From Candidatus Fibrimonadaceae bacterium (GTDB lineage: Bacteria; Fibrobacterota; Fibrobacteria; Fibrobacterales; Fibrobacteraceae): DNA of 64,000 bases. Under the pieces are notes generated by a model, which was not told where the DNA came from, made no database searches, and was given only the letters and a program-made list of their open reading frames with translations. The DNA is taken from positions 1 to 64,000 of the forward strand of contig JAITFN010000025.1 in NCBI GenBank assembly GCA_031281345.1. Reading direction: 5' to 3'. The translations under genes were made by a program, and so were the position numbers. Shown piece after piece: positions 1-64,000 of the stretch; the stretch's first letter is position 1, and each line of letters opens with the position of its first letter.

Positions 1-591
1 AACTCTCCATTTTTGAATAACTTAGGCTTTGTAGCCCTGGTATTCTTCGCTTGCTCCGCGTTCTCTGCGCCCGCTTCCCTCTACGGGAACAACCTTTACA
101 CAGATAAAAAAGGCAAAAAGGCCGGAGATGTGGTAACCGTTCTGATTATGGAAGCCGCAAAAGCGGATAGCAAAACCCAAACCCAAACTGGAAAAAAGAA
201 TGATATAGATATTGGGCAACAAGCTGCTGTTGGCAATAAACTTTTTAGCTGGCTACCTGGCTTTGGAGTTAAAGGCAAGGCAAATATCAACTACGATGGC
301 AAAGGAACCACTGCACGCAATGGAGAACTGAAAGCGACCGTAACCGCACGTATAACAGAAGTTTTAGACAACGGAAATTTGCTAATTGAAGGCTCTAAAC
401 TAGTTGCCATAAACAGCGAAGAAGAGATTTTAGAAGTTAGCGGTACAATAAGAGCAGACGATATCAATCCCGACAATACAGTATATAGCTATAAAATAGC
501 CGAGGCCGTTATTCGTTATTCTGGAAGTGGAACAAATTCCGATGCGGAAAAGCCTGGGTTGATAACAAGATTTTTTAACTGGATTTTCTAA
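1..591 (+). CDS. flgH: Flagellar L-ring protein FlgH, 5' end at window edge
   Basis: FlgH forms the outer-membrane L ring around the flagellar rod. The reading frame is open to base 1, so the true start may lie outside; the first candidate inside is a TTG at 13. A hydrophobic signal segment (VALVFFACSAFSAP) is followed by SLYGNNLYTDKKGKKAGDVV, the typical FlgH entry motif, and the C-terminal part has the family's TIRADDINPDNTVYS and IRYSGSGT segments. FlgH is normally a lipoprotein; the Cys in FFAC is a possible lipidation site but the lipobox is poor, so cleavage at FSA by signal peptidase I is also possible. flgI follows after 29 nt, the usual order. Confidence 0.93.
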   Translation, partial: NSPFLNNLGFVALVFFACSAFSAPASLYGNNLYTDKKGKKAGDVVTVLIMEAAKADSKTQTQTGKKNDIDIGQQAAVGNKLFSWLPGFGVKGKANINYDGKGTTARNGELKATVTARITEVLDNGNLLIEGSKLVAINSEEEILEVSGTIRADDINPDNTVYSYKIAEAVIRYSGSGTNSDAEKPGLITRFFNWIF

Positions 592-620
592 AAACCTGCA
601 TAACAAAAAAAGGAGTTGGT

Positions 621-1742
621 ATGCGAATAGACGACGAAAAGAAGTACAAAATAGGCTGGATTGAGTTAACCATTGCCGTTTGCATTTTGCTTGCGATTTT
701 GGTTTCCAATGCGAGCGGAGCAAGGGTCAAAGACATGGCAACGCTGGAAGGCGTTTCTGAGCAGCAACTAGTTGGCTATGGACTAGTTGTTGGGCTTGCC
801 GGTACAGGAGACGGTACCCGAACCCAATTCACGGTTCAATCTGTTGCAAATATGCTGCAAAAGATGGGTATAGTTGTTAATCCCGCAGATTTGCGGCTTA
901 GAAATGTGGCTGCGGTTATGGTAACTGCAAGTTTGCCCACTTTTGTTAAGCCTGGCAAAAAAATAGATGTGAACATTTCAAGCCTTGGCGATGCTCGCTC
1001 ACTTGAAGGAGGAACGCTCTTAATGACACCTCTTCAAGCCTCCGATGGCGAATACTATGCACAGGCTCAGGGTGCTATTAACCTTGGCTCGCTCTCTGCA
1101 AAAGCAGGCCGCAATAGCTATAAAAAAGGTCACTCCAATTCTGGAACTCTGCCAAATGGCGCGGTTGTGTATAAAGAAATTGAAAGCGCAAACTTAAAAA
1201 GCGGAACGCTTCGCTGGGTGCTTTCAAGCCCGGATTTCACAAGCGCAGTGGCAATGGCAAATGCGATAAACGGAGTTTTCCCTAACAGCGCAAAAGCAGA
1301 AGACGCTTCCACAGTATTGGTGAATGTGCCAGAAAATATGAAAAATGATTATATGTCTTTCATAGCACGTGCTGAAGTTGCCGAGTTTAATCCAAACACA
1401 AATTCACGCATTGTGCTTAACGGAAAAACAGGAACAGTGGTTAGCGGAGCAAATGTTCAAATAGACGAGGTTGCCGTTTCACATGGAAGCATCACAATTC
1501 AAATTGCCAATACGCAAGAAGCAGCACAGCCAACTTTCATAGGGCAGGCAACTCTGATAAACAATCAGCAATTGAATGTGCAGGAACCACGTACAGAAAC
1601 ACGTGTTTTCCCAGCGGTCACGAATGCTGGCCAGTTAGCGCAAGCTTTGAACGGACTTGGCGTTTCACCGCTTGATATAATCTCGATTTTCCAAGCTATT
1701 AAAAAAGCAGGAGCATTGCATGCAGAGTTGGTTGTTATGTAA
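621..1742 (+). CDS. flgI: Flagellar P-ring protein FlgI
   Basis: FlgI forms the periplasmic P ring of the flagellar basal body. The 373-residue product has the usual family length. A signal peptide spans about residues 13-33, and the mature protein opens with ARVKDMATLEGVSEQQLVGY followed by GLVVGLAGTGDGT, both hallmark FlgI segments. The start ATG has a good AAGGAG ribosome site. It lies directly after flgH and is the last gene of the operon in view; the next gene, tyrS, converges on it. Rod and hook genes must lie upstream of the window. Confidence 0.96.
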   Translation: MRIDDEKKYKIGWIELTIAVCILLAILVSNASGARVKDMATLEGVSEQQLVGYGLVVGLAGTGDGTRTQFTVQSVANMLQKMGIVVNPADLRLRNVAAVMVTASLPTFVKPGKKIDVNISSLGDARSLEGGTLLMTPLQASDGEYYAQAQGAINLGSLSAKAGRNSYKKGHSNSGTLPNGAVVYKEIESANLKSGTLRWVLSSPDFTSAVAMANAINGVFPNSAKAEDASTVLVNVPENMKNDYMSFIARAEVAEFNPNTNSRIVLNGKTGTVVSGANVQIDEVAVSHGSITIQIANTQEAAQPTFIGQATLINNQQLNVQEPRTETRVFPAVTNAGQLAQALNGLGVSPLDIISIFQAIKKAGALHAELVVM

Positions 1743-1751
1743 CTCAGTATA

Positions 1752-1775
1752 TCCCCCCTTGAATGGAGATTTTTT
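1752..1775. repeat. 24-nt dispersed repeat, copy 1
   Basis: Six Cs, then TTGAATGGAGA and a T run. The same 24 nt occur exactly at 40326-40349 and the similarity extends about 8 nt upstream. In this copy the right half is one arm of a hairpin; the second copy lacks the other arm. Confidence 0.7.
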
Positions 1776-1830
1776 TAACAAAAATCACCATTCGTCCCCC
1801 CGTTTTTCCGCTCGGAGAGCTAACGGGGGG
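1761..1830. terminator. Double hairpin between convergent flgI and tyrS
   Basis: First stem: GAATGG and GATTTTT (1761-1774, one mismatch between) pair with AAAAATC and CCATTC (1780-1793). Second stem: CCCCCCGTT (1796-1804) pairs with AACGGGGGG (1822-1830) around a 17-nt loop. It sits between two converging stop codons and probably ends transcription from one or both sides. Neither stem has a classical U-tract right after it, apart from the T run inside the first. Confidence 0.55.
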
Positions 1831-1852
1831 AACGCCACAGCGAAATTCAGAG

Positions 1853-3052
1853 TTAATTAGTGGCTACTTTGTAAAACTTGCGTTTGCCAGCTTGCACCAC
1901 AATTTCACCACTCCCCACAGAGATATTCATATTTTGGTCTGCAACAGCAGACCCATTTATTTTAACGCCGTTGTTTTGAATCATACGGCGAGCTTCGCCC
2001 TTGCTCGCAAAGGCTCCGGCAGCAACAAGCAAATCTAAAATGCCGTAATTACCAGCTTCTAGTTTTACCGTGGGCGTGTCGCTTGGCAAAATATCGCCGC
2101 TGTGAATGGCTTTTTCTTTTTCTACCGCCGCCTCTGCCGCGGAAGAACCGTGATATTGCTTAACTATGTCGGAGGCTAATTCTTTTTTTGCGTTTAAAAT
2201 ATTTTCCTTTATCAGAGCCTCGTAGTTTTCTTTGGGAATATCTGTTAATAACTCAAACCAGCTTCCAACTAAAGCATCTGTGATATTGTAAATTTTGTGG
2301 TACATTGTATCTGCCGCCTCGTTTATGCCGACATAGTTGCCAAGCGACTTGCTCATTTTTTGCTCGCCGTCAGTACCCAAAAGTATGGGCATAAACAAGC
2401 CTGTTTGCGGCTCCATTTTCTCTCGCTCCTGCAATTCACGCCCGCACAGAACGTTGAATTTTTGATCTGTTCCACCGAGTTCAATATCGCTTTTTATCGC
2501 AATGCTATCGTAACCCTGCATCAGAGGGTATAAAAACTCATGCATACTTATCGGTTTTTGGCTTGAATAGCGATTTTTGAAATCTTCTCGTTCAAGCATT
2601 TGGGCAACTGTGATGCTACTCATAAGTTCTGCGATTTTATCAAAAGACATTTTTCCAAGCCAGTCGCCGTTGTAGCGAATTTCGGTTTGCTCTTTTTTCA
2701 CTATTTTGAAAAACTGCTCCTGATATTCCTTAGCGTTTTCCATAACCACTTCGTGGCTAATGCGGGGGCGCATTTTGTTGCGGCCGCTTGGGTCGCCTAT
2801 CATCGCGGTATAATCCCCCACTATCAAAATAACCTGATGCCCCATATCCTGAAACTGCCGCAATTTGCGCATAACAACTGTATGCCCCAAATGTATGTCT
2901 GGTGCGGTTGGGTCAACACCGAGCTTTATGCGAAGCGGAACGCCCGTGTCTATGGACTTCTGAATTTTTTTTGCAAATTCAGGCTCAGGGACAATTTCTT
3001 GCACTCCGCGTGTGAGCTTTGACATTTGTTCTTTTAATGGTGGAAAATTCAT
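1853..3052 (-). CDS. tyrS: Tyrosyl-tRNA synthetase
   Basis: Class I aminoacyl-tRNA synthetase charging tRNA-Tyr. The HIGH-type motif is HLGHT at residues 54-58 and the KMSKS motif is at 232-236. GDYTAMIGDPSGRN, about residues 79-92, is typical of the bacterial TyrRS group of roughly 400 residues. The C-terminal 60 residues (from ILDLLVAAGAFASKGEARRM) form the S4-like RNA-binding domain. Length (399) fits. A TACATT promoter element lies 10 nt before the ATG, leaving almost no 5' leader and no T-box. The gene converges with flgI. Confidence 0.96.
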   Translation of the reverse strand: MNFPPLKEQMSKLTRGVQEIVPEPEFAKKIQKSIDTGVPLRIKLGVDPTAPDIHLGHTVVMRKLRQFQDMGHQVILIVGDYTAMIGDPSGRNKMRPRISHEVVMENAKEYQEQFFKIVKKEQTEIRYNGDWLGKMSFDKIAELMSSITVAQMLEREDFKNRYSSQKPISMHEFLYPLMQGYDSIAIKSDIELGGTDQKFNVLCGRELQEREKMEPQTGLFMPILLGTDGEQKMSKSLGNYVGINEAADTMYHKIYNITDALVGSWFELLTDIPKENYEALIKENILNAKKELASDIVKQYHGSSAAEAAVEKEKAIHSGDILPSDTPTVKLEAGNYGILDLLVAAGAFASKGEARRMIQNNGVKINGSAVADQNMNISVGSGEIVVQAGKRKFYKVATN

Positions 3053-3062
3053 TGCGAAGAGA

Positions 3063-3068
3063 AATGTA
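3063..3068 (-). promoter_or_regulatory. Putative -10 element of tyrS
   Basis: TTTTC-TACATT on the minus strand, 10 nt before the tyrS ATG. It belongs to the TAnnTT set described under findings. Confidence 0.5.
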
Positions 3069-3087
3069 GAAAATTTCTCAGATTCAG

Positions 3088-3216
3088 TTAATTATATTTT
3101 CGTTTTTTGATTTTTTTAATCCAAGTGTCGCACAAATCGATAAGGTCTTGGCTAAGGCCTCCGAGTACGGAAGCCTGTGTTTGGCTAGAATTGCCATAAC
3201 GGCTTGCTGTTTTCAT
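3088..3216 (-). CDS. Possible 42-residue protein upstream of tyrS
   Basis: A short open frame starts MKTASRYGNSS and ends in a basic tail (WIKKIKKRKYN). It lies upstream of tyrS on the same strand. I recognise no family. A GGGG run about 6 nt before the ATG could serve as a weak ribosome site. The tyrS -10 element lies between it and tyrS, so it would need its own promoter. It may be spurious. Confidence 0.25.
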   Translation of the reverse strand: MKTASRYGNSSQTQASVLGGLSQDLIDLCDTWIKKIKKRKYN

Positions 3217-3275
3217 AAAAACCCCAAATCTAAAGATTAATATTTAGATTGCAAAAAACATGCCTAAATTTTTTC

Positions 3276-3281
3276 TATCTT
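3276..3281 (+). promoter_or_regulatory. Putative -10 element, DUF6485-like/leuB/lptB operon
   Basis: TTTTC-TATCTT ends 7 nt before the ATG at 3289, so transcription would begin at or next to the start codon. Confidence 0.55.
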
Positions 3282-3288
3282 ACATCCC

Positions 3289-5254
<1,966 letters not shown>

Positions 5255-5264
5255 ATTTCAATTG

Positions 5265-7100
5265 CTATTTGTTAGGCGCTGGCACAAATGTTGACTTGCC
5301 ATTTGCTTGGTTGTTATACATAGAAGCACCTAGACCTTTTGGGATCTCTTCGCTGCAGATATTGCCACAAGTGGTCTTTGGCCAGCTATCGCCGTTGGTT
5401 TCTATCTTGAACATTCTGAAATCACCGCGTTCATACCCTTGGAAGGAGTTGTGATAGAATGTCTTAGCCCCTTTGCTATCCCATGTCACGGAATACAGAT
5501 AATCGGCTGTATATCCCTTTTCGTGTATTACACGCAGGAATATGTTGTTCACCGTAAACCACTTGCCGTTGGCGAGCATAACCCGACCGTTGCTCTGATT
5601 AACGGTGAACCGGAATTCATCAAGGTCAACGTCTTTTCTGTAGTGATGCACACCGCCAGCACTGGTATTGTTCTGGAACCATCCCTTGGTATCGCCGCCG
5701 TCTAGCAAACTCGTATCCTGTTTATGAGCAGACGTTATCTCTGCTGCCGTCTTAGGTAAGTTTACCATATCAACCATCTTATAGAGAGTTTCAAAATTAT
5801 CCTGTGCTCTGGCTAAGGCTTCGCCACTCTTTAAGTCGGCTATGGTGGGTTTTTCTACTTTGCTTGCCTCAGTCTTTTCTATTCTCCCTATGAAACCTCC
5901 AGTCATGAAATCCTTATCGGAAATAAGCGACCCTAGTTTTTCATTAAGGAAGATATAACCATATTTTGTGATGCCCGAAGAACCTGAACTCGGAACAAAT
6001 ACAAAGGCTACGTTGTTTGAGGTGAACCACTGACCGTTAACAGCCCTTTGAGGATAGCTATAACCAGAAAGCAATTGCGCAGTGCCATCTGCCCAAACTC
6101 TGAGCTCAAAATTGCCTACCGCTACTGTACCTTCACCTTTAGGAGGTGCCCACACAGCAGTATCGCCTGTGACCCAACGCATATCACGGTAAGAATTCGC
6201 TGGCTCTGGACCCATTTTCGGGGCGTGTAAATCGCAGGGCGAAACATAATTAGGCGGGTAGTCCATTTCGTCTGAGAGGGCGAGGCGCAGTGCCGGACCC
6301 GTGCCTTCTATTGAACGTATGAGTCGCCCTGTTATGTTATCGGCGGTTCCCTGTGCATCTCGCCGCGTTTTCTGAGTGTGCGTTCCGCTAGATGGTCCCA
6401 CAGGGTCTATTCCACCACTGTGTGTGCTTTTCCAGGAGTTATACGCCCATTCCTCGCCGCTGCCTATTTTTTGTAAGGTATCTTTGAAATTTTTGTGATT
6501 TTTTGCTGCATATTCCCACTCCGCCTCAGTAGGCATGTGGTATTTTCTACCTGTCATTTGGCTTAACTTGCAGGTGAATTCCATAGCATCGTACCAAGTT
6601 ATGTGCGTGGCAGAACCGCTGCTTTGAGCGTATTGAGGGGGTGGAAACTCGCTATCCATCACTGCCTTCCACAGACCGTTCGTCACCTCGGTTTTTGCAA
6701 TATAATAGCTGTTCACTTTCACATCTGCAACGGGTTTTGTATCAGATGGGCATCCGCTTTCTTTTTCGCAGCCAAGGGTAAATGTTCCGCCTGGTATGTA
6801 AATCATATCAAACTCAACATTACCTACTTTCTCCTTGAAGTTATCTTTTAGGATAGGCGGTGCTACAACAATGGAAGATGAACTGAGAACAGAGGAACTA
6901 GATTCGCTTGAGCTAACAGATGAACTAGATGATACTTGCACTGTGCTTGATGTAGCACCACCAGTATCATATGAAGAAGACGAGTCACCTTCTCCATTTA
7001 TGGGGGGCTCTGTTTGCGGCTCGGGATTGCTGCAAGTGATAAGGAAAAACACTAGAGCAACTATTGCAGGAAGAACTCCAAGATTTACGATTCTGTTCAT
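5265..7100 (-). CDS. SUMF1-like lipoprotein with Ser-rich linker, paralog 1
   Basis: Predicted lipoprotein (lipobox FLITC, Cys 23 from the ATG at 7100; a GTG two codons earlier is less likely because both paralogs share GTGTTTATG). A Ser-rich linker of about 60 residues follows. A formylglycine-generating-enzyme-like (SUMF1) domain then starts at DMIYIPGGTFTLGCE and includes KTEVTNGLWKAVM and MPTEAEWEYAAKN. The C-terminal half, with GGVHHYRKDVD and FYHNSFQGYERGDFRMFK, is shared with the neighbour and I do not recognise it. Ser linkers plus this fold are typical of Fibrobacter surface proteins. Substrate unknown; formylglycine activity is not implied. No terminator separates it from lptB. Confidence 0.85.
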   Translation of the reverse strand: MNRIVNLGVLPAIVALVFFLITCSNPEPQTEPPINGEGDSSSSYDTGGATSSTVQVSSSSSVSSSESSSSVLSSSSIVVAPPILKDNFKEKVGNVEFDMIYIPGGTFTLGCEKESGCPSDTKPVADVKVNSYYIAKTEVTNGLWKAVMDSEFPPPQYAQSSGSATHITWYDAMEFTCKLSQMTGRKYHMPTEAEWEYAAKNHKNFKDTLQKIGSGEEWAYNSWKSTHSGGIDPVGPSSGTHTQKTRRDAQGTADNITGRLIRSIEGTGPALRLALSDEMDYPPNYVSPCDLHAPKMGPEPANSYRDMRWVTGDTAVWAPPKGEGTVAVGNFELRVWADGTAQLLSGYSYPQRAVNGQWFTSNNVAFVFVPSSGSSGITKYGYIFLNEKLGSLISDKDFMTGGFIGRIEKTEASKVEKPTIADLKSGEALARAQDNFETLYKMVDMVNLPKTAAEITSAHKQDTSLLDGGDTKGWFQNNTSAGGVHHYRKDVDLDEFRFTVNQSNGRVMLANGKWFTVNNIFLRVIHEKGYTADYLYSVTWDSKGAKTFYHNSFQGYERGDFRMFKIETNGDSWPKTTCGNICSEEIPKGLGASMYNNQANGKSTFVPAPNK

Positions 7101-7123
7101 AAACACCCCCAGGCGGCAGTATG

Positions 7124-7152
7124 GCTTATATATATAATATATATTATATATA
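7124..7152 (-). promoter_or_regulatory. AT-rich promoter region of paralog 1
   Basis: An almost uninterrupted TATATA stretch, followed on the minus strand by AGCCATA, lies about 25-50 nt before the ATG. The same arrangement occurs before paralog 2 (about 9228-9251), so the upstream region was duplicated with the gene and is probably its promoter. Confidence 0.4.
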
Positions 7153-7161
7153 CGAAAAAAG

Positions 7162-7196
7162 CAAAAAAAAAACGAGGTACTTAGAAAGTACCCCGT
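7162..7196 (-). terminator. Rho-independent terminator after paralog 2
   Basis: On the minus strand ACGGGGTACTT pairs with AAGTACCTCGT (7172-7182 with 7186-7196, one A/C mismatch, 3-nt loop) and is followed by a run of ten Ts. It lies 18 nt after the stop of the 7214-9208 gene. Confidence 0.85.
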
Positions 7197-7213
7197 CTTT
7201 TAGGCAAAATTCT

Positions 7214-9208
7214 CTATTTGCAACCGCCCGTTGGGCACTTTGCTGGCACAAATGTGGACTTACCTTTGTCCATAGAGTTATACATTGACTGCCCTAGACC
7301 CTTTGGGATCTCTTTAGCACAGTAGCTGCCACAAGTGGTTTCGGGCCAGCTGGCATTGGTTTCTTTCTTGAACATTCTGAAATCAGCACGCTCATATCCC
7401 ATGAACGAGTTGTGATAGAAAGTTCCATCCGGTGTAACGGTGTAGAGGTACTCAACTACATATCCATCTTTGTGCTTTACACGCAGGAATGTGTTGTTTA
7501 CTGTAAACCAGCTACCGTTGGCGAGTATCATCCTATCGTAAGGCCCAGTTCCTCCTGGATTATTCTCTTTCCCCCCCGGATTATTAACGGAGAACCGGAA
7601 TTCACTTGGGTCAACGTCTTTTCTGTAGTGATGTACACCGCCAGCCCTGGAATTGTCCTGGAACCATCCCTTTTTAGCTGCATCTGGCGTATCTTCATCC
7701 ATTATCTTCGTATCCTGTTTTTGAGCCGAGGCTGGTATGTTGGCCATATCAACCATCTGATAGTCAGTTGCAAAATTGGACTGTTTTCTGGCTAATGCCT
7801 CGGCACTGCTCTCTAAGGTTACGGAAGGTTTGGTATTAGTTGAAGCCTTCTTTGCTATCTTTCCTATGAAACTTCCAGTGGCCATCAAATTCGCAGCGGG
7901 AATAAGCGAGCCTTCTGTCTCCGAGAGGAAGATATATGCAAATCGGTAGACAGTAGAACCTGTATTTGGAACAAACACAAAGGTTATGTTGTTTGAAGTG
8001 AACCACTGACCCGGAGTGCTACCATATTGTGCGGTACCATCTGCCCAAACTTTAAGATTAAAACTACCTATTGTTGTACCAGCACCCGGTTGCCACGATG
8101 AGTTGTCGCCTGTAACCCACCGAGGGTCGCGGTAAGAATTCACTGGCTCACCGTCAAGCACAGGAGCGTGAATATCGCAAGGAGGAATATAGTCTGTTGG
8201 GTAGTTTTTTTCATCCATAACTGCGAGGCGTAAGGCTGGGCCTATGCCATCTATTGAACGGATTAAACGCCCTGTTATGTTATCGGCGGTTCCTTGTGCA
8301 TCGCGCCGCGTTTTCTGAGCGGTTAGGATAGGTTTTCCATCCACCCCTATATCTAGCTTTGGTCCTGATGGATCAGTTCCACCCGTATGAGTATTCTCCC
8401 ATTGATTATACGCCCATTCTTCGCCACTGCCTATATTTGACAACTTGTCTTTGTAATTTTTTGCCGCAAATTCAAACTCTGCCTCGGTTATCATGTGATA
8501 TTTTCTGCCTGTCATATTGCCTAATTTGCAAGCAAATTCCAAGGCTTGAAACCAATCCATGTGCGTTGCGGAACCGCTATTTTGAGCATAGCTAGGTGGT
8601 GCAGCTTCGCTACCCATCACGGCTTTCCACAAGGCATTCGTAACCTCGGTTTTGCTGATATAATAGCTAGTCATTTTTACGCCCGACACGGGTTTTGCAT
8701 CGGCTGGGCAACCGCTGCTCTTCTCGCACCCTATAGTAAATGTACCGCCTGGTATGTATATCATGTCAAACTCAACACTACCTACCTTCTCCTTGAAGTC
8801 AGCTTTTGGATTGGCTACTGAGGGCACAGAAGAAGAACTGGATTTATTTGAACCGCTAGACTTATTAGAAGAGGATGAGCCAGCCGCAGATGAACCACTT
8901 GTACCGGAACTGCTCAAGCCAGCCCCTGAGCTAGAAGATGCTTCTTGCCCCGAATTAGAAGAGTCGGGGTCGGGTTCTGTACTTGGTGGCAAAGGATCTT
9001 CTCCTTGCCCCGAAGAAGAGCTTACGCCCCCTTGCACGGGAGAAGAAGAGGAAGACCCACTGGCAATAGAAGAAGACGAGTCTCCCCCTCCAACTGGGTT
9101 AGTCGGGTCTGTTTGCGGCTCAGGATTGCTACAAGTGATAAGGAAAAACACTAATGCAACTATTGCAGGGAGTGCAAGGAGAACTCTAAGGTTCACGATT
9201 CGGTTCAT
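7214..9208 (-). CDS. SUMF1-like lipoprotein with Ser-rich linker, paralog 2
   Basis: Same architecture as the gene downstream: near-identical signal peptide with lipobox FLITC (Cys 26 from the ATG at 9208), a longer Ser/Gly/Pro linker of about 100 residues, the SUMF1-like domain (MIYIPGGTFTIGCEKSSGC, KTEVTNALWKAVM, ITEAEFEFAAKN), and the shared C-terminal region (GGVHHYRKDVD, FYHNSFMGYERADFRMFK). The invariant-looking EWEY of SUMF1 is EFEF here. The C-terminus has a short extra CPTGGCK. The linker and a small Pro/Gly insert account for the extra length. It has its own terminator, so the two genes are likely separate units. Surface lipoprotein of unknown function. Confidence 0.85.
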   Translation of the reverse strand: MNRIVNLRVLLALPAIVALVFFLITCSNPEPQTDPTNPVGGGDSSSSIASGSSSSSPVQGGVSSSSGQGEDPLPPSTEPDPDSSNSGQEASSSSGAGLSSSGTSGSSAAGSSSSNKSSGSNKSSSSSVPSVANPKADFKEKVGSVEFDMIYIPGGTFTIGCEKSSGCPADAKPVSGVKMTSYYISKTEVTNALWKAVMGSEAAPPSYAQNSGSATHMDWFQALEFACKLGNMTGRKYHMITEAEFEFAAKNYKDKLSNIGSGEEWAYNQWENTHTGGTDPSGPKLDIGVDGKPILTAQKTRRDAQGTADNITGRLIRSIDGIGPALRLAVMDEKNYPTDYIPPCDIHAPVLDGEPVNSYRDPRWVTGDNSSWQPGAGTTIGSFNLKVWADGTAQYGSTPGQWFTSNNITFVFVPNTGSTVYRFAYIFLSETEGSLIPAANLMATGSFIGKIAKKASTNTKPSVTLESSAEALARKQSNFATDYQMVDMANIPASAQKQDTKIMDEDTPDAAKKGWFQDNSRAGGVHHYRKDVDPSEFRFSVNNPGGKENNPGGTGPYDRMILANGSWFTVNNTFLRVKHKDGYVVEYLYTVTPDGTFYHNSFMGYERADFRMFKKETNASWPETTCGSYCAKEIPKGLGQSMYNSMDKGKSTFVPAKCPTGGCK

Positions 9209-9227
9209 AAACACCTCACGTTGATAC

Positions 9228-9251
9228 TATGGCTTATATATTAATATATAT
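9228..9251 (-). promoter_or_regulatory. AT-rich promoter region of paralog 2
   Basis: TATATATTAATATATA followed by AGCCATA on the minus strand, matching the region before paralog 1; it ends about 20 nt before the GAGGTG ribosome site. Confidence 0.4.
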
Positions 9252-9330
9252 CCTTTTTTGCAGCTCGGCTAAAAAAAACCTACATTTTTTTTAAAAATGT
9301 GAAATTCCTGCCATATTTTGCAAAATATAG

Positions 9331-10245
9331 CTATTTGGACTTAATTGGGCTTTTAAGTTTTACGCTTTGAAATTTGTTCTTTGAGGTATAGTTTTCAACA
9401 ACAAGGTCTTTGCCCGGGAATTTTTCATTCATAGAACTCATCAATTTTCCGGCTTCTCTGTAAAACTGCTCGTCTGTAAAATCATAGGCAGTGCGGTAAA
9501 AAACCTCATTTTCTGTAACTTCCACCCTCACCTTCTTGCCAAATGCTTTTGCCAAATTGGCAAGCACCATTTGCATTTTCACAACCTTTGTGTAAGATTC
9601 CATTGCCTGCTGCGCAGCCTCTTCATCGCCCTGTTTTTCCAAGTTTTCTGCAAGGCTTTTCCACGCTTCTGCGTTGTATGGATTTTTTTGGATTTCTTTT
9701 TTTAATTCAGCGTTTAATTTTGTCACATTTACATTAGAATTTGCATTAGAATTAGGCGCATCGTTTTTCGTATCATCTTGTGGTCTATCAGATACCACTC
9801 TTGTGGATTGCGCACCTTGCCTTTTGGGTTGGTTTGAAGGACCCGTTTTCTTGCTGCTAGAAAAATCAAAAAGGCTTAAAAAAACGAAAATTACAATTAA
9901 TGAAACCATTGTAAGCCAAAAATTTCTCCTAAATTTTCGGTGACTGGACCGCCTATTTCTGAGATATTCCTCTATTGAGGCTCTTTTGGATTCATCATCA
10001 CTATCGTCTCTTTCCCTTCTTAGCGCTTTTGTATTTTCTATTGCGCACCTTGCTCCAAATTTTTCCAATATGTTTTTTAGTTTCTCCACATAATCTTCTT
10101 GGTCGGTAGAAAATACTTTAAAGGGCGGGGCTTTAAGCCCTCTAGATACATCGTCTGGTTTAAGTCCGGGTATTTTGAGCAAAACCTTCACAAGTGATGG
10201 CATATCTCGCTGTTCGGTTAACCCCGTGATTCTTAAATTATACAC
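9331..10245 (-). CDS. Membrane protein with L7/L12-C-like N-terminus
   Basis: 304 residues, GTG start. Residues 1-75 resemble the ClpS/L7L12 C-terminal fold (VKVLLKIPGLKPDDVSRGLK, then an amphipathic helix EDYVEKLKNILEKFGARCAI). A charged stretch leads to one transmembrane helix (about residues 110-128, WLTMVSLIVIFVFLSLF), so residues 1-105 should be cytoplasmic. A Ser/Asn-rich linker, one TPR-like motif (NPYNAEAWKSLAENLEKQGD) and an unrecognised C-terminal domain follow outside. It is the last gene of the rplU operon. The resemblance is by eye; function unknown. Confidence 0.7.
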   Translation of the reverse strand: MYNLRITGLTEQRDMPSLVKVLLKIPGLKPDDVSRGLKAPPFKVFSTDQEDYVEKLKNILEKFGARCAIENTKALRRERDDSDDESKRASIEEYLRNRRSSHRKFRRNFWLTMVSLIVIFVFLSLFDFSSSKKTGPSNQPKRQGAQSTRVVSDRPQDDTKNDAPNSNANSNVNVTKLNAELKKEIQKNPYNAEAWKSLAENLEKQGDEEAAQQAMESYTKVVKMQMVLANLAKAFGKKVRVEVTENEVFYRTAYDFTDEQFYREAGKLMSSMNEKFPGKDLVVENYTSKNKFQSVKLKSPIKSK

Positions 10246-10270
10246 ATATTAGAATATAGTAAATGCCAAT

Positions 10271-11662
10271 TTACATGAAAATCCTCACCCCCGATTTAAC
10301 CCAAGCGTCATTACTCTGAAAACCTGCCCCCGCATAAATGCCAAAAAATTTGCTATAAGAATAATTTGCCAAAAAATCCAGCAAAAACAGCTTTTCCGCC
10401 CCTTCCAAAACTTTGCGCTCGCTGCATTTTTGGTGGTCAGAATAGATTTCACAGTCGCCCTGCCTCAAATATGCACTTTCCAGCTCTGCGCTAAAGGTTT
10501 TATCTGCGGAAATATATTTTAGGTTCCACCATAAATCAATGGCATCGGGGCCTCTGCGATAGCCAAGCGGGTAATCGACAATGTACATATCCGCGAAATT
10601 CGGTTTGCCCTGTTCCCTAAAATTGCTGTTGTAAATTTTTCTGCTTGTCATTTTTTGCAGGGGAACCTTGTTATTGTTGAAATGCGGGTCTGTGCGAACA
10701 GCATCTATTCTGCTTTCAATTTCTCCGTAAATTCCAAGAGAGATTTTTTGCTTGTAGCCAGCCAAAAAAGCAAGCGTTGTGTAGCCTTTATCCCCTTCTA
10801 CTTCACCTACGGGGCTTTGAATATCCTCCATAGCGAATTGCCAATAAAATTCAGATTTTTTTGCAGGTCTAAGCCCTGCTTCCAAAGCTACGCTCATTTT
10901 GCTGTATCCATAACTAAAGTTATTGTGCCAAGCAACAAAGGGCGAAAAATCCCTGAATTCCAAATTTTTTCCACCTATTAAACTCTGCTCAATAATGGAA
11001 AAATATCCAAAACCTCCGTCTATACCCACTTTGTGCAAAAGCAGATTTTTGCTGGGCTCATCGTAAACCCTGCCTCTCGCATTTGGTATTGTGACTGTTC
11101 TCTGTTCCTCCTTTTCGCTCTCGGTAAGCCAAGGATTTAACGATGAAATGAAAAAATCGTATCTACCTATTCCTAAGGCAAACTTCCAATGAATTGCATC
11201 GTGGTAAGGCGCACCGCCTAAAACTATTGTGTTTGGGGTTGGTGCCATCTCCGGCTTAAACCGCCCAAATTTAACAAAACCCGTGGGATTATTCCACTGT
11301 CCCCAAGCTTCTGTTGGAACATTCAAATCAAGTTCCGAAGGTTTAAAGGTATAAGTGCGTTTATAGGCATCTTTGTACCAAGCCTCAATATCTCTACGCA
11401 AAGGAAATTCAGCATAGATTAAAAAATTGTCCTTGTAATTCGCGTCAAGGTCAATGGCAAAAAAAGGTTCCAAGGTTTCAAAATACCTAGCGGTTTGCAG
11501 AGGAACTCTCAAAGCCGTCCAGTTGCTGCCGAATTTTTCCATTGTGTCTGCGGCAAAAACCCTAGCGGTAGGTGCTCCCCAAACCCCAAAGTTCACTTTT
11601 ATTTTTGTAAAATCATTTCCCAATGCAATAGCTGTTAAAAATAGTATCCAATACGCTCTCAT
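10271..11662 (-). CDS. Predicted outer-membrane barrel protein
   Basis: 463 residues with a signal peptide (RAYWILFLTAIALG). The mature chain has alternating aromatic/polar strands throughout (YFETLEPFFAIDLDANY, FLIYAEFPLRRD, AGAGFQSNDAWVKSGVRIFM) and ends in a hydrophobic residue, as expected for a beta-barrel inserted by BAM. I do not recognise a family. The start lies 50 nt inside the end of mnmE, so the genes overlap and are co-transcribed; the overlap could also mean a later start, but the signal peptide supports this one. Confidence 0.7.
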   Translation of the reverse strand: MRAYWILFLTAIALGNDFTKIKVNFGVWGAPTARVFAADTMEKFGSNWTALRVPLQTARYFETLEPFFAIDLDANYKDNFLIYAEFPLRRDIEAWYKDAYKRTYTFKPSELDLNVPTEAWGQWNNPTGFVKFGRFKPEMAPTPNTIVLGGAPYHDAIHWKFALGIGRYDFFISSLNPWLTESEKEEQRTVTIPNARGRVYDEPSKNLLLHKVGIDGGFGYFSIIEQSLIGGKNLEFRDFSPFVAWHNNFSYGYSKMSVALEAGLRPAKKSEFYWQFAMEDIQSPVGEVEGDKGYTTLAFLAGYKQKISLGIYGEIESRIDAVRTDPHFNNNKVPLQKMTSRKIYNSNFREQGKPNFADMYIVDYPLGYRRGPDAIDLWWNLKYISADKTFSAELESAYLRQGDCEIYSDHQKCSERKVLEGAEKLFLLDFLANYSYSKFFGIYAGAGFQSNDAWVKSGVRIFM

Positions 11663-12908
11663 CGGTAATTTCTCCTATAACTGAGCAAAGGCTGTTTCTG
11701 GCTTCGCGCATTTCAAAGGCAGCCAGCTCCATCGCCTGAGATTGTTTCAATAGCTCTAAAGCTCTGAGAGCGTTTTCTTCTGCTTTTTTTATGCAGTCAA
11801 TTTGCCGCTCGCTGACAATCCAAGCCTCCTCTCCTCCTTTTGACTCTGGGAAAAATATAGAATTTAAAATTTTCTGCAATTCATTTATGCTGATATTTTC
11901 TTTCCCTATAATATCTGCGTGGGTTTCTACCACCAAATCTGCGGATTTTCGCCATTCTTCAAATTCTTTTGGCGGTGGAATGGAAATATCTATCACGAGG
12001 ATTTTCAAATTTGCCTTTTCTAAAATTTCTTTGGTTTTTTGCATGGCTCGGTTATCTATCTCGCTTTGAACCTCTTCGGCTAATCCGGCTGTATCTATAA
12101 GCAAAATATCGCCATCTGGCAAATGCAAAGTCACTTCCACAAAATCCCTAGTTGTGCCGGGGGTTTCGCTAACAAGCAACCTATCTTCTTTAACAAGGGC
12201 ATTTATCAAGCTAGATTTTCCCGCATTTGGCGCACCAAAGAAGGCAGCTTTGGGCAGGGTATTTTGCGATGTTTTGAACCTTTTTTTAAGATTTTGCAAA
12301 TTCTGCAAAATTTGCTCTAATTTTTCATACCCCAAAAAAGTGTTCTGGGGACTGCTTTCTATATCTTCTGCAAAATCTACCTCTAATTCCAGCAAAGCCG
12401 AAACTTCCTTGATTTTCTCCGCCAAAGCCTTTATTTCGCAAGAAACTTCTCCGCTCAACAATCGGTGCGCATTGCTAAGGCTTTTTGCATCTCTTGCGCA
12501 TAAGATATCGCCAAGTGCCTCCGCCCCAGTCAAATCCATTTTGCCATTCAAAAAAGCTCGCTTGGTAAACTCACCGCGCTGTGCCAAACGCACATTTGGA
12601 ACCTCGCAAATGGCTGCCATAAGTTTGCGAATAATAAAGGGATTCCCGTGAGGGAAGAGTTCCAAAACATCTTCGCCGGTATAAGAATTTGGTGCTGGAA
12701 AGTATATCGCAAGCAGATTGTCTATGAGTTCGTCAGTCGGTGCCTTTGCCTTTGCCTTTGCCTTTGTTAAGCTAGCTATGCGGGGTTGCATTTTAAATTC
12801 TGGCAAAATAGCTTTGCATATCGCTGGAACGGCTTTGCCGCTTACTCGCACAACAGCGAGGGCACTCACTCCTACTGGAGTTGATAGGGCGATTATGGTA
12901 TCGGTCAT
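11613..12908 (-). CDS. mnmE: tRNA modification GTPase MnmE
   Basis: With MnmG it modifies the wobble uridine of certain tRNAs (5-carboxymethylaminomethyl). The N-terminal formyl-THF-binding domain starts TIIALSTPVGVSALAVVRVSG. G1 of the inserted GTPase is GAPNAGKSS (residues 225-233), followed by ETPGTTRDFVE and DTAGLAE. The C-terminus is YCIGK with the essential Cys. Length 431 is slightly short for the family. A fourfold hexanucleotide repeat encodes KAKAKAKA at 49-56. The ATG directly follows the stop of the Omp85-like gene. Confidence 0.96.
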   Translation of the reverse strand: MTDTIIALSTPVGVSALAVVRVSGKAVPAICKAILPEFKMQPRIASLTKAKAKAKAPTDELIDNLLAIYFPAPNSYTGEDVLELFPHGNPFIIRKLMAAICEVPNVRLAQRGEFTKRAFLNGKMDLTGAEALGDILCARDAKSLSNAHRLLSGEVSCEIKALAEKIKEVSALLELEVDFAEDIESSPQNTFLGYEKLEQILQNLQNLKKRFKTSQNTLPKAAFFGAPNAGKSSLINALVKEDRLLVSETPGTTRDFVEVTLHLPDGDILLIDTAGLAEEVQSEIDNRAMQKTKEILEKANLKILVIDISIPPPKEFEEWRKSADLVVETHADIIGKENISINELQKILNSIFFPESKGGEEAWIVSERQIDCIKKAEENALRALELLKQSQAMELAAFEMREARNSLCSVIGEITDESVLDTIFNSYCIGK

Positions 12909-13931
12909 TTAAAACGCCTCATTTATCTGCACAGCTATTCCCACTTTTTTCCTATTTACCAAACTCAAATCTCCGCGGATATGGGTTTTGCTGTCTTTGT
13001 TCACCATAAATCTGCCGCCTATGCCAATGGAGTTGTGCCACTTGTTATCGTTAAGCTCTGCCACGTCTTTTCCGACCTTTGCCATCTCATAAAAAAATAC
13101 TCCCTTGCATCTCCAAAAAAGATGAGTCCTCAGTTCGGATTGCAAAACCCAAGAAGTTTTGTCTGCCAAAAGACCTTTTTTCAAGCCTCTGAGTTGCCCA
13201 ACTCCGTCTGGCTGTGCCAAGCGGTCAGGCGGAACATCACCGTCAAAATCTTCCAAATAAGAGCCAAGAGCCAAAACACCTTCGGGCAAAAAATGCAAGG
13301 GGATATACATTCTGGTATCCATATTTTTCCATATAAAACGATTTGCATTGAAAAATATATGCCGGAATTGAACAAAACTGCCTTTGCGGGGCCAGTCGTT
13401 TTTTTCGGTGCTGTTGTATGTTAAATTGTATCCTAGTCCCACTCTGTGGGAGTTTTTCCAATCATTGTCAAAAGTGATATATTCCCAGTCCGTTTCAACA
13501 CCATAATTAAACTTGCCTTGGAAAACTTCGGGCAATAATAAATCCGTTCCAATAGCAAGCGGAATGCGAATGTTTTTTGAAGTATAGACTTTATATTTAT
13601 TTTCATCTAAATCGTTGCCTATGCCAAAGAATTGAGTAGGCCAACTCGCGATATTTATTTGCGATAAAAAATTCCAATGCTCAGTTTCGTAATCAAATTT
13701 GTTTATAAGTGTTGTCTGTTTTTTTATAGAAGTCATCACCGCCAAAACATCGCTGCTGCCAGGTTTAATGAAAAACATTGCACCAACGCCCAAAACTATT
13801 CCTGTTTCTTCGGAATATGCGCCAAGGGGGAGTACTATAAATTTTTTGAACTCAAATAAATCATTCTCTTCGCCTTCTTGCGCAAAAAGCGAAGTATAAG
13901 CAGCTAAAAAAAATAGAATTGCAAAAAACAC
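12909..13931 (-). CDS. Omp85/BamA-type outer-membrane barrel without POTRA
   Basis: 340 residues, GTG start overlapping the rpmA stop by one base. A signal peptide (FFAILFFLAAYTSLFAQ) leads straight into a barrel domain: EFKKFIVLPLGAYSEETG, GVGAMFFIKP, and late in the chain QLRGLKKGLLADKTSWVLQSE-type RG-L motif as in the D15/surface-antigen domain, then IGGRFMVNKDSKTHIRGDLS. There is no room for POTRA domains, so it is a short Omp85 relative and not BamA itself. Role unknown; possibly secretion or envelope biogenesis. Confidence 0.75.
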   Translation of the reverse strand: MFFAILFFLAAYTSLFAQEGEENDLFEFKKFIVLPLGAYSEETGIVLGVGAMFFIKPGSSDVLAVMTSIKKQTTLINKFDYETEHWNFLSQINIASWPTQFFGIGNDLDENKYKVYTSKNIRIPLAIGTDLLLPEVFQGKFNYGVETDWEYITFDNDWKNSHRVGLGYNLTYNSTEKNDWPRKGSFVQFRHIFFNANRFIWKNMDTRMYIPLHFLPEGVLALGSYLEDFDGDVPPDRLAQPDGVGQLRGLKKGLLADKTSWVLQSELRTHLFWRCKGVFFYEMAKVGKDVAELNDNKWHNSIGIGGRFMVNKDSKTHIRGDLSLVNRKKVGIAVQINEAF

Positions 13932-14206
13932 TATGGCTTTGCTGACTTTTCCAATTCGGGATAAACGCTTATTTTTTGGCGCTTTTTGTCCACATATTCA
14001 AATTTCACAAAGCCGTCTATTAGAGCAAAGAGGGTGTGATCTACGCCAATGCCAACATTGTTGCCTTTGTGGAACTGAGTGCCGCGCTGGCGAACCAAAA
14101 TGTTACCAGCAATAACTCTTTCGCCGCCAAATTTTTTAACGCCTAAGCGTTTTGATTTTGAATCGCGACCGTTGCGGACTGAACCTTGACCTTTTTTGTG
14201 TGCCAT
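13931..14206 (-). CDS. rpmA: Ribosomal protein bL27
   Basis: 91 residues; starts [20 protein letters not shown], the canonical bL27 N-terminus near the peptidyl-transferase centre, followed by [20 protein letters not shown] and [13 protein letters not shown]. The N-terminus is not preceded by a cleavable extension. It follows rplU by 3 nt, the universal order. Confidence 0.97.
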
Positions 14207-14209
14207 TGT

Positions 14210-14716
14210 TTATCCCTCCTTTGCCGCTTTCTTCAAAAATTTCTTTTTGCGAACCGGATGCGGTTCTTTGCCTGCGGCTATGTCTGCGGCTATTTTTTCT
14301 TTGCGGGTTATGGGTTTGCCCTGCTCTTTTAGCTTTGCAAGCGAGGCTATTCGAGCGCGCTGGCGAACTGCTACCTGAGGCTCCACTTTCGCAAGGCTTT
14401 TGCCATACTTAATTTCGGTTACAAGCACTTCTGTGTAGCCCTGGCGATGTCCGCGGCGACGCTCGTAGCGAGTACGGCGTTTCTTTTTGACGATTAAAAC
14501 TTTGTCTGCTTTATCGTGGGAAAGAACTTCAACCTTAACGGATGCAGTTTCCAAGACAGGGGTGCCTACGCTTATAGATTCGCCATCGGCGAACAGCAAT
14601 ACGGACTTGAGTTCCAAAATAGAGCCAACTGCTGCATCTGCAACACAGGGAACCTTTATGGTTTTCCCGACTTCGGCTCGGTATTGGAAACCGCCTGTTT
14701 CAACTATTGAATACAT
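14210..14716 (-). CDS. rplU: Ribosomal protein bL21 with basic C-terminal extension
   Basis: The first ~103 residues are standard bL21 (MYSIVETGGFQYRAEVGKTI; KKKRRTRYERRRGHRQ; TEVLVTEI). About 60 further residues (GKSLAKVEPQVAV...KFLKKAAKEG) are Lys/Arg/Ala-rich and absent from the usual 103-residue protein; they could contact rRNA or be a lineage-specific tail. The extension keeps the same codon style, so it is not a frameshift product. An AAAGGA ribosome site precedes the ATG, and a TATATT element about 34 nt upstream leaves a leader of about 27 nt, unlike the leaderless genes nearby. Confidence 0.94.
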   Translation of the reverse strand: MYSIVETGGFQYRAEVGKTIKVPCVADAAVGSILELKSVLLFADGESISVGTPVLETASVKVEVLSHDKADKVLIVKKKRRTRYERRRGHRQGYTEVLVTEIKYGKSLAKVEPQVAVRQRARIASLAKLKEQGKPITRKEKIAADIAAGKEPHPVRKKKFLKKAAKEG

Positions 14717-14749
14717 TTTGGGTATCCTTTTGGGTTTAATGAGCTAGTA

Positions 14750-14755
14750 AATATA
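14750..14755 (-). promoter_or_regulatory. Putative -10 element of the rplU operon
   Basis: TTAC-TATATT on the minus strand, 33 nt before the rplU ATG; one of the motif copies with a normal leader and ribosome site. Confidence 0.5.
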
Positions 14756-14785
14756 GTAATTTTTTGGGAATTTGTCAAATTTTTC

Positions 14786-14791
14786 TACATT
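14786..14791 (+). promoter_or_regulatory. Putative -10 element of exbB
   Basis: TTTTTC-TACATT ends 6 nt before the GTG at 14798; no Shine-Dalgarno is visible, so a leaderless start is likely. Confidence 0.5.
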
Positions 14792-14797
14792 TTCCCT

Positions 14798-15169
14798 GTG
14801 TTCTATGCCCTCACAGACCAACTTTACCACACAGCCATTGCCGGTGGCATTGTTATGCTGCCCATTTTACTGGTTGGGGCTTTTGGCTTTTATTACATAT
14901 ATTGCGGGTTTTTGGGCGTAATGCCTGTGCACAAGGCTTTGCACATGTCTGGCATAATGGCTAAGGTGGCACCGCTACTCGGGCTTTTAGGCACGGTAAC
15001 GGGTATGGTTCAAACATTCAAAGTGATAACAATTTACGGAAATCAGAACCCTGTGCTTATGGCAGACGGCATTTCAGAAGCACTAATAACAACGCAAAGC
15101 GGGCTTGTGATAGCGTTCCCCCTGCTTTTGCTAAACCATAGGCTGGCAGAAAAATATGGCAAACGATAA
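14798..15169 (+). CDS. exbB: Minimal MotA/TolQ/ExbB proton-channel protein
   Basis: 123 residues, much shorter than usual ExbB/TolQ (about 220-240). Three membrane segments are visible (about 15-37; APLLGLLGTVTGMVQTFKVI near 55-75; SGLVIAFPLLLLNHRL near 101-116). The family signature and ITTQSGLVIAF are intact, but the large cytoplasmic loop between TM1 and TM2 is nearly absent. GTG start. The end overlaps exbD by 14 nt. The pair should convert proton motive force for TonB- or Tol-dependent transport. Short ExbB2-like channels are known in TonB2-type systems. Confidence 0.85.
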   Translation: MFYALTDQLYHTAIAGGIVMLPILLVGAFGFYYIYCGFLGVMPVHKALHMSGIMAKVAPLLGLLGTVTGMVQTFKVITIYGNQNPVLMADGISEALITTQSGLVIAFPLLLLNHRLAEKYGKR

Positions 15170-15578
15170 TCAAGATTTTTTGGAATTTAAGCCAAGGCAA
15201 AAGCGAGAAGCCACTATAGATATTGGCCCTTTAATGGATATGGTGTTCATTTTGCTGATATTCTTTGTGGTGACAAGCACATTCACAAGGGAAACAGGAG
15301 TGGAAGTCACCAAGCCTCAGGCACAAACTGCAAGCCAGCTTGAAAAAGAGAACATTTTAATAGCCATAACCAGAGACGGCACAATACATATAGACGAGAG
15401 GCAGGTGGACTTAGCTGGATTAAGCGATATTCTAAAGGGGATTCTCGCAAAAAACCCTGAGAGAGAGGCTGTACTTATAGCAGATAAAGAAGCAGTTACG
15501 GGAAAACTTGTTTCTGTTATAGATGCCTGCACTCTTGCGGGGGTTAAAAAAGTATCTATAGCGGCGTTGAATAAATAA
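15156..15578 (+). CDS. exbD: ExbD/TolR family protein
   Basis: 140 residues: short cytoplasmic N-terminus, one membrane helix (PLMDMVFILLIFFVVTSTF, with the conserved Asp in LMDMVFILL), and a periplasmic domain ending KKVSIAALNK. It is the partner of the preceding ExbB. No tonB or tolA follows; the next gene converges. Confidence 0.92.
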   Translation: MANDNQDFLEFKPRQKREATIDIGPLMDMVFILLIFFVVTSTFTRETGVEVTKPQAQTASQLEKENILIAITRDGTIHIDERQVDLAGLSDILKGILAKNPEREAVLIADKEAVTGKLVSVIDACTLAGVKKVSIAALNK

Positions 15579-15595
15579 GGGCTATACGATACTAT

Positions 15596-16021
15596 CTATA
15601 TAATATATTCGTTTGTGCCGTTGTGTAGAATATCTTGGAGGGTTATGCCATCTAGGTATTTGTTTATGACTTTTTCAAGCCCCTTCCATATACACAAGGT
15701 TTTGCAACCTTCGCTTCGCTCACACTTATTTGTTTCATCTGCCAAGCACGCAACCGGAAACAAGCCTCCCTCGGTAATCCTTAAAATTTGACCTACAGTG
15801 TATTTATCTGGCTCTTTTGCCAGCATATATCCACCTTTGTTGCCGCGATTGGCACGAAGAATATCGGGGTGGCTCAGTTGGGTAACAATTTGTTCAAGGT
15901 ATTTTTTGGAAATGCCCTGCCGCTCCGAAATGTCTTTCAGAGAAATAAACCCCTCGTTTTTATGCTCGGCTAAGTCCAGAAGCATACGAAGAGAATACCG
16001 TCCTTTTGTAGAGATTTTCAC
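15596..16021 (-). CDS. Rrf2-family transcriptional regulator (IscR-like)
   Basis: 141 residues, GTG start with AAGG 6 nt upstream. The winged helix opens MKISTKGRYSLRMLLDLAEH; the recognition region is ERQGISKKYLEQIVTQL, typical of Rrf2. Three cysteines (C-x7-C-x5-C plus one, in CLADETNKCERSEGCKTLC) match the Fe-S ligand spacing of IscR/RsrR-type sensors. It is divergent from htpG with overlapping promoters, so it may regulate itself and htpG. No isc/suf genes are nearby. Confidence 0.88.
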   Translation of the reverse strand: MKISTKGRYSLRMLLDLAEHKNEGFISLKDISERQGISKKYLEQIVTQLSHPDILRANRGNKGGYMLAKEPDKYTVGQILRITEGGLFPVACLADETNKCERSEGCKTLCIWKGLEKVINKYLDGITLQDILHNGTNEYII

Positions 16022-16037
16022 AAATTACCTTAACAAT

Positions 16038-16057
16038 AAGATAGAAATTTCTACATT
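16038..16057. promoter_or_regulatory. Overlapping divergent promoters, Rrf2 regulator and htpG
   Basis: Minus-strand TATCTT (16038-16043) and plus-strand TACATT (16052-16057) flank a perfect 12-nt palindrome TAGAAATTTCTA (16042-16053). The palindrome overlaps both -10 elements and could be an operator. Both genes then have real ribosome sites (AAGG and AGAGGAG). Confidence 0.5.
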
Positions 16058-16090
16058 ACCCAAAAAATAATTTTTTTATAGAGGAGAAAT

Positions 16091-17950
16091 ATGGAAAAAA
16101 TGGAATTCCAAACTGAAGTTCGTGAGTTGCTGCATTTGATGATACATTCACTATACAGCAATAAAGAAATATTTTTGCGCGAATTGGTATCTAACGCGGC
16201 AGATGCTTTAGATAAATTGAGGTTCTTATCCATTGCAAATCCAGAACTTTTGCCCGCAGGCACAGAACTGCGCATAGATATATCTGCGAACGACGAAACG
16301 AAAATTCTCACCATAGAAGACAACGGAATTGGCATGAACAAGGAAGATTTAATCCAAAACCTTGGCACAATAGCTCGTTCTGGCACAAAAAGCTTTATGC
16401 AGAGCATAACAGGCGATGAAAAAAGAGATGTGAACTTAATAGGGCAATTTGGCGTTGGTTTTTACAGCGCATTTATGGTTGCTTCAAAAGTGGAGGTGCA
16501 TTCCAAAAAAGCCGGAGAAGAGCAAGGCTACCAGTGGGTATCTGAGGGTACAGGCGAATTTTCCGTGAATGAGCTCCCCAAAGAGAAAAACGGGACAAAA
16601 ATCACCATTTACCTAAAAGACGATGATGACTGCAAAAATTTTGCCCAGGAATGGCAAATTAAGAGCGTAGTTCGCAAATACAGCGAATTTGTAACCCACC
16701 CCATATACATACACTCCTTTGACAACGAGAAAAAGGAAAATATTGAGCGATTGAACGAAAAACCCGCCCTTTGGAGGCAAAGCGCAAAAACAATAGAAGA
16801 AAAGCAGTACAAGGAATTTTACGAACTGGTTTCTCACGAGGGTGGTGAACCTCTTGCTTGGAGCCACAACCACGTTGAGGGTACGCAGGAATACTGGAGC
16901 TTGCTCTATATACCTTCTAGAGCGCCTTTTGGGGTGCGTTATGCCTCTGAGCATAGTCACGGGCTAAAGCTCTATGTTAAGCGGGTATTCATAATGGACG
17001 ACTGCAAAGAGCTCTTGCCAACCTGGCTCCGCTTTGCCCGCGGCGTTATAGATACCGAAGATTTGCCCCTGAATGTTAGCCGTGAAATTTTGCAGAGCAA
17101 CAAAATAATTGCCAATTTGAAAAAACACGCCATTAAAAAAATACTAGATGCCTTGCAGGGCGTGGCAAACGACCGCAAAGAGGAATACGCAAAATTCTGG
17201 ACAGAAATGGGAGCCGTTTTAAAAGAAGGCTTTTATATGAACTGGGAATTTTTAGACGAATTGAAAAGTTTGCTGAGGTTCAAAAGCACCAAAACAAGCG
17301 AAAAAGAGCTTGTTGGGCTAGACGAATATGTTGCTAGAATGCCAGAGAGCCAAAAAGAAATCTATTACATCATTGGCGAATCTCTCACCGCTGTGCAGGG
17401 TAGTCCGCATTTGGAGGCTTGCAAGGTAAAAGGCTACGAGGTTCTATTATTGACAGATGCCGTTGACGAATTTATGATGCAGAGCCTCAAAGAATTCAAA
17501 GACAAAAAATTCCACGACACTGCTCTTGGGGATTTGGAATTTGAAAAGAGCAAGGAAGAGGAAAACGCAGAAAATGAGAGCAAAAAAAACTATGAAAAAC
17601 TCTGCGAAACCTTGCAAAAAGTTTTGAGCGAAGAGGTTAGTGAAGTACGTGTCACAAGCCGCCTAAAAGACAGCCCTTGCATGTTGGTTAGGGCAGCAGG
17701 TGGCTTGGGTGCCCATATGGAAAAGATTATGTCTTTGCAAGGTATGGAAGTGCCAAAAACAAAACGCATTTTAGAAATTAACCCAGAACACGAAATTTGC
17801 AAAAATCTGCTTAAAAAAGCACAAGACGGCGAGGATTTGGGTTCTTACCCTGCGGTGCTGTATGGACAGGCTTTGCTCGCCGAAGGCTCGGTTTTGCCAG
17901 ACCCTGCGGCATTTGTTTCTGCAATGAACAAGGTTTTACTTTCAAAATAA
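16091..17950 (+). CDS. htpG: Molecular chaperone HtpG (Hsp90)
   Basis: ATP-dependent Hsp90 chaperone, 619 residues, full length. The GHKL ATPase domain has FLRELVSNAADALDKLR, DNGIGM and GQFGVGFYSAFMVA; the middle domain has LYVKRVFIMDDC and GVIDTEDLPLNVSRE; the C-terminal dimerisation domain follows. Strong AGAGGAG site before the ATG. A TACATT promoter at 16052-16057 gives a leader of about 27 nt. Confidence 0.97.
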   Translation: MEKMEFQTEVRELLHLMIHSLYSNKEIFLRELVSNAADALDKLRFLSIANPELLPAGTELRIDISANDETKILTIEDNGIGMNKEDLIQNLGTIARSGTKSFMQSITGDEKRDVNLIGQFGVGFYSAFMVASKVEVHSKKAGEEQGYQWVSEGTGEFSVNELPKEKNGTKITIYLKDDDDCKNFAQEWQIKSVVRKYSEFVTHPIYIHSFDNEKKENIERLNEKPALWRQSAKTIEEKQYKEFYELVSHEGGEPLAWSHNHVEGTQEYWSLLYIPSRAPFGVRYASEHSHGLKLYVKRVFIMDDCKELLPTWLRFARGVIDTEDLPLNVSREILQSNKIIANLKKHAIKKILDALQGVANDRKEEYAKFWTEMGAVLKEGFYMNWEFLDELKSLLRFKSTKTSEKELVGLDEYVARMPESQKEIYYIIGESLTAVQGSPHLEACKVKGYEVLLLTDAVDEFMMQSLKEFKDKKFHDTALGDLEFEKSKEEENAENESKKNYEKLCETLQKVLSEEVSEVRVTSRLKDSPCMLVRAAGGLGAHMEKIMSLQGMEVPKTKRILEINPEHEICKNLLKKAQDGEDLGSYPAVLYGQALLAEGSVLPDPAAFVSAMNKVLLSK

Positions 17951-17962
17951 AAGGATGGTTCT

Positions 17963-18718
17963 ATGCTTATTGTTCCGCAAAAGTTCAAAATAGGTTTTTT
18001 TGACTGCGATGCAAACGCGTACTTGCGCGTTTCTAGGCTCTTTGAGTTTTTTCAAGAGACTGCGCTTATTTATTTAAGGGAACAGGGTATTGACTATTTG
18101 TCTATGATTAAAAAAGACAAATTTACTATGGTAATTTCCAGAATAAAACTGAGAATTTCGCATTTGCCGCTGTGGGGAGAAGAAATTTTAATCAGTACAT
18201 GGCTAAAGGGCTTTAATCCAGAAAAGGTTGCTTGGGGTGATTACGATGTTCGCGATTCGCAGGGAAACTCCATTATGCAAGCAACTTCTTCTTGGCTTTT
18301 GATAGATTTGAATGACGGAAAAGCAATACCATTTTCAGAAGGCCCTTATCGCTTTAAACTTTCGCCCGACCTCAGCGCCTTGCCAGAGACAATAGATTTG
18401 CTGGAACCAACAGGAATGCCAAAAACCGAATTGGTAAAAGCGGTTAGATATAGCGATATAGATTTGAATTTCCACGTGAATAATTGCAGATATTCAGACT
18501 GGGTTTTAGATACCATAAGCATGGAAGAATTGAGGGAGAGGAGAATTCGCTCTATACAGTTGAATTATATGCATCAGGTTGAGTACAATGCAAATGTCGC
18601 TCTAATGCGTTTTCCCAATACTCACCACCACGTGGTGATTTTTGGCGTTAATGAGGAACACCCCGAACAAGTGCATTTTCAAGCGAGAGTGGGTTTTGAT
18701 AAACAGTTTGATGAGTGA
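17963..18718 (+). CDS. Acyl-ACP thioesterase (FatA/B-like)
   Basis: Double hot-dog enzyme releasing fatty acids from acyl-ACP. 251 residues. The N-terminal half has FDCDANAYLRVSRLFEFFQE; the second half has RYSDIDLNFHVNNCRYSDW, which holds the Asn-His pair of the acyl-ACP thioesterase active site, and later VHFQARVGF. It starts 12 nt after htpG with GGATGG as ribosome site, so it is probably in the htpG unit. Confidence 0.85.
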   Translation: MLIVPQKFKIGFFDCDANAYLRVSRLFEFFQETALIYLREQGIDYLSMIKKDKFTMVISRIKLRISHLPLWGEEILISTWLKGFNPEKVAWGDYDVRDSQGNSIMQATSSWLLIDLNDGKAIPFSEGPYRFKLSPDLSALPETIDLLEPTGMPKTELVKAVRYSDIDLNFHVNNCRYSDWVLDTISMEELRERRIRSIQLNYMHQVEYNANVALMRFPNTHHHVVIFGVNEEHPEQVHFQARVGFDKQFDE

Positions 18719-18724
18719 TTTTAC

Positions 18725-18730
18725 TATATT
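18725..18730 (+). promoter_or_regulatory. Putative -10 element of the VapBC-type operon
   Basis: TTTTAC-TATATT, 21 nt before the antitoxin ATG, leaving a leader of about 14 nt with an AGAGG ribosome site. Confidence 0.45.
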
Positions 18731-18751
18731 TACCTTCAATAGAGGTATTTT

Positions 18752-18997
18752 ATGCAGGCAAAAAATTCAGTAGGAATAACATTGGTAGAGCCGCAGGTGT
18801 TGACTGTTAGCGTATTAAAAAATGGTGCAATGAGTATTTTGCAAGAGCTCGCAAGGTTGAAGTTTATTAACTTGGAGAAACCAATTAAAAAAAGTTGCCG
18901 AAAGCAAGCGGTTTCCTTTGGAATGTGGAAAGATAGAGAAGATATTGGAGATGCTAGTGAATATGTTCGCAATTTAAGAAAAGGCAGGAAATTTTGA
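18752..18997 (+). CDS. VapB-like antitoxin
   Basis: 81 residues, directly upstream of and overlapping a PIN-domain gene by 4 nt. The C-terminal segment FGMWKDREDIGDASEYVRNL is the usual toxin-neutralising tail of VapB-type antitoxins. The N-terminal part (TLVEPQVLTVSVLKNGAMSI) is not a clear AbrB or RHH domain; it may be a divergent DNA-binding region. Confidence 0.7.
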   Translation: MQAKNSVGITLVEPQVLTVSVLKNGAMSILQELARLKFINLEKPIKKSCRKQAVSFGMWKDREDIGDASEYVRNLRKGRKF

Positions 18998-19377
18998 TTA
19001 TAGATACCGATGTTTTAGTATGGTTTTATAGAGGTTATGAAACTGCTAAAAAAACTATACTGAATGTTATTCCTTTTAAAGTTTCTGCAATAACCTATCT
19101 TGAATTGTTGGAAGGAATACGAAATAAAGATGAACTTAGCAAATTAAAAAATGATTTTTCGGAATGGGGAATTGAGATATTGCAAATAAATGAAAGTATA
19201 TCTTTGAAAGCAATTGCTTTGGTTGAAAAATATAAACTCAGTCATAATTTGGAATTAGCTGATTCCTTAATTGCAGCAACAGTTTTGGATAATAATGAAA
19301 CATTATTAACTGGAAATATTAAACATTACAGTTATATTAAAAATTTGAATGTGAGTAAGTTTGAGAATTTGAGTTGA
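18994..19377 (+). CDS. PIN-domain ribonuclease toxin (VapC-like)
   Basis: 127 residues, TTG start inside TTGA shared with the antitoxin stop, with an AGG-type ribosome site just before. The acidic PIN residues are visible: D4 and D6 (IIDTDVLVW), E37 (YLELLEG), D90 (ELADSLIAAT). Family members cleave RNA, often tRNA. The reading frame is intact, so the pair looks functional. Confidence 0.88.
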   Translation: MIIDTDVLVWFYRGYETAKKTILNVIPFKVSAITYLELLEGIRNKDELSKLKNDFSEWGIEILQINESISLKAIALVEKYKLSHNLELADSLIAATVLDNNETLLTGNIKHYSYIKNLNVSKFENLS

Positions 19378-19408
19378 TATTTTGTCTGAACCCCGATTAC
19401 TCCGATTC

Positions 19409-19421
19409 ACAGGATTTTCAG
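19409..19421 (+). repeat. Inverted repeat flanking a lipoprotein gene, left arm
   Basis: ACAGGATTTTCAG; its exact reverse complement is at 20522-20534, on the other side of the 19459-20427 gene. Confidence 0.4.
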
Positions 19422-19458
19422 GATTGCTGAATTATATGGTTTTCTGAGTCACGAACTT

Positions 19459-20427
19459 TTATTCAATTCTAATGACCCACTTTACTTTTGTCACATTACT
19501 TATTGTACTACGTTCAATTATTGAGTAGTTTGTATGGTAATACGTTTTGTTCAAACCAACTTTGGCATCCATTTTTACGATAATGCTTCCAAGATCACAA
19601 GTTATTTTTCCTGCTTTTGTAAAATACCAATACTCAATATATTCTCGAATTTGTTCATCTCGATATTCAATATTCAACCTGCCTAAAAGTTCTCCATTGC
19701 TATTAAATAGTTTAAAACCTTCTACCACAGCTACTTTGATATCTGTTGGATAATCCGTACAATAACTTTGTTCGTCTTCATCTAAAAGATTCTTAAAATA
19801 TTCATCAGGGATTGTTGGTGGCAACTCCAATTTGACAATTCCATTAGTTACGTTTCCTGCATTTATTAAAATTTCGTTGCCGTCTTCGCTGTATTCAATT
19901 AATTTTATAACTCCGCTACCAGTATAGGCGTCACCAATATACCAACCACCATCGTATCTATTATAGATATAGATTTGCGAGTTCTCGTTGAAAGTTATGC
20001 CACTACCGTTTTGCGCAGAAGAAGAGGAGTTGTTAGCCACCGAAGAACTACTACCCTTCTCAGAGGAAGACGAACTATTATTCATGCTAGACGAGGATAT
20101 TCTCGTTATAGAACTAGACTGCCCCCCAACGCTTGGACTTGAACCATTGGGACAGCTATTGCTCAACTGACCAGTACAAGTGCTGGCAGTAAAAGGGCCA
20201 TCTAGACAGCCGTCTGCCGTAATGCAATACTTGTAGCTTTGTTCGCTACCGCTACTGCTGCTTAACATAGAGGATGAGGATTTTACAATTCTAGGTGCAC
20301 TACTGCTAGACGGCTTAGAAATGCTACCATCGTTCCCACCACCGTCATCACTAGAGCAGCCAAATGTGAATGTTAAGGCAAACAAAAAGCCTACCGCGAG
20401 TGTGAGTTTTGAATGGCTGTTTTTCAT
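19459..20427 (-). CDS. Ser-rich secreted lipoprotein
   Basis: 322 residues. Signal peptide with lipobox TFGC (about residue 24), then about 115 residues of Ser-rich low-complexity linker broken by a short Cys-containing stretch (YKYCITADGCLDG), then a C-terminal domain of about 180 residues I do not recognise (begins GSGITFNENSQIYIYNRYDG). The Ser linker links it to the 5.2-9.2 kb lipoproteins. A GGAG site lies 10 nt before the ATG. Function unknown; surface location likely. Confidence 0.75.
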   Translation of the reverse strand: MKNSHSKLTLAVGFLFALTFTFGCSSDDGGGNDGSISKPSSSSAPRIVKSSSSMLSSSSGSEQSYKYCITADGCLDGPFTASTCTGQLSNSCPNGSSPSVGGQSSSITRISSSSMNNSSSSSEKGSSSSVANNSSSSAQNGSGITFNENSQIYIYNRYDGGWYIGDAYTGSGVIKLIEYSEDGNEILINAGNVTNGIVKLELPPTIPDEYFKNLLDEDEQSYCTDYPTDIKVAVVEGFKLFNSNGELLGRLNIEYRDEQIREYIEYWYFTKAGKITCDLGSIIVKMDAKVGLNKTYYHTNYSIIERSTISNVTKVKWVIRIE

Positions 20428-20521
20428 AATGAATTTTCTCCAAAGTAGGTTAAATCTACGCGGTAATGTATAAAAATTATTGGAGAAAAACTTAAATTAG
20501 AGCCAATAAATGAGGTTCATT

Positions 20522-20534
20522 CTGAAAATCCTGT
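20522..20534 (-). repeat. Inverted repeat flanking a lipoprotein gene, right arm
   Basis: CTGAAAATCCTGT, exact inverse of 19409-19421. A small hairpin CAGCC-TTC-GGCTG follows at 20551-20563 in the 171-nt gap before the pseudogene. Confidence 0.4.
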
Positions 20535-20598
20535 AAATTCTGATTATGACCAGCCTTCGGCTGTTCGCCAGCGGGTAAGTAGCGAATAGGCGTCTGGT

Positions 20599-20904
20599 TC
20601 AGACAGAGGTATAAAAAAACTCGCATTTACTTTCAATATTCTCTCGGAATTTGCTCGGCAAGGAGTAAAAATCCTTAATATCCACCAAAATTGGAATGTT
20701 GCTGTCTTGTATTTTTTTAAACAGATTTGAAAAAACATCAACGGGAAGGCTTTGCGAATTTTTTCCGCAGATAGCCAAATTCAAAACACTACCGCTATGA
20801 GCATCGCCATTAACCCTGCTGCCATAAGCCAAAATATCCATTGGATAATCTACAGAAGAAAATATACTTGTCAAAGTTTGCTTGTCTTTTTCTCACAATA
20901 TCAT
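20599..20904 (-). pseudogene. Decayed MNT-type nucleotidyltransferase
   Basis: From an ATG at 20904 (AGGCAG upstream) the frame reads M-I-L-stop-E-K-D-K-Q-T-L and continues open to 20599. The body fits small nucleotidyltransferases of the MntA kind: ILAYGSRVNGDAHSGS, then SNIPILVDIKDF. The catalytic SDLDL is SVLNL here, so both Asp are gone through single-base changes (GAT to GTT and GAT to AAT); the third Asp (VDI) remains. Codon 4 TGA is one change from TCA. A TTG at 20874 could still yield a shortened product, but it would be inactive as an enzyme. No HEPN partner is nearby. Confidence 0.7.
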
Positions 20905-20914
20905 TTCGCTGCCT

Positions 20915-21103
20915 TTATTTACACAACTCCATTAACGCTGCATTAAGCGTGTCTTCAACGTCTTCTTTGAAACGGCCTATTCCGAGCTTGCAGGTATAGG
21001 TCAGTTCTTCGTTTTTGTAAATGCAAATCACTGGGATGCCAGCCTCTTCGCTAAAAGTCACTTTGAAGCCTTTTTCCAAAAGCCTTTCCAAAATTTTACG
21101 CAT
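20915..21103 (-). CDS. Small hypothetical protein, 62 residues
   Basis: Begins MRKILERLLEKGFKVTFSEE and ends LNAALMELCK; predicted alpha/beta, cytoplasmic, no family recognised. A GGAG site overlaps the end of the upstream lipoprotein gene, whose stop lies 1 nt before this ATG, so the two are translationally coupled. Confidence 0.6.
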   Translation of the reverse strand: MRKILERLLEKGFKVTFSEEAGIPVICIYKNEELTYTCKLGIGRFKEDVEDTLNAALMELCK

Positions 21104-21104
21104 T

Positions 21105-21884
21105 TTATTCTCCGGTTAAATTTTTCTCTGTATTCTTTAACTCTTTAAGAGTTATGCTCAGTTTTTTTAGCTTGCGGAATAATAAAATTATTGCAAGCAG
21201 CATAACAATGCAACCGACGGCTATTCCAATTAAGGATTCCCTACTAATTGTTTGTTGCGCTGGCAGGGAAAAGTCCGCTTTTAAAAGAATTCTTTTTGAA
21301 ATTGCATCACTCGCTTGGAATTTCCAGTGAATAACGCTTGGGGTGTTTGGGTTAATAGAAATTGCCTCTATAGGCTCGCTGTTTATGAGCGTTCCCCCTT
21401 GTGGCAAAATCAAAGTATATTCCCAAAAAGCAGAATCGTTTTTGACTATTTGCTCTATGGCAAAGGGAGAAAGGCTTTCTTCGGGAACAACCGAGCCATC
21501 TTCGCTTTCTGCGGTTGGATTTATTATGCGCTCAAAAGAATAGGCGTTTTTCAGCGTATCTATTTTTTTTAGTGAAATATAGCCAATTAAGTCTTTTTCA
21601 AATTTTTTATTTCCCTGCCAAGAGAGCAAGTTTTCAAAGGATAATTTGAAATTCAATGAATAAAGGGAGTCTCTTTGAGAAAACCAGGCGGAATCGAATT
21701 TAAGCCCAGGAATTGAATCGTAATTTGCTTTTACATTTTCTATAAAATTGGAATCTGGCTCGCAGGGATAAATGCTTGCGGAAAATTGTGCACTTCCGTC
21801 TTTGCTAATTTCAATAGAATCGTTATATTCGTCTATGCAGGCAAAAAAACATAGCGAAAAAAGGGCTAGAAGAACAAATTTCAT
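21105..21884 (-). CDS. Lipoprotein with C-terminal membrane helix
   Basis: 259 residues from the ATG at 21884; a longer frame exists but the lipobox (LCFFAC, Cys 16) and a TATATT element 6 nt upstream support this start. The extracytoplasmic domain is beta-rich (IEISKDGSAQFSASIYP). A hydrophobic helix (LIGIAVGCIVMLLAIILLF) close to the C-terminus is followed by a basic cytoplasmic tail. The general layout recalls LppM-like proteins, but I cannot assign it. Confidence 0.7.
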   Translation of the reverse strand: MKFVLLALFSLCFFACIDEYNDSIEISKDGSAQFSASIYPCEPDSNFIENVKANYDSIPGLKFDSAWFSQRDSLYSLNFKLSFENLLSWQGNKKFEKDLIGYISLKKIDTLKNAYSFERIINPTAESEDGSVVPEESLSPFAIEQIVKNDSAFWEYTLILPQGGTLINSEPIEAISINPNTPSVIHWKFQASDAISKRILLKADFSLPAQQTISRESLIGIAVGCIVMLLAIILLFRKLKKLSITLKELKNTEKNLTGE

Positions 21885-21890
21885 AGCTAT

Positions 21891-21896
21891 AATATA
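21891..21896 (-). promoter_or_regulatory. Putative -10 element, lipoprotein at 21884
   Basis: TTC-TATATT on the minus strand, ending 6 nt before the ATG. Confidence 0.55.
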
Positions 21897-22004
21897 GAAT
21901 TTTTTGGCATAAGTCGTTTTTTTCACTATTATATTAAAATTTTGTTACTATTCTGTTAAATAATAGTTATATTTATATATCTATCCTGTTTTATGGAGTT
22001 TGGC

Positions 22005-24332
22005 ATGAAAACGATAAGTTTAAGATTTAAATTCACTCTAATAATGGTAGCTTTAAGTTTGCTTTCCGCTGGTACGGTAGGTCTCGTAATATTGTTTGAG
22101 GCAAGGGAAAGCATTGGCAATGTATCAATGCTATATGCTAAAGGCGATTCCGAGGCCGCTGCTTCAGCGGTAAAAGCGTTTTTAGAGCCTTATTGGTTCA
22201 CTGTAGAAGCCGTAGAGCATGTAATGGAACGCTATGAAGATTTATCGTCTGACGAGCGGCGGCGTTTTTTAAATTCCGAGCTTGAATCTATGGTGAAGGA
22301 TAACCCAGGTATTTTGGCTGCCTATTGCAGTTGGGATCCCAATGTTCTAGAAGGAGATGATTCGCAATATATTGGTACTCCCGGATCCTCGCGTAAAGAC
22401 GGGCGTTTTGTTCCTTATTGGTTTAAAACGCCAACTGGCATAAAAGTAGAAACGCTAGACAAACCAGGAGATGACGAATACTACATATCTATCAAAAATT
22501 TTGGACGCACCAAACTCTTTGAACCATATTTCTATATGATGGATGGAAAAAACGTTTTGATGACCTCTATAGTCGCACCAATACGTTCAAAAAAAGGTGC
22601 TATCATAGGCGTTGTAGGTGTTGATATTGGTCTTGAAGAAATTCAGAGAATATCCCAAACCCATCAACCTCTAGGGGAGGCTTTCACCGCAGTGTTTAGC
22701 AACGATGGAATTATAGCAGCTCATTTTGACCCCAGCCGCATAGGGAAAAAAGTAATAGAAACAGAAATAGATATGATGGGACCTTATCTAGAGGATTATA
22801 TGAAATCTCTCAAAGACGGGAAGCCCTATTCCTTTGTCAGATATATTCCTGCCGTAAACTCAGACATGACATTATTTTTCTCTCCGATTAAAGTTGGATC
22901 GTCCACTACCCCTTGGAGTTTTGCGGTAGCAATTACAACTAGGACTGTCATGGCACCGGTTTACAAAATGATAGAAATTGCTATTTACATAGGTGCTGCT
23001 ATGCTTGTGGCGGTAATAATAGTGGCGGCATTTATGGCTAGGTCAATCAGCAGACCTATTGTGAGGGTAACCAATACCCTCAAGAATATTTCCGAAGGAG
23101 AAGGCGATTTAACCAAAAGAATAGAAACTAAAACTGGAGGCGAAATAGGCACTTTGGTACGATATTTCAATAAATTGATGGACACTATTCAGCACCCAAT
23201 TAAAGAAACTCAAGTAACGGTAAGCAATTTGGCAGCAGCAGCAGATAAACTCTCCTCTGTTTCAGACAGGCTTTCGGATATTTCCAAAGAAACTGTTAAT
23301 CACGTCAGTAGTGCCGCAACTACCGCCGAACAAATGGCAGAGAATATAAGAGCAATGGCAAGTGGAGCAGAACAGGCAAGCGTTAACGCAAGTGAAGTAG
23401 CCAGCACCACGGAGCAAATGGCAGTGAATATCAACGCAATGGCAGGCGGAGCTAAACAAGCGAGCCTCAATGCAAGTGAAGTAGCCGGCGCAGCAGAGCA
23501 AATGTCTGTAAATATGAATACAATAGCCTCTGCAATTGAAGAAATGAGCGCAAGCATAAATCAAATATCCAACTATGCAGGCGAGGCACGAGATATTGCA
23601 GAAGATGCAACCGTAAAATCCGATGGAGCAACAAATGCGATGAATAAACTTGGTCTAGCCGCCAAGGAAATTGGGTTGGTCACCAATGTTATCAAAAAAA
23701 TAGCAAACAAAACCAATCTTTTGGCACTGAACGCCACCATTCAAGCAGCTGGCGCTGGCGAAGCTGGCAAGGGTTTTGCCGTAGTAGCGAGCGAAATAAA
23801 AGAACTAGCAAATCAAAGTGCCCAAAGCGCAGACGATATTGCTAACCGCATAGAGGGCGTTCAAAACGAAACCATTGCAGCAGTGGAAGTTATACGCGAG
23901 GTGAGCAACACTATTGTTAAAATAAACCAAAGCGTTGATGCAATAGCAGGTCACGTTGAGCAGCAAACCAAGGCAAGCAACGAAATAGCAAACAATGTGT
24001 CGCAAGCAAACATTGGTGCAAAGCGAGTGGCTTCTGCCATAGGCGAGGTAGCCAGAGGCACCAACGAAATAGCGAGCAATGTAACTCAGGCAAGCACTGG
24101 TGCAAAGAGAGTGGCTTCTGCCATAAGCGAAATAGCCAAAGGCAGCCGCGATATTGCCGCAAATGCAGGCGAAGCGGTAAGGGGAACCGACAACATTAAA
24201 GAAAATATGATAGTTGCACGCAAGGTAGCAGAGGAATCCAACCAAGATGCCTCGCAAGTAAACTCCTCGGCAAGCGATTTGGCAGAAACAGCAAATAGTT
24301 TGAGAGGGGTTGTAGATAAGTTCAAGGCTTAA
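22005..24332 (+). CDS. Methyl-accepting chemotaxis protein
   Basis: Transmembrane chemoreceptor, about 775 residues. TM1 (about 8-30), a large periplasmic Cache-type sensor region with YWFKTPTGIKVE and VVGVDIGLEEI, TM2 (about 320-343), HAMP (RPIVRVTNTLKNISEGEGDL), then a long coiled-coil signalling domain with the conserved tip KTNLLALNATIQAAGAGEAG. The cytoplasmic part contains imperfect repeats, for example NASEVA before the tip and GAKRVASAI after it, suggesting expansion by duplication. I chose the ATG at 22005 (GGAG 6 nt upstream) over 21993. No CheW-binding genes are adjacent; flagellar genes at the window start suggest the output. Confidence 0.93.
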   Translation: MKTISLRFKFTLIMVALSLLSAGTVGLVILFEARESIGNVSMLYAKGDSEAAASAVKAFLEPYWFTVEAVEHVMERYEDLSSDERRRFLNSELESMVKDNPGILAAYCSWDPNVLEGDDSQYIGTPGSSRKDGRFVPYWFKTPTGIKVETLDKPGDDEYYISIKNFGRTKLFEPYFYMMDGKNVLMTSIVAPIRSKKGAIIGVVGVDIGLEEIQRISQTHQPLGEAFTAVFSNDGIIAAHFDPSRIGKKVIETEIDMMGPYLEDYMKSLKDGKPYSFVRYIPAVNSDMTLFFSPIKVGSSTTPWSFAVAITTRTVMAPVYKMIEIAIYIGAAMLVAVIIVAAFMARSISRPIVRVTNTLKNISEGEGDLTKRIETKTGGEIGTLVRYFNKLMDTIQHPIKETQVTVSNLAAAADKLSSVSDRLSDISKETVNHVSSAATTAEQMAENIRAMASGAEQASVNASEVASTTEQMAVNINAMAGGAKQASLNASEVAGAAEQMSVNMNTIASAIEEMSASINQISNYAGEARDIAEDATVKSDGATNAMNKLGLAAKEIGLVTNVIKKIANKTNLLALNATIQAAGAGEAGKGFAVVASEIKELANQSAQSADDIANRIEGVQNETIAAVEVIREVSNTIVKINQSVDAIAGHVEQQTKASNEIANNVSQANIGAKRVASAIGEVARGTNEIASNVTQASTGAKRVASAISEIAKGSRDIAANAGEAVRGTDNIKENMIVARKVAEESNQDASQVNSSASDLAETANSLRGVVDKFKA

Positions 24333-26547
24333 TGTCTGTGCAGCATCTAAACCCTACTGTTGGGTCTAAAAAGAATTTTGAGGCATTTATGCTCTCTTTT
24401 CCTAAAATCAGAGCTTGCCGTTTTTCTATTGGCCCTTCGTACTTCAAACCCTGCCAAATAACATCCAAATATTTATCGCCGCCTCTTTTGTTATAGTCTT
24501 CCTGATCAACATAGTCGGTGCCAAGGGAATTTCCGGCGGAATCGGCAAGCGAATAAATCAAAATGGTCCCTTCAAATTTGCTTGGAGGCAAAATATCGTG
24601 AAGCGTACGTAAGGTATCTCTGCTGAGCAAAGTATCTATGCGGGAACCGCTCCTGTACAGGTAAACTGTGTCGGTGGTGTATTTTGGTCTTATGCGGGTT
24701 GGGGTAAATCTATTTTTGCATTGGGCAAGCTCCACCCTTGAAGCTCCCTCAAAAATTACATAACTACTCCCTTTTAGCAAGGGAACCTCGCCAGAATCTC
24801 CTTTGCTTGTAACCCATTCTTGCAACTGCCCGGGCAAATCTCTAACTCCATTTCTGCTTGCGCAAATCCTGTTGCGTTTTGCAATGCTGTTTGCAGAAAC
24901 AGAATCCCCAGTGCCAACTCCGCAATATCCATACAAAAATCTATCCGGACTAAAATTTCTCTCCTCTATAACCCCATATCTAGAGCCGCCAGCTGTGCAG
25001 GCGGCGTTCCATTCCAGCTCGGTACATAATCTAAAACTCAAAGATTCGCATTCTTTTTTTGCTTTTTCGTATAGAACATTTTTTTCAAACTTATCCCTAG
25101 AAATATGCTGCAATTTTTCCATGCAAAAAACAGAAGATGAATCCATTTTAACCGGAACAAAATTTTGCGGACATTTGTATTTCCAAAGTTCGCCTTTTGA
25201 AACAACAATGGTTTCTATCCAAGCTTTTGAATAATATCCTGAATTATCAACTGCCCTTATTCGCAAGGTAATTGTGTCTCCTGGCAAAACCCAGCGCAGG
25301 GTGTCGCTTATAAACCCACCACTTGCTGTATCCAATTTCATAGAATTATTTTCCAATCTATATCGAGCTTTATAGTAGTCTTCCAACACAACAAAATCTC
25401 TAACAATGCTCTCCCAGTTTTCACCATTTTTTTGTTCAATCAAATATTTTCTCACTTCTTTGTACTTTTGATAACCCTGTGGAATGCGGAGGGTGGAATC
25501 CAGTTGTATTGGGGTTGGGCTTTCAAGAGGGTCAACGCTGCGAGGCCAAAATAAAACAAGTCTATTTGAATCAAGCCGTGGCAATCCGTCTCCCGAATCT
25601 TTATAAAACCAAAATTTATTCGCTATGAGCGGGGGAATTGTATCGGTTGTTGACACAATTCTGTTTTCGGGCTTGGACTGATTTCCGGCACTATCATAAG
25701 CTACTATTATCACTTTATAGTGCTGCTCTGGTTTTAGGTCAGAAATTTCCATTTTCCAACTGTTTGCCTGAATATCATCACTTGCAAAGCCTTTTCCGTC
25801 TAAGAGTACAAACCTTAAAAAATTCTGACTTTGGTTGTTGTCTATCTCCAACACAACTCCACGCCCTTCTTTTTTGAATTTGTAAGAACGTTTTATATCT
25901 GAAGAATTTACGAGTTGTTCAGAAAGGCTTGCTCTTAATGTTGCATTCCTTATGTTTTCGTTTTTATCAATTGCTTCTATGCTGATATCGTAGCCAGCTA
26001 TGGGTCCGCTTATCTCTTCTGGAGAATAAAATTCCTTCTGGTCAGTGGGGCGAGTCCAATTTATCCATATAGATTTTGATGCCGCGGAATCGCTAAAATT
26101 CACTATAGACGGAGGAACATCATCGCCAAAATGAACGTATGTATGCTGAACGGCACCCTTTTCGTTGCCTGCATATTTTGCCCAAATTGCAATATGCAAA
26201 CTGTCCCTATTCAAAAATTTTCCAACCAAGCTGGTTAAATCCAAAGAATCGCCTTCCCCTTTGCCATTATAGGCAACGCTTGCAGAAGCCTCGCTTATTT
26301 GCGCTTGCGATACGCTATAAACAGAATCGTTCACCACTGTGGTATCTAGCCATATATAATAATTTTGCAAATCTTTTTTTTCAATGGGATGCAGCCATCG
26401 CAGTATATAACAATCTTTGCACGCTTTCGTTTTGGTAGCGGATACAGCTGAAACTGTTCTCTCAAAAGGATATGTAGGATTGGTGTTGTCGTTTGAACAA
26501 GCAGATAATAAAAGAAATATGAAAATAGTGAGTAACTTTGAACGCAC
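24322..26547 (-). CDS. Large lipoprotein with FN3-like repeats and SUMF1-like domain
   Basis: 741 residues, GTG start. Lipobox LLLSAC (Cys 17). Two or three Ig/FN3-like domains follow (PPSIVNFSDSAASKSIWINW; YKVIIVAYDSAGNQSKPENR; LRIRAVDNSGYYSKAW). A Cys-rich domain from about residue 470 (FVPVKMDSSSVFCMEKLQ; LCTELEWNAACTAGG; GQLQEWV) is like the SUMF1/formylglycine family, where LCTEAEWEYAC is usual. It ends FRCCTDIKP. Likely an outer-surface protein. The 3' end overlaps the chemoreceptor's 3' end by 11 nt. Confidence 0.75.
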   Translation of the reverse strand: MRSKLLTIFIFLLLSACSNDNTNPTYPFERTVSAVSATKTKACKDCYILRWLHPIEKKDLQNYYIWLDTTVVNDSVYSVSQAQISEASASVAYNGKGEGDSLDLTSLVGKFLNRDSLHIAIWAKYAGNEKGAVQHTYVHFGDDVPPSIVNFSDSAASKSIWINWTRPTDQKEFYSPEEISGPIAGYDISIEAIDKNENIRNATLRASLSEQLVNSSDIKRSYKFKKEGRGVVLEIDNNQSQNFLRFVLLDGKGFASDDIQANSWKMEISDLKPEQHYKVIIVAYDSAGNQSKPENRIVSTTDTIPPLIANKFWFYKDSGDGLPRLDSNRLVLFWPRSVDPLESPTPIQLDSTLRIPQGYQKYKEVRKYLIEQKNGENWESIVRDFVVLEDYYKARYRLENNSMKLDTASGGFISDTLRWVLPGDTITLRIRAVDNSGYYSKAWIETIVVSKGELWKYKCPQNFVPVKMDSSSVFCMEKLQHISRDKFEKNVLYEKAKKECESLSFRLCTELEWNAACTAGGSRYGVIEERNFSPDRFLYGYCGVGTGDSVSANSIAKRNRICASRNGVRDLPGQLQEWVTSKGDSGEVPLLKGSSYVIFEGASRVELAQCKNRFTPTRIRPKYTTDTVYLYRSGSRIDTLLSRDTLRTLHDILPPSKFEGTILIYSLADSAGNSLGTDYVDQEDYNKRGGDKYLDVIWQGLKYEGPIEKRQALILGKESINASKFFLDPTVGFRCCTDIKP

Positions 26548-26553
26548 GTTTGC

Positions 26554-26559
26554 AAATTA
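26554..26559 (-). promoter_or_regulatory. Putative -10 element, lipoprotein at 26547
   Basis: TTTTTAC-TAATTT on the minus strand, 6 nt before the GTG start. Confidence 0.4.
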
Positions 26560-26571
26560 GTAAAAATTTAT

Positions 26572-28317
26572 CTAAAACTTTTTCCTTATATCATCTAAGG
26601 GCATTTTCATAAAAACAGCCTCGCCCCTAGGCGTTTCATAAGGATTTTGCAAAAACAGCAAATCAGAGACTATAGACTTCATCTCTTGCACCGAAAGCTC
26701 TGCCCCACTTGGAATTGCAGAACTGTTCGCAAAAGAGAGAGCATTTTTTTTGAACATATCGCTCTCTTTGCTATCATAGGTATTTTGCAAAAAAACAATT
26801 ACTGCCGGAGCTGCCGCACTTATTTTCAAATGAGCAGGAATGCTCCGCAAACGCCAAGTACTTGTACCAAAGGGTTCTATGTTAAAGCCTAATTTTTTCA
26901 GTTCGTTTTTTTGAGCTTCCAGTATAGGCAGCAAGTAAGATGAAATTTCAACATTTTCTGGAAATAAAAGTTCCTGACTATCCAAGCTCTCGTTATTTTG
27001 AAAAGCGGCGAGTGCGCGCTCGTAAAGTATCAGCTTGTGCGCCCTGTGCTGGTCTATTATCAGCATGCTATTGCCGTGTTCGCAAATGATGTAAGATTTT
27101 CCTATTTGCAAGCAATCGGGAGAATTGCTAGGAGCCTTGTCTACAAGGTCTGGCTCCCTAGAACTCGTGGCTACTGGAATTATGCGAGAGTCGGGGAAAA
27201 GTTCTTTTGCAATCTGTTTTTCATCAACCACTAATTGAGGTTCACTTGCCGGAACTGTATTAACTGTATCTGCCACATAAGCCGGAGCGTGTTCTCTGAG
27301 GGTATTTGTTATTGAAATGGATGGGTAAGAAATGGCGTTTTGCAAAGCGTTGTGCACCGCGTGGTTAACAGCCAAAAAAACCGCATTGTCTCTTGAAAAG
27401 CGAACTTCCCTCTTTGCTGGGTGAACATTCACATCAAAAGTCTCTTGCGGCATTTCCAAAAAAATAACGGCTATGGGTGAAAAATCGCCATAAGGAGAGT
27501 ATGCTTGGTTAATGGCTTTGGATATCAAGGCATTGTAAATTGGGCGTTTTTGCAAGTAAATATAAGGAACATTTCTTTTGTTGCTCTGCAAATCTTCTGG
27601 AGCATTAACAAAGCCTCTAACCTTGATACCCTGCTCTTCCCAATCAATTTCTAGCAAAGAACGGGCAACAGAGGCTCCTAAGCAATCCGAGAGCCTAGAC
27701 CTCAAACTTCCCGCAGCCGTGCTGAACAGCAGGCGATTATCTGCCCTATATTCAAAATGCACATTTTCGTTTGCAATGGCAAGCCTTGTTATGCAGTCTA
27801 AAATTCTTGAATTTTCAACCGAATCGTTTTTTAAAAATTCCGCACGCACCGGAGCGTTGAAAAATAAATCTTTAACGGTAATTGTTGTGCCAAAAGGCAG
27901 GGCTACTTCTTCTTTTGATTTTAAAACGCTGCCTTCAAACTCCGCACGAATGCCATTAGACCCCTCACCCTTAGCCATGCTCTCTATAGTCAATTTAGAT
28001 ATAGAGGCTATTGAGCTTAGAGCCTCACCCCTAAACCCGTTTGTGCATAATTTGAGCAAATCATCCACGTCTCTGAGCTTTGATGTGGCGTGGCGTATAA
28101 CGCTTTTATCTATATCTTCTGGCTCTATTCCAGAACCATTATCAGAAATTTGGATTAAATCCTTGCCCCCTTTTTTCACAGAGATTTTTATTTTGGTTGC
28201 TCTGGCATCCAAGCTGTTTTCCACCAATTCCTTTACCGCAGAGGCCGGCCTTTCAATAACTTCGCCCGCAGCTATTTGATTTATAACTGAGTCTGGCAAA
28301 AGTTGTATTTGAGGCAT
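26572..28317 (-). CDS. mutL: DNA mismatch repair protein MutL
   Basis: 581 residues. The GHKL ATPase has VIERPASAVKELVENSLDA, DNGSGI and TNGFRGEALSSIAS; the transducer domain includes NVHPAKREVRFSR. The C-terminal dimerisation domain carries DQHRAHKLILYE where endonuclease-active MutL has DQHA-x2-E-x4-E; the last Glu is kept but Ala and the first Glu are not, so nicking activity is doubtful. A TACCTT element lies 7 nt before the ATG. mutS is not in the window. Confidence 0.95.
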   Translation of the reverse strand: MPQIQLLPDSVINQIAAGEVIERPASAVKELVENSLDARATKIKISVKKGGKDLIQISDNGSGIEPEDIDKSVIRHATSKLRDVDDLLKLCTNGFRGEALSSIASISKLTIESMAKGEGSNGIRAEFEGSVLKSKEEVALPFGTTITVKDLFFNAPVRAEFLKNDSVENSRILDCITRLAIANENVHFEYRADNRLLFSTAAGSLRSRLSDCLGASVARSLLEIDWEEQGIKVRGFVNAPEDLQSNKRNVPYIYLQKRPIYNALISKAINQAYSPYGDFSPIAVIFLEMPQETFDVNVHPAKREVRFSRDNAVFLAVNHAVHNALQNAISYPSISITNTLREHAPAYVADTVNTVPASEPQLVVDEKQIAKELFPDSRIIPVATSSREPDLVDKAPSNSPDCLQIGKSYIICEHGNSMLIIDQHRAHKLILYERALAAFQNNESLDSQELLFPENVEISSYLLPILEAQKNELKKLGFNIEPFGTSTWRLRSIPAHLKISAAAPAVIVFLQNTYDSKESDMFKKNALSFANSSAIPSGAELSVQEMKSIVSDLLFLQNPYETPRGEAVFMKMPLDDIRKKF

Positions 28318-28324
28318 AGCGAAA

Positions 28325-28330
28325 AAGGTA
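28325..28330 (-). promoter_or_regulatory. Putative -10 element of mutL
   Basis: TTC-TACCTT on the minus strand, 7 nt before the ATG. It lies 11 nt from the divergent element of the 28356 gene. Confidence 0.5.
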
Positions 28331-28341
28331 GAATTTTTTAC

Positions 28342-28347
28342 TATATT
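28342..28347 (+). promoter_or_regulatory. Putative -10 element, lipoprotein at 28356
   Basis: TTTTTTAC-TATATT ends 8 nt before the ATG. Confidence 0.55.
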
Positions 28348-28355
28348 TTCAAAAA

Positions 28356-28937
28356 ATGGCTTCTATTAAACAAAAAGCAAACTTAACGCTCATCGCCGCG
28401 CTTTGTACGCTCTTATTTTCGTGCGATACGGAATTCTTGGAATCTTGGGAATTTTGGAAAAAATCCTCGCTTGTTGTGGCAGAGGTTGGAAATTCACGCT
28501 TGTATTTGCAAGAGCTCAAAGAAACTAAAACTGCAAAAGATACCGTTTCAAGAGAGGAGTGGGTTCGTCGCATAGAATCTTGGGTTGATTTTGAGGTTAT
28601 GTACAGAGAGGCTTTGAAACGAGGCTTGCAAAAAGACCCTACCACTCAAAAGCTGATAAAAGACGCAGAGAAAAAAATTTTGGTGGACAGGCTCAAAATA
28701 ACAATGTACGATGCCTTTGACACAGAATCCGACAAAGAAATGCAGGAATTTTACGAAAACAACAAGGAAATGTTCCGTATAGACTCGGCCTCTTTTTTGC
28801 CTTTTACAAAGGCTCTGCCCAGAATAAAAAGCATAATACTTGCAGAAAAACAGGTGAAAAAGGAAAAAAAATGGCTTGCGGAAGTAAAAAACAATTATTC
28901 AATAGAAGTTTATCCACAATACTTGGATTCTCTGTAA
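28356..28937 (+). CDS. Lipoprotein resembling SurA-type chaperone N-domain
   Basis: 193 residues. Lipobox LLFSC (about Cys 23). AEVGNSRLYLQELKE, WVDFEVMYREALKRGL and YENNKEMFRI follow the pattern of the helical chaperone domain in SurA/PpiD-type foldases, but no parvulin isomerase domain is present, so a periplasmic chaperone-like role is only an inference. The maf gene starts 1 nt after its stop. Confidence 0.6.
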   Translation: MASIKQKANLTLIAALCTLLFSCDTEFLESWEFWKKSSLVVAEVGNSRLYLQELKETKTAKDTVSREEWVRRIESWVDFEVMYREALKRGLQKDPTTQKLIKDAEKKILVDRLKITMYDAFDTESDKEMQEFYENNKEMFRIDSASFLPFTKALPRIKSIILAEKQVKKEKKWLAEVKNNYSIEVYPQYLDSL

Positions 28938-28938
28938 G

Positions 28939-29493
28939 GTGCCATTAGTCCTAGCTAGTAAAAGCCCAAGAAGGGTGCAAATTTTGGAACTGCTGGGAGT
29001 TGAATTTCGAGTGGAAGCACCCAGCTGCGAAGAAAACGCAGAAAACATCCCCCCTAAAAGCATTCCCTTGGAACTTGCCAAAAGAAAGGCTTTGAATGTA
29101 TCCGAAAAATTCCAAAAAGACTTTGTGCTTGGGGGCGATACCCTTGTTTTTTGCGAAAATGAGGTTTTAGGCAAGCCAAAAAGCGAAAATGAAGCTTGTG
29201 AAATGCTGAAAAAATTGAGAAATAGGGCTCATAGCGTGATTAGCGGGCTTGCGCTTTGCCAAAACAGCAGGGTTTTATTCGCCGGAGAGAGCCAAACAGA
29301 GGTGCATTTCAGAGATTATTCGGATTTGGAAATTCTAGATTATATATCCACAATGGAATTCGCAGACAAGGCAGGTGCTTATGGAGCACAAGGAAAAGGC
29401 GCTCGGTTTATAAAATCAATAAACGGCTGCTTTTACAATGTTATGGGACTACCTATAGCCCTTACCTTGGAGGCTCTTAACAAAGTGGAATAA
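28939..29493 (+). CDS. maf: Maf family nucleotide pyrophosphatase
   Basis: 184 residues, GTG start. The family signature LASKSPRRVQILELLG is at residues 5-20, followed by a typical LGGDTLVFCENEVLGKPKS segment and YGAQGKGARFIKSINGCFYN. Maf proteins hydrolyse non-canonical or modified NTPs (dTTP/UTP or m7GTP subgroups); I do not assign the subgroup. It is coupled to the preceding lipoprotein. Confidence 0.92.
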   Translation: MPLVLASKSPRRVQILELLGVEFRVEAPSCEENAENIPPKSIPLELAKRKALNVSEKFQKDFVLGGDTLVFCENEVLGKPKSENEACEMLKKLRNRAHSVISGLALCQNSRVLFAGESQTEVHFRDYSDLEILDYISTMEFADKAGAYGAQGKGARFIKSINGCFYNVMGLPIALTLEALNKVE

Positions 29494-29504
29494 ACGGAGA
29501 ACTT

Positions 29505-30368
29505 ATGGCTGAAGAACATGAAAATGATTTGAATTTGGGCGAAAATGAACGCGTTGGTGATTATTTACACCGCATTCGCAAAATTCGTGGCTTGGAACTA
29601 GAAAACCTGGCAAAATCCATTCGCTTGGGAAAAAATATCCTAGAAGCGATAGAATCCAACAATTGGAACTACTTTCCAACAGAAGCTTATCTGCGAAGCT
29701 ATATAGTGTCTCTGTGCGATAAATTATCTTTGGATAAAAACGTAGTGCTGAAACAATTTTCCGCAGAAATAAATTCGCAATTCTGGATAACTCAAACAAA
29801 TATTATGAGCGAATCAGATCCGGAAAAGGATTCTCCAGATGCTCCGTCTAGCAATGTACCAAAAGCAGCCATAATAATTATCTTGGTGATTATAGTAATT
29901 CTGTTTTTTGCCAGCAAAATGCTGAATGGCTATTCAACAGAAGAAGATGATTTTGATATGGAAGAAGAAACCACAAAAACAGAAGAAATTGAAGGTTTAG
30001 AAGAAAATGCCAATGCCCCCGATACTTCTGGCGTAGCTGTATTAGACACAGTTCCTCTTCCCACCAGGGCAGTAGAGGTACCAGCGGCGGTTGTTCCGGG
30101 TGTGGACACTCTTCGTTTTGAATGCATTCCATCTCCCACAGACAGCACTTGCGGAGTAACGGTTAAAGGCGTTGACACAAAAATGGGCTATTTCAAAAAG
30201 ATGACAAACAAATACCTAAACCGTGAAGATACCTCGCAAGTGACCATCACCGTACCGCTTAGAACAAAATTGTTCGTAAACAACACAAAACAGGATTACG
30301 GCAATTTCAACACACTTCTATTCTATAACGGACAGATAGTCAACAAAATAAACAGGGAATTGAGATAG
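29505..30368 (+). CDS. rodZ: RodZ-like cytoskeletal membrane protein
   Basis: 287 residues. Cytoplasmic helix-turn-helix of the RodZ type (VGDYLHRIRKIRGLELENLA; LEAIESNNWNYFPTEAYLRS), one membrane helix (AAIIIILVIIVILFFASKML, about 127-146), an acidic linker, and a beta-rich periplasmic domain. RodZ links MreB to the cell-wall elongation machinery. GGAG site 7 nt before the ATG; it follows maf by 11 nt. Confidence 0.85.
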   Translation: MAEEHENDLNLGENERVGDYLHRIRKIRGLELENLAKSIRLGKNILEAIESNNWNYFPTEAYLRSYIVSLCDKLSLDKNVVLKQFSAEINSQFWITQTNIMSESDPEKDSPDAPSSNVPKAAIIIILVIIVILFFASKMLNGYSTEEDDFDMEEETTKTEEIEGLEENANAPDTSGVAVLDTVPLPTRAVEVPAAVVPGVDTLRFECIPSPTDSTCGVTVKGVDTKMGYFKKMTNKYLNREDTSQVTITVPLRTKLFVNNTKQDYGNFNTLLFYNGQIVNKINRELR

Positions 30369-30381
30369 GGAATTTAATTCA

Positions 30382-30615
30382 ATGACTGTTTACATACTGC
30401 TGTTTCTTTTGGGGTTTATACTAGCAGTATGTATGTTGGCTTATGCAAGCATACAAGTAGCGGAATTGAATAAAAAAGCAGAACAATTCAGCAAAGATTT
30501 AAAGGAACGCTATTCAAAACCCATAATTGGCCTTGACGATAAAAAAGAACGTGAAAAGGCAGAGAAGTTGGAGAAGGAGAGAGAGAAGCTGGAGAAGGAG
30601 AGAGCGGAAAAATGA
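30382..30615 (+). CDS. Small membrane-anchored coiled-coil protein
   Basis: 77 residues: an N-terminal hydrophobic helix (YILLFLLGFILAVCMLAYA) and a charged C-terminal coil built from EKLEKEREKLEKERAEK repeats. Unknown family. The stop overlaps the hisB ATG (ATGA), so it is translationally coupled to hisB. Confidence 0.65.
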   Translation: MTVYILLFLLGFILAVCMLAYASIQVAELNKKAEQFSKDLKERYSKPIIGLDDKKEREKAEKLEKEREKLEKERAEK

Positions 30616-31196
30616 AAAGAAAATCTAGCATTTCCAGAAAAACGGCAGAAACTGATATTGAATTGTATTTGGATTTAGATTCTAAAAAAAAAGGCAGCAT
30701 AAAAAGCGGTAGCGCATTCCTAGACCATATGCTCAATTTGTTCCAGTCGCACGCAGGGGTTGAACTTAGCCTTGCCTGCAAGGGCGATGTTGAAATAGAT
30801 TTTCACCACAGCATGGAAGATATAGGCATAGTTTTGGGTTCTGGCTTGAACCAAGCTCTTGGAGATAAAAAAGGCATTGAGCGTTTTGGTTTTTACTTTG
30901 CCCCAATGGACGAATGCCTAGCAAGAGTAGCCTTGGATTTCAGCGGTCGCTATGCTTATGTTTTGCAAGGAACTTTGCCTGCAAGAATAGGCGATTTAGA
31001 TTCCAGCCTTTGGGAACATTTTTTCAAAAGCCTAGCCGAAAACGCCAAAATGAACCTGCACATAGAACTTCTCTACGGCTTGGACGGTCACCACTGCATG
31101 GAAGCCATATTCAAAGCATTCGCAAGGTCTGTTGCTATGGCAATAGGCAAGGGCAAAAATGCAGATGAAATACCCAGCACTAAGGGAACACTTTAA
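30612..31196 (+). CDS. hisB: Imidazoleglycerol-phosphate dehydratase
   Basis: Histidine biosynthesis step from imidazoleglycerol phosphate to imidazoleacetol phosphate. 194 residues, monofunctional. Metal-binding motifs: FLDHMLNLFQSHAG, DFHHSMEDIGIVLG, LDGHHCMEAIFKAFAR. The start RKTAETDIELYLDLD is canonical. No other his genes are near. Confidence 0.96.
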   Translation: MKRKSSISRKTAETDIELYLDLDSKKKGSIKSGSAFLDHMLNLFQSHAGVELSLACKGDVEIDFHHSMEDIGIVLGSGLNQALGDKKGIERFGFYFAPMDECLARVALDFSGRYAYVLQGTLPARIGDLDSSLWEHFFKSLAENAKMNLHIELLYGLDGHHCMEAIFKAFARSVAMAIGKGKNADEIPSTKGTL

Positions 31197-31221
31197 AGTT
31201 TCCATATAATATATGTTTTTC

Positions 31222-31227
31222 TATATT
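31222..31227 (+). promoter_or_regulatory. Putative -10 element of the AbiE-like pair
   Basis: TTTTTC-TATATT, 10 nt before the ATG at 31238. Confidence 0.45.
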
Positions 31228-31237
31228 ATATAGCAAT

Positions 31238-31843
31238 ATGAAAAACTGGGTGGAATATTCCGAAAATTTGCTCAAATTGGGCGAAAGCGTGAAAGGCGTG
31301 TTTTCGCTTATGGAGCTTTCCTCCGTTTTCAACGAAAGTTCCAGAATTTCTTTGCACGGAATTATCAACAGATTCATAAAAGCAGGGATTTTAAAAAGAT
31401 ATTGCAGGGAAATTTACACCCTAGAGAATTTTGACTTTGGCGTACTATCTGCAAAAGTTCGGCAAAACTCCTATATATCGCTTGGCTCGGCTCTTGCCAC
31501 GCACCGCTTGATAGGCACCGAAAGTCCTTTTCAGGTTTTTTGCATAGTGGAATTCAAAGCCGCATACTATAAAGGGGTGCCGAATATATCTTATTACAAA
31601 TTGGCAAAAGAACTTTGCTTTGGATTCAAGCCAAACGAAAAAGGCGTTTTGATTGCCGAGCCGGAAAAAGCCGTTCTTGATACACTCTATTTTTACTTGC
31701 ACGGGAAAAAATTTTATTTCAACATATTCAGTGATATAAATTACAACTTGTTGAATAAAAATAAATTTTTTGCCTATTTGGAACCTTATGGTAACCCAAA
31801 ATTCAAAACATTCGCCGAGAGGTGTTTTTATGAAAAATTTTAG
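31238..31843 (+). CDS. abiEi: AbiEi-like antitoxin/regulator
   Basis: 201 residues. An N-terminal winged-helix region (VFSLMELSSVFNESSRISLH; INRFIKAGILKRYCREIY) precedes the AbiEi C-terminal domain (YISLGSALATHRLIG; VLIAEPEKAVLDTLYFYLHG). In type IV toxin-antitoxin systems AbiEi represses the operon and counters AbiEii. It overlaps the next gene by 14 nt. Confidence 0.82.
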   Translation: MKNWVEYSENLLKLGESVKGVFSLMELSSVFNESSRISLHGIINRFIKAGILKRYCREIYTLENFDFGVLSAKVRQNSYISLGSALATHRLIGTESPFQVFCIVEFKAAYYKGVPNISYYKLAKELCFGFKPNEKGVLIAEPEKAVLDTLYFYLHGKKFYFNIFSDINYNLLNKNKFFAYLEPYGNPKFKTFAERCFYEKF

Positions 31844-32555
31844 AAACACCGAAGAACTTTTGGCTTGGGTTATAAATTTCTTTGCCGCAGAATTTGGCAA
31901 CAATGCAATAATCCGAGGCGGTATGGCTCTTAGGCTGCTCAACAGCCCGCGTTACACAAACGATATAGATTACGTATTTATTCCTTTCACTTCAAAAAAA
32001 GGATTAAAACCTCTGATTGAAAAAAAATTGTCAAATGTTCAAGGGCTTGATTTCAGCATAACATTAAATTCAAAAGTTATGGATATAAATATCAATTATC
32101 TTTCGCAATCTTGCCAAATAGAAATAAATGCAGAAACGGAATGTGAGTCTCTTGCAACATCTTCTTCGCCTATTGCATCTCTTTATGGAATGCCGTCTAA
32201 AATTGTCAGAATAGCAAATTTGCCTGCTGCATTTGCTCATAAAATTGCTGCGTGGAATGAGAGGGAGTTGCTCAGAGATTTGTTTGATATTTATCAATAT
32301 AAAGCGATTTTGAGGGTGGAACCAAATTTGGAAATTCTGCAAAAAAGGCTTGCGAAAGTTCGCACTTACAAAAATGCGAAACTTGCAAAAAATTTAAAAA
32401 CGTTAAAAGAGAAATTGCTTTTGGTAGCGAATGAGTTGGATGAACAGAAAATTCAGGAATTAAAGCCTTTGCTGCCAGAGTCAGAACTGGCAGGGCTTCA
32501 TTTGAGAATAGCAACAGCAATTAGGGGGATTTACGATTACCTATCCTTTTTTTAG
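31830..32555 (+). CDS. abiEii: AbiEii-like nucleotidyltransferase toxin
   Basis: 241 residues from the ATG at 31830 (AGAGGTG upstream), preferred over an in-frame start 60 nt earlier. The nucleotidyltransferase core is visible: IIRGGMALRLLNSPRYTNDIDY, with GG at 30-31 and Asp 45/47, then LRDLFDIYQY. AbiEii-type toxins transfer nucleotides, in some relatives to tRNA. The 3' end overlaps the convergent methyltransferase by 35 nt. The frame and active site are intact. Confidence 0.82.
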   Translation: MKNFRNTEELLAWVINFFAAEFGNNAIIRGGMALRLLNSPRYTNDIDYVFIPFTSKKGLKPLIEKKLSNVQGLDFSITLNSKVMDININYLSQSCQIEINAETECESLATSSSPIASLYGMPSKIVRIANLPAAFAHKIAAWNERELLRDLFDIYQYKAILRVEPNLEILQKRLAKVRTYKNAKLAKNLKTLKEKLLLVANELDEQKIQELKPLLPESELAGLHLRIATAIRGIYDYLSFF

Positions 32556-33243
32556 CAATGTCAAAATACTCTTTGCAAATTTCAAAACCTATAAAATTCC
32601 TATCTAATTTTTTGGCTACTACCCCTGTTGTTCCGCTACCCATAAAAGGGTCTAATACGGTTGCCTTTTTTTTACTTCCTAAAAGAAGAATACGTTCCAA
32701 AAGAGTTTCTGGCTTTTCCGCTGGATGCGTGGTCAAATGCCTAGCAGCAGGAATTTCCCAAAGATTCTTCATTTGTTTTCCGCCGTTTATCTCTTTTGCT
32801 TTATCATAATTGAAAAAATATTTTTTTGTTTTGCTTGCAAGCCAAATTAATTCGGTGGAAGGAGCAAACCTATTTCTTGACAAAAGGGGAGTTGCATTTC
32901 GTTTAAACCAAATAATATCGTTTATAATCCAAAAACCAAGTTCTTTTAATAAAACACCGATGCTTGGATGATTGTGCAAGGTTCCAGAAATCCAAATTGT
33001 TCCCGTACAGCTTAAAATTCTTTTACATTCTAAAAGCCATTTTCTATTAAATTCGTGTATGTCTTTCACAATATCCCATTCACCTTTGTTGCAAATTGCG
33101 GGTCTTCCATTTTTTACAGTCAAAAAATTTTCACCAGACAAATTGTAAGGTGGATCTGCAAATATCATATCCACAGAACTATCAGGAACCTTTTTTACGA
33201 GTTCAAGAAAATTGCCATACTTTAACGTTATGCTATTTTCCAT
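32521..33243 (-). CDS. Type II DNA methyltransferase M1 (beta class)
   Basis: 240 residues. The catalytic motif IV DPPY (30-33, in [10 protein letters not shown]) comes before the AdoMet motif [11 protein letters not shown] near the C-terminus, the order of beta-class N6-adenine/N4-cytosine methyltransferases. It is the third gene of the restriction operon and overlaps M2 by 16 nt. Together with M2 it probably protects the two different strands of an asymmetric recognition site. Confidence 0.9.
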
Positions 33244-34022
33244 CTCACCCTTTTTTCAGCAACACCTATATATTTTTCATTTTTCTCTATTCCAATCCAT
33301 TTTCTTTTCAATTTTTCAGCAACTGCACCTGTTGTTCCGCTACCAAAAAATGGATCTAGTACAATGTCATTTTCATTTGAAGATGCTTTAATGATTAATT
33401 CTAATAATTTCTCCGGTTTTTGTGTAGGATGTGCCGCTTTGCCGTCTTTTCCTTTTATTCTTTCTTTCCCTTGTACAATAGGAATTTCTATAAAATCCAA
33501 AAAATCTCGCATTTGTTTATTTGAGCCATCTTTTGTTTTATGCGGATTAAATTCTTTCACATCATTATAATTAAAAATCCAATTTTTACCCTTAACGAAC
33601 CAACATACAAATTCAGTAGAGTGCGTAAATGTACGTTTTGTAATATTTGGCATTGCGTTTATTTTATACCACGTTATTATGTTGTTTAATTTGAAGCCAT
33701 TTTTTTTTCCTATTGTTAAAATTTCTCCAATATTGTGCTGATTGCAGGAAATGTAAAGGCTTCCATTTTCTACCAAAACTCTTTTGCAAGACTTTACCCA
33801 ATTTTCGGTAAAATCTATATAATCTTCGTAGTTAAATATATCCCAATTTTCGTTGATTTTATAATATGCTCCGCCAGTCGTATTATTTGCTAAATTCAAA
33901 GTATTTCCCGATAAATTATAAGGCGGGTCTGCAAAAATTAAATTTACAGAATTTTTTGCAATATCATTTTCTAAAACTTCAATGCAATTTCCGTGAAAAA
34001 TTTTTCCTAAACAATTAGGCAT
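33228..34022 (-). CDS. Type II DNA methyltransferase M2 (beta class)
   Basis: 264 residues. DPPY at 32-35 ([10 protein letters not shown]), then [15 protein letters not shown] and [12 protein letters not shown], the same order and overall plan as M1 but clearly diverged in the central target-recognition region. It overlaps the restriction-enzyme gene by 8 nt and M1 by 16 nt. Confidence 0.9.
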
Positions 34023-35790
34023 AAATTGTTTCCTCCCACTTTTTTATTGTACTTGGAATTTGAGCGAGCCAATCATCGGATTTTTGAACTGTTTCTGTAA
34101 TTCCAATAACGGCATCGAATAATTCTAATAGCTTTTTGTGAGAAAAAGCCTTATTTTGTTGTTTTATTTTCAAAAGAATTTGTAAAATCTCAACAAATTG
34201 AGAAATCTTTAGCGGAATAATTTTCTGTCTTTTACCTTTGTATTCATATTTTGTAGAAATCCAAAAAGTATTTATTGTGTCTTCGTGGATTGTTGGAGCT
34301 ATAAATAAACAATAATTCGATTCATTGTTGCTTCTTATTTCAAAATCTCTAAAATGCCTCATAACTGGCTGTCCTTCGTTGAACCACTGAGAACGATCTC
34401 TCAAAAGGGTAACTTCACAAATAGAATTAAATGTTTCGTAAAAACATTCTATGTCCGGTTTATTTGCTGGTGCGGTAAAACTCGGTAAATTGTCATCGCC
34501 AACGGGATAATTTGGTTTTATTTCCAATGCATCATTTAGTGCGTGCAATCCATTGGTTATTAATCTTTCTAATTCAATAGGTTTTTTATCTTTCAATTTG
34601 AAAATATTTTGTAAACCTTTCACGCAATCCTCTATATTACTTAATTCTTGAAGTTCATAATGTGTTTTTAAATCCGACAATTTTCTTTTATATGTTCGCA
34701 GATTTTCAATATCATTATTTTGTTCATAGGATGGTAATTCTATTCTTTTGCTTTGTAAATCTTGCTCTGTTTCCTTTATATCTTTTTGCAATAACCTTAT
34801 TATATCATTTTGTTTGGCTTCTGTTTCCCAAGGCATTTTCTGCGATTTTATATCCCCTAAATATTTTATATAATCTTCTTTGGAATTAAATATCATTGCA
34901 GAAGCATTATCCTGTTCCAAAATGGAATCAATCTCTATCTGTCTGCGAGGTTCCAAGTCTATGTAAAAATCGTTTCCTCTTAAATAAAAATATCTTGTCA
35001 ATCTAAAATACCTAATTATATTGTCTGTATAATCTTTTGCATTTTTCCAAGAATCAAAATTTGGATAATATTTATTGAAATAATTTTCTGCAAAATCTGC
35101 CTTTTCTGCTTTGCTGATTCCTGTTTCATATTTTAATCTAAAAGAAAGAATTTTTTCTGCTACATCATCTATGTTTTTATAATTTGAAAGCGTTGTAAAG
35201 AATATGGCAAATTCTGTTCTAGAAACGCCTTTTTCTTTTAAATTTTCTCTAATGCAAATTTTATTTACCTTTTTAATTAAATGAAACGTGGCAACCAGAG
35301 GCTTGATGTTGTAGCCATCTTTTCCCAAATAGTCATCTGAATCTGGATTTGGATATTGCCACTTTAACAAACTTTTGAAAAATATATCCCCTAAATCGTA
35401 ATTTTCTGAAAGAAATAATTTTCCAAAATCAGTAATTTTAATTTTTTTGTCATTATCAGTAAAAATAAAACCAAGTTTTTTAAGTGGACTAAAAGACTGC
35501 CTTCCTCTCATTTCAGGGTCTTCATATGTTTTTGAATCAAAAATTTTCTCTGCCTGTTCATATGTCATATTCTCGCTACGCAACCACGAGTTCTGTTCTT
35601 CAGACAAGTTATTTTCAAACTGCTTAGTAAGGCCATAAACTTTTCTTTGTATTAACAATACTTGGAATTTTTTTTGTGTTTCCTTATTCCAAATTTCAAA
35701 CTCTAATTCTTTCAAAACTAATAAAAATGCTCTTATACGCTCTGGTGAGCGAAGAGCTGTAGAAATAGACCATAAACGTATTTTTGTCAT
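34015..35790 (-). CDS. AlwI-family type IIS restriction endonuclease
   Basis: 591 residues from the ATG at 35790; a longer frame to 35874 exists but a TATATT element 7 nt upstream and the family N-terminus ([20 protein letters not shown]) support this start. The first ~250 residues are the DNA-recognition part; the nuclease core includes [19 protein letters not shown] (Asp about 448, Glu about 461) followed by [10 protein letters not shown], as in AlwI-type enzymes. Known relatives cut a few bases outside 5-bp asymmetric sites such as GGATC or GAGTC; the site here cannot be read from sequence. Two adjacent methyltransferases fit such a target. The codons are very AT-rich. Confidence 0.82.
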
Positions 35791-35797
35791 AAAGAAA

Positions 35798-35803
35798 AAT
35801 ATA
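35798..35803 (-). promoter_or_regulatory. Putative -10 element of the restriction-modification operon
   Basis: TTTC-TATATT on the minus strand, 7 nt before the endonuclease ATG, in the 37-nt gap after herA. Confidence 0.55.
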
Positions 35804-35827
35804 GAAATATTCGTTAAATTAAATTTT

Positions 35828-37696
35828 CTAAAAAGGAAGCTCTCCCATTTCATCTGATTTCCATAACTCATCAAGATTTACAGTTTCACTTTGAGGTCTC
35901 TGTTCTTTATCCAACAATAAAACTTTAACTGACAATGGAAACTGAGTCAATTGTCCTGCTATAAAACAACAACCTACAGATAAATTAGCTATGGAATCAA
36001 AAGATAATTTGTCTAAATAACTAACAGCCCTATTTATCGCTTTTAAATCATTTTCATTCATTAATTTATGAATAAAATAATTATGTAATTGTGAAATAAT
36101 TGTTGATGAAATATCAGATGGTCTTTGGCTTGCTACTGTTAGAAATACTCCAAATTTTCTCCCCTCCTTTACAATTTCTTCAAAGGTTTCTAAACGATAA
36201 TCTTTCCAAGTTTCTGATTCTCGAACTGAATTTTCTGATAAAATATTATGAGCCTCATCTATAACAATGTGTAAAGAGGAATCTTTGTTATATTTATCTC
36301 TATGCTCTTCATATTGTTTTTTTAAAATAATTAAAGGTAACGTTTTCTTTATACTTTGGTTAGTCAACTTCATATCTATTACAACTATATTGTCATCTTT
36401 AAAAATATCGTCACTTATATTAACATCAGTAGTGAATACTTTTTGTATATCTCTCTTAATGCTTTCCAACCTAGCAATGCAAGGATAAATATGGTCATTT
36501 TGAACTCTATTGTCTAATAAATCATATAGTAATTGTAATTTCAAAAAATCTAAAAATTTATCTATGACATTACTAGGAAAATTATAATCATTCGCGTTTA
36601 TATATATAGATTGACTTTTATATTGTTCATCTGTTATACTTTCATATTCAGTATCTCCTCCACATTGAAAATAACTGTATTTATTGTGCCATTCAGGAAT
36701 AATAATATCATCATCAATTTTAAGTATTTGTTTATATCTATCTATACATAGAAAAGCTAAATTTTTTTCTTTCAATTTTAATATTCTTAGTACTAATTGT
36801 CTTAAATTATTTTTGAAATATTCTAAACCGTCTTTTTCCTTAGAAATTTTCTTATATAAATTTATCGCACGATTTAAAAATGGTTTTTGAGTTTTTTCTG
36901 TTGCATTAGATAAAATTGTCAGTAGTTCTATATCTATAAAACTATTCTCTGCTATTGGAACTTTAGAATAAGAATAATGATCTTCTAATGGTCTATTTGT
37001 TGATAATTTATATACTCTTTTATTTACTGTTAACGTTTTTTCTCCTGAATATTCACTGTTGAAATCTATGAATATAAATTTAGATTTTTTTGCAGAATTT
37101 TCAATAAAGTTTTCTAGCTTAAATAATTCTGCGTACATTTTTGCAAGAGTATTAGATTTTCCAGATCCTGTATTTCCAAAAATACCAATATGACCTGTGA
37201 ACAATTTATTTGCTGACAGATTTATTTGTTGGGTTTCTTCATCGCTTAATACCCCCAATTTTATTGTTAATTCATTTTCTGAAGATAATTTATGAAGTTT
37301 TTCAAATTCTTCTTTTGAAAGTAATTCACATTCACTTCCTATTAATGGCATTTCTTTTATGCCGTGTTGAAATCTATGATTGTAATCATAAAAACCAAAA
37401 ATCGTAACATTTAAGTACCTATTTATTTTTTGTTTTTCACTAGCATACTCTTTGCTTGTGTGAATTTTGTCTTCATTTATATATTCTCCTTCTACTTTAC
37501 AAATTATTTCCGTAAACCCTTTTAATATTTTTACATAATTAGAAAGACCCACCGATACATTTTTTACTAATTTTCCATAGAAAAATAAATGCGGCAAATT
37601 TTTATCTTTATCTACTCGAATTTTTATATTCTTACCATCAACACTAGAAACTATTCCTATTGAAAATATGGATTTTTTTAATAACTCATTTCGCAT
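35828..37696 (-). CDS. herA: HerA-like DNA translocase of a SIR2-HerA system
   Basis: 622 residues. An N-terminal HAS-barrel-like region precedes the P-loop GNTGSGKSN (174-182); Walker B is LHIVIDEAHN, and a sensor-like ASQRPSDISSTI motif follows, as in HerA/FtsK-type hexameric ATPases. The ATG overlaps the stop of the SIR2 gene by one base. Paired SIR2 and HerA proteins form a known anti-phage complex in which SIR2 acts as an NADase or nuclease. Strongly AT-rich codons suggest horizontal gain. Confidence 0.87.
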   Translation of the reverse strand: MRNELLKKSIFSIGIVSSVDGKNIKIRVDKDKNLPHLFFYGKLVKNVSVGLSNYVKILKGFTEIICKVEGEYINEDKIHTSKEYASEKQKINRYLNVTIFGFYDYNHRFQHGIKEMPLIGSECELLSKEEFEKLHKLSSENELTIKLGVLSDEETQQINLSANKLFTGHIGIFGNTGSGKSNTLAKMYAELFKLENFIENSAKKSKFIFIDFNSEYSGEKTLTVNKRVYKLSTNRPLEDHYSYSKVPIAENSFIDIELLTILSNATEKTQKPFLNRAINLYKKISKEKDGLEYFKNNLRQLVLRILKLKEKNLAFLCIDRYKQILKIDDDIIIPEWHNKYSYFQCGGDTEYESITDEQYKSQSIYINANDYNFPSNVIDKFLDFLKLQLLYDLLDNRVQNDHIYPCIARLESIKRDIQKVFTTDVNISDDIFKDDNIVVIDMKLTNQSIKKTLPLIILKKQYEEHRDKYNKDSSLHIVIDEAHNILSENSVRESETWKDYRLETFEEIVKEGRKFGVFLTVASQRPSDISSTIISQLHNYFIHKLMNENDLKAINRAVSYLDKLSFDSIANLSVGCCFIAGQLTQFPLSVKVLLLDKEQRPQSETVNLDELWKSDEMGELPF

Positions 37697-38685
37697 TATT
37701 TTTTACCATATCCTTCATCATTTTCATTTGAAATTACATCTTTCATATATTTTATTTGCTTATCAAAAGAAAATTTATCGTTACAATGTGATCCTTCGTC
37801 TGATTTATCAATTATGTATAGATTTAAATATTTTTTCTCCGTTAAATTATCATTAATATCATCATAATTTTCATAAGAAAAATAAATTACCATAAGAGTA
37901 GGATTGGATTCCATTGCACTATATAAAAGATCTTTTATATGTTTATCATTAAGTGAAAATCCAAATATTAACAAAAGACTATTTTCTTTTTCTAATTCTA
38001 ATGTAAATTTTCTCAATAAAGCAGCGTAATTTACATCAAGAACTGTTGCTAAATGTTTCTTGGCATTTGGATTAATTATTGCAATTTTGTTATAATCTGA
38101 AAAATTAGAAATATGTTGACCTTTAGAATAAATTATATTATTATCTTGTTCTAACCAAGAAACAGAACCATGAATTTTTATAATATTAAAAGTAGGAATA
38201 TCCGATATATTATCAAACTGTAAACTTTTATATTTTTGAATGATATTAAAGTTCGCAACATCAAACTTCGGTTTTATCTTCCCTATAAATCCATCATTAT
38301 ATGAAATTTCTAGCCTTTCACAAGAATCTTCTAAAAACATATCAAAATTTGTTGTGAAAATATTTACTTGTTTGTTAACAATATGCAACCTTCTTTTAGA
38401 AATGACTTCATTCCAAAAACCTAAAAAATCATCGTAATCATTTTTTGTTTTTTGTAAAATATCTTTATCCTGTATTTGTTCAATTTCTTCCAAAACCGCT
38501 AACGATTTTATTATTATTTTAAAGTACTCTTTTTTTGCTTTTTCACATTCATTTTCGTTATTCATTCTCTGTTCTATATCGTTTAATGTGGATAAATAAC
38601 TAGAAGAACAACCACTACCTATAAGAAGATTTATATGCCCACTTTGAATGATTTCTTTAAATACTTTATTAGATAATGTTTTCAT
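37696..38685 (-). CDS. SIR2-domain defence effector
   Basis: 329 residues. SIR2 motifs: LLIGSGCSSSYL (20-31), TTNFD with the catalytic-type Asn at 113, IIKIHGSVSW with His 172, and LLIFGFSLNDKHIKDLL near the C-terminus, as in SIR2_2-type effectors that degrade NAD+ during infection. No separate sensor domain is evident. It is directly coupled to herA. Confidence 0.85.
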   Translation of the reverse strand: MKTLSNKVFKEIIQSGHINLLIGSGCSSSYLSTLNDIEQRMNNENECEKAKKEYFKIIIKSLAVLEEIEQIQDKDILQKTKNDYDDFLGFWNEVISKRRLHIVNKQVNIFTTNFDMFLEDSCERLEISYNDGFIGKIKPKFDVANFNIIQKYKSLQFDNISDIPTFNIIKIHGSVSWLEQDNNIIYSKGQHISNFSDYNKIAIINPNAKKHLATVLDVNYAALLRKFTLELEKENSLLLIFGFSLNDKHIKDLLYSAMESNPTLMVIYFSYENYDDINDNLTEKKYLNLYIIDKSDEGSHCNDKFSFDKQIKYMKDVISNENDEGYGKK

Positions 38686-38717
38686 AACTATATTTCTCTA
38701 AATTTTACGCCTTTATA

Positions 38718-39053
38718 CTATCTTTCATAGAGAACTTTCCCAGTTTCTACAATCTCTTCAATAAAAAAATCATTTTGCTTTCGCAAATACTCAAATTCGG
38801 CAAGAGTGTAAACTATTATATCCATAGCTATTTTTTTATGAATTTTGCGAAGAGCCAGCGACACAGGATTGCCTCTTTCTATAAATTCGTCAAAAGTTTT
38901 AGACATTTCCTCCGAATCTAATACAACTACAACATCCAAATCACTATCTTCCGTAGGATTACCCCTAACGTAAGAACCAAACAAAATAACCTTAAGGAGC
39001 TTTAATTCCTTGAGCCTTTCGGTCATTTCATCTATAAGACGCTGATTGTACAT
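38718..39053 (-). CDS. MNT-type nucleotidyltransferase
   Basis: 111 residues. ILFGSYVRGNPTEDSDLDVV gives Gly 26-Ser 27 and Asp 38/40; the third Asp is 78 (MDIIVY). All catalytic residues are intact, unlike the decayed relative at 20599. Such proteins usually act as antitoxins that AMPylate HEPN toxins, but no HEPN gene adjoins it: a SIR2 gene lies on one side and cca on the other. A TATCTT element lies 7 nt before the ATG. Confidence 0.85.
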   Translation of the reverse strand: MYNQRLIDEMTERLKELKLLKVILFGSYVRGNPTEDSDLDVVVVLDSEEMSKTFDEFIERGNPVSLALRKIHKKIAMDIIVYTLAEFEYLRKQNDFFIEEIVETGKVLYER

Positions 39054-39060
39054 TAAAGTA

Positions 39061-39066
39061 AAGATA
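39061..39066 (-). promoter_or_regulatory. Putative -10 element of the MNT gene
   Basis: TTTC-TATCTT on the minus strand, 7 nt before the ATG at 39053. Confidence 0.55.
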
Positions 39067-39081
39067 GAAATTTTAAAAATC

Positions 39082-39087
39082 TAAATT
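39082..39087 (+). promoter_or_regulatory. Putative -10 element of cca
   Basis: AATC-TAAATT, 10 nt before the ATG at 39098. Confidence 0.4.
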
Positions 39088-39097
39088 AACCCTCACA

Positions 39098-40336
39098 ATG
39101 AATAACCTTGTTCCAAAAAAACTTTTGCAGATAGCAGAGGACATTCGCTCCGAAGGTGGGCGGGCTTTTTTGGTTGGCGGATTTGTGCGAGATTCTTTGC
39201 TTGGCACCCGCGATGAAATACGCGATTTTGATATAGAGGTTTACAAAATTAATCAGGAGAAATTGCTCTCCATTCTTTCAAAACACGGCAAGCCTAATTT
39301 AATAGGAAAAGCTTTTGGCGTTGTGCATTTGTCACGGCAAAATATTCACTACGATTTTTCTTTTCCAAGAACAGAAAGTAAAACAGGAAGCGGACACAGA
39401 GCCTTTGATGTTCAAACTGACCCGAATTTGAGTTTTGAAGAAGCGGCGAAACGTAGAGATTTTACAATCAACGCAATGGGCATGGAACTTCCCAATTTGG
39501 AACTTGCAGACCCATATAATGGTAGCAAAGATTTGGAGAGCAAAATTTTAAGGCACGTTAGCGAGGCTTTCGCAGAAGATTCGCTCAGAGTGCTTAGAGC
39601 GGTTCAGTTTGCGGCACGCTTTGAATTAAGAGCGGCAAAAGAAACGATAGAACTTTGCAAAACTCTTTCTTTGAACGATTTATCCAGAGAGAGAATAGAG
39701 GAGGAATTTCGCAAATGGCTTTTGAAAGGAGTTAAGCCTTCTTATGGGCTTGATATTTTTTGCGAGGTTGGTTTACAGAAAATGTTTTTTGAAATTGGCA
39801 TTGAAAGCAACCACGCAAATCTTGGGAATATTTTAGACAACATAGCAAAACATAGAGGTGGCTTGAATTCCACCGAAGCAGAAATAATAATGTTTGCTGG
39901 GCTTTTATGCTTACCGAATGCAAAACCTCTTGATTTCTTAAAAAAATGGATTCCTGTAAATGTTCTATTGAAAAAAGTTCCAGCTCTGTTAAATTCTCTT
40001 TCTCAGCTCAACTTGGATAGCAAGAGTTCTTTGAACAGATGCGCATTAAAAGCAGGTGGATTGAAACTCCCTGCAATGCTGAAAAGCGCAATTGAAAACG
40101 ATGCCAATTTATACGAAAATGCTTTAAAAATAGGCAAAGAAATGGGAATTTGGGAAGAAGCCCCCGAACCTTTATTAACTGGCAAAATGCTTTTGGATAT
40201 GGGTTTTAAACAAGGTCCGCGTGTTGGCGAAATAATAAAGCAGATTTTTGAAAAGCAACTTGAGGGCGAAGTGAGCAGCAAAGAAGTGGCAGAAAAAATG
40301 GCAAAGGAATTTTTGCAATCAGCATTCCCCCCTTGA
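39098..40336 (+). CDS. cca: CCA-adding enzyme / tRNA nucleotidyltransferase family
   Basis: 412 residues, class II nucleotidyltransferase. The head domain has [15 protein letters not shown] and the IRDFDIEVY (DxD) motif, then [17 protein letters not shown] and [13 protein letters not shown]; the neck has [18 protein letters not shown]. It lacks an HD domain. The tRNA-Gln gene in this window does not encode CCA, so such an enzyme is needed. Poly(A) polymerase cannot be excluded, but the compact size favours CCA addition. Its end lies inside the second 24-nt repeat. Confidence 0.9.
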
Positions 40337-40349
40337 ATGGAGATTTTTT
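40326..40349. repeat. 24-nt dispersed repeat, copy 2
   Basis: Exact copy of 1752-1775. Here it covers the cca stop codon and supplies the T run of the leuC promoter. Confidence 0.7.
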
Positions 40350-40354
40350 ATATT
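40349..40354 (+). promoter_or_regulatory. Putative -10 element of leuC
   Basis: T-rich, then TATATT, ending 7 nt before the leuC ATG; the T run comes from the 24-nt repeat. Confidence 0.55.
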
Positions 40355-40361
40355 ACCCTCT

Positions 40362-41732
40362 ATGGGAAAAACGCTTTATCAGAAAATTTTTGAGAAATAC
40401 ACGGTTGCCAAATTGCCCTCTGGGCAATATCAGCTCTTTATAGGCTTACATTTGTTGCACGAGGTCACAAGCCCACAGGCATTTTCAATGATTAGAGAAG
40501 ACGGGCTGCCCGTTCTCTATCCAAATCGCTCTTTTGCAACTGTGGATCACATTATACCCACCACAAGCGGCGAGCGTTCTAGACCGCTCAAAGACCCTGT
40601 GGCTGAGGAGATGTTTGCCCGCTTGGAACAGAATTGCAAAGATTTTGGCATTCGCTTTTTTGGTCCCGATACTGAAGAACAAGGCGTTATACACATAGTT
40701 GGTCCCGAAGAGGGAGTTACCCAGCCCGGAATGACAATAGCCTGCGGAGATAGCCACACGGCAACTCACGGAGCTTTTGGTTCCATAGCTTTTGGCATAG
40801 GTTCTTCGCAAGTCGCAGACGTGCTTGCCTCTCAAACGCTAGCAATGAGCCCCTTGAAAATTCGCAGAATTAAATTCACCGGCAAGCTGGGTAAAGGCGT
40901 TTTTCCAAAAGATGCCGCCCTTGCCTACATAAACAAACTTGGCGTGAACGGCGGAGTTGGCTATGCTTACGAATTTGCCGGAAATGTTGTTGAAGAAATG
41001 GATATGGAAGGCAGAATGACCTTATGCAACCTAGCCATTGAAGGCGGCGCACGAGTTGGCTACTGCAACCCCGACCAAAAAACCTTTGACTTTTTGAAAG
41101 ACAAGCCATATTCGCCCAAGGGCGAGGCTTGGGACAAAGCCCTTGAATATTGGAAAAGCGTTGCAAGCGACCCCGATGCTGTTTATGATGATGAAGTTGA
41201 AATTGATTGCAACAAACTTGCACCATTCGTAACCTGGGGCATAACCCCTGAGCAAAGCGTTATGGTGAATGAAAAAATCCCCGAAGGCACAGGCGAAGCC
41301 TATGATTATATGGGTTTCAAGGGTGGAACGCCCATTGCTGGAATTCCAATAGATATAGCATTTGTGGGCAGTTGCACAAATGGCAGGTTGGGAGACTTAA
41401 AAGTCGCAGCCGAAGTTTTGAAAGGTAAAAAGGTGAACCCAAATGTGAAATTCTGGGTTGTGCCAGGTTCGCAAAAGATAAAAAAAGAAGCCGAAGCTCT
41501 TGGCTTGGATAAAATTTTCACCGAAGCGGGCGCAGAGTGGCGTGAAGCGGGCTGTTCCTTGTGCCTCGCTATGAACCCAGACAAATTGCAGGGCAGGCAA
41601 ATAAGCGCAAGTTCCAGCAACAGGAATTTCAAAGGCAGGCAGGGTAGCCCAACTGGCAGAACCTTGTTGATGAGTCCGGCGATGGTAGCTGCGGCAGCGA
41701 TTAAGGGGTGCGTGACAGATGTAAGGGAGTAA
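40362..41732 (+). CDS. leuC: 3-isopropylmalate dehydratase large subunit
   Basis: [4Fe-4S] enzyme isomerising 2- to 3-isopropylmalate. 456 residues, the bacterial LeuC length. [49 protein letters not shown] and [10 protein letters not shown] hold the three cluster cysteines and active-site residues; [12 protein letters not shown] is also canonical. leuD is not adjacent, and leuB is at 3441. Confidence 0.96.
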
Positions 41733-41816
41733 AAAATTCACTTTTTTTAGATTTTTTTATTTTTTTTGGCATTTTTTGCCGTTTTCTCCGTCTAAGTAAA
41801 TAGACAAGGAGAAAAT

Positions 41817-43961
41817 ATGGCTGAGACACATCTTTTACACGGTTTGAATACCGAACAAAAACAAGCGGTTTTGCATTCACATGCAGAGGAAGGGCCTTTG
41901 CTCATTTTGGCAGGGGCAGGTTCTGGGAAAACTTCAGTTTTAACAAAGAGAATTCTGTATCGAATTGAGCAGGGGGTGAATTCTGCAAATATTTTGGCAT
42001 TGACATTCACGGCAAAAGCTGCTGGGGAAATGGATGAGAGGGTAAAGGAATTAGCACCGGATTCCAAAGCCTTGCTCTGCACATTTCACTCACTTGCCCT
42101 TAGAATTTTGAAAATGCAGATTCAGGGCGTTGAAAATTGGAAACGTATGGGCTTCCAAAAAATTCCTATGCCAAAGGAGCAAAGCGATTTTGAATTTCAA
42201 GACTGGCTTATGGAACTGAACATAAAGGCAGGTAGCGTAAATAGGGAAAACCTGTTTTGCCCAGAATTAAAACTAGGCAAAGAGAAATTGGAAAAATTGA
42301 GGCAAAACGTGCTTAAAAGTGCGGAAATAGTTTTTGAGGATTTAATTTGGCTTTCAATTCGCTTGTTATCTGAGTTTAGAGAAGTTAGAGAGTATTGCCA
42401 AAATATGTGGAACGAAATTTTAATAGACGAATACCAAGATATAAACCCTTCGCAATACAGGCTTGTGCGGGCAATTTTGGGAAACAGCAAAAACCTCTTT
42501 GCTGTGGGCGATGACGACCAAGCAATTTATGGGTTTAGAGGTGCGGATATCGGAAACATTTTGAGATTTCAAAAAGATTTTCCAAATTGCAAGGTTTTGA
42601 AACTGGAATGGAACTACCGCAGCACCGCTAATATTTTAGAGGCGGCAAACAGAATTTTCACAGACAAACCTCTTGCTTTTAGAAAAAATCTAAGAGCAGG
42701 GGCATTGCGCCCTTACACTCTTTTCAAGGAAAACAGAAAACCAGAAATTTTGGTTTCGCAAACGGCAGAAGAGGAAATTTTAAAACTGGTTTATGAGATT
42801 AAATTTTTAAAAGAGGAATACTCAATGAAATGGAGCGATTTTGCCCTGCTTTCCCGCTATAACCGCCAATGCGAGTATTATGAGCTTGCGTTAAAGGATT
42901 GCAAAATTCCGGTTATTGAAGATGAATCCCCAGAGGATTTTGACGGTGTGCATATAGAGACCATTCACGCCTCAAAAGGGCTTCAATATCCGGTTGTTTT
43001 TTATTGCAGCCTTGCCGAGAGTTTAAGCCCTGGGGAATTACCGGAAAATCCCAAGGAGAGAAAAAAGCAACTTGGTGAAGAAAAGCGGCTTTTTTATGTT
43101 GGGGTAACGAGGGCAGAGGCTCATATATATTTTTTATATTGCAAGCAGAGGTATTTTAAAGGCAAGCTAAAAAATTTCAAGGCTTCCCGTTTTTTAAAAT
43201 ATTGCGAAGAGAGAAAACCAAAAAAAGGAATAGCAATGCCAGTTTTGATTTTTAAAATTATCACTGTGGTTAAAGTCATAAGCTATATGCTTTACCATAT
43301 TCCAATATACTTTTTTGAAAAAATTTTCAGAGCCAGCACCGCAGATACGTGGTTGCAGGAAAAACTTTTGAATTGGGCAAAATTCTGCCTTAAAACTTTG
43401 CGAATTGATTTAAATGTTAGCAGTCAATATAATTTGGCAAAGGTGGATTGGAGCCGCCCAGTTATTGCGATTGCAAACCACAATTCGTATGCAGATATTC
43501 CCGTTATTTTAACTTCTGCGCAAAGGCCGCTTGGATTTTTGGCAAAAGTAGAGTTATCACGAATTCCAGTTTTGTCTTATTGGATGAGAAAAATAGGTTG
43601 CATTTTTATTAAAAGACAGTCCAAAAAAGCTGGGCAAAAATTTATGGATAAAATGCTCAATTATTCCGCTGCAAAACCACCTCAAATTGTGATTTTCCCA
43701 GAGGGAACGCGGAGCAAAACCGGAGAAATGGGAGCTTGGAAAAGCGGAGCATTTAGAATGGCAGTAGAGTTGAAAGCCACGATTTTGCCTATTGCGATAA
43801 AGGGAACAGCAGTTTCTTTTGAGAAGAAGAAAAGTTCAAAAAATATTTATGAAGTATCATCGCAAATTTTGGAACCTTTTGATGTTGCTCAGTGGGAAAA
43901 GGAGAACGGAAAGGAGATTGAGTATAAGGATTTGATGGCTAGGCTGAGGGAGCTTTATTAA
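41817..43961 (+). CDS. UvrD-like helicase fused to PlsC-type acyltransferase
   Basis: 714 residues, one uninterrupted frame with an AAGGAG site. Residues 1-473: short superfamily 1 helicase with Walker A GAGSGKTS (33-40), LTFTAKAAGEM, IDEYQDINPSQ, GDDDQAIYGFRGA, WNYRSTANIL, ETIHASKGLQYPVV and RLFYVGVTRAEAH; it is far shorter than UvrD (about 720) and lacks most of the 2B insert. Residues 474-714: 1-acylglycerol-3-phosphate acyltransferase with NHNSYADIPVI and FPEGTRSKTG. An internal ATG at 43236, preceded by AAAGGA, is in frame, so a separate acyltransferase is probably also made. Either the helicase stop was lost or this is a true fusion. Confidence 0.85.
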   Translation: MAETHLLHGLNTEQKQAVLHSHAEEGPLLILAGAGSGKTSVLTKRILYRIEQGVNSANILALTFTAKAAGEMDERVKELAPDSKALLCTFHSLALRILKMQIQGVENWKRMGFQKIPMPKEQSDFEFQDWLMELNIKAGSVNRENLFCPELKLGKEKLEKLRQNVLKSAEIVFEDLIWLSIRLLSEFREVREYCQNMWNEILIDEYQDINPSQYRLVRAILGNSKNLFAVGDDDQAIYGFRGADIGNILRFQKDFPNCKVLKLEWNYRSTANILEAANRIFTDKPLAFRKNLRAGALRPYTLFKENRKPEILVSQTAEEEILKLVYEIKFLKEEYSMKWSDFALLSRYNRQCEYYELALKDCKIPVIEDESPEDFDGVHIETIHASKGLQYPVVFYCSLAESLSPGELPENPKERKKQLGEEKRLFYVGVTRAEAHIYFLYCKQRYFKGKLKNFKASRFLKYCEERKPKKGIAMPVLIFKIITVVKVISYMLYHIPIYFFEKIFRASTADTWLQEKLLNWAKFCLKTLRIDLNVSSQYNLAKVDWSRPVIAIANHNSYADIPVILTSAQRPLGFLAKVELSRIPVLSYWMRKIGCIFIKRQSKKAGQKFMDKMLNYSAAKPPQIVIFPEGTRSKTGEMGAWKSGAFRMAVELKATILPIAIKGTAVSFEKKKSSKNIYEVSSQILEPFDVAQWEKENGKEIEYKDLMARLRELY
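43236..43961 (+). CDS. plsC: Possible internal start: stand-alone PlsC acyltransferase
   Basis: From MPVLIFKIITVVKV the frame encodes 241 residues, the usual size of PlsC, with an N-terminal hydrophobic segment, NHNSYAD (HxxxxD box) and FPEGTRS. AAAAAAGGAA lies 6-7 nt before the ATG, a good ribosome site inside the helicase-acyltransferase frame. PlsC makes phosphatidic acid at the membrane. Confidence 0.55.
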   Translation: MPVLIFKIITVVKVISYMLYHIPIYFFEKIFRASTADTWLQEKLLNWAKFCLKTLRIDLNVSSQYNLAKVDWSRPVIAIANHNSYADIPVILTSAQRPLGFLAKVELSRIPVLSYWMRKIGCIFIKRQSKKAGQKFMDKMLNYSAAKPPQIVIFPEGTRSKTGEMGAWKSGAFRMAVELKATILPIAIKGTAVSFEKKKSSKNIYEVSSQILEPFDVAQWEKENGKEIEYKDLMARLRELY

Positions 43962-44511
43962 ACTCATTTTGTGCCGCCGCTATACCCTTCGTTAAATACG
44001 CCTCGCACAAATCGGGAATTTTACCGAGAACCTGCTTGCAAAGCTCTGCATCCTCTTTGCTTATGGCAGAGAGAACCCAATTTATCAAATCCCAATGCTC
44101 AGGAACTTTGCCAGCTCCAATGCGTACACGCGGAAAATTTTGCCCAATATGCTCCACGATGTTCTTCAAGCCGTTTTGCCCGCCTGCGCTGCCATTTGGC
44201 CTTATTCGCATTGTGCCGCAAGCTAAGTTAATATCATCGCTGAATACTAGCAAATGTTCCGGCTTTGCTTTGTAAAAAGAAAGCAGAGCTTGCACGCTCT
44301 CGCCGCTTAAATTCATAAAGGTTTGCGGCTTTGCGAGCAGTACTTCTTTACCAGCGATATTTATTTTTTGGGTCTGAGCTTTGCACTGGGTTTTCCAAAT
44401 TGCTCCATTTGAGTATTTGGCAGACAAACTATCTATAGCCATAAAGCCCAGATTATGCCTTGTATTAGCGTATTTTTGCCCCGGATTGCCCAAACCTACA
44501 AAGAGATGCAT
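43939..44511 (-). CDS. pth: Peptidyl-tRNA hydrolase
   Basis: 190 residues; releases peptides from peptidyl-tRNA. FVGLGNPGQKYANTRHNLGF carries Asn 9 and catalytic His 19; AKPQTFMNLSGESVQ and FSDDINLACGTMRIRPNGSA are canonical. It is the last gene of the tRNA-Gln-rplY-mlaF-pth unit, 1 nt after mlaF, and its 3' end overlaps the acyltransferase by 23 nt. Confidence 0.96.
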   Translation of the reverse strand: MHLFVGLGNPGQKYANTRHNLGFMAIDSLSAKYSNGAIWKTQCKAQTQKINIAGKEVLLAKPQTFMNLSGESVQALLSFYKAKPEHLLVFSDDINLACGTMRIRPNGSAGGQNGLKNIVEHIGQNFPRVRIGAGKVPEHWDLINWVLSAISKEDAELCKQVLGKIPDLCEAYLTKGIAAAQNEFNKAPSA

Positions 44512-44512
44512 A

Positions 44513-45301
44513 TTAAATTCTTGTGTCTGTTGGCAGGTTTCTTTGACCCGTTATGAATTGCTTTACAAATGGATTTTCGGTGTTTTTTATTTCGTCAACT
44601 GTGCCTATTTCAATAATGCGGCCTTTGTAAAGCATAGCAATGCGGTCTGCTACCTTGAATGCACTAACCATATCGTGAGTCACCACAACAGAGGTTACGC
44701 CTAGCTTAGACTGCATATCCAAAATCAAATCATTTATAACATCGGAAGTAATCGGGTCTAGACCTGTGGTTGGTTCATCGTATAAAAGTATTTCGGGGCT
44801 AAGGGCTATGGCTCTAGCCAGCGCAACACGCTTTTTCATACCGCCAGAGAGTTCGTTTGGCATTTTTGTGCGGAACTCCGGCACCAAATTTATGAGTTTC
44901 AGTTTTTCGGTCACTGTATCTTGAACTTGTTTTTCGGTAAGTTCGGGGTGGTGTTCTCTCAAAGCAAAGGCTATGTTTTCGCCTGTGTTCATTGAATCAA
45001 ACAAAGCTCCCATTTGAAAGAGCATACCCATTCTTTTGCGTATTGTGTGGGTATCAAAAAATTTTGGAGTGGAAATTGTCACATTGTCAACGCTCACTTC
45101 GCCGCCATCGGGCTGCAAAAGACCTATCATGTGCTTTAATATAACAGACTTTCCACCTCCGGATTGCCCTATTATCACTATTGTTTCGCCACGCCTAATG
45201 TCCAGATTCACATCCAACAGAACATCTTGCTTGCCAAAGCTCTTTCGCAAATTGCGGAGCTTTATCATTATGTCGTCTTCACGAATAGCTACATTAGGCA
45301 T
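44513..45301 (-). CDS. mlaF: MlaF-type ABC transporter ATPase
   Basis: 262 residues. Walker A GQSGGGKSV, signature ELSGGMKKRVALARAIALSP, Walker B LLYDEPTTGLDPITSD, and LFQMGALFDSMNTGENIAF, which mark the MlaF/Ttg2A group maintaining outer-membrane lipid asymmetry. An internal ATG (MIKLRNLRKSF) is an alternative start. mlaE and mlaD are not adjacent. Confidence 0.9.
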   Translation of the reverse strand: MPNVAIREDDIMIKLRNLRKSFGKQDVLLDVNLDIRRGETIVIIGQSGGGKSVILKHMIGLLQPDGGEVSVDNVTISTPKFFDTHTIRKRMGMLFQMGALFDSMNTGENIAFALREHHPELTEKQVQDTVTEKLKLINLVPEFRTKMPNELSGGMKKRVALARAIALSPEILLYDEPTTGLDPITSDVINDLILDMQSKLGVTSVVVTHDMVSAFKVADRIAMLYKGRIIEIGTVDEIKNTENPFVKQFITGQRNLPTDTRI

Positions 45302-45313
45302 ATATTAGCCTTG

Positions 45314-46000
45314 CTATTTCTTTTTGGCATCCTTTTTGGGCTTGGCCTCTTCTTTTTTGGCAGCAGCAGCGGCAGGTGCAGCAGCGGCAGCAGCAGGTGC
45401 AGGGGTTGCGGCAGCAGCAGCGGCAGGCGCGGCAGCTTCGGTTTCTTCGCGGCCTTTGGATATGGTGAATATAACCGTGCGTTTTGGAGACAGCAGGGAT
45501 ACTTTGCCCAAATCCAGTTTTTCTGCATAATAGGTTGTGTTGTTAGGCATTTCGGAAATGTCTAGTTCTATGTTTGCAGGGATATCCGAAGGTTTTGCCA
45601 GCAGTTTGAGGTAGCGGCTCTCTTGCGAAAGGTTCCCGCCCTGGTTTTTTACGCCTACGGGTATGCCAGAGAGGCGAACCGGAACACGCACTGCGATAGG
45701 AGTGTTTTCTTCTATCTTCAAAAAGTCCACATGGATGATTTTTTGCGAGATATTGTGTTTTTGGTATTGATAAACTATGGCTGGGTTGCCATTTTTGCCG
45801 TTTATGACCAAATCCAGCAAGGTGTACCTTTTGCCGGGGGCAAGGACAGCCTCCAATTCTTTCTCCGAAACGCTTATGGAGACAGATTCTGAGCCTTTGC
45901 CATAGTAAATGGCTGGTATTTCGCCCGCTTTGCGGGTACGACCACAATCGCGGGAAGAGCCTGCGGTGCGGATTTTTGCATTAAGAGTTGTTAGTTGCAT
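45314..46000 (-). CDS. rplY: Ribosomal protein bL25, Ctc form with Ala-rich tail
   Basis: 228 residues. The N-terminal 5S rRNA-binding bL25 domain (MQLTTLNAKIRTAGSSRDCG; RKAGEIPAIYYGKG) is followed by the TL5/Ctc beta domain (VPVRLSGIPVGVKNQGG). The last ~45 residues are almost only Ala, Pro, Lys and Glu. AGGAGAG site. It lies 18 nt downstream of a tRNA gene on the same strand. Confidence 0.93.
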   Translation of the reverse strand: MQLTTLNAKIRTAGSSRDCGRTRKAGEIPAIYYGKGSESVSISVSEKELEAVLAPGKRYTLLDLVINGKNGNPAIVYQYQKHNISQKIIHVDFLKIEENTPIAVRVPVRLSGIPVGVKNQGGNLSQESRYLKLLAKPSDIPANIELDISEMPNNTTYYAEKLDLGKVSLLSPKRTVIFTISKGREETEAAAPAAAAAATPAPAAAAAAPAAAAAKKEEAKPKKDAKKK

Positions 46001-46018
46001 ATTCTCTCCTGTTTTTTA

Positions 46019-46091
46019 TTGGGGTAGCTGGATTCGAACCAACGAATAGCGGAATCAAAACCCGCGGTCTTAGCCACTTGACGATACCCCA
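46019..46091 (-). tRNA. tRNA-Gln (UUG)
   Basis: Minus-strand cloverleaf: acceptor TGGGGTA/TACCCCA, D arm ATCGTCAAGTGGCTAAGA, anticodon stem-loop CGGGTTTTGATTCCG with anticodon TTG, T arm with GGTTCGAATCC. The 3' CCA is not encoded. A TATATT element lies 11 nt upstream and rplY starts 18 nt downstream without a terminator, so tRNA and mRNA are probably processed from one transcript. Confidence 0.95.
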
Positions 46092-46102
46092 GTAGGGTCT
46101 AA

Positions 46103-46108
46103 AATATA
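46103..46108 (-). promoter_or_regulatory. Putative -10 element of tRNA-Gln/rplY
   Basis: TTTTTTC-TATATT on the minus strand, 11 nt before the tRNA 5' end. This fits a start about 7 nt downstream and a short leader removed by RNase P, and calibrates the motif. Confidence 0.6.
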
Positions 46109-46167
46109 GAAAAAAAATCGGGTATTGTCAAGATTCTCTTAGCAATCCTTGGAATTGATAAAAAAAC

Positions 46168-46197
46168 GTTGCATTTAACCCTTCCTTTAAATGCAAC
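46168..46197. repeat. Hairpin 1 of a related pair upstream of the pilin gene
   Basis: GTTGCATTTAA pairs perfectly with TTAAATGCAAC (11 bp, 8-nt loop). The arm resembles that of hairpin 2 at 46335. The surrounding 329 nt (46092-46420) hold no gene I can support. Confidence 0.6.
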
Positions 46198-46334
46198 ACT
46201 ATTAATATACATTATTTTTCACCAATGTGACCATTTTTAGGCTACTTTTGTCATATTTTTGTCATTTTGCCACCCTTTTTGTCAAAATTGTGTCGTTTTC
46301 TGCGAAAAAATCAGCTTGCAAAAAAGGGCAAAAA

Positions 46335-46366
46335 CGTTGCGTTTTAAGGAACGTTAAAACGCAACG
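46335..46366. repeat. Hairpin 2 of a related pair upstream of the pilin gene
   Basis: CGTTGCGTTTTAA pairs perfectly with TTAAAACGCAACG (13 bp, loop GGAACG). It ends 54 nt before the pilin ATG, so it may lie in the 5' leader and stabilise or regulate that mRNA. Confidence 0.6.
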
Positions 46367-46420
46367 CGGGAATGCCGAAAACCGTGGAAAAGAGTAGGCT
46401 CGTTCAATATGGAGGACTTT

Positions 46421-46954
46421 ATGTCTACTCAAAAATTCAAAAAAGGGTTCACCCTTATCGAGCTGATGGTTGTTATTGTGATCATCGGTATTCTCGCCGC
46501 AATAGCCATTCCAAAGCTGTTCGGTATGACTGCAAAAGCAAAAGCACAAGAGATACCAGGTGCAGCTGGCACTTGGCTTAAACTTCAGCAAGCAGCAATC
46601 GCAGAAATCGGCGAATATGGTGGCAATCAAAAAATTGCCTATATATTCCCCGGTGCTTCTAAGACGGATGAGGCAAGTCCTTTTACATCTCCGGGTAGCA
46701 AATTTGTATACAAGGTAGATGGTGTGGCACTTAACGCAACAACTAAAGAAAAGGTTACGTGGTCAGCCACGTCAAGTAAGGGGACACTAGGAGATTGCAC
46801 AAAAGATGAAGAAGTTAAATGGGAATTAGAATTGGGTGCATTGGCGACAGCCGGAGGGGATATAACCACTTCTATTGGAACGAACTCCGATTGTGAAGCA
46901 TTGACTCCGCGTTTCCACGAGTTGGGTAATAAGAAAAAAGCAACAGGCTCCTAA
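46421..46954 (+). CDS. Type IV pilin-like (pseudopilin) protein
   Basis: 177 residues from the ATG at 46421, which has a strong GGAGG site 5 nt upstream. The class III signal is short and basic (MSTQKFKKG), with prepilin cleavage after Gly 9 and the conserved +5 Glu in FTLIELMVVIVIIGILAAIA. The globular part has two cysteines (GDCTKD; NSDCEALT), probably a disulphide. The length and single gene suit a major pilin or type II secretion pseudopilin; no assembly genes are nearby. Confidence 0.88.
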   Translation: MSTQKFKKGFTLIELMVVIVIIGILAAIAIPKLFGMTAKAKAQEIPGAAGTWLKLQQAAIAEIGEYGGNQKIAYIFPGASKTDEASPFTSPGSKFVYKVDGVALNATTKEKVTWSATSSKGTLGDCTKDEEVKWELELGALATAGGDITTSIGTNSDCEALTPRFHELGNKKKATGS

Positions 46955-46964
46955 ACAATCATTC

Positions 46965-46986
46965 GCTGCCCCCCTTTGGGGGTGGC
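46965..46986 (+). terminator. G/C hairpin after the pilin gene
   Basis: CCCCC-TTT-GGGGG (46970-46982) in the 49-nt gap between the pilin stop and the next ATG. There is no T run after it, so it may reduce read-through or protect the pilin mRNA 3' end. Confidence 0.45.
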
Positions 46987-47003
46987 ATTAAAGAGAAAAT
47001 ATT

Positions 47004-47459
47004 ATGGGTGATATTTATGTTTTATACGGAGAAGGTAATTGTGGTAAATCTTCCACGATAAAGGAAGTATATAGGATATTGAGCCTAAAATACCCAAATT
47101 GTAGAAACAAGAATATTCTTGAGCCAGATGCTTATGATATTCTAAGAGTTGAAATGTACAATATCAAGGATTTCTCAATTGGTATAAGAAGTGAAGGAGA
47201 TAGTAAAAAGAAGCTCAAAGAAACACTAGAATACTTTGCACTTCATAAATGTAAAATAATTTTTTGTGCAGAAAGCATAGGGAATATTTCTTCTAACTCG
47301 AAAAAGACAAAAGTTGAAGAGTGGGTTGAAAAATGGAATGCGAATCATAAAGATTTACAATATAAAATAACGCCTTTTTTCCAACAAAAATCTAAAAATG
47401 GTCAAGCAATAAAAAATTGGAGAAAAGCAAAAAAAATGATTAATGCGGCGGGGTTATGA
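47004..47459 (+). CDS. Small P-loop NTPase-like protein, unknown
   Basis: 151 residues. Residues 1-20 read as a strand plus Walker A loop (IYVLYGEGNCGKSSTIK, GEGNCGKSS at 9-17). A later hydrophobic strand (CKIIFCAESIGN) could hold the Walker B region, but no clear Asp follows. The C-terminus is basic. I do not recognise the family; it could bind nucleotides. Codons are AT-rich and differ from the neighbours, suggesting recent gain. It lies between a pilin and a structured non-coding region. Confidence 0.65.
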   Translation: MGDIYVLYGEGNCGKSSTIKEVYRILSLKYPNCRNKNILEPDAYDILRVEMYNIKDFSIGIRSEGDSKKKLKETLEYFALHKCKIIFCAESIGNISSNSKKTKVEEWVEKWNANHKDLQYKITPFFQQKSKNGQAIKNWRKAKKMINAAGL

Positions 47460-47508
47460 AAACTATGTAGCAAGAAAAAAAAGACCAAGTCAGATTTAGC
47501 TTCGCACC

Positions 47509-47664
47509 CAATGGTTTCCTTATTACTCCATTGCCAATGCCTAGCCAAAGCTGCTTGGTGTCCCTGCGCAAGCAGGGATGCAACTCGACCTGCCTTTAGC
47601 CCAATATGTTAACACCTTGTGCGGTTCTACTGTGCAAGCGTTGGGGACTGGCGGGTCGGGTTGC
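47509..47664. ncRNA. Candidate structured RNA or DNA element
   Basis: A GC-richer stretch without a convincing gene in an AT-rich gap (47460-47798) folds into consecutive stems: CAATGG/CCATTG (47509-47514 with 47528-47533), a weak GCCAA/TTGGT, CCCTGC-GCAA-GCAGGG (47562-47577, GNRA-type loop), and a long hairpin at 47580-47664. The long one has a 15-bp base (GCAACTCGACCTGCC with GGCGGGTCGGGTTGC, two G-U), CCCAA/TTGGG, and a 10-bp tip (CTTGTGCGGT with ACTGTGCAAG). Strand is unresolved: the G-U pairs form only if the plus strand is the RNA. Alternatives: a folded recombination site, or a mobile-element end. Confidence 0.4.
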
Positions 47665-47683
47665 CAAAATTGTCCAAAATCTG

Positions 47684-47716
47684 TTTAAACACTGTCTAAA
47701 CACTTTCTTGACACTT
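47684..47716. repeat. Three 11-bp tandem repeats with ACACT cores
   Basis: TTTAAACACTG, TCTAAACACTT, TCTTGACACTT. Inverse copies of the core (AAGTGT) occur at 48154-48196, so together they could be inverted multiple terminal repeats. Confidence 0.5.
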
Positions 47717-47798
47717 TAAAACCGCAGTAGCAAGCCAAATTTGCAGTTTTTGTGAGTGGCATAGTTGTTGCATTTGCTATATTATAAATGAGGCAAAT

Positions 47799-47960
47799 AT
47801 GGCAAGACCGATTAAAGAAACGCCTACAATAAAAGGCAAAGATTCTATACGCTTCCAAAAGGAGATGGATAATTTGGTTCCAGCATCCGCAGAGGAAAAA
47901 GAAAGAATGAAGCGTTCTTATGAATTTATGAAAAGCATAGCCACATTTCCAATGCCATGA
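47799..47960 (+). CDS. Small antitoxin-like protein, 53 residues
   Basis: Starts MARPIKETPTIKGKDSIRFQ and ends YEFMKSIATFPMP. This pattern (RPIKETP, then a charged helix and a KSI-TF end) is that of small proteins often found with toxin-like partners such as GNAT or PIN genes; none follows here. AGGCAAAT precedes the ATG. It was either left over after a partner was lost or is carried by the repeat-flanked segment around it. Confidence 0.6.
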   Translation: MARPIKETPTIKGKDSIRFQKEMDNLVPASAEEKERMKRSYEFMKSIATFPMP

Positions 47961-48058
47961 CCATAAAAATAATGATAAAAATGATTCCACAAGGATAATG
48001 TATTTAGACTTAAAAGCTTATTGATTTTAGGGCTTATTTCAGCAACTCCTCTTTTATC

Positions 48059-48125
48059 GGGGCGAAAAGTAAAATGAAAAAGGGGCGAAAAGTAAAATGA
48101 AAAGCGGGCGAAAAGTAAAATAGAA
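48059..48125. repeat. Three direct repeats of GGGGCGAAAAGTAAAAT type
   Basis: Copies begin at 48059, 48082 and 48106, 23-24 nt apart; the third has AGAA in place of GAAAA. Such iterated ends occur in IS21-family insertion sequences, but no transposase is present. Copy number and spacing are too low for CRISPR. Confidence 0.6.
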
Positions 48126-48153
48126 GGGAAAACAACCAAAAGTCCCTTGTAAA

Positions 48154-48196
48154 AGTGTAGAGACATTACACTAAGTCCCCCGACAAAGTGTAAAAT
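48154..48196. repeat. AGTGTA/TACACT inverted repeat plus a third copy
   Basis: AGTGTA (48154-48159) and TACACT (48167-48172) form a small inverted repeat, and AAAGTGTAAAA follows just before the promoter of the 48214 gene. The cores are inverse to the repeats at 47684-47716. Confidence 0.45.
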
Positions 48197-48199
48197 TTC

Positions 48200-48205
48200 T
48201 ATATT
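48200..48205 (+). promoter_or_regulatory. Putative -10 element of the DUF3450-like gene
   Basis: TTTC-TATATT, 8 nt before the ATG at 48214. Confidence 0.55.
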
Positions 48206-48213
48206 ACTCCACA

Positions 48214-49038
48214 ATGAAAAAATTGCTCCCAATTATACTCCTGCTTATCCCCGCAGCTTTTGCCGCAGACGAATTTGAACAGCAAAAAGCCGCTTTGCTT
48301 GCGGAAAAGCAGAATATTCAAAATGATATTAAAAAAATAAATGCCCAAATAACCCAAACAGATTCGCTTTCAAAGTCGGAGCAGAAATTTGGCAAAGACC
48401 AGCAGACTAGGCAAAAAACAGACCTTGATCGCAGGCAAGGGGAAATTGAGGAATTAAAACTGAAATTGTCAGAATTGAATGCTGAAATGCAAAAGGAAAA
48501 GAATTCGGTATCTATTGCGCAAACGCAAATTGAAAACGTGAACGCAACACGTAAAGCATTGGGTGCGCAGCTCGCTGGGCATTGCCGGCAGTTGGAGAAT
48601 TTCATAAAAACCAGCTTGCCCTGGGACACGGAAATTAGGCTTGAAAGGACATCTGCACTTTGTTCGGATTTGGAAAGCGGTGCGGCAGCCGTAGAGGAAG
48701 GCTTCTCGCGTTTGCGTGCCATTTATGCAGAGGAAATCCGCCTTGGCGATGAAGTGCAAATCAGCAATCGCACCATAGTTCGCAACAATGGCGAAATGGT
48801 AAATGCAAATGTTTTGCGTATTGGCAACCAGTGGATTGTCTATCAAGATGAGGCGGGTCTTCTCTTTGGGATTATGGGCAAAAAAATAAACGAAAACGGC
48901 ATCTACGAATACAAATGGAAAGAAAATCTCTCTTTTGAAGAACGCCAAGCCGTAAAAACCGCCATTGACGTAAAACTCTCCCGCAAACCACCCCAATTGG
49001 TAAAATTGCCGCTTTCGTTTACTATATTAACCCCATGA
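48214..49038 (+). CDS. Periplasmic coiled-coil protein, DUF3450-like
   Basis: 274 residues. Signal peptide (LLPIILLLIPAAFA-AD). Residues 20-115 are a long coiled coil (AALLAEKQNIQNDIKKINAQ onward). The C-terminal domain has VNANVLRIGNQWIVYQDEAG, which recalls the DUF3450 core found beside TonB2-type ExbB/ExbD systems. A minimal exbB-exbD pair lies 33 kb away. The stop overlaps the malQ ATG (ATGA). Family assignment is by eye. Confidence 0.6.
   Translation: MKKLLPIILLLIPAAFAADEFEQQKAALLAEKQNIQNDIKKINAQITQTDSLSKSEQKFGKDQQTRQKTDLDRRQGEIEELKLKLSELNAEMQKEKNSVSIAQTQIENVNATRKALGAQLAGHCRQLENFIKTSLPWDTEIRLERTSALCSDLESGAAAVEEGFSRLRAIYAEEIRLGDEVQISNRTIVRNNGEMVNANVLRIGNQWIVYQDEAGLLFGIMGKKINENGIYEYKWKENLSFEERQAVKTAIDVKLSRKPPQLVKLPLSFTILTP
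49023..49028 (+). promoter_or_regulatory. Putative internal -10 element of malQ
   Basis: TTTAC-TATATT ends 6 nt before the malQ ATG and lies in the last codons of the DUF3450-like gene, so malQ may have its own leaderless transcript besides read-through. Confidence 0.45.
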
Positions 49039-50969
49039 ATTACGGTAAAATTTCATCTTATCAAACGGGCGTTGTGGTTCCTTTGTTTTCTCTGCTTTCA
49101 AAAGATAGCGTTGGCATTGGCGAGTTTTTAGACCTTATCCCTTTTGGGAAATGGGCAAAAAAATGTGGGCTGGATTTAATTCAGCTTTTGCCAGTAAACG
49201 ACACAGGCGAGGAATCAAGCCCTTATAGCGCAAGAAGCGCATTCGCTCTTAACCCCGTATATATACGCCTGCAAGAAGTGGAAGGCGCACACGAGATTTT
49301 AGGTGAAGAACCGGATAAACACAATAAAAAGTTTATGAAACATCCACGCATTCCTTATGTGGAAGTGGTTCGCTACAAACGCCACGCCCTGCGTGAGATT
49401 TTCAACAAAAGAAGGCACGAAATTCTGGGAAATGAGCATTTCACAAAATGGCTGGAGCAAAACGAATGGGTTAACTCTTATGCCGTATTTTGTGCCCTCA
49501 AAGCCGAAAACCACGAGGCTTCGTGGAAACATTGGGAAAAAAAGGAAAAACCAAAAGCAAGCGATGTTATGTTTCAAAAATGGATGCAGTGGGTTGCAGA
49601 AGAACAATTCTTGAAAGCCGTTTCGGAGCTCAACAAACTGGGCATTCGCTTAAAAGGCGATATTCCCATTTTAATAAACGAAGATAGTGCGGATGCTTGG
49701 CATTACCCGCAGTTTTTCAGCTTGGACAACCGTGCCGGAGCCCCACCCGATATGTTCTGCTACAGTGGGCAAAACTGGGCATTCCCAACTTACAAATGGG
49801 ATAACCTTGAAAGGGAAAATTTTAGCTGGTGGCGCGACAGGATTAAGCACGCCGCAAAATTTTACCACGCATACCGCATAGACCACGTTCTTGGATTTTT
49901 CAGAATATGGGTGGTGCCAGAACAAGAATACACCGGAATTTTGGGGCATTTTGTCCCGTCCATTCCAATTTATATGAACGAACTTGCGCAAGCTGGCATT
50001 CCAAGGGAAACCGTGCATTATTTAACCAACCCGAATTTTGGAGACGAGCAACTTCAAAGCAGATTTGGCCCTGCTACAGATATGGCAAAGCAAAAATATT
50101 TTGAGCCTTTGCAGGGTTCTTATGGCCGCTATATTTTGAGAAATGAATACCACTCCGAGCGTTCAATTATGGCTTTGGATGAAGATCAGCACATTAAGGA
50201 TGCCCTGCTGAATGTCTATTGGGACAGAGTATTTACGCCTAGCAGTGGCGAAGAGGTACTTCACCCATATTGGTATTGGTATAACTCCTCTGTGTTGCTC
50301 ACCTTGCCCGAACACGAAAGAAACACCATTAAAAACGTAATGAAGCACAACGAGGAAATTCAAGAAGACTTGTGGGGAAAAAACGGTCACAAACTTTTGG
50401 AAGTACTATCCAAAGAAGCCGATATGCTCGTGTGCGCAGAAGATTTGGGCGCAGTGCCGAACTGCGTTCCGGGTGTTTTGGAAAGCCTTGGCATTTTGGC
50501 GCTCAGGGTTGAGCGCTGGCACCGCGACTGGAAGCAAGCTGGGCAACCATACATACCGCTTTCTCAGTATCCCAGACTATCTGTTTGCACAACCAGCAAC
50601 CACGATTCTTCCACTCTACTAGGGCTTTGGACAGAGCACGATTTTGACAAGGATTTTTACTGGAAGCATATTGGAGGGGACGGTTCTGCGCCTGCGGTTT
50701 TGAATGCTGGGCACGTGAACATCATAATTAAAAACTTGTTCCACTCAAATAGCCTTGTTGCAATTTTGCCTCTACAAGATTTTATGGCACTATCTCAAAA
50801 ATTCATTCCGCAAAACCCAGAAATAGATAGGGTGAATGTCCCCGGCACCATAGGCCCTCAAAACTGGAGCTGGAGAATGTCCTGCCATTTGGAAGATTTG
50901 CTAAAAGAGAACGAGCTTAACCACGAAATTTCAAACTTGGTTGAATTTAGAAGAAACAGAACGTTGTAA
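49035..50969 (+). CDS. malQ: 4-alpha-glucanotransferase (amylomaltase, GH77)
   Basis: Transfers alpha-1,4-glucan segments in maltodextrin or glycogen metabolism; 644 residues, cytoplasmic. YRIDHVLGFFRIW holds the catalytic Asp nucleophile, LVCAEDLGAVPNCV the acid-base Glu region, and SNHDSSTLLGLW the third carboxylate. Typical segments GEESSPYSARSAFALNP and LPVNDTGEES are present. It overlaps the preceding gene by 4 nt. Confidence 0.95.
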   Translation: MNYGKISSYQTGVVVPLFSLLSKDSVGIGEFLDLIPFGKWAKKCGLDLIQLLPVNDTGEESSPYSARSAFALNPVYIRLQEVEGAHEILGEEPDKHNKKFMKHPRIPYVEVVRYKRHALREIFNKRRHEILGNEHFTKWLEQNEWVNSYAVFCALKAENHEASWKHWEKKEKPKASDVMFQKWMQWVAEEQFLKAVSELNKLGIRLKGDIPILINEDSADAWHYPQFFSLDNRAGAPPDMFCYSGQNWAFPTYKWDNLERENFSWWRDRIKHAAKFYHAYRIDHVLGFFRIWVVPEQEYTGILGHFVPSIPIYMNELAQAGIPRETVHYLTNPNFGDEQLQSRFGPATDMAKQKYFEPLQGSYGRYILRNEYHSERSIMALDEDQHIKDALLNVYWDRVFTPSSGEEVLHPYWYWYNSSVLLTLPEHERNTIKNVMKHNEEIQEDLWGKNGHKLLEVLSKEADMLVCAEDLGAVPNCVPGVLESLGILALRVERWHRDWKQAGQPYIPLSQYPRLSVCTTSNHDSSTLLGLWTEHDFDKDFYWKHIGGDGSAPAVLNAGHVNIIIKNLFHSNSLVAILPLQDFMALSQKFIPQNPEIDRVNVPGTIGPQNWSWRMSCHLEDLLKENELNHEISNLVEFRRNRTL

Positions 50970-51027
50970 ATTATCACGCCATAAATGTGAAAAACACTTC
51001 ATTATTTTCTACTTTAAACCATATAAC

Positions 51028-51777
51028 ATGAAACGTTTTCTTGTATATTTAAATCGTAGTCCGATACTTTTTGCCGTTGTTTTTTGGGTGTTTGCTATGC
51101 TTTTTCTTGCCATTTTGGCAAATTGGGTTATTATGCCTGCTATGTCTGGGCAGTCTGCAAAAACAATGCCTGTGCCAAATGTGGTGGATTTGCCAGCAGA
51201 CGAAGCCGAAGCTGCTTTGCGGAGTGCGGGTTTAAATGTCAAGTGGGCAAAAGATGGCAGGTATAGCGGAGAAATAGAAGCAAACCACGTACTGCTTCAA
51301 ATGCCTGCTGCTGGCAGAACGGTGAAGAGAAATAGAACCATTCTTTTAACTCTTTCAAAAGGTAGGCAAGAAGTTGTTATTCCAGATTTGCGTGGTGCAA
51401 GCCAAAGGCAGGCAGAAATTTCACTGCAAAGGCTTGAGCTTTTGCTAGGTTCCAGAATAGAAGGAGCACATTCAGAAATTCCAAGAGGTGTGGTTATTCG
51501 CACAGAGCCAGAAGCTGGCAAATATGTGCGCATAGGTTCCAAAGTAAATATCGTTATATCTTCGGGCAATAGCTCTGGGAAAATTTTGCTGCCTAATTTG
51601 CGGCAAATGTCGCTTTCCAGAGCACAGGAGATTATAGATTCATTGGGTTTCAAAGTCGGAGGCATAATAACCATTCAGTTAGAAGACAAATTGCCAAATA
51701 CTGTTTTGGAACTAAACCCAAAGCCAGGTGAATATTTGGAAGCAGGCACATCAATAGATTTAACGGTAGCGGAGTGA
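51028..51777 (+). CDS. Membrane-anchored protein with three PASTA domains
   Basis: 249 residues from the ATG at 51028; an in-frame start at 50941 would add residues before the membrane helix and is less likely. One N-terminal helix (ILFAVVFWVFAMLFLAILAN), then three PASTA repeats starting near VPNVVDLPADEAEAALRSAG, VIPDLRGASQRQAEISLQRL and LLPNLRQMSLSRAQEIIDSL. PASTA domains bind peptidoglycan fragments or beta-lactam-like ligands; no kinase or transpeptidase domain is attached. It overlaps no gene, but the next frame begins 2 nt after its stop. Confidence 0.88.
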   Translation: MKRFLVYLNRSPILFAVVFWVFAMLFLAILANWVIMPAMSGQSAKTMPVPNVVDLPADEAEAALRSAGLNVKWAKDGRYSGEIEANHVLLQMPAAGRTVKRNRTILLTLSKGRQEVVIPDLRGASQRQAEISLQRLELLLGSRIEGAHSEIPRGVVIRTEPEAGKYVRIGSKVNIVISSGNSSGKILLPNLRQMSLSRAQEIIDSLGFKVGGIITIQLEDKLPNTVLELNPKPGEYLEAGTSIDLTVAE

Positions 51778-51779
51778 GA

Positions 51780-53000
51780 ATGAAAAATAATAAATTTAGG
51801 TATGGAGTATGGGGTTTAGGGTTTGGGATTTTAATAATGATAATCTCTTGCTCAAGTAGCCCAAAGCCAGATGTGTCTGCTTCTGCTGCAAACGCGGAAC
51901 CAAAAATCAATATGGCGGCAGAGCTTGCAAAAATAGACACAATGCTAAAAGCAGATACTCCAAGCGCGGTTGTGGCGCACGAATCTTATTTGCGTGCTTT
52001 GGATATGATGGAAGACGGTAAAATTATTTTTGCGGAACTTTTCTACAAAAGAGCGCTTGCAAATGAACCAACGAGCCATTTTTTGCTAGACGAACTCATT
52101 AAAATTTTATTAAAACAAAACAAGTCTGGCGAAGCGTTCCCTCTGCTTAAATTAGCTGTGCAAAGCCCAAAAGCAACAGGAGACAATTTTCTTTTTTTAG
52201 CTAGGCTTTACAGAGAAAATGGAACCTTAGATAGCGCGGCACTTTACTATAAAAAAGCATCAGATAAGATAAGCGGGAATTTGGGTGTTCTTTATGAGTA
52301 TGCTCAGTTGCTGGAGCTTGTGCAAAATTATCCTGAACTTAAAAGGATTTACGATATTCTGCTTCCAGAATTGGATTATCCACCGCGTCTTTTGGAAAAA
52401 CAGCTTTTTCTCTACGATAAAACAGGTGCCTCTGATTCCGCAACTGCTGTATTGCTAGGCGAGGCTTTCAGGGCAAACGGAATACAATATGCCGAATACG
52501 GTTTTCTCCAAGCAGAAATTCTATCTAATTTAAAAAAATACCACGATGCAAATGAGGTTTTATTAACCTTATTTTATATGCATCCTTCAAAGGAATTCAC
52601 TTCTAAAATAGCACTTAGAATAGCGAACAATTACGAAATGATGGATAGCATAACCGTTGCCATTATATGGCTTGAACAGCTTTTGACAACTGAGCCGGAA
52701 AACCATATCGCTTTGAATAATTTGGGCTATATGCTTATTGACCACGATAAAGATGTGAACAAAGGTTTGTCCCTTGTGGAAAAAGCACTCCATTTTATGC
52801 CAGAAGAATCTTCATATTTAGACTCAAAGGCTTGGGGGCTTTACAAAGTAGGTAAATACGAAGAAGCCCTGAAAATACTTGAAAAATTAGAAGCCTCAGG
52901 AATGAAGGCAAACGAATTATGGCTACACCTAGCCAAAGTTTGCGAAGCCTTAAAACTAGACGAAAGAGCAAAAGCTTACAGAGCAAAAATGAAGGAATAA
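51780..53000 (+). CDS. TPR-repeat lipoprotein
   Basis: About 406 residues from the ATG at 51780 (a GTG two codons earlier is possible). Lipobox MIISC. Several TPR-type repeats (LFYKRALANEPTSHFLLDEL; ALYYKKASDKISGNLGVLYE; NHIALNNLGYMLIDHDKD; AWGLYKVGKYEEALKILEKL). It probably scaffolds protein contacts at the periplasmic face of a membrane. Its stop overlaps the next ATG by one base (TAATG). Confidence 0.82.
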   Translation: MKNNKFRYGVWGLGFGILIMIISCSSSPKPDVSASAANAEPKINMAAELAKIDTMLKADTPSAVVAHESYLRALDMMEDGKIIFAELFYKRALANEPTSHFLLDELIKILLKQNKSGEAFPLLKLAVQSPKATGDNFLFLARLYRENGTLDSAALYYKKASDKISGNLGVLYEYAQLLELVQNYPELKRIYDILLPELDYPPRLLEKQLFLYDKTGASDSATAVLLGEAFRANGIQYAEYGFLQAEILSNLKKYHDANEVLLTLFYMHPSKEFTSKIALRIANNYEMMDSITVAIIWLEQLLTTEPENHIALNNLGYMLIDHDKDVNKGLSLVEKALHFMPEESSYLDSKAWGLYKVGKYEEALKILEKLEASGMKANELWLHLAKVCEALKLDERAKAYRAKMKE

Positions 53001-53599
53001 TGAATAATATCTCAAAAATTCTGATAAATTTGTTTGTTCTTACCATTCTGGTTCAAACATTTTCCTGCTCCTCTCGCCCAAAATCTTATTTTGGAGATAA
53101 ACAAATTGCCTTGCCAGATAGCGCAAAAGTCAAAGCGGTTATTGCTGTTTCGCAGGGAAATGTGAAAGAGAAATTGTCTGCGGTTTTGTTTGCCGTTCCA
53201 AATGAGAAATATCGCCTTGAGTTGAGCGGAACTTTGGGGCTTAGTGCGGCAAGCATTCTTTGGAAGCGAGATGGCTGGCGAATTGTTTTTTCGCAAAACG
53301 AGCGCTATATGGAAGGAGAGGGAGATTGCGTTTTTATTCCAATTTATGGCGGAGTTGATATTCACAAATTTTCGCTTTTATTCTTTGGGCAAAAAATAAA
53401 TTCACTGAATTGCGATAATTCAAAACAACCCTCAAACTTGGCATTGGAGTATAGTGATAATTCCGTTTTGGCCTTTTTTGGAAAAGACTCTTTGAAACTG
53501 GAAATAAAAAACATAGACAAAAAAGCCGAGTGGAAAAGTGGCGTTTGGAATTTAAATGTACCAGAAAATTATGTGCGACTTACGGGTTATTTAAAATAA
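53000..53599 (+). CDS. Small lipoprotein, LolB/DUF4292-like
   Basis: 199 residues from the ATG at 53000, chosen for its AAGGAA site and lipobox TFSC (Cys about 22). The mature part is beta-rich (AVIAVSQGNVKEKLSAVLFA; EKYRLELSGTLGLSAASILW), like the half-barrel of LolB/LppX-type lipid or lipoprotein carriers, but the assignment is only structural guesswork. It is coupled to the TPR lipoprotein, so the two may act together in outer-membrane assembly. Confidence 0.6.
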   Translation: MNNISKILINLFVLTILVQTFSCSSRPKSYFGDKQIALPDSAKVKAVIAVSQGNVKEKLSAVLFAVPNEKYRLELSGTLGLSAASILWKRDGWRIVFSQNERYMEGEGDCVFIPIYGGVDIHKFSLLFFGQKINSLNCDNSKQPSNLALEYSDNSVLAFFGKDSLKLEIKNIDKKAEWKSGVWNLNVPENYVRLTGYLK

Positions 53600-54395
53600 A
53601 CCCACCTTTCCCATTGCTCTTAACCTTTCCCCACCCCGGATTTGGAACGTGAATTCCAGCTATTATCCAGCCGTTTTTTTCGGCTTGCTCCATCAAAGAT
53701 TTTCTAGTTTTAACGGATTGCTCTTTATCCATGTCAAAACTTGCGGATTCGGTTGGTTCTGGGAATTGCAAAGCGGCGGCGTGGAGAAAGTCGCCTGCTA
53801 TTAAAAGTTTTTGTTTGCCCGTTCCTATTAAAAAGGCTGTGTGTCCGGGTGTGTGACCTATTGCATTTATGGCTACAATGCCGGGTGCAAGAGTGTCGCC
53901 AAAGTTAAATGTTTTGTAGCGAGAAGCGTAAACATTTGCCAATTTTTTTTGCAAATCGGAGTTTGGGGTTTCTTTTTTTAGCCAATATTCGCTTTCTAGC
54001 TTGGAAATGAACACAGGGGCAGAAAAGTTTGCGGTGCCGTCTTCTTTCAAAAGGCCGGAAATGTGGTCGCTGTGCTCGTGGGTTATGAAAATCACATCTA
54101 TCTTTTTTGTGTCTATGCGTTTGTCTTTAACCGCATTTCCAAAACCAGCATCTATCAAATAGGTTTTTCCGCCGGATTTTACCAAAAACACATTAACCGA
54201 TGCCGGAGTTTTGCCATTTGGCATATAAGCGAGTTTTTGAGCCTCGGTTAATTTGCCACTGAAAAGAGAGGCATCCATTTCCCTTGGCTGGTCGTCTATG
54301 GATGTAACTTCTACGCCACCGTCCAAAACAATGCTTTTTTGCTGCGCAAAACAGAAAGAAGCCAAAAAAAGCATAGAAAAAAGAATTTTGCCCAT
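53580..54395 (-). CDS. Secreted metallo-beta-lactamase-fold hydrolase
   Basis: About 271 residues from the ATG at 54395; an earlier frame start would precede the signal peptide (KILFSMLFLASFCFAQ). The metal motif THEHSDHISG, then GHTPGHTAFLIG and IAGDFLHAA, mark a typical MBL hydrolase. The substrate is open (lactone, ester or beta-lactam). The convergent 3' end overlaps the lipoprotein by 20 nt. Confidence 0.87.
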   Translation of the reverse strand: MGKILFSMLFLASFCFAQQKSIVLDGGVEVTSIDDQPREMDASLFSGKLTEAQKLAYMPNGKTPASVNVFLVKSGGKTYLIDAGFGNAVKDKRIDTKKIDVIFITHEHSDHISGLLKEDGTANFSAPVFISKLESEYWLKKETPNSDLQKKLANVYASRYKTFNFGDTLAPGIVAINAIGHTPGHTAFLIGTGKQKLLIAGDFLHAAALQFPEPTESASFDMDKEQSVKTRKSLMEQAEKNGWIIAGIHVPNPGWGKVKSNGKGGFILNNP

Positions 54396-54403
54396 AATGC
54401 CCC

Positions 54404-56065
54404 CTATTCCTTGTTTTTCAAATACCACTTTATAAGAGCATTGGTGCTGGAATCGTGGTTAAGCTCAATATCTGGGGAATTTTCGCCCTCTTCAAGTTCG
54501 GGCAGAATTTTGCCGGCAAGCTGCTTGCCTAGCTCCACCCCCCATTGGTCATAGCTGTTCACATTCCAAATAATACCCTGCACAAAAATTTTATGCTCGT
54601 ACATAGCTATTAAAGCTCCCAAAGTTCTTGGGTCTATTTTTTTCACCATAATGGAATTTGAAGGTCTGTTGCCTTCAAAAACTTTGTGCGGAGCCAAAAA
54701 TTCCACTTCTTCGTCTGATTTATTTGACTGGATTAGCTCGTTTTGGGCTTCTTCCAAGGTTTTGCCGTTGAGCAGGGCTTCGGTTTGGGCAAAGAAATTG
54801 GAGAGCAGTTTGCGGTGATGGTCGCCCACTTTGTTAAGTGAATTGGCTGGGGCAATAAAATCGCAGGGTATCATCTTTGTGCCCTGATGTATGAGCTGAT
54901 AAAAAGCGTGTTGCCCATTTGTGCCCGGTTCGCCCCATAAAATTGGACCGGTTTGGTAGTCTACCTTTTGTCCTTCGCGGTCTATTGTTTTTCCATTGGA
55001 TTCCATATCTGCTTGTTGGAAATATGCCGCAAAACGGTGCATATATTGGTCGTAAGGCAAAATTGTGTAAGAATCTGCACCCATAAAATTGTTGTACCAA
55101 ACGCCGAGCAGCCCCAAAATGACGGGTATGTTCTGTTCAATAGGGGCAGATTTAAAATGCTGGTCCATATCGTAAGCGCCGGCGTGCAAGAACATATAAT
55201 TTTCAAAACCTATGCGCAGTGCTATGGGTAGCCCTATGGCAGACCACAAACTATAGCGACCGCCAACCCAGTCCCAGAATTCAAACATATTGGCTGTATC
55301 TATGCCAAACTTGGAGACCTCTGCCGCATTGGTGGAAAGAGCTATAAAGTGCTTGGCTATTGAGGCAATGTCTCCGTTAAACTTGGCAAGCACAGCGGCT
55401 TTGGCGGTGTTTGCATTGGTCATTGTCTCTTGAGTTGTAAAAGTTTTGGAAGCCACCACCCAAAGGGTTTCTTCTAAATCAACCGCTTTCAATGTTTCTG
55501 CTATGTGTGTGCCGTCCACATTGGAAACGAAATAAATTTTTGGAGAATTTTCTCCGGCATAGTGTTTAAGTGCCTCGCAAACCATCACAGGACCTAAGTC
55601 AGAACCGCCTATGCCTATATTCACTATTGTTTTTATTGGGCGGCCGCTATGTCCCTTCCACTCGCCACTGCGAATTTGAGCGGTGAATTCCTTCATATGA
55701 GCGAGCACGGCTCTCACATTTGGCATCACATCTTTGCCATCTACCAGTATAGGCCCTGTACCTTGGTAACGAAGGGCGGTGTGCAAAACTGCTCGTTTTT
55801 CGGTATGGTTTATTTTTTCACCTGTGAAAAACTTTTCTCTCATTTTTTCAAAGCCGCAGTTCTGGAGCAAATTAACCAGCAGGTCAAGGGTATCTGAATT
55901 GACGCGGTTTTTGGAATAATCCAGATAAATACCCGCTGCCTCTAAACAGTATTTTGTTCCTCGGCCTGGGTCTGCTTTGAATAAATCGCGCATATGTGTT
56001 TTCTGTGCGCTACGAGCTTGCGCTTCCAGAGCTTTCCACTCAGGAAGCAAATTCGGTCTAGTCAT
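54404..56065 (-). CDS. pgi: Glucose-6-phosphate isomerase
   Basis: Interconverts glucose 6-phosphate and fructose 6-phosphate; 553 residues, the long bacterial/eukaryotic type. [60 protein letters not shown] and [20 protein letters not shown] are diagnostic. The MBL gene starts 8 nt downstream of its stop, in the same direction. A TAAATT element lies 6 nt before the ATG. Confidence 0.97.
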
Positions 56066-56071
56066 GGGGGT

Positions 56072-56077
56072 AATTTA
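56072..56077 (-). promoter_or_regulatory. Putative -10 element of pgi
   Basis: AATAC-TAAATT on the minus strand, 6 nt before the ATG at 56065. Confidence 0.45.
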
Positions 56078-56090
56078 GTATTTTTTTCTT

Positions 56091-57080
56091 GTGGAAAACA
56101 AGAAAATCCTATTTATCGGCGGAAATGGCAATATTAGCTGGAATTGCACCCAAGAAGCTCTTAAAAAAGGCTGTGAGGTGTGGGTATTGAACAGAGATAG
56201 CGGTTCTGTTATGAGGCGCGAGCTTCCAAGTGAGGTTCATAGGTTAAAAGCAGATATTGGCAATTCAAATTCAGTTAAAGATATTATAAAAGATTTGAAG
56301 TTTGATGTTGTGGCAGATTTTATATGCTTCACTGAAGAGCAAGCAAAAACAGATATTGAACTTTACGGAAGTATTTGCAAGCAGTTCATATTCATCAGCA
56401 GTGCCTCTGCATATCAAAAGCCTCTTGGTGCGGTACCCATAACAGAAAGCACTCCGCTGAAAAATCCTTACTGGCTATACTCACGAAATAAAATTGCTTG
56501 CGAAGAATTATTTTTCAAAGAGTACAGAGAAAAAGATTTTCCAATAACAGTGGTGCGTCCTTCGCATACTTACGATACCATTATACCCGCAGCTATGGGC
56601 AGTTCTGGCTGGACAAATTCCGCAAGAATGCTAGCTGGCAAACCCATTATTCTGCACGGAGATGGAACTACTCTGTGGACACTCACTCACGCAAAAGATT
56701 TTGCCGCAGCATTTGTTGCTCTGCTCGGAAACGAAGCCGCCATTGGCAACGCTTTTCACATAACAAGTGATGAATGGCTAACTTGGCGGCAAATTTCTCA
56801 GTGCGTAGCCAGTGCCATTGGCGCGCCAAAACCGAAATTCATCTGTGTTCCTAGCGAAACAATAGCTGGGAAAAATCCCGATTTGGGTGCAGGTCTCTTG
56901 GGCGACAAAGCTTGGTGCGCCATTTTTGACAATTCAAAAATAAAAAAGTTCGCCACAAATTGGCAAGCCAAAATTCCATTTAGCGAAGGGATAAAACAAA
57001 CCATTGACTGGTTTATGGAGAACAAAGAAAGGCAAAAAATCAACGCCGAGCTAGACGCATTTTTGGACAGTTTCAAATAA
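56091..57080 (+). CDS. NAD-dependent epimerase/dehydratase family protein
   Basis: 329 residues, GTG start. Extended SDR fold: nucleotide-binding ILFIGGNGNIS, FIFISSASAYQK, and YSRNK as the YxxxK catalytic motif, then VVRPSHTYD. The plant-CSP41-like form of the glycine motif (GGxGxIS) suggests a sugar-nucleotide or related substrate. It shares its 25-nt upstream gap with the divergent pgi. Confidence 0.85.
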   Translation: MENKKILFIGGNGNISWNCTQEALKKGCEVWVLNRDSGSVMRRELPSEVHRLKADIGNSNSVKDIIKDLKFDVVADFICFTEEQAKTDIELYGSICKQFIFISSASAYQKPLGAVPITESTPLKNPYWLYSRNKIACEELFFKEYREKDFPITVVRPSHTYDTIIPAAMGSSGWTNSARMLAGKPIILHGDGTTLWTLTHAKDFAAAFVALLGNEAAIGNAFHITSDEWLTWRQISQCVASAIGAPKPKFICVPSETIAGKNPDLGAGLLGDKAWCAIFDNSKIKKFATNWQAKIPFSEGIKQTIDWFMENKERQKINAELDAFLDSFK

Positions 57081-57084
57081 CTGA

Positions 57085-57240
57085 CTAACTGTTGCTGTAC
57101 CTGATAACATAGGTGGCAATAACTATAACTACTGTGAATATGGCAACGGCTATCAAAACTCCCCGATTAGCTTTGACCGGTTTGTGCAAATTTTCAATTT
57201 TTGCCCTGCGTGCATTTGCCCTGCGTTCTTTGCGGCTCAT
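57085..57240 (-). CDS. Small membrane protein, 51 residues
   Basis: Starts MSRKERRANARRAKIENLHK, then one helix (GVLIAVAIFTVVIVIATYVI) and ends RYSNS. Positive-inside topology: the basic N-terminus is cytoplasmic. GGAG lies 8 nt before the ATG and a TATATT element lies further upstream (57263-57268). It is below normal gene-calling length but has all signals of a gene. Function unknown. Confidence 0.6.
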   Translation of the reverse strand: MSRKERRANARRAKIENLHKPVKANRGVLIAVAIFTVVIVIATYVIRYSNS

Positions 57241-57275
57241 AAAATTATCTCCGTTTTAGAGGTAAATATAGAAAA

Positions 57276-59030
57276 TTACCCACGCACCCACAATACCTCG
57301 TCCATTCTCATATCCATTGCGTTTTGAGGCAGAGCGTTTCTCATTTGAGCGGAATATGCAATGCCTATGCGTGGAATTCCCTTGAACGAGGATAAATAGC
57401 GGTCGTAATAACCGGAGCCGTGCCCAATTCGGCTACCGTCTTTTCCAAACACAATGCCCGGAACAAGGAAGGCTGTGGGCGAGTTTTCAAAAGCGGGCAA
57501 GTCTGGTTTTGGTTCCATTATTCCAAAAGCACCTTTGTGCAGTTCGCTCTCTAAATTTTGTATAGAAACAAATTCCATTTTCTGTTTATCTTGTACTCTT
57601 GGCAAAAGCAACCTGCCCTCATCTGCAAGTTTTTCTAAGAATGGAACTATTTGAGGTTCAAACATTGTCGGATAAAATGCGGCTATATAACCATTTGCCA
57701 GTACTGGATGTTTGGCAAGCTCGGCGAGCAATTTTTTCGATTCCTCTGCACGGCTTTCTTCGCTCATTGCAGAGAGCTTCTCTTTTGCCAAACTTCTGAA
57801 TTCGGCTGGGGTTTTTGGCAAAATGGCTTTGGATGCCAAAGACTTCCAAATTTCCTTTTGCCATTCCATAAATTCAGCAGCTTCAAATTTTTCTTCCCAA
57901 GTGCCGCATAAGGAATCTGCGAGCACATTGAGCTGACTTTGCTTTGCCAAAAGACCAGAATCTATTTTAAGCTGTGCGGCTTTTTCGTTCCTCAATTCAC
58001 GTAGTTTTTCACGCAAATCTTCGTTTATGTTGGTGCGAGGAGCCGCTTTGCGAGGTATTTGCCCGGGGAATTCTTCGGAAGGAGCAGATACAGCCTCGTT
58101 CAATTCTTTTACAAAGGATTGAAGCAAAGCGCCTTTTATGTTTCGCGGCAACCTAGGCAAATTATGCTCGTTTATTTTTCCTCTGTTTTTTGCTATGGCT
58201 TTAACTATGTCTAGCATTAGATAAGGGTTCAAAACTCTGTAAGGGGCAACATCTCTTTTTTGAGCGATTTTATTGCGCCAATTCCAAATTGCTCTGAGCA
58301 GTTGCAGTTCAAAAGGTTTAAAGGAACTTGAACCTTTTATGCGCCAAGTCTCTTTTGCCTCGTTTTCTGAAAGTTCGTTTTTATTTTTCTTTGAATTTAT
58401 CAGCAGGGTGCAGCAAGATTCGCGTAGCCATTCCATACGCCCCAGTTTTTCAAGTTTTTTGCATTGAAGTTCTTTTATAGCCTCTAAATAAACAGTGTCT
58501 AGCATTGCATAGTGGCACATTTCGGGAGAAAGCGGGCGGCGTGTCCAGTCTGCTTTTTGGTTTGATTTGTTCAGTTTTATTCCAAAATATTTTTCAACCA
58601 ATGCGGCAAGTCCGGTTTGTTTTTCGCCCAAAAGCTTTGCGGCAATGGAGGTATCGTAAATGCTTTCGGGGTGAAAATCGTGGAATCTGGCTAATAGGCG
58701 TAAGTCGTAGTCGCAGGCGTGGAAGGTTATGTTTTTAAGGGCTTTGCATTTCCAAAGCGGTTTTATGTTGAGCTTGCTGAGAGGGTCCAAGAGCCAGTGA
58801 TATTTGCCAACGCTTATCTGTATCAGGCTCAGTTTTTCTTGGTAGTGGTGCATGGAATCGGCTTCGGTGTCCATAATGCAAGAAGATGCCTGTTGCAAAA
58901 TGGCAAGCATTGCCTTAAATGAGCTTCTATCGCTTACCCAGATGTATTCTGGGTTTTTATCCATATAACCAGTTGCCTCCTCTTTGTATTTTGGAGTTAT
59001 AAATCTGGAAAATAGAGATAAAATGGACAT
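57276..59030 (-). CDS. RNase D-like exonuclease fused to 5-formyl-THF cyclo-ligase
   Basis: 584 residues, no break in frame. Residues 25-390: DEDDy 3'-5' exonuclease with D54/E56 (CIMDTEADSM), the middle Asp in HACDYDLRLL, Y174/D178 (HYAMLDTVYL), then an HRDC-like domain (about 240-310). Residues about 400-584: 5-formyltetrahydrofolate cyclo-ligase, with LVPGIVFGKDGSRIGHG and GHGSGYYDR (536-544), which returns 5-formyl-THF to 5,10-methenyl-THF using ATP. Both parts keep their key motifs. Few fusions of this kind are known to me. Confidence 0.87.
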   Translation of the reverse strand: MSILSLFSRFITPKYKEEATGYMDKNPEYIWVSDRSSFKAMLAILQQASSCIMDTEADSMHHYQEKLSLIQISVGKYHWLLDPLSKLNIKPLWKCKALKNITFHACDYDLRLLARFHDFHPESIYDTSIAAKLLGEKQTGLAALVEKYFGIKLNKSNQKADWTRRPLSPEMCHYAMLDTVYLEAIKELQCKKLEKLGRMEWLRESCCTLLINSKKNKNELSENEAKETWRIKGSSSFKPFELQLLRAIWNWRNKIAQKRDVAPYRVLNPYLMLDIVKAIAKNRGKINEHNLPRLPRNIKGALLQSFVKELNEAVSAPSEEFPGQIPRKAAPRTNINEDLREKLRELRNEKAAQLKIDSGLLAKQSQLNVLADSLCGTWEEKFEAAEFMEWQKEIWKSLASKAILPKTPAEFRSLAKEKLSAMSEESRAEESKKLLAELAKHPVLANGYIAAFYPTMFEPQIVPFLEKLADEGRLLLPRVQDKQKMEFVSIQNLESELHKGAFGIMEPKPDLPAFENSPTAFLVPGIVFGKDGSRIGHGSGYYDRYLSSFKGIPRIGIAYSAQMRNALPQNAMDMRMDEVLWVRG

Positions 59031-59072
59031 TTGAGAAAAGAATTTAGAAAATCTAAATGAACTTCCAAAATC

Positions 59073-59094
59073 TTAACCAAATCTTAACCAAAAC
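59073..59094 (+). promoter_or_regulatory. Putative Pho box upstream of pstB
   Basis: Two direct copies of CTTAACC, each followed by an A/T-rich 4-mer (AAAT, AAAA), 11 bp apart: the architecture of PhoB/PhoP boxes (7-mer plus 4-bp spacer, repeated). It ends 26 bp before the -10 element of pstB. Confidence 0.65.
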
Positions 59095-59120
59095 TCGTAT
59101 TGTTTGTAACCTTCAAAAAT

Positions 59121-59126
59121 TAGATT
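59121..59126 (+). promoter_or_regulatory. Putative -10 element of pstB
   Basis: AAAAAT-TAGATT, 7 nt before the ATG at 59134. Confidence 0.45.
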
Positions 59127-59133
59127 AACCTTG

Positions 59134-59880
59134 ATGATAGAAGCAAAGAATGTCAATTTCTACTATGGCGATTTCCACGCCCTTAAAGATATTTCTTTAG
59201 AAATAGAGGCGAATAGCGTAACTGCTTTTATTGGCCCTTCAGGTTGCGGAAAATCCACATTTTTGCGTTTGCTAAACCGCATGAACGACCTTATAGCAGG
59301 TACAAGGCTAGAAGGCAGTTGCCTTGTGAACGGCAAAAATATATACGACAAAAGCGTTGATGTGGATGTTCTTCGCAAAGATATAGGAATGGTTTTTCAA
59401 AAACCAAATCCATTTCCAAAATCCATTTTTGAAAATGTGGCTTATGGGCTTAAAGTGAATAGAATGGGCAACAAAGCCGAAATTAGCGCGCGAGTGGAGC
59501 AATCACTCAAAGATTCTGCCTTGTGGGACGAAGTTAAGGATAAACTTAACAAATCTGCTTATGAATTATCCGGTGGGCAGCAGCAACGTCTTTGCATTGC
59601 TAGGGCTTTGGCGGTTAAACCCTCGGTTATACTTATGGACGAGCCAGCATCTGCCCTAGACCCCATTTCCACGTCAAAAATAGAAGAGCTTATTTACAAT
59701 CTTAAAGCGAATTACACCATTGTTATAGTTACGCACAATATGCAACAAGCGGCAAGGGTGAGCGATAAAACAGGCTTTTTTATGCTTGGTGAACTTATTG
59801 AATTTGACGAGACAAAGAGGATGTTTATAAGCCCGCAGAAAAAACAGACTCAAAACTATATAACAGGGAGATTTGGTTAA
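59134..59880 (+). CDS. pstB: Phosphate ABC transporter ATPase PstB
   Basis: 248 residues. Walker [10 protein letters not shown], signature [18 protein letters not shown], Walker [16 protein letters not shown], and [26 protein letters not shown] near residue 50 and [21 protein letters not shown] are PstB hallmarks. pstS, pstC and pstA are not adjacent, an unusual split. A Pho box and -10 element precede it. phoU follows. Confidence 0.95.
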
Positions 59881-59893
59881 AAAAGAGGTTTTT

Positions 59894-60571
59894 ATGGAAA
59901 AAGCAAAGCACAACGAAACGGAGTTAAAAGCACTCAAAGAAGAGATGAGCCACATGTGGCGTCTTGTTCTCTCCCAGCTGCAAAAATGCAAGCAGGCATA
60001 TTTAACCAACGACACAGAACTTGCCAGAGAAGTTATAAGCCGTGAAAAACGGGTGAACACATTTGAGCTTAAAATTGACAGCGATTGTGAAAACTACATA
60101 GCTCTATTTGCCCCTGTTGCCGTGGATTTGCGACTTGTGCTCTCACTTATGAAAATAAGCGGTGCTCTTGAACGCATAGCAGATTTTGCCGAAGGCATTG
60201 CCAAGCACGTTACAATAGAGGATTTTCATCCAATAACTGCAAAATTAAAAGAAGATTTGAAAATTGAAACTATGTTTGACACAGTAATTTCAATGCTTTC
60301 AGACAGCTTTGCGGCTTTGGAATCGGAAAACACCAAACTTTCTGGCAAAATTCTGCAAAAAGACGACGAGGTAGATACGCTTTTTATGGAAGGTAAGGAA
60401 TTTCTAGCGAAATATGTTCAAAAGGAATCTTCGTACAGCAAATGCGTTTTGGAAACATTGTTAGTTTTGCGCAAGTTAGAGCGAATTGGCGACCATTGTA
60501 GCAATACCGTTGAAGAAATTGTTTTTTACATAGATGCCAAAGTTTTAAAACACGTTAAAAGCAGGGAATAG
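59894..60571 (+). CDS. phoU: Phosphate-signalling protein PhoU
   Basis: 225 residues from the ATG at 59894 (AGAGG site), preferred over a TTG at 59873. Two three-helix PhoU repeats are visible: AVDLRLVLSLMKISGALERI-AD-AEGIAKH and ETLLVLRKLERIGDHCSNTV-EEI. It links Pst transport to the PhoR/PhoB phosphate response and fits the Pho box upstream. Confidence 0.94.
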   Translation: MEKAKHNETELKALKEEMSHMWRLVLSQLQKCKQAYLTNDTELAREVISREKRVNTFELKIDSDCENYIALFAPVAVDLRLVLSLMKISGALERIADFAEGIAKHVTIEDFHPITAKLKEDLKIETMFDTVISMLSDSFAALESENTKLSGKILQKDDEVDTLFMEGKEFLAKYVQKESSYSKCVLETLLVLRKLERIGDHCSNTVEEIVFYIDAKVLKHVKSRE

Positions 60572-60581
60572 CTACTTTTAC

Positions 60582-60587
60582 TATATT
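60582..60587 (+). promoter_or_regulatory. Putative -10 element of the O-acetylation locus
   Basis: TTTTAC-TATATT, 7 nt before the ATG at 60595. Confidence 0.55.
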
Positions 60588-60594
60588 CCTTGCA

Positions 60595-61965
60595 ATGGAA
60601 CGCCCAGAACCTAAACAAAACTATTTCTCTACCGCACTATTTACCATCCTTTTCTCCATAGGAACCTTTTACATATTCAAGGCTTTGTTGCCAGAAACTC
60701 TTTTTGCAAAACCCGTGCATAGCGATAAAGTCAATAATATAGTTGTTGATAGCCTAATGCTTCTCGCTATGTCCGAACCAGCCGCCGATATTGACAGTAC
60801 TGACACAGCTGATACAACTGCCACAACCGAGTATGCCCCTTTTGACGGACTAGTCAACTTTTTTCAAAAACTTTTCACGCTGGAGAAAACAAAAAAAGGT
60901 TCTGTGCGAATAGCATATTTTGGGGATTCCATGATAGAAAGCGACCTTATAGTCCAAGATGTTCGCAGAGATTACCAAAAGAAATTCGGTGGGCAAGGAA
61001 TAGGATTTATCCCTCTCAGCAGCCTTTCGCCTTTTTTTGGCGGATCCATACGATATGAATACTCTCCAGAGTGGAGCACATATTCTGAATTTGGTTTGAA
61101 AAAATCATCTGCATCGCTTGGGATAAGTGGCTATGTTTCCTTCGCAGATACTGGCGTTTCAGTTTGGACACACTACGAGAATGGCCATTTACCCCTTGCA
61201 CACCCAACGCTTTTTTACGGCTGGTCAAACAACAACAGTGCTAAAATGACAATTACTGCCGATAACGGTACTTTAGATCCAGTTTTGTTAAAGCCTAGCG
61301 GAATTCTGAATAAACACTCATTAGCTTCTTGGCCTCGTGAATTGAAAATTCAATTTGACAATGCGGAGTCCATTCCGTTTTACGGTGTTAGTTTTTCTGG
61401 CACAAGCGGGGTGAATATAGATGATTTCGCACTCCGCAGCAGTTCAGGGCTGCCGCTTGGAAAACTCAATAGTGCTCTGATGAACGCTTTTCAGCGTGAG
61501 TTAAATTACGATCTTATAATTTTGCAGTTTGGGGCAAATGTGTTGAATCCAGAAGCTAAGGGATACAATTGGTTTGCGGTCAGAATGGTAAATGTTGTGA
61601 ACCACTTGAAAAAGTGTTTTCCGGGTGCAGATATTTTGGTTATTTCTCAAGCCGATAAAGCCACGAAATATGGAACGGAGATAAAAACCGATACCACGCT
61701 TGCCGCATTGATCAGTGCCCAAGAAAAATATGCGCGCAACACGGGGATTGCTTTTCTTAATTTATTTCAGTTGATGGGTGGGGAAGGGTCTATGGTTAGG
61801 TGGGCAAGTGAGAATCCAACGCTTGCTCGCTCGGATTTCACCCATTTTAACGAAAAAGGCGCGAAAAAAATCGGTCATTTGATTTTTGAAAAATTAAATC
61901 AGGAATATGAAAATTTCAAAATAAAAAACAATTTATATGCTGAAAAAGATGGGGAGGAAAAATGA
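60595..61965 (+). CDS. Membrane-anchored SGNH/GDSL-type esterase or transferase
   Basis: 456 residues. N-terminal anchor helix (ALFTILFSIGTFYIFKALL), linker rich in Thr/Asp, then the SGNH core: IAYFGDSMIESDL (Ser 112), LQFGANV in block III, and DFTHFNEKG with the DxxH pair. Periplasmic location. It overlaps the next gene by 4 nt. With MBOAT downstream it probably moves or removes acyl groups on peptidoglycan or another surface glycan, as in PatA/PatB or AlgI/AlgJ systems. Confidence 0.82.
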   Translation: MERPEPKQNYFSTALFTILFSIGTFYIFKALLPETLFAKPVHSDKVNNIVVDSLMLLAMSEPAADIDSTDTADTTATTEYAPFDGLVNFFQKLFTLEKTKKGSVRIAYFGDSMIESDLIVQDVRRDYQKKFGGQGIGFIPLSSLSPFFGGSIRYEYSPEWSTYSEFGLKKSSASLGISGYVSFADTGVSVWTHYENGHLPLAHPTLFYGWSNNNSAKMTITADNGTLDPVLLKPSGILNKHSLASWPRELKIQFDNAESIPFYGVSFSGTSGVNIDDFALRSSSGLPLGKLNSALMNAFQRELNYDLIILQFGANVLNPEAKGYNWFAVRMVNVVNHLKKCFPGADILVISQADKATKYGTEIKTDTTLAALISAQEKYARNTGIAFLNLFQLMGGEGSMVRWASENPTLARSDFTHFNEKGAKKIGHLIFEKLNQEYENFKIKNNLYAEKDGEEK

Positions 61966-63296
61966 ATAGAATATTCTTTTGTTTGGTGGTAGCTCAGGTA
62001 GTATATGCTCAAATGCTGAATGTACCGCTTTTATATCCTTTTTTTGAAAAACTTGCCCGCTTGGAAAAGAATAAAGAGGGAAAAATCAACATAGTCCATT
62101 TTGGCGATTCTCATATTCAATCTGAGCCTCTTACAAATGCTATACGCAAGCCATTGCAACAACAATTCGGAGATGCTGGGCGTGGATTTATATTTCCTTA
62201 TACTTTGAACAAACAAGCTGGCATGCCTTACTATTTTGCAACAAATGCCGCGTGGCAAACGTGCAGAAACAGCCAGCCTTCTAAATGCGCTCAGGGTACA
62301 GAATTTGGATTATCCGGTTATGGGTTCAGCACAAAAACGGAACAATTTGTTTTTTCGGTGGAGGCGAGTGAGGATAAGAATAAATTTAATACGATAAAAG
62401 TAATATCTCCAATGAATTCATTTTATAACATAGCAACGGTTGATATGAATATGAAACCTATTATACACAAGCAAAAACCTGGTATAACTTTGCATAGGGT
62501 TAAAAGAGGAGAAACTTTAGACATAATCGCAAAAAAATACAATGTGTTCTCAGCGACCATTAAAAAAGAAAATAAAATGAGGTCTAGCAATATCTATGTG
62601 GGGAGAAATTTGCGCATCCCTATAACGGTAACCGAAACCAGCGTAGATACGTCAATATTTCGTTCACTGGAATATAAGTCGCAGGAGCCTTTGATTTCGG
62701 TATATCATCAGGAGAAACCCATTTCTTCGATATATTTGCTCCCAACCAGAAAACAAAGTCTTTACAACCTCAATGGATTGATTGTTGAAAAAGATGCTTC
62801 TGGCCTTATCTATCACAGCATTGGGTCAATAGGAGCTACAGCAGCCAATTACAACGAGACCCCATTGTTCTTCAAGCAGCTTCCGATGCTAATGCCAGAC
62901 CTTATTATTATATCGTTTGGAACCAATGAATCGTACAATAGCGTTTCTGCGGAGAGATATGTTGAGCAGATAGAATTGCTTGTCAAAAATGTCAGAATGT
63001 TCTGCCATAATGTTCCGATTATAATAACTACGCCGCAAATGTCACTGTTGCGCAATAAAAAATTCAACACATATATATTAGAATACGCCAATGCTCTGGT
63101 GCGAAAAGAGGATGTTGCTATATGGGATTTATACTCTTTTCTAACTAAGTTAATGGGACCAGAAAAAAACATTTCAGCTACGAAAATCGCTAAAGATTAC
63201 GTACATTATACTAACGAAGGGTACATCAATCAAGGAACCGCATTTGTCCAAAACCTTCTTGATGAATACGAAAATTATAAACGGAGCCGTGAATGA
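61962..63296 (+). CDS. SGNH-family protein with inserted LysM domain
   Basis: 444 residues, signal peptide (IFFCLVVAQVVYAQ). The SGNH core starts INIVHFGDSHIQSEP and ends in ISFGTNESYN and DYVHYTNEGY; in between, residues 176-222 form a LysM domain (HRVKRGETLDIIAKKYNV; YVGRNLRIPI). An insertion inside the catalytic fold is unusual and suggests the enzyme binds peptidoglycan directly. The start overlaps the previous gene and its stop overlaps the MBOAT ATG (ATGA). Confidence 0.85.
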   Translation: MNRIFFCLVVAQVVYAQMLNVPLLYPFFEKLARLEKNKEGKINIVHFGDSHIQSEPLTNAIRKPLQQQFGDAGRGFIFPYTLNKQAGMPYYFATNAAWQTCRNSQPSKCAQGTEFGLSGYGFSTKTEQFVFSVEASEDKNKFNTIKVISPMNSFYNIATVDMNMKPIIHKQKPGITLHRVKRGETLDIIAKKYNVFSATIKKENKMRSSNIYVGRNLRIPITVTETSVDTSIFRSLEYKSQEPLISVYHQEKPISSIYLLPTRKQSLYNLNGLIVEKDASGLIYHSIGSIGATAANYNETPLFFKQLPMLMPDLIIISFGTNESYNSVSAERYVEQIELLVKNVRMFCHNVPIIITTPQMSLLRNKKFNTYILEYANALVRKEDVAIWDLYSFLTKLMGPEKNISATKIAKDYVHYTNEGYINQGTAFVQNLLDEYENYKRSRE

Positions 63297-64000
63297 CCTC
63301 TTGGTTTGTATATGACCCTAAAGCTCCATTGTTGTTCAGCAGCAGTCTGTTTATGGGGCTGTTCCTCGTTTTTTATCTGATATATATTTACATTTACGAT
63401 TTCAACCGTTTACGCACATTATATGTTTTGCTCTTTTCCTTTTTCTTTTACTACAAAGCAGGTGGAATGTATTTCATTTTGCTCATCGCCTGTTCTGTTC
63501 TCAACTATTTTTTATCCAAACTTTTGCACTGGGCAAAAAAAGCAGCGATAAGAAAATTTCTTGTGACGTTTTTAGTAGTGATGAATCTGGGCATTTTGGT
63601 TTACTATAAATACACAAACTTTATTATAGGAAATATAAATGCGGTTTTTAACGGAGATATTCCACTTCAAAATATCATATTGCCTATAGGAATTTCCTTT
63701 TTCCTGTTTCAGGCAATTAGCTATGCCATAGATGTTTACAGAAGGCAAATTGAGCCTGCGAGTAATTTGCTGGATTTTTCTTTTTACCTTTGCTTTTTTC
63801 CGCAGCTGGTGGCTGGTCCAATAGTCCGTGCCAAAGAATTTTTGCCACAGATGTATAAAAAGCTAGTTCTCACAAAAGAAGATATGGGCAAAGCTCTATT
63901 CCTCATCATGGTTGGGCTTATCAAAAAATCGGTTATCTCGGATTATATTTCGCTTAATTTTGTGGACAGAATATTCAGTGCCCCAAACAGTTACACCGCA
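63293..64000 (+). CDS. MBOAT-family O-acyltransferase, 3' end cut by window
   Basis: Frame from the ATG at 63293 is open to the window end (236 residues seen; AlgI-like proteins have about 470). Many membrane helices; signature-like LPIGISFFLFQAISYAIDVY and FFPQLVAGPIVRAKEFLPQM match the AlgI/PatA group that passes acetyl groups across the inner membrane. The catalytic His lies beyond the window end. It is translationally coupled to the LysM-SGNH gene. Confidence 0.92.
   Translation, partial: MTSWFVYDPKAPLLFSSSLFMGLFLVFYLIYIYIYDFNRLRTLYVLLFSFFFYYKAGGMYFILLIACSVLNYFLSKLLHWAKKAAIRKFLVTFLVVMNLGILVYYKYTNFIIGNINAVFNGDIPLQNIILPIGISFFLFQAISYAIDVYRRQIEPASNLLDFSFYLCFFPQLVAGPIVRAKEFLPQMYKKLVLTKEDMGKALFLIMVGLIKKSVISDYISLNFVDRIFSAPNSYTA

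Follow-up and report, generated by a model that had tools for sequence, protein, structure and literature searches.

Deletion of domain 2B lifts autoinhibition of the SF1A helicase Rep (PMC13238157), and the engineered Escherichia coli Rep-delta-2B has been reported to be active and faster than the wild type (PMC3720892). Mycoplasma pneumoniae PcrA-s (MPN340) is an active helicase, described as the first natural protein without the entire 2B domain (PMC3720892); 2B, the regulatory domain inserted in 2A that UvrD, PcrA, and Rep typically have, is thus dispensable for helicase activity in these two proteins, Rep-delta-2B and PcrA-s. Overlaps of 4 nt (-4) between neighboring genes typically mark translationally coupled pairs, and they are enriched among genes for complex subunits (PMC10666635). 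In the papers searched, we found no described helicase-acyltransferase fusion, no work on one in Fibrobacter, and no account connecting an SF1A helicase with PlsC. Here, we report a fused helicase-PlsC gene, kept throughout a family of the class Fibrobacteria, that probably gives two products: a membrane-anchored helicase-PlsC without domain 2B and a free PlsC.

The window (the whole stretch of DNA analyzed, 64,000 nucleotides) comes from a 2.56-Mb draft genome that is 84% complete and whose closest named relative, at 94% protein identity, is a Candidatus Fibrimonadaceae bacterium (Fibrobacterota, class Fibrobacteria). The labels used for families and genera (f1, g1, and so on) are internal to this analysis, and the window's own genus is g1. 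The fused gene is a single forward-strand frame of 714 codons with no internal stops (Table 1), and Pfam profiles match it as UvrD-helicase (4e-64), UvrD_C (8e-29), and Acyltransferase (8e-31). In an alignment of 39 diverse fusions, neither half varies at most of its key residues. An earlier note, made from the letters of the window, had placed a compact helicase and PlsC in one 714-residue frame with the key motifs of both intact, all of which is borne out here; it had also described most of 2B as missing, and while the loss stands, its extent is greater, as the domain is wholly gone.

Table 1. Positions in the window of the fused gene, its parts, and the likely defense island
Feature	Position	Strand	Basis or remark
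Fused helicase-PlsC gene, 714 aa	41817..43961 (stop codon included)	+	Single open frame; Pfam
Shine-Dalgarno region of the full-length product, AAGGAGAAAAT ahead of ATG 41817	41806..41816	+	Sequence
SF1A (UvrD/PcrA/Rep-like) helicase part, aa 1-461	41817..43199	+	1A, reduced 1B, 2A; 2B absent
Fast-evolving linker, from the end of domain 2A (SRFL, aa 457-460) to the PlsC start	43197..43235	+	Alignment of relatives
Internal Shine-Dalgarno AAGGA, 6-nt spacer to the internal start	43225..43229	+	Sequence
Putative internal start codon of PlsC, ATG (residue 474)	43236..43238	+	NTG kept in 68/68 fusions
PlsC/1-acylglycerol-3-phosphate acyltransferase part, 241 aa (residues 474-714)	43236..43961	+	Pfam, TIGR00530, motifs
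SIR2-domain protein	37696-38685	-	Beside HerA
HerA ATPase	35828-37696	-	PADLOC HerA 8e-173
AlwI-type restriction/nicking endonuclease	34015-35874	-	Likely defense island
Two type II methyltransferases	32521-34022	-	Likely defense island

The closest solved relatives of the helicase half are PcrA, UvrD, and Rep (PcrA 1pjr, E 2e-65; Rep 1uaa), which are also the top Foldseek matches and which share with it all SF1A motifs and the order 1A/1B/2A. Pfam and phmmer matches cover SF1 motifs I, II, III, IV, V, and VI (Walker A at aa 33-39, DEYQD at 204-208, III at 231-244, IV at 265-270, V at 382-391, and VI at 427-433). Residues 5-105, 157-365, and 370-461 align to residues 7-107, 176-377, and 551-639 of PcrA (1pjr), so that PcrA residues 378-550, the 2B domain, correspond to only about 4 residues and 2B is entirely absent. 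Relative to PcrA, UvrD, and Rep, the fused helicase also has a reduced (though retained) domain 1B, has no tail beyond SRFL (where both the helicase and domain 2A end), and carries PlsC at its C terminus. PcrA-s and Rep-delta-2B likewise miss the whole of 2B, by natural and engineered loss, respectively, and the likeness is one of that shared loss; neither has a lipid enzyme attached. The helicase scored below the cutoffs of the NCBIfam equivalogs for PcrA (321.8 bits against 911.2), Rep, and UvrD, and the host genome encodes another, larger, full-length UvrD-like helicase separate from the fusion. We predict that the helicase half is an active SF1A 3'-5' helicase/translocase core.

The second half has the PlsC motifs NHNSYAD (residues 554-560; HxxxxD) and FPEGTRS (627-633; EGTR), matches PF01553 at 107 bits against a cutoff of 23, and matches TIGR00530 (AGP_acyltrn) at 1e-28, with 99.4 bits just under the curated cutoff of 102.95. 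On these matches, it is a putative PlsC-type lysophosphatidic acid acyltransferase, presumably catalytic. By sequence, it matches PlsC 5kym in PDB, with which it shares the HxxxxD and FPEGTR motifs and the N-terminal helices ahead of the catalytic domain; it differs in carrying a helicase on its N terminus and, apparently, in being made from an internal start as well. An AlphaFold2 model of the fusion (39-row alignment; mean pLDDT, 86.8; pTM, 0.81), whose top fold matches were PcrA, UvrD, and Rep, places two long helices (476-504, hydrophobic, and 506-527) ahead of the catalytic domain of PlsC. Hydrophobicity over the entire fusion peaks at residues 471-489 (19-residue window; mean, 2.0), a segment consistent with membrane association. 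Most family genomes checked carry a second, stand-alone PlsC-like gene, so the fusion need not be the essential LPAAT.

The earlier note had proposed checking whether the fusion recurs within the phylum, and it does: it was present in 108 of the 111 genomes of the window's family and in 11 of 11 genera, never interrupted by a stop. Matches at E <= 1e-100 were obtained in 107 genomes, one of which (G025, where a contig end truncates the gene ahead of PlsC) was excluded from the fusion count, and two further fusions found at a looser threshold (G080 and G122) were each confirmed as one frame. A contig end also cuts the gene in G036, and G032 (98% complete) gave no match to the fusion. The best match in G032 to the DnaA of genus g10, where dnaA adjoins the fusion, was only 34% identical; because this neighbor too is poorly matched, it is probable that the assembly lacks the region, and a true loss was rejected. 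All three genomes without a complete fusion look like assembly gaps. A search of 57 further genomes of the phylum gave no fusion; the helicase stands alone there, mostly in frames of about 500 aa. At one of these loci (L051 in G037, family f2), a frame of 902 codons is open in GC-rich DNA, and the helicase match occupies its end.

Relatives in genus g15 of family f3 carry the helicase and PlsC as separate, overlapping genes (6/6 genomes), in the NTGA layout of translationally coupled -4 overlaps in five genomes and with a slightly longer overlap in one. Sequence resembling a Shine-Dalgarno (SD) lies ahead of PlsC in these pairs, and PlsC is always out of the helicase frame (offset +2), so loss of the stop alone would not fuse them. 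In the window's family, the two instead form a single frame that still contains the second start. An S4-domain RNA pseudouridine synthase gene overlaps the downstream end of the f3 g15 pair (L050:6202-6942 and L055:5692-6447), which suggests a three-gene operon of helicase, PlsC, and pseudouridine synthase there. The fused PlsCs make up a single group in the PlsC tree when set against the coupled and f3 g13 PlsCs (99/99, with one f5 row left unplaced among the fused ones), and all of these share a supported clade (100/99) that is distinct from the second PlsC carried by the same genomes. The helicase tree gives the family's rows as one clade (100/99) and groups f3 with f5. With f3 joining f5 there, and with the helicase and PlsC genes lying apart in f5 and in f2 (of the same order), no firm timing of pair formation follows. 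The f3 genes are relatives of the fusion rather than its actual ancestor. Rather than stop loss, we consider the probable origin of the fusion, and the simplest, to be a net frame-shifting indel that acted on a coupled pair. The earlier note had suggested a local readthrough fusion by loss of the helicase stop, which we reject, because the fusion is family-wide and its separate-gene relatives carry PlsC in a different frame. Separate adjacent genes with a stop between them, which would have pointed to an assembly or local event, do occur; they were found only outside the family, where they point to the ancestral state and not to a local artifact.

Neighborhoods of the fusion differ between genera, and the only constant link across them is helicase-PlsC itself; because the neighbors change, no conserved operon partner offers a clue to function. 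In g1 and g8, leuC lies upstream and pth downstream, while several genera have a glycosyltransferase-like gene (named from sequence only), a gene for an LPG_synthase_TM protein, and murI nearby. The dnaA gene adjoins the fusion in g6, g9, and g10 (L190, L191, L192, L193, and L203), a proximity to which we gave no weight as functional evidence; in G020 (L192), the fusion is inverted relative to dnaA. E. coli plsC may be linked to a partition mutant (parF), a link that likewise carries no weight here. On the reverse strand of the window, positions 32521-38685 form a likely defense island (Table 1).

Among relatives, the linker spans 10 to 29 codons, with all length differences in frame and stops never present. 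Some g2 fusions (L172, L174, and L175) have linkers of about 21 to 29 codons against the usual 10 to 13. The linker is the fastest-changing part of the protein, with 302 parsimony replacements across 33 alignment columns (maximum, 33 in one column), against means per column of 7.7 in the helicase core and 9.4 in the PlsC core. From a nonsense/missense ratio of 0.078 for linker codons, tolerated stops should number about 23, and none was observed (Poisson P of about 7e-11, a rough value that treats replacements as independent, the direction being clear). A linker that evolves this fast without a stop indicates that separation is selected against, and, judged from these alignments, the pattern says that cells of the family benefit from having both activities on one polypeptide.

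The codon at the PlsC boundary was ATG in 60 of 68 fusions, GTG in 3, and TTG in 2, all in the same column, and in the remaining 3 the start was displaced by exactly one codon (2 ATG and 1 GTG). Departures from ATG at this boundary were thus start codons in 8/8 cases, against NTG in only 13 of the 58 non-ATG codons at other Met columns (Fisher p, 4e-5 with the shifted starts counted and 0.03 without; rows are not independent). The internal SD had a genus-weighted energy of -6.16 kcal/mol, against -2.88 +/- 0.50 under synonymous shuffling (reached by 0/400 shuffles), and a comparison with the sequence ahead of other internal Met codons agreed, with the same caution that rows are not independent. 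By genus, the signal was significant or suggestive in most; in g1 it was modestly better than shuffled (16/400 shuffles reach it), in g8 no excess over synonymous shuffles was detectable, and in g2, the largest genus (40/68 fusions), it was not better than shuffled (-3.22 against -2.92). Because the SD is weak in g2, free PlsC may be only a minor product in that genus. The internal start appears to be an old signal that was retained. A separate start of PlsC at 43236, proposed earlier, is accordingly probable, given the NTG in all 68 fusions and an SD above shuffles overall; the further suggestion that PlsC is made only separately is contradicted, as no fusion seen has a stop between the halves.

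Joining of two genes by an assembly or sequencing artifact might be suspected in a draft as incomplete as that of the window, but about 100 independent assemblies share the fusion, including the single-contig genome G026 and named records, and we rejected this explanation, which such recurrence leaves scarcely credible. It is also very improbable that the helicase half is a GajB-like module of anti-phage Gabija and the fusion a defense protein. GajB profiles do match the helicase (1e-67), GajB chains are among its weak PDB matches, and a SIR2/HerA pair with a restriction system lies about 3 to 9 kb from the fusion in the window; however, PcrA, UvrD, and Rep far outscore GajB in the PDB search, and the gene occurs in nearly all family members, a housekeeping-like rather than patchy presence. 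No GajA OLD-family nuclease was found beside the fusion among the neighbors examined, those in the window being leuC, pth, an ABC ATPase, and others, and the defense identity was rejected on these grounds.

Two explanations accept the fusion and deny it either a joint function or a second product. Under one, the joining was a chance event that has been tolerated as a frozen accident, with the halves working independently. To our knowledge, no pathway connects an SF1A helicase and PlsC, the linker varies freely in sequence and length, and free PlsC is probably still produced, all as a tolerated accident would allow. Yet one point mutation in the linker would be enough to separate the two proteins, none of the roughly 23 stops expected was seen, and the joined state has been kept over 11 genera with shifting neighborhoods, where a tolerated accident should have reverted somewhere; we therefore hold this account to be somewhat unlikely, with the partial escape that the PlsC tail may have become necessary for helicase stability without joint function. 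Under the other, only the fusion is made and the internal ATG merely encodes a methionine that is conserved in the membrane helix of PlsC. Methionine is a chemically suitable residue for the start of a hydrophobic helix, the following proline is largely conserved as well, and the SD is weak in g2, but replacement of the ATG solely by GTG, TTG, or a start shifted by one codon, together with an SD stronger than synonymous shuffles across genera as a whole, makes this reading doubtful, and we rate it rather unlikely.

In the two-product reading that we prefer, ribosomes starting at the ATG at 41817 would make the 714-aa fusion (an SF1A core without 2B, a short linker, and PlsC), and those using the internal SD and the ATG at 43236 would make free PlsC. 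Through the hydrophobic helix at its N terminus, PlsC would hold the fusion at the cytoplasmic membrane, on the inner face, and the helicase would then be a membrane-tethered DNA motor. The family's ancestor would have had a coupled pair with a 4-nt NTGA overlap and PlsC out of frame, and a net frame-shifting indel would have merged the two frames; upon fusion, the helicase stop would have been lost and the plsC start and its SD retained. The fusion, its conservation across the family, the separate coupled genes of a related family, the kept start and SD, and the lack of stops are seen directly in the sequences; from these we infer the production of both products, the membrane tethering, the activity of each half, and the indel route. 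As to the benefit of joining, the likeliest class of answer is that it brings a lipid enzyme and a repair or replication-conflict helicase to one place or fixes their ratio. A more specific and tentative possibility, toward which we remain skeptical, is a dedicated membrane-bound DNA motor, in which an uninhibited SF1A helicase without 2B would be coupled allosterically or spatially to phosphatidic acid synthesis.

The coupling of DNA transactions to membrane synthesis is a long-standing question, and the fusion of these two well-known enzymes offers a genetic handle on that link. The gene is, besides, a clear example of overlapping genes that became one frame with the downstream start preserved, and its natural, widespread helicase without 2B can be used to test ideas on 2B autoinhibition. 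If the more tentative reading of a dedicated motor is true, membrane growth in the whole family would be tied by it to replication, repair, or the handling of the chromosome, and the proportion of tethered helicase to free lipid enzyme would be governed by the internal start.
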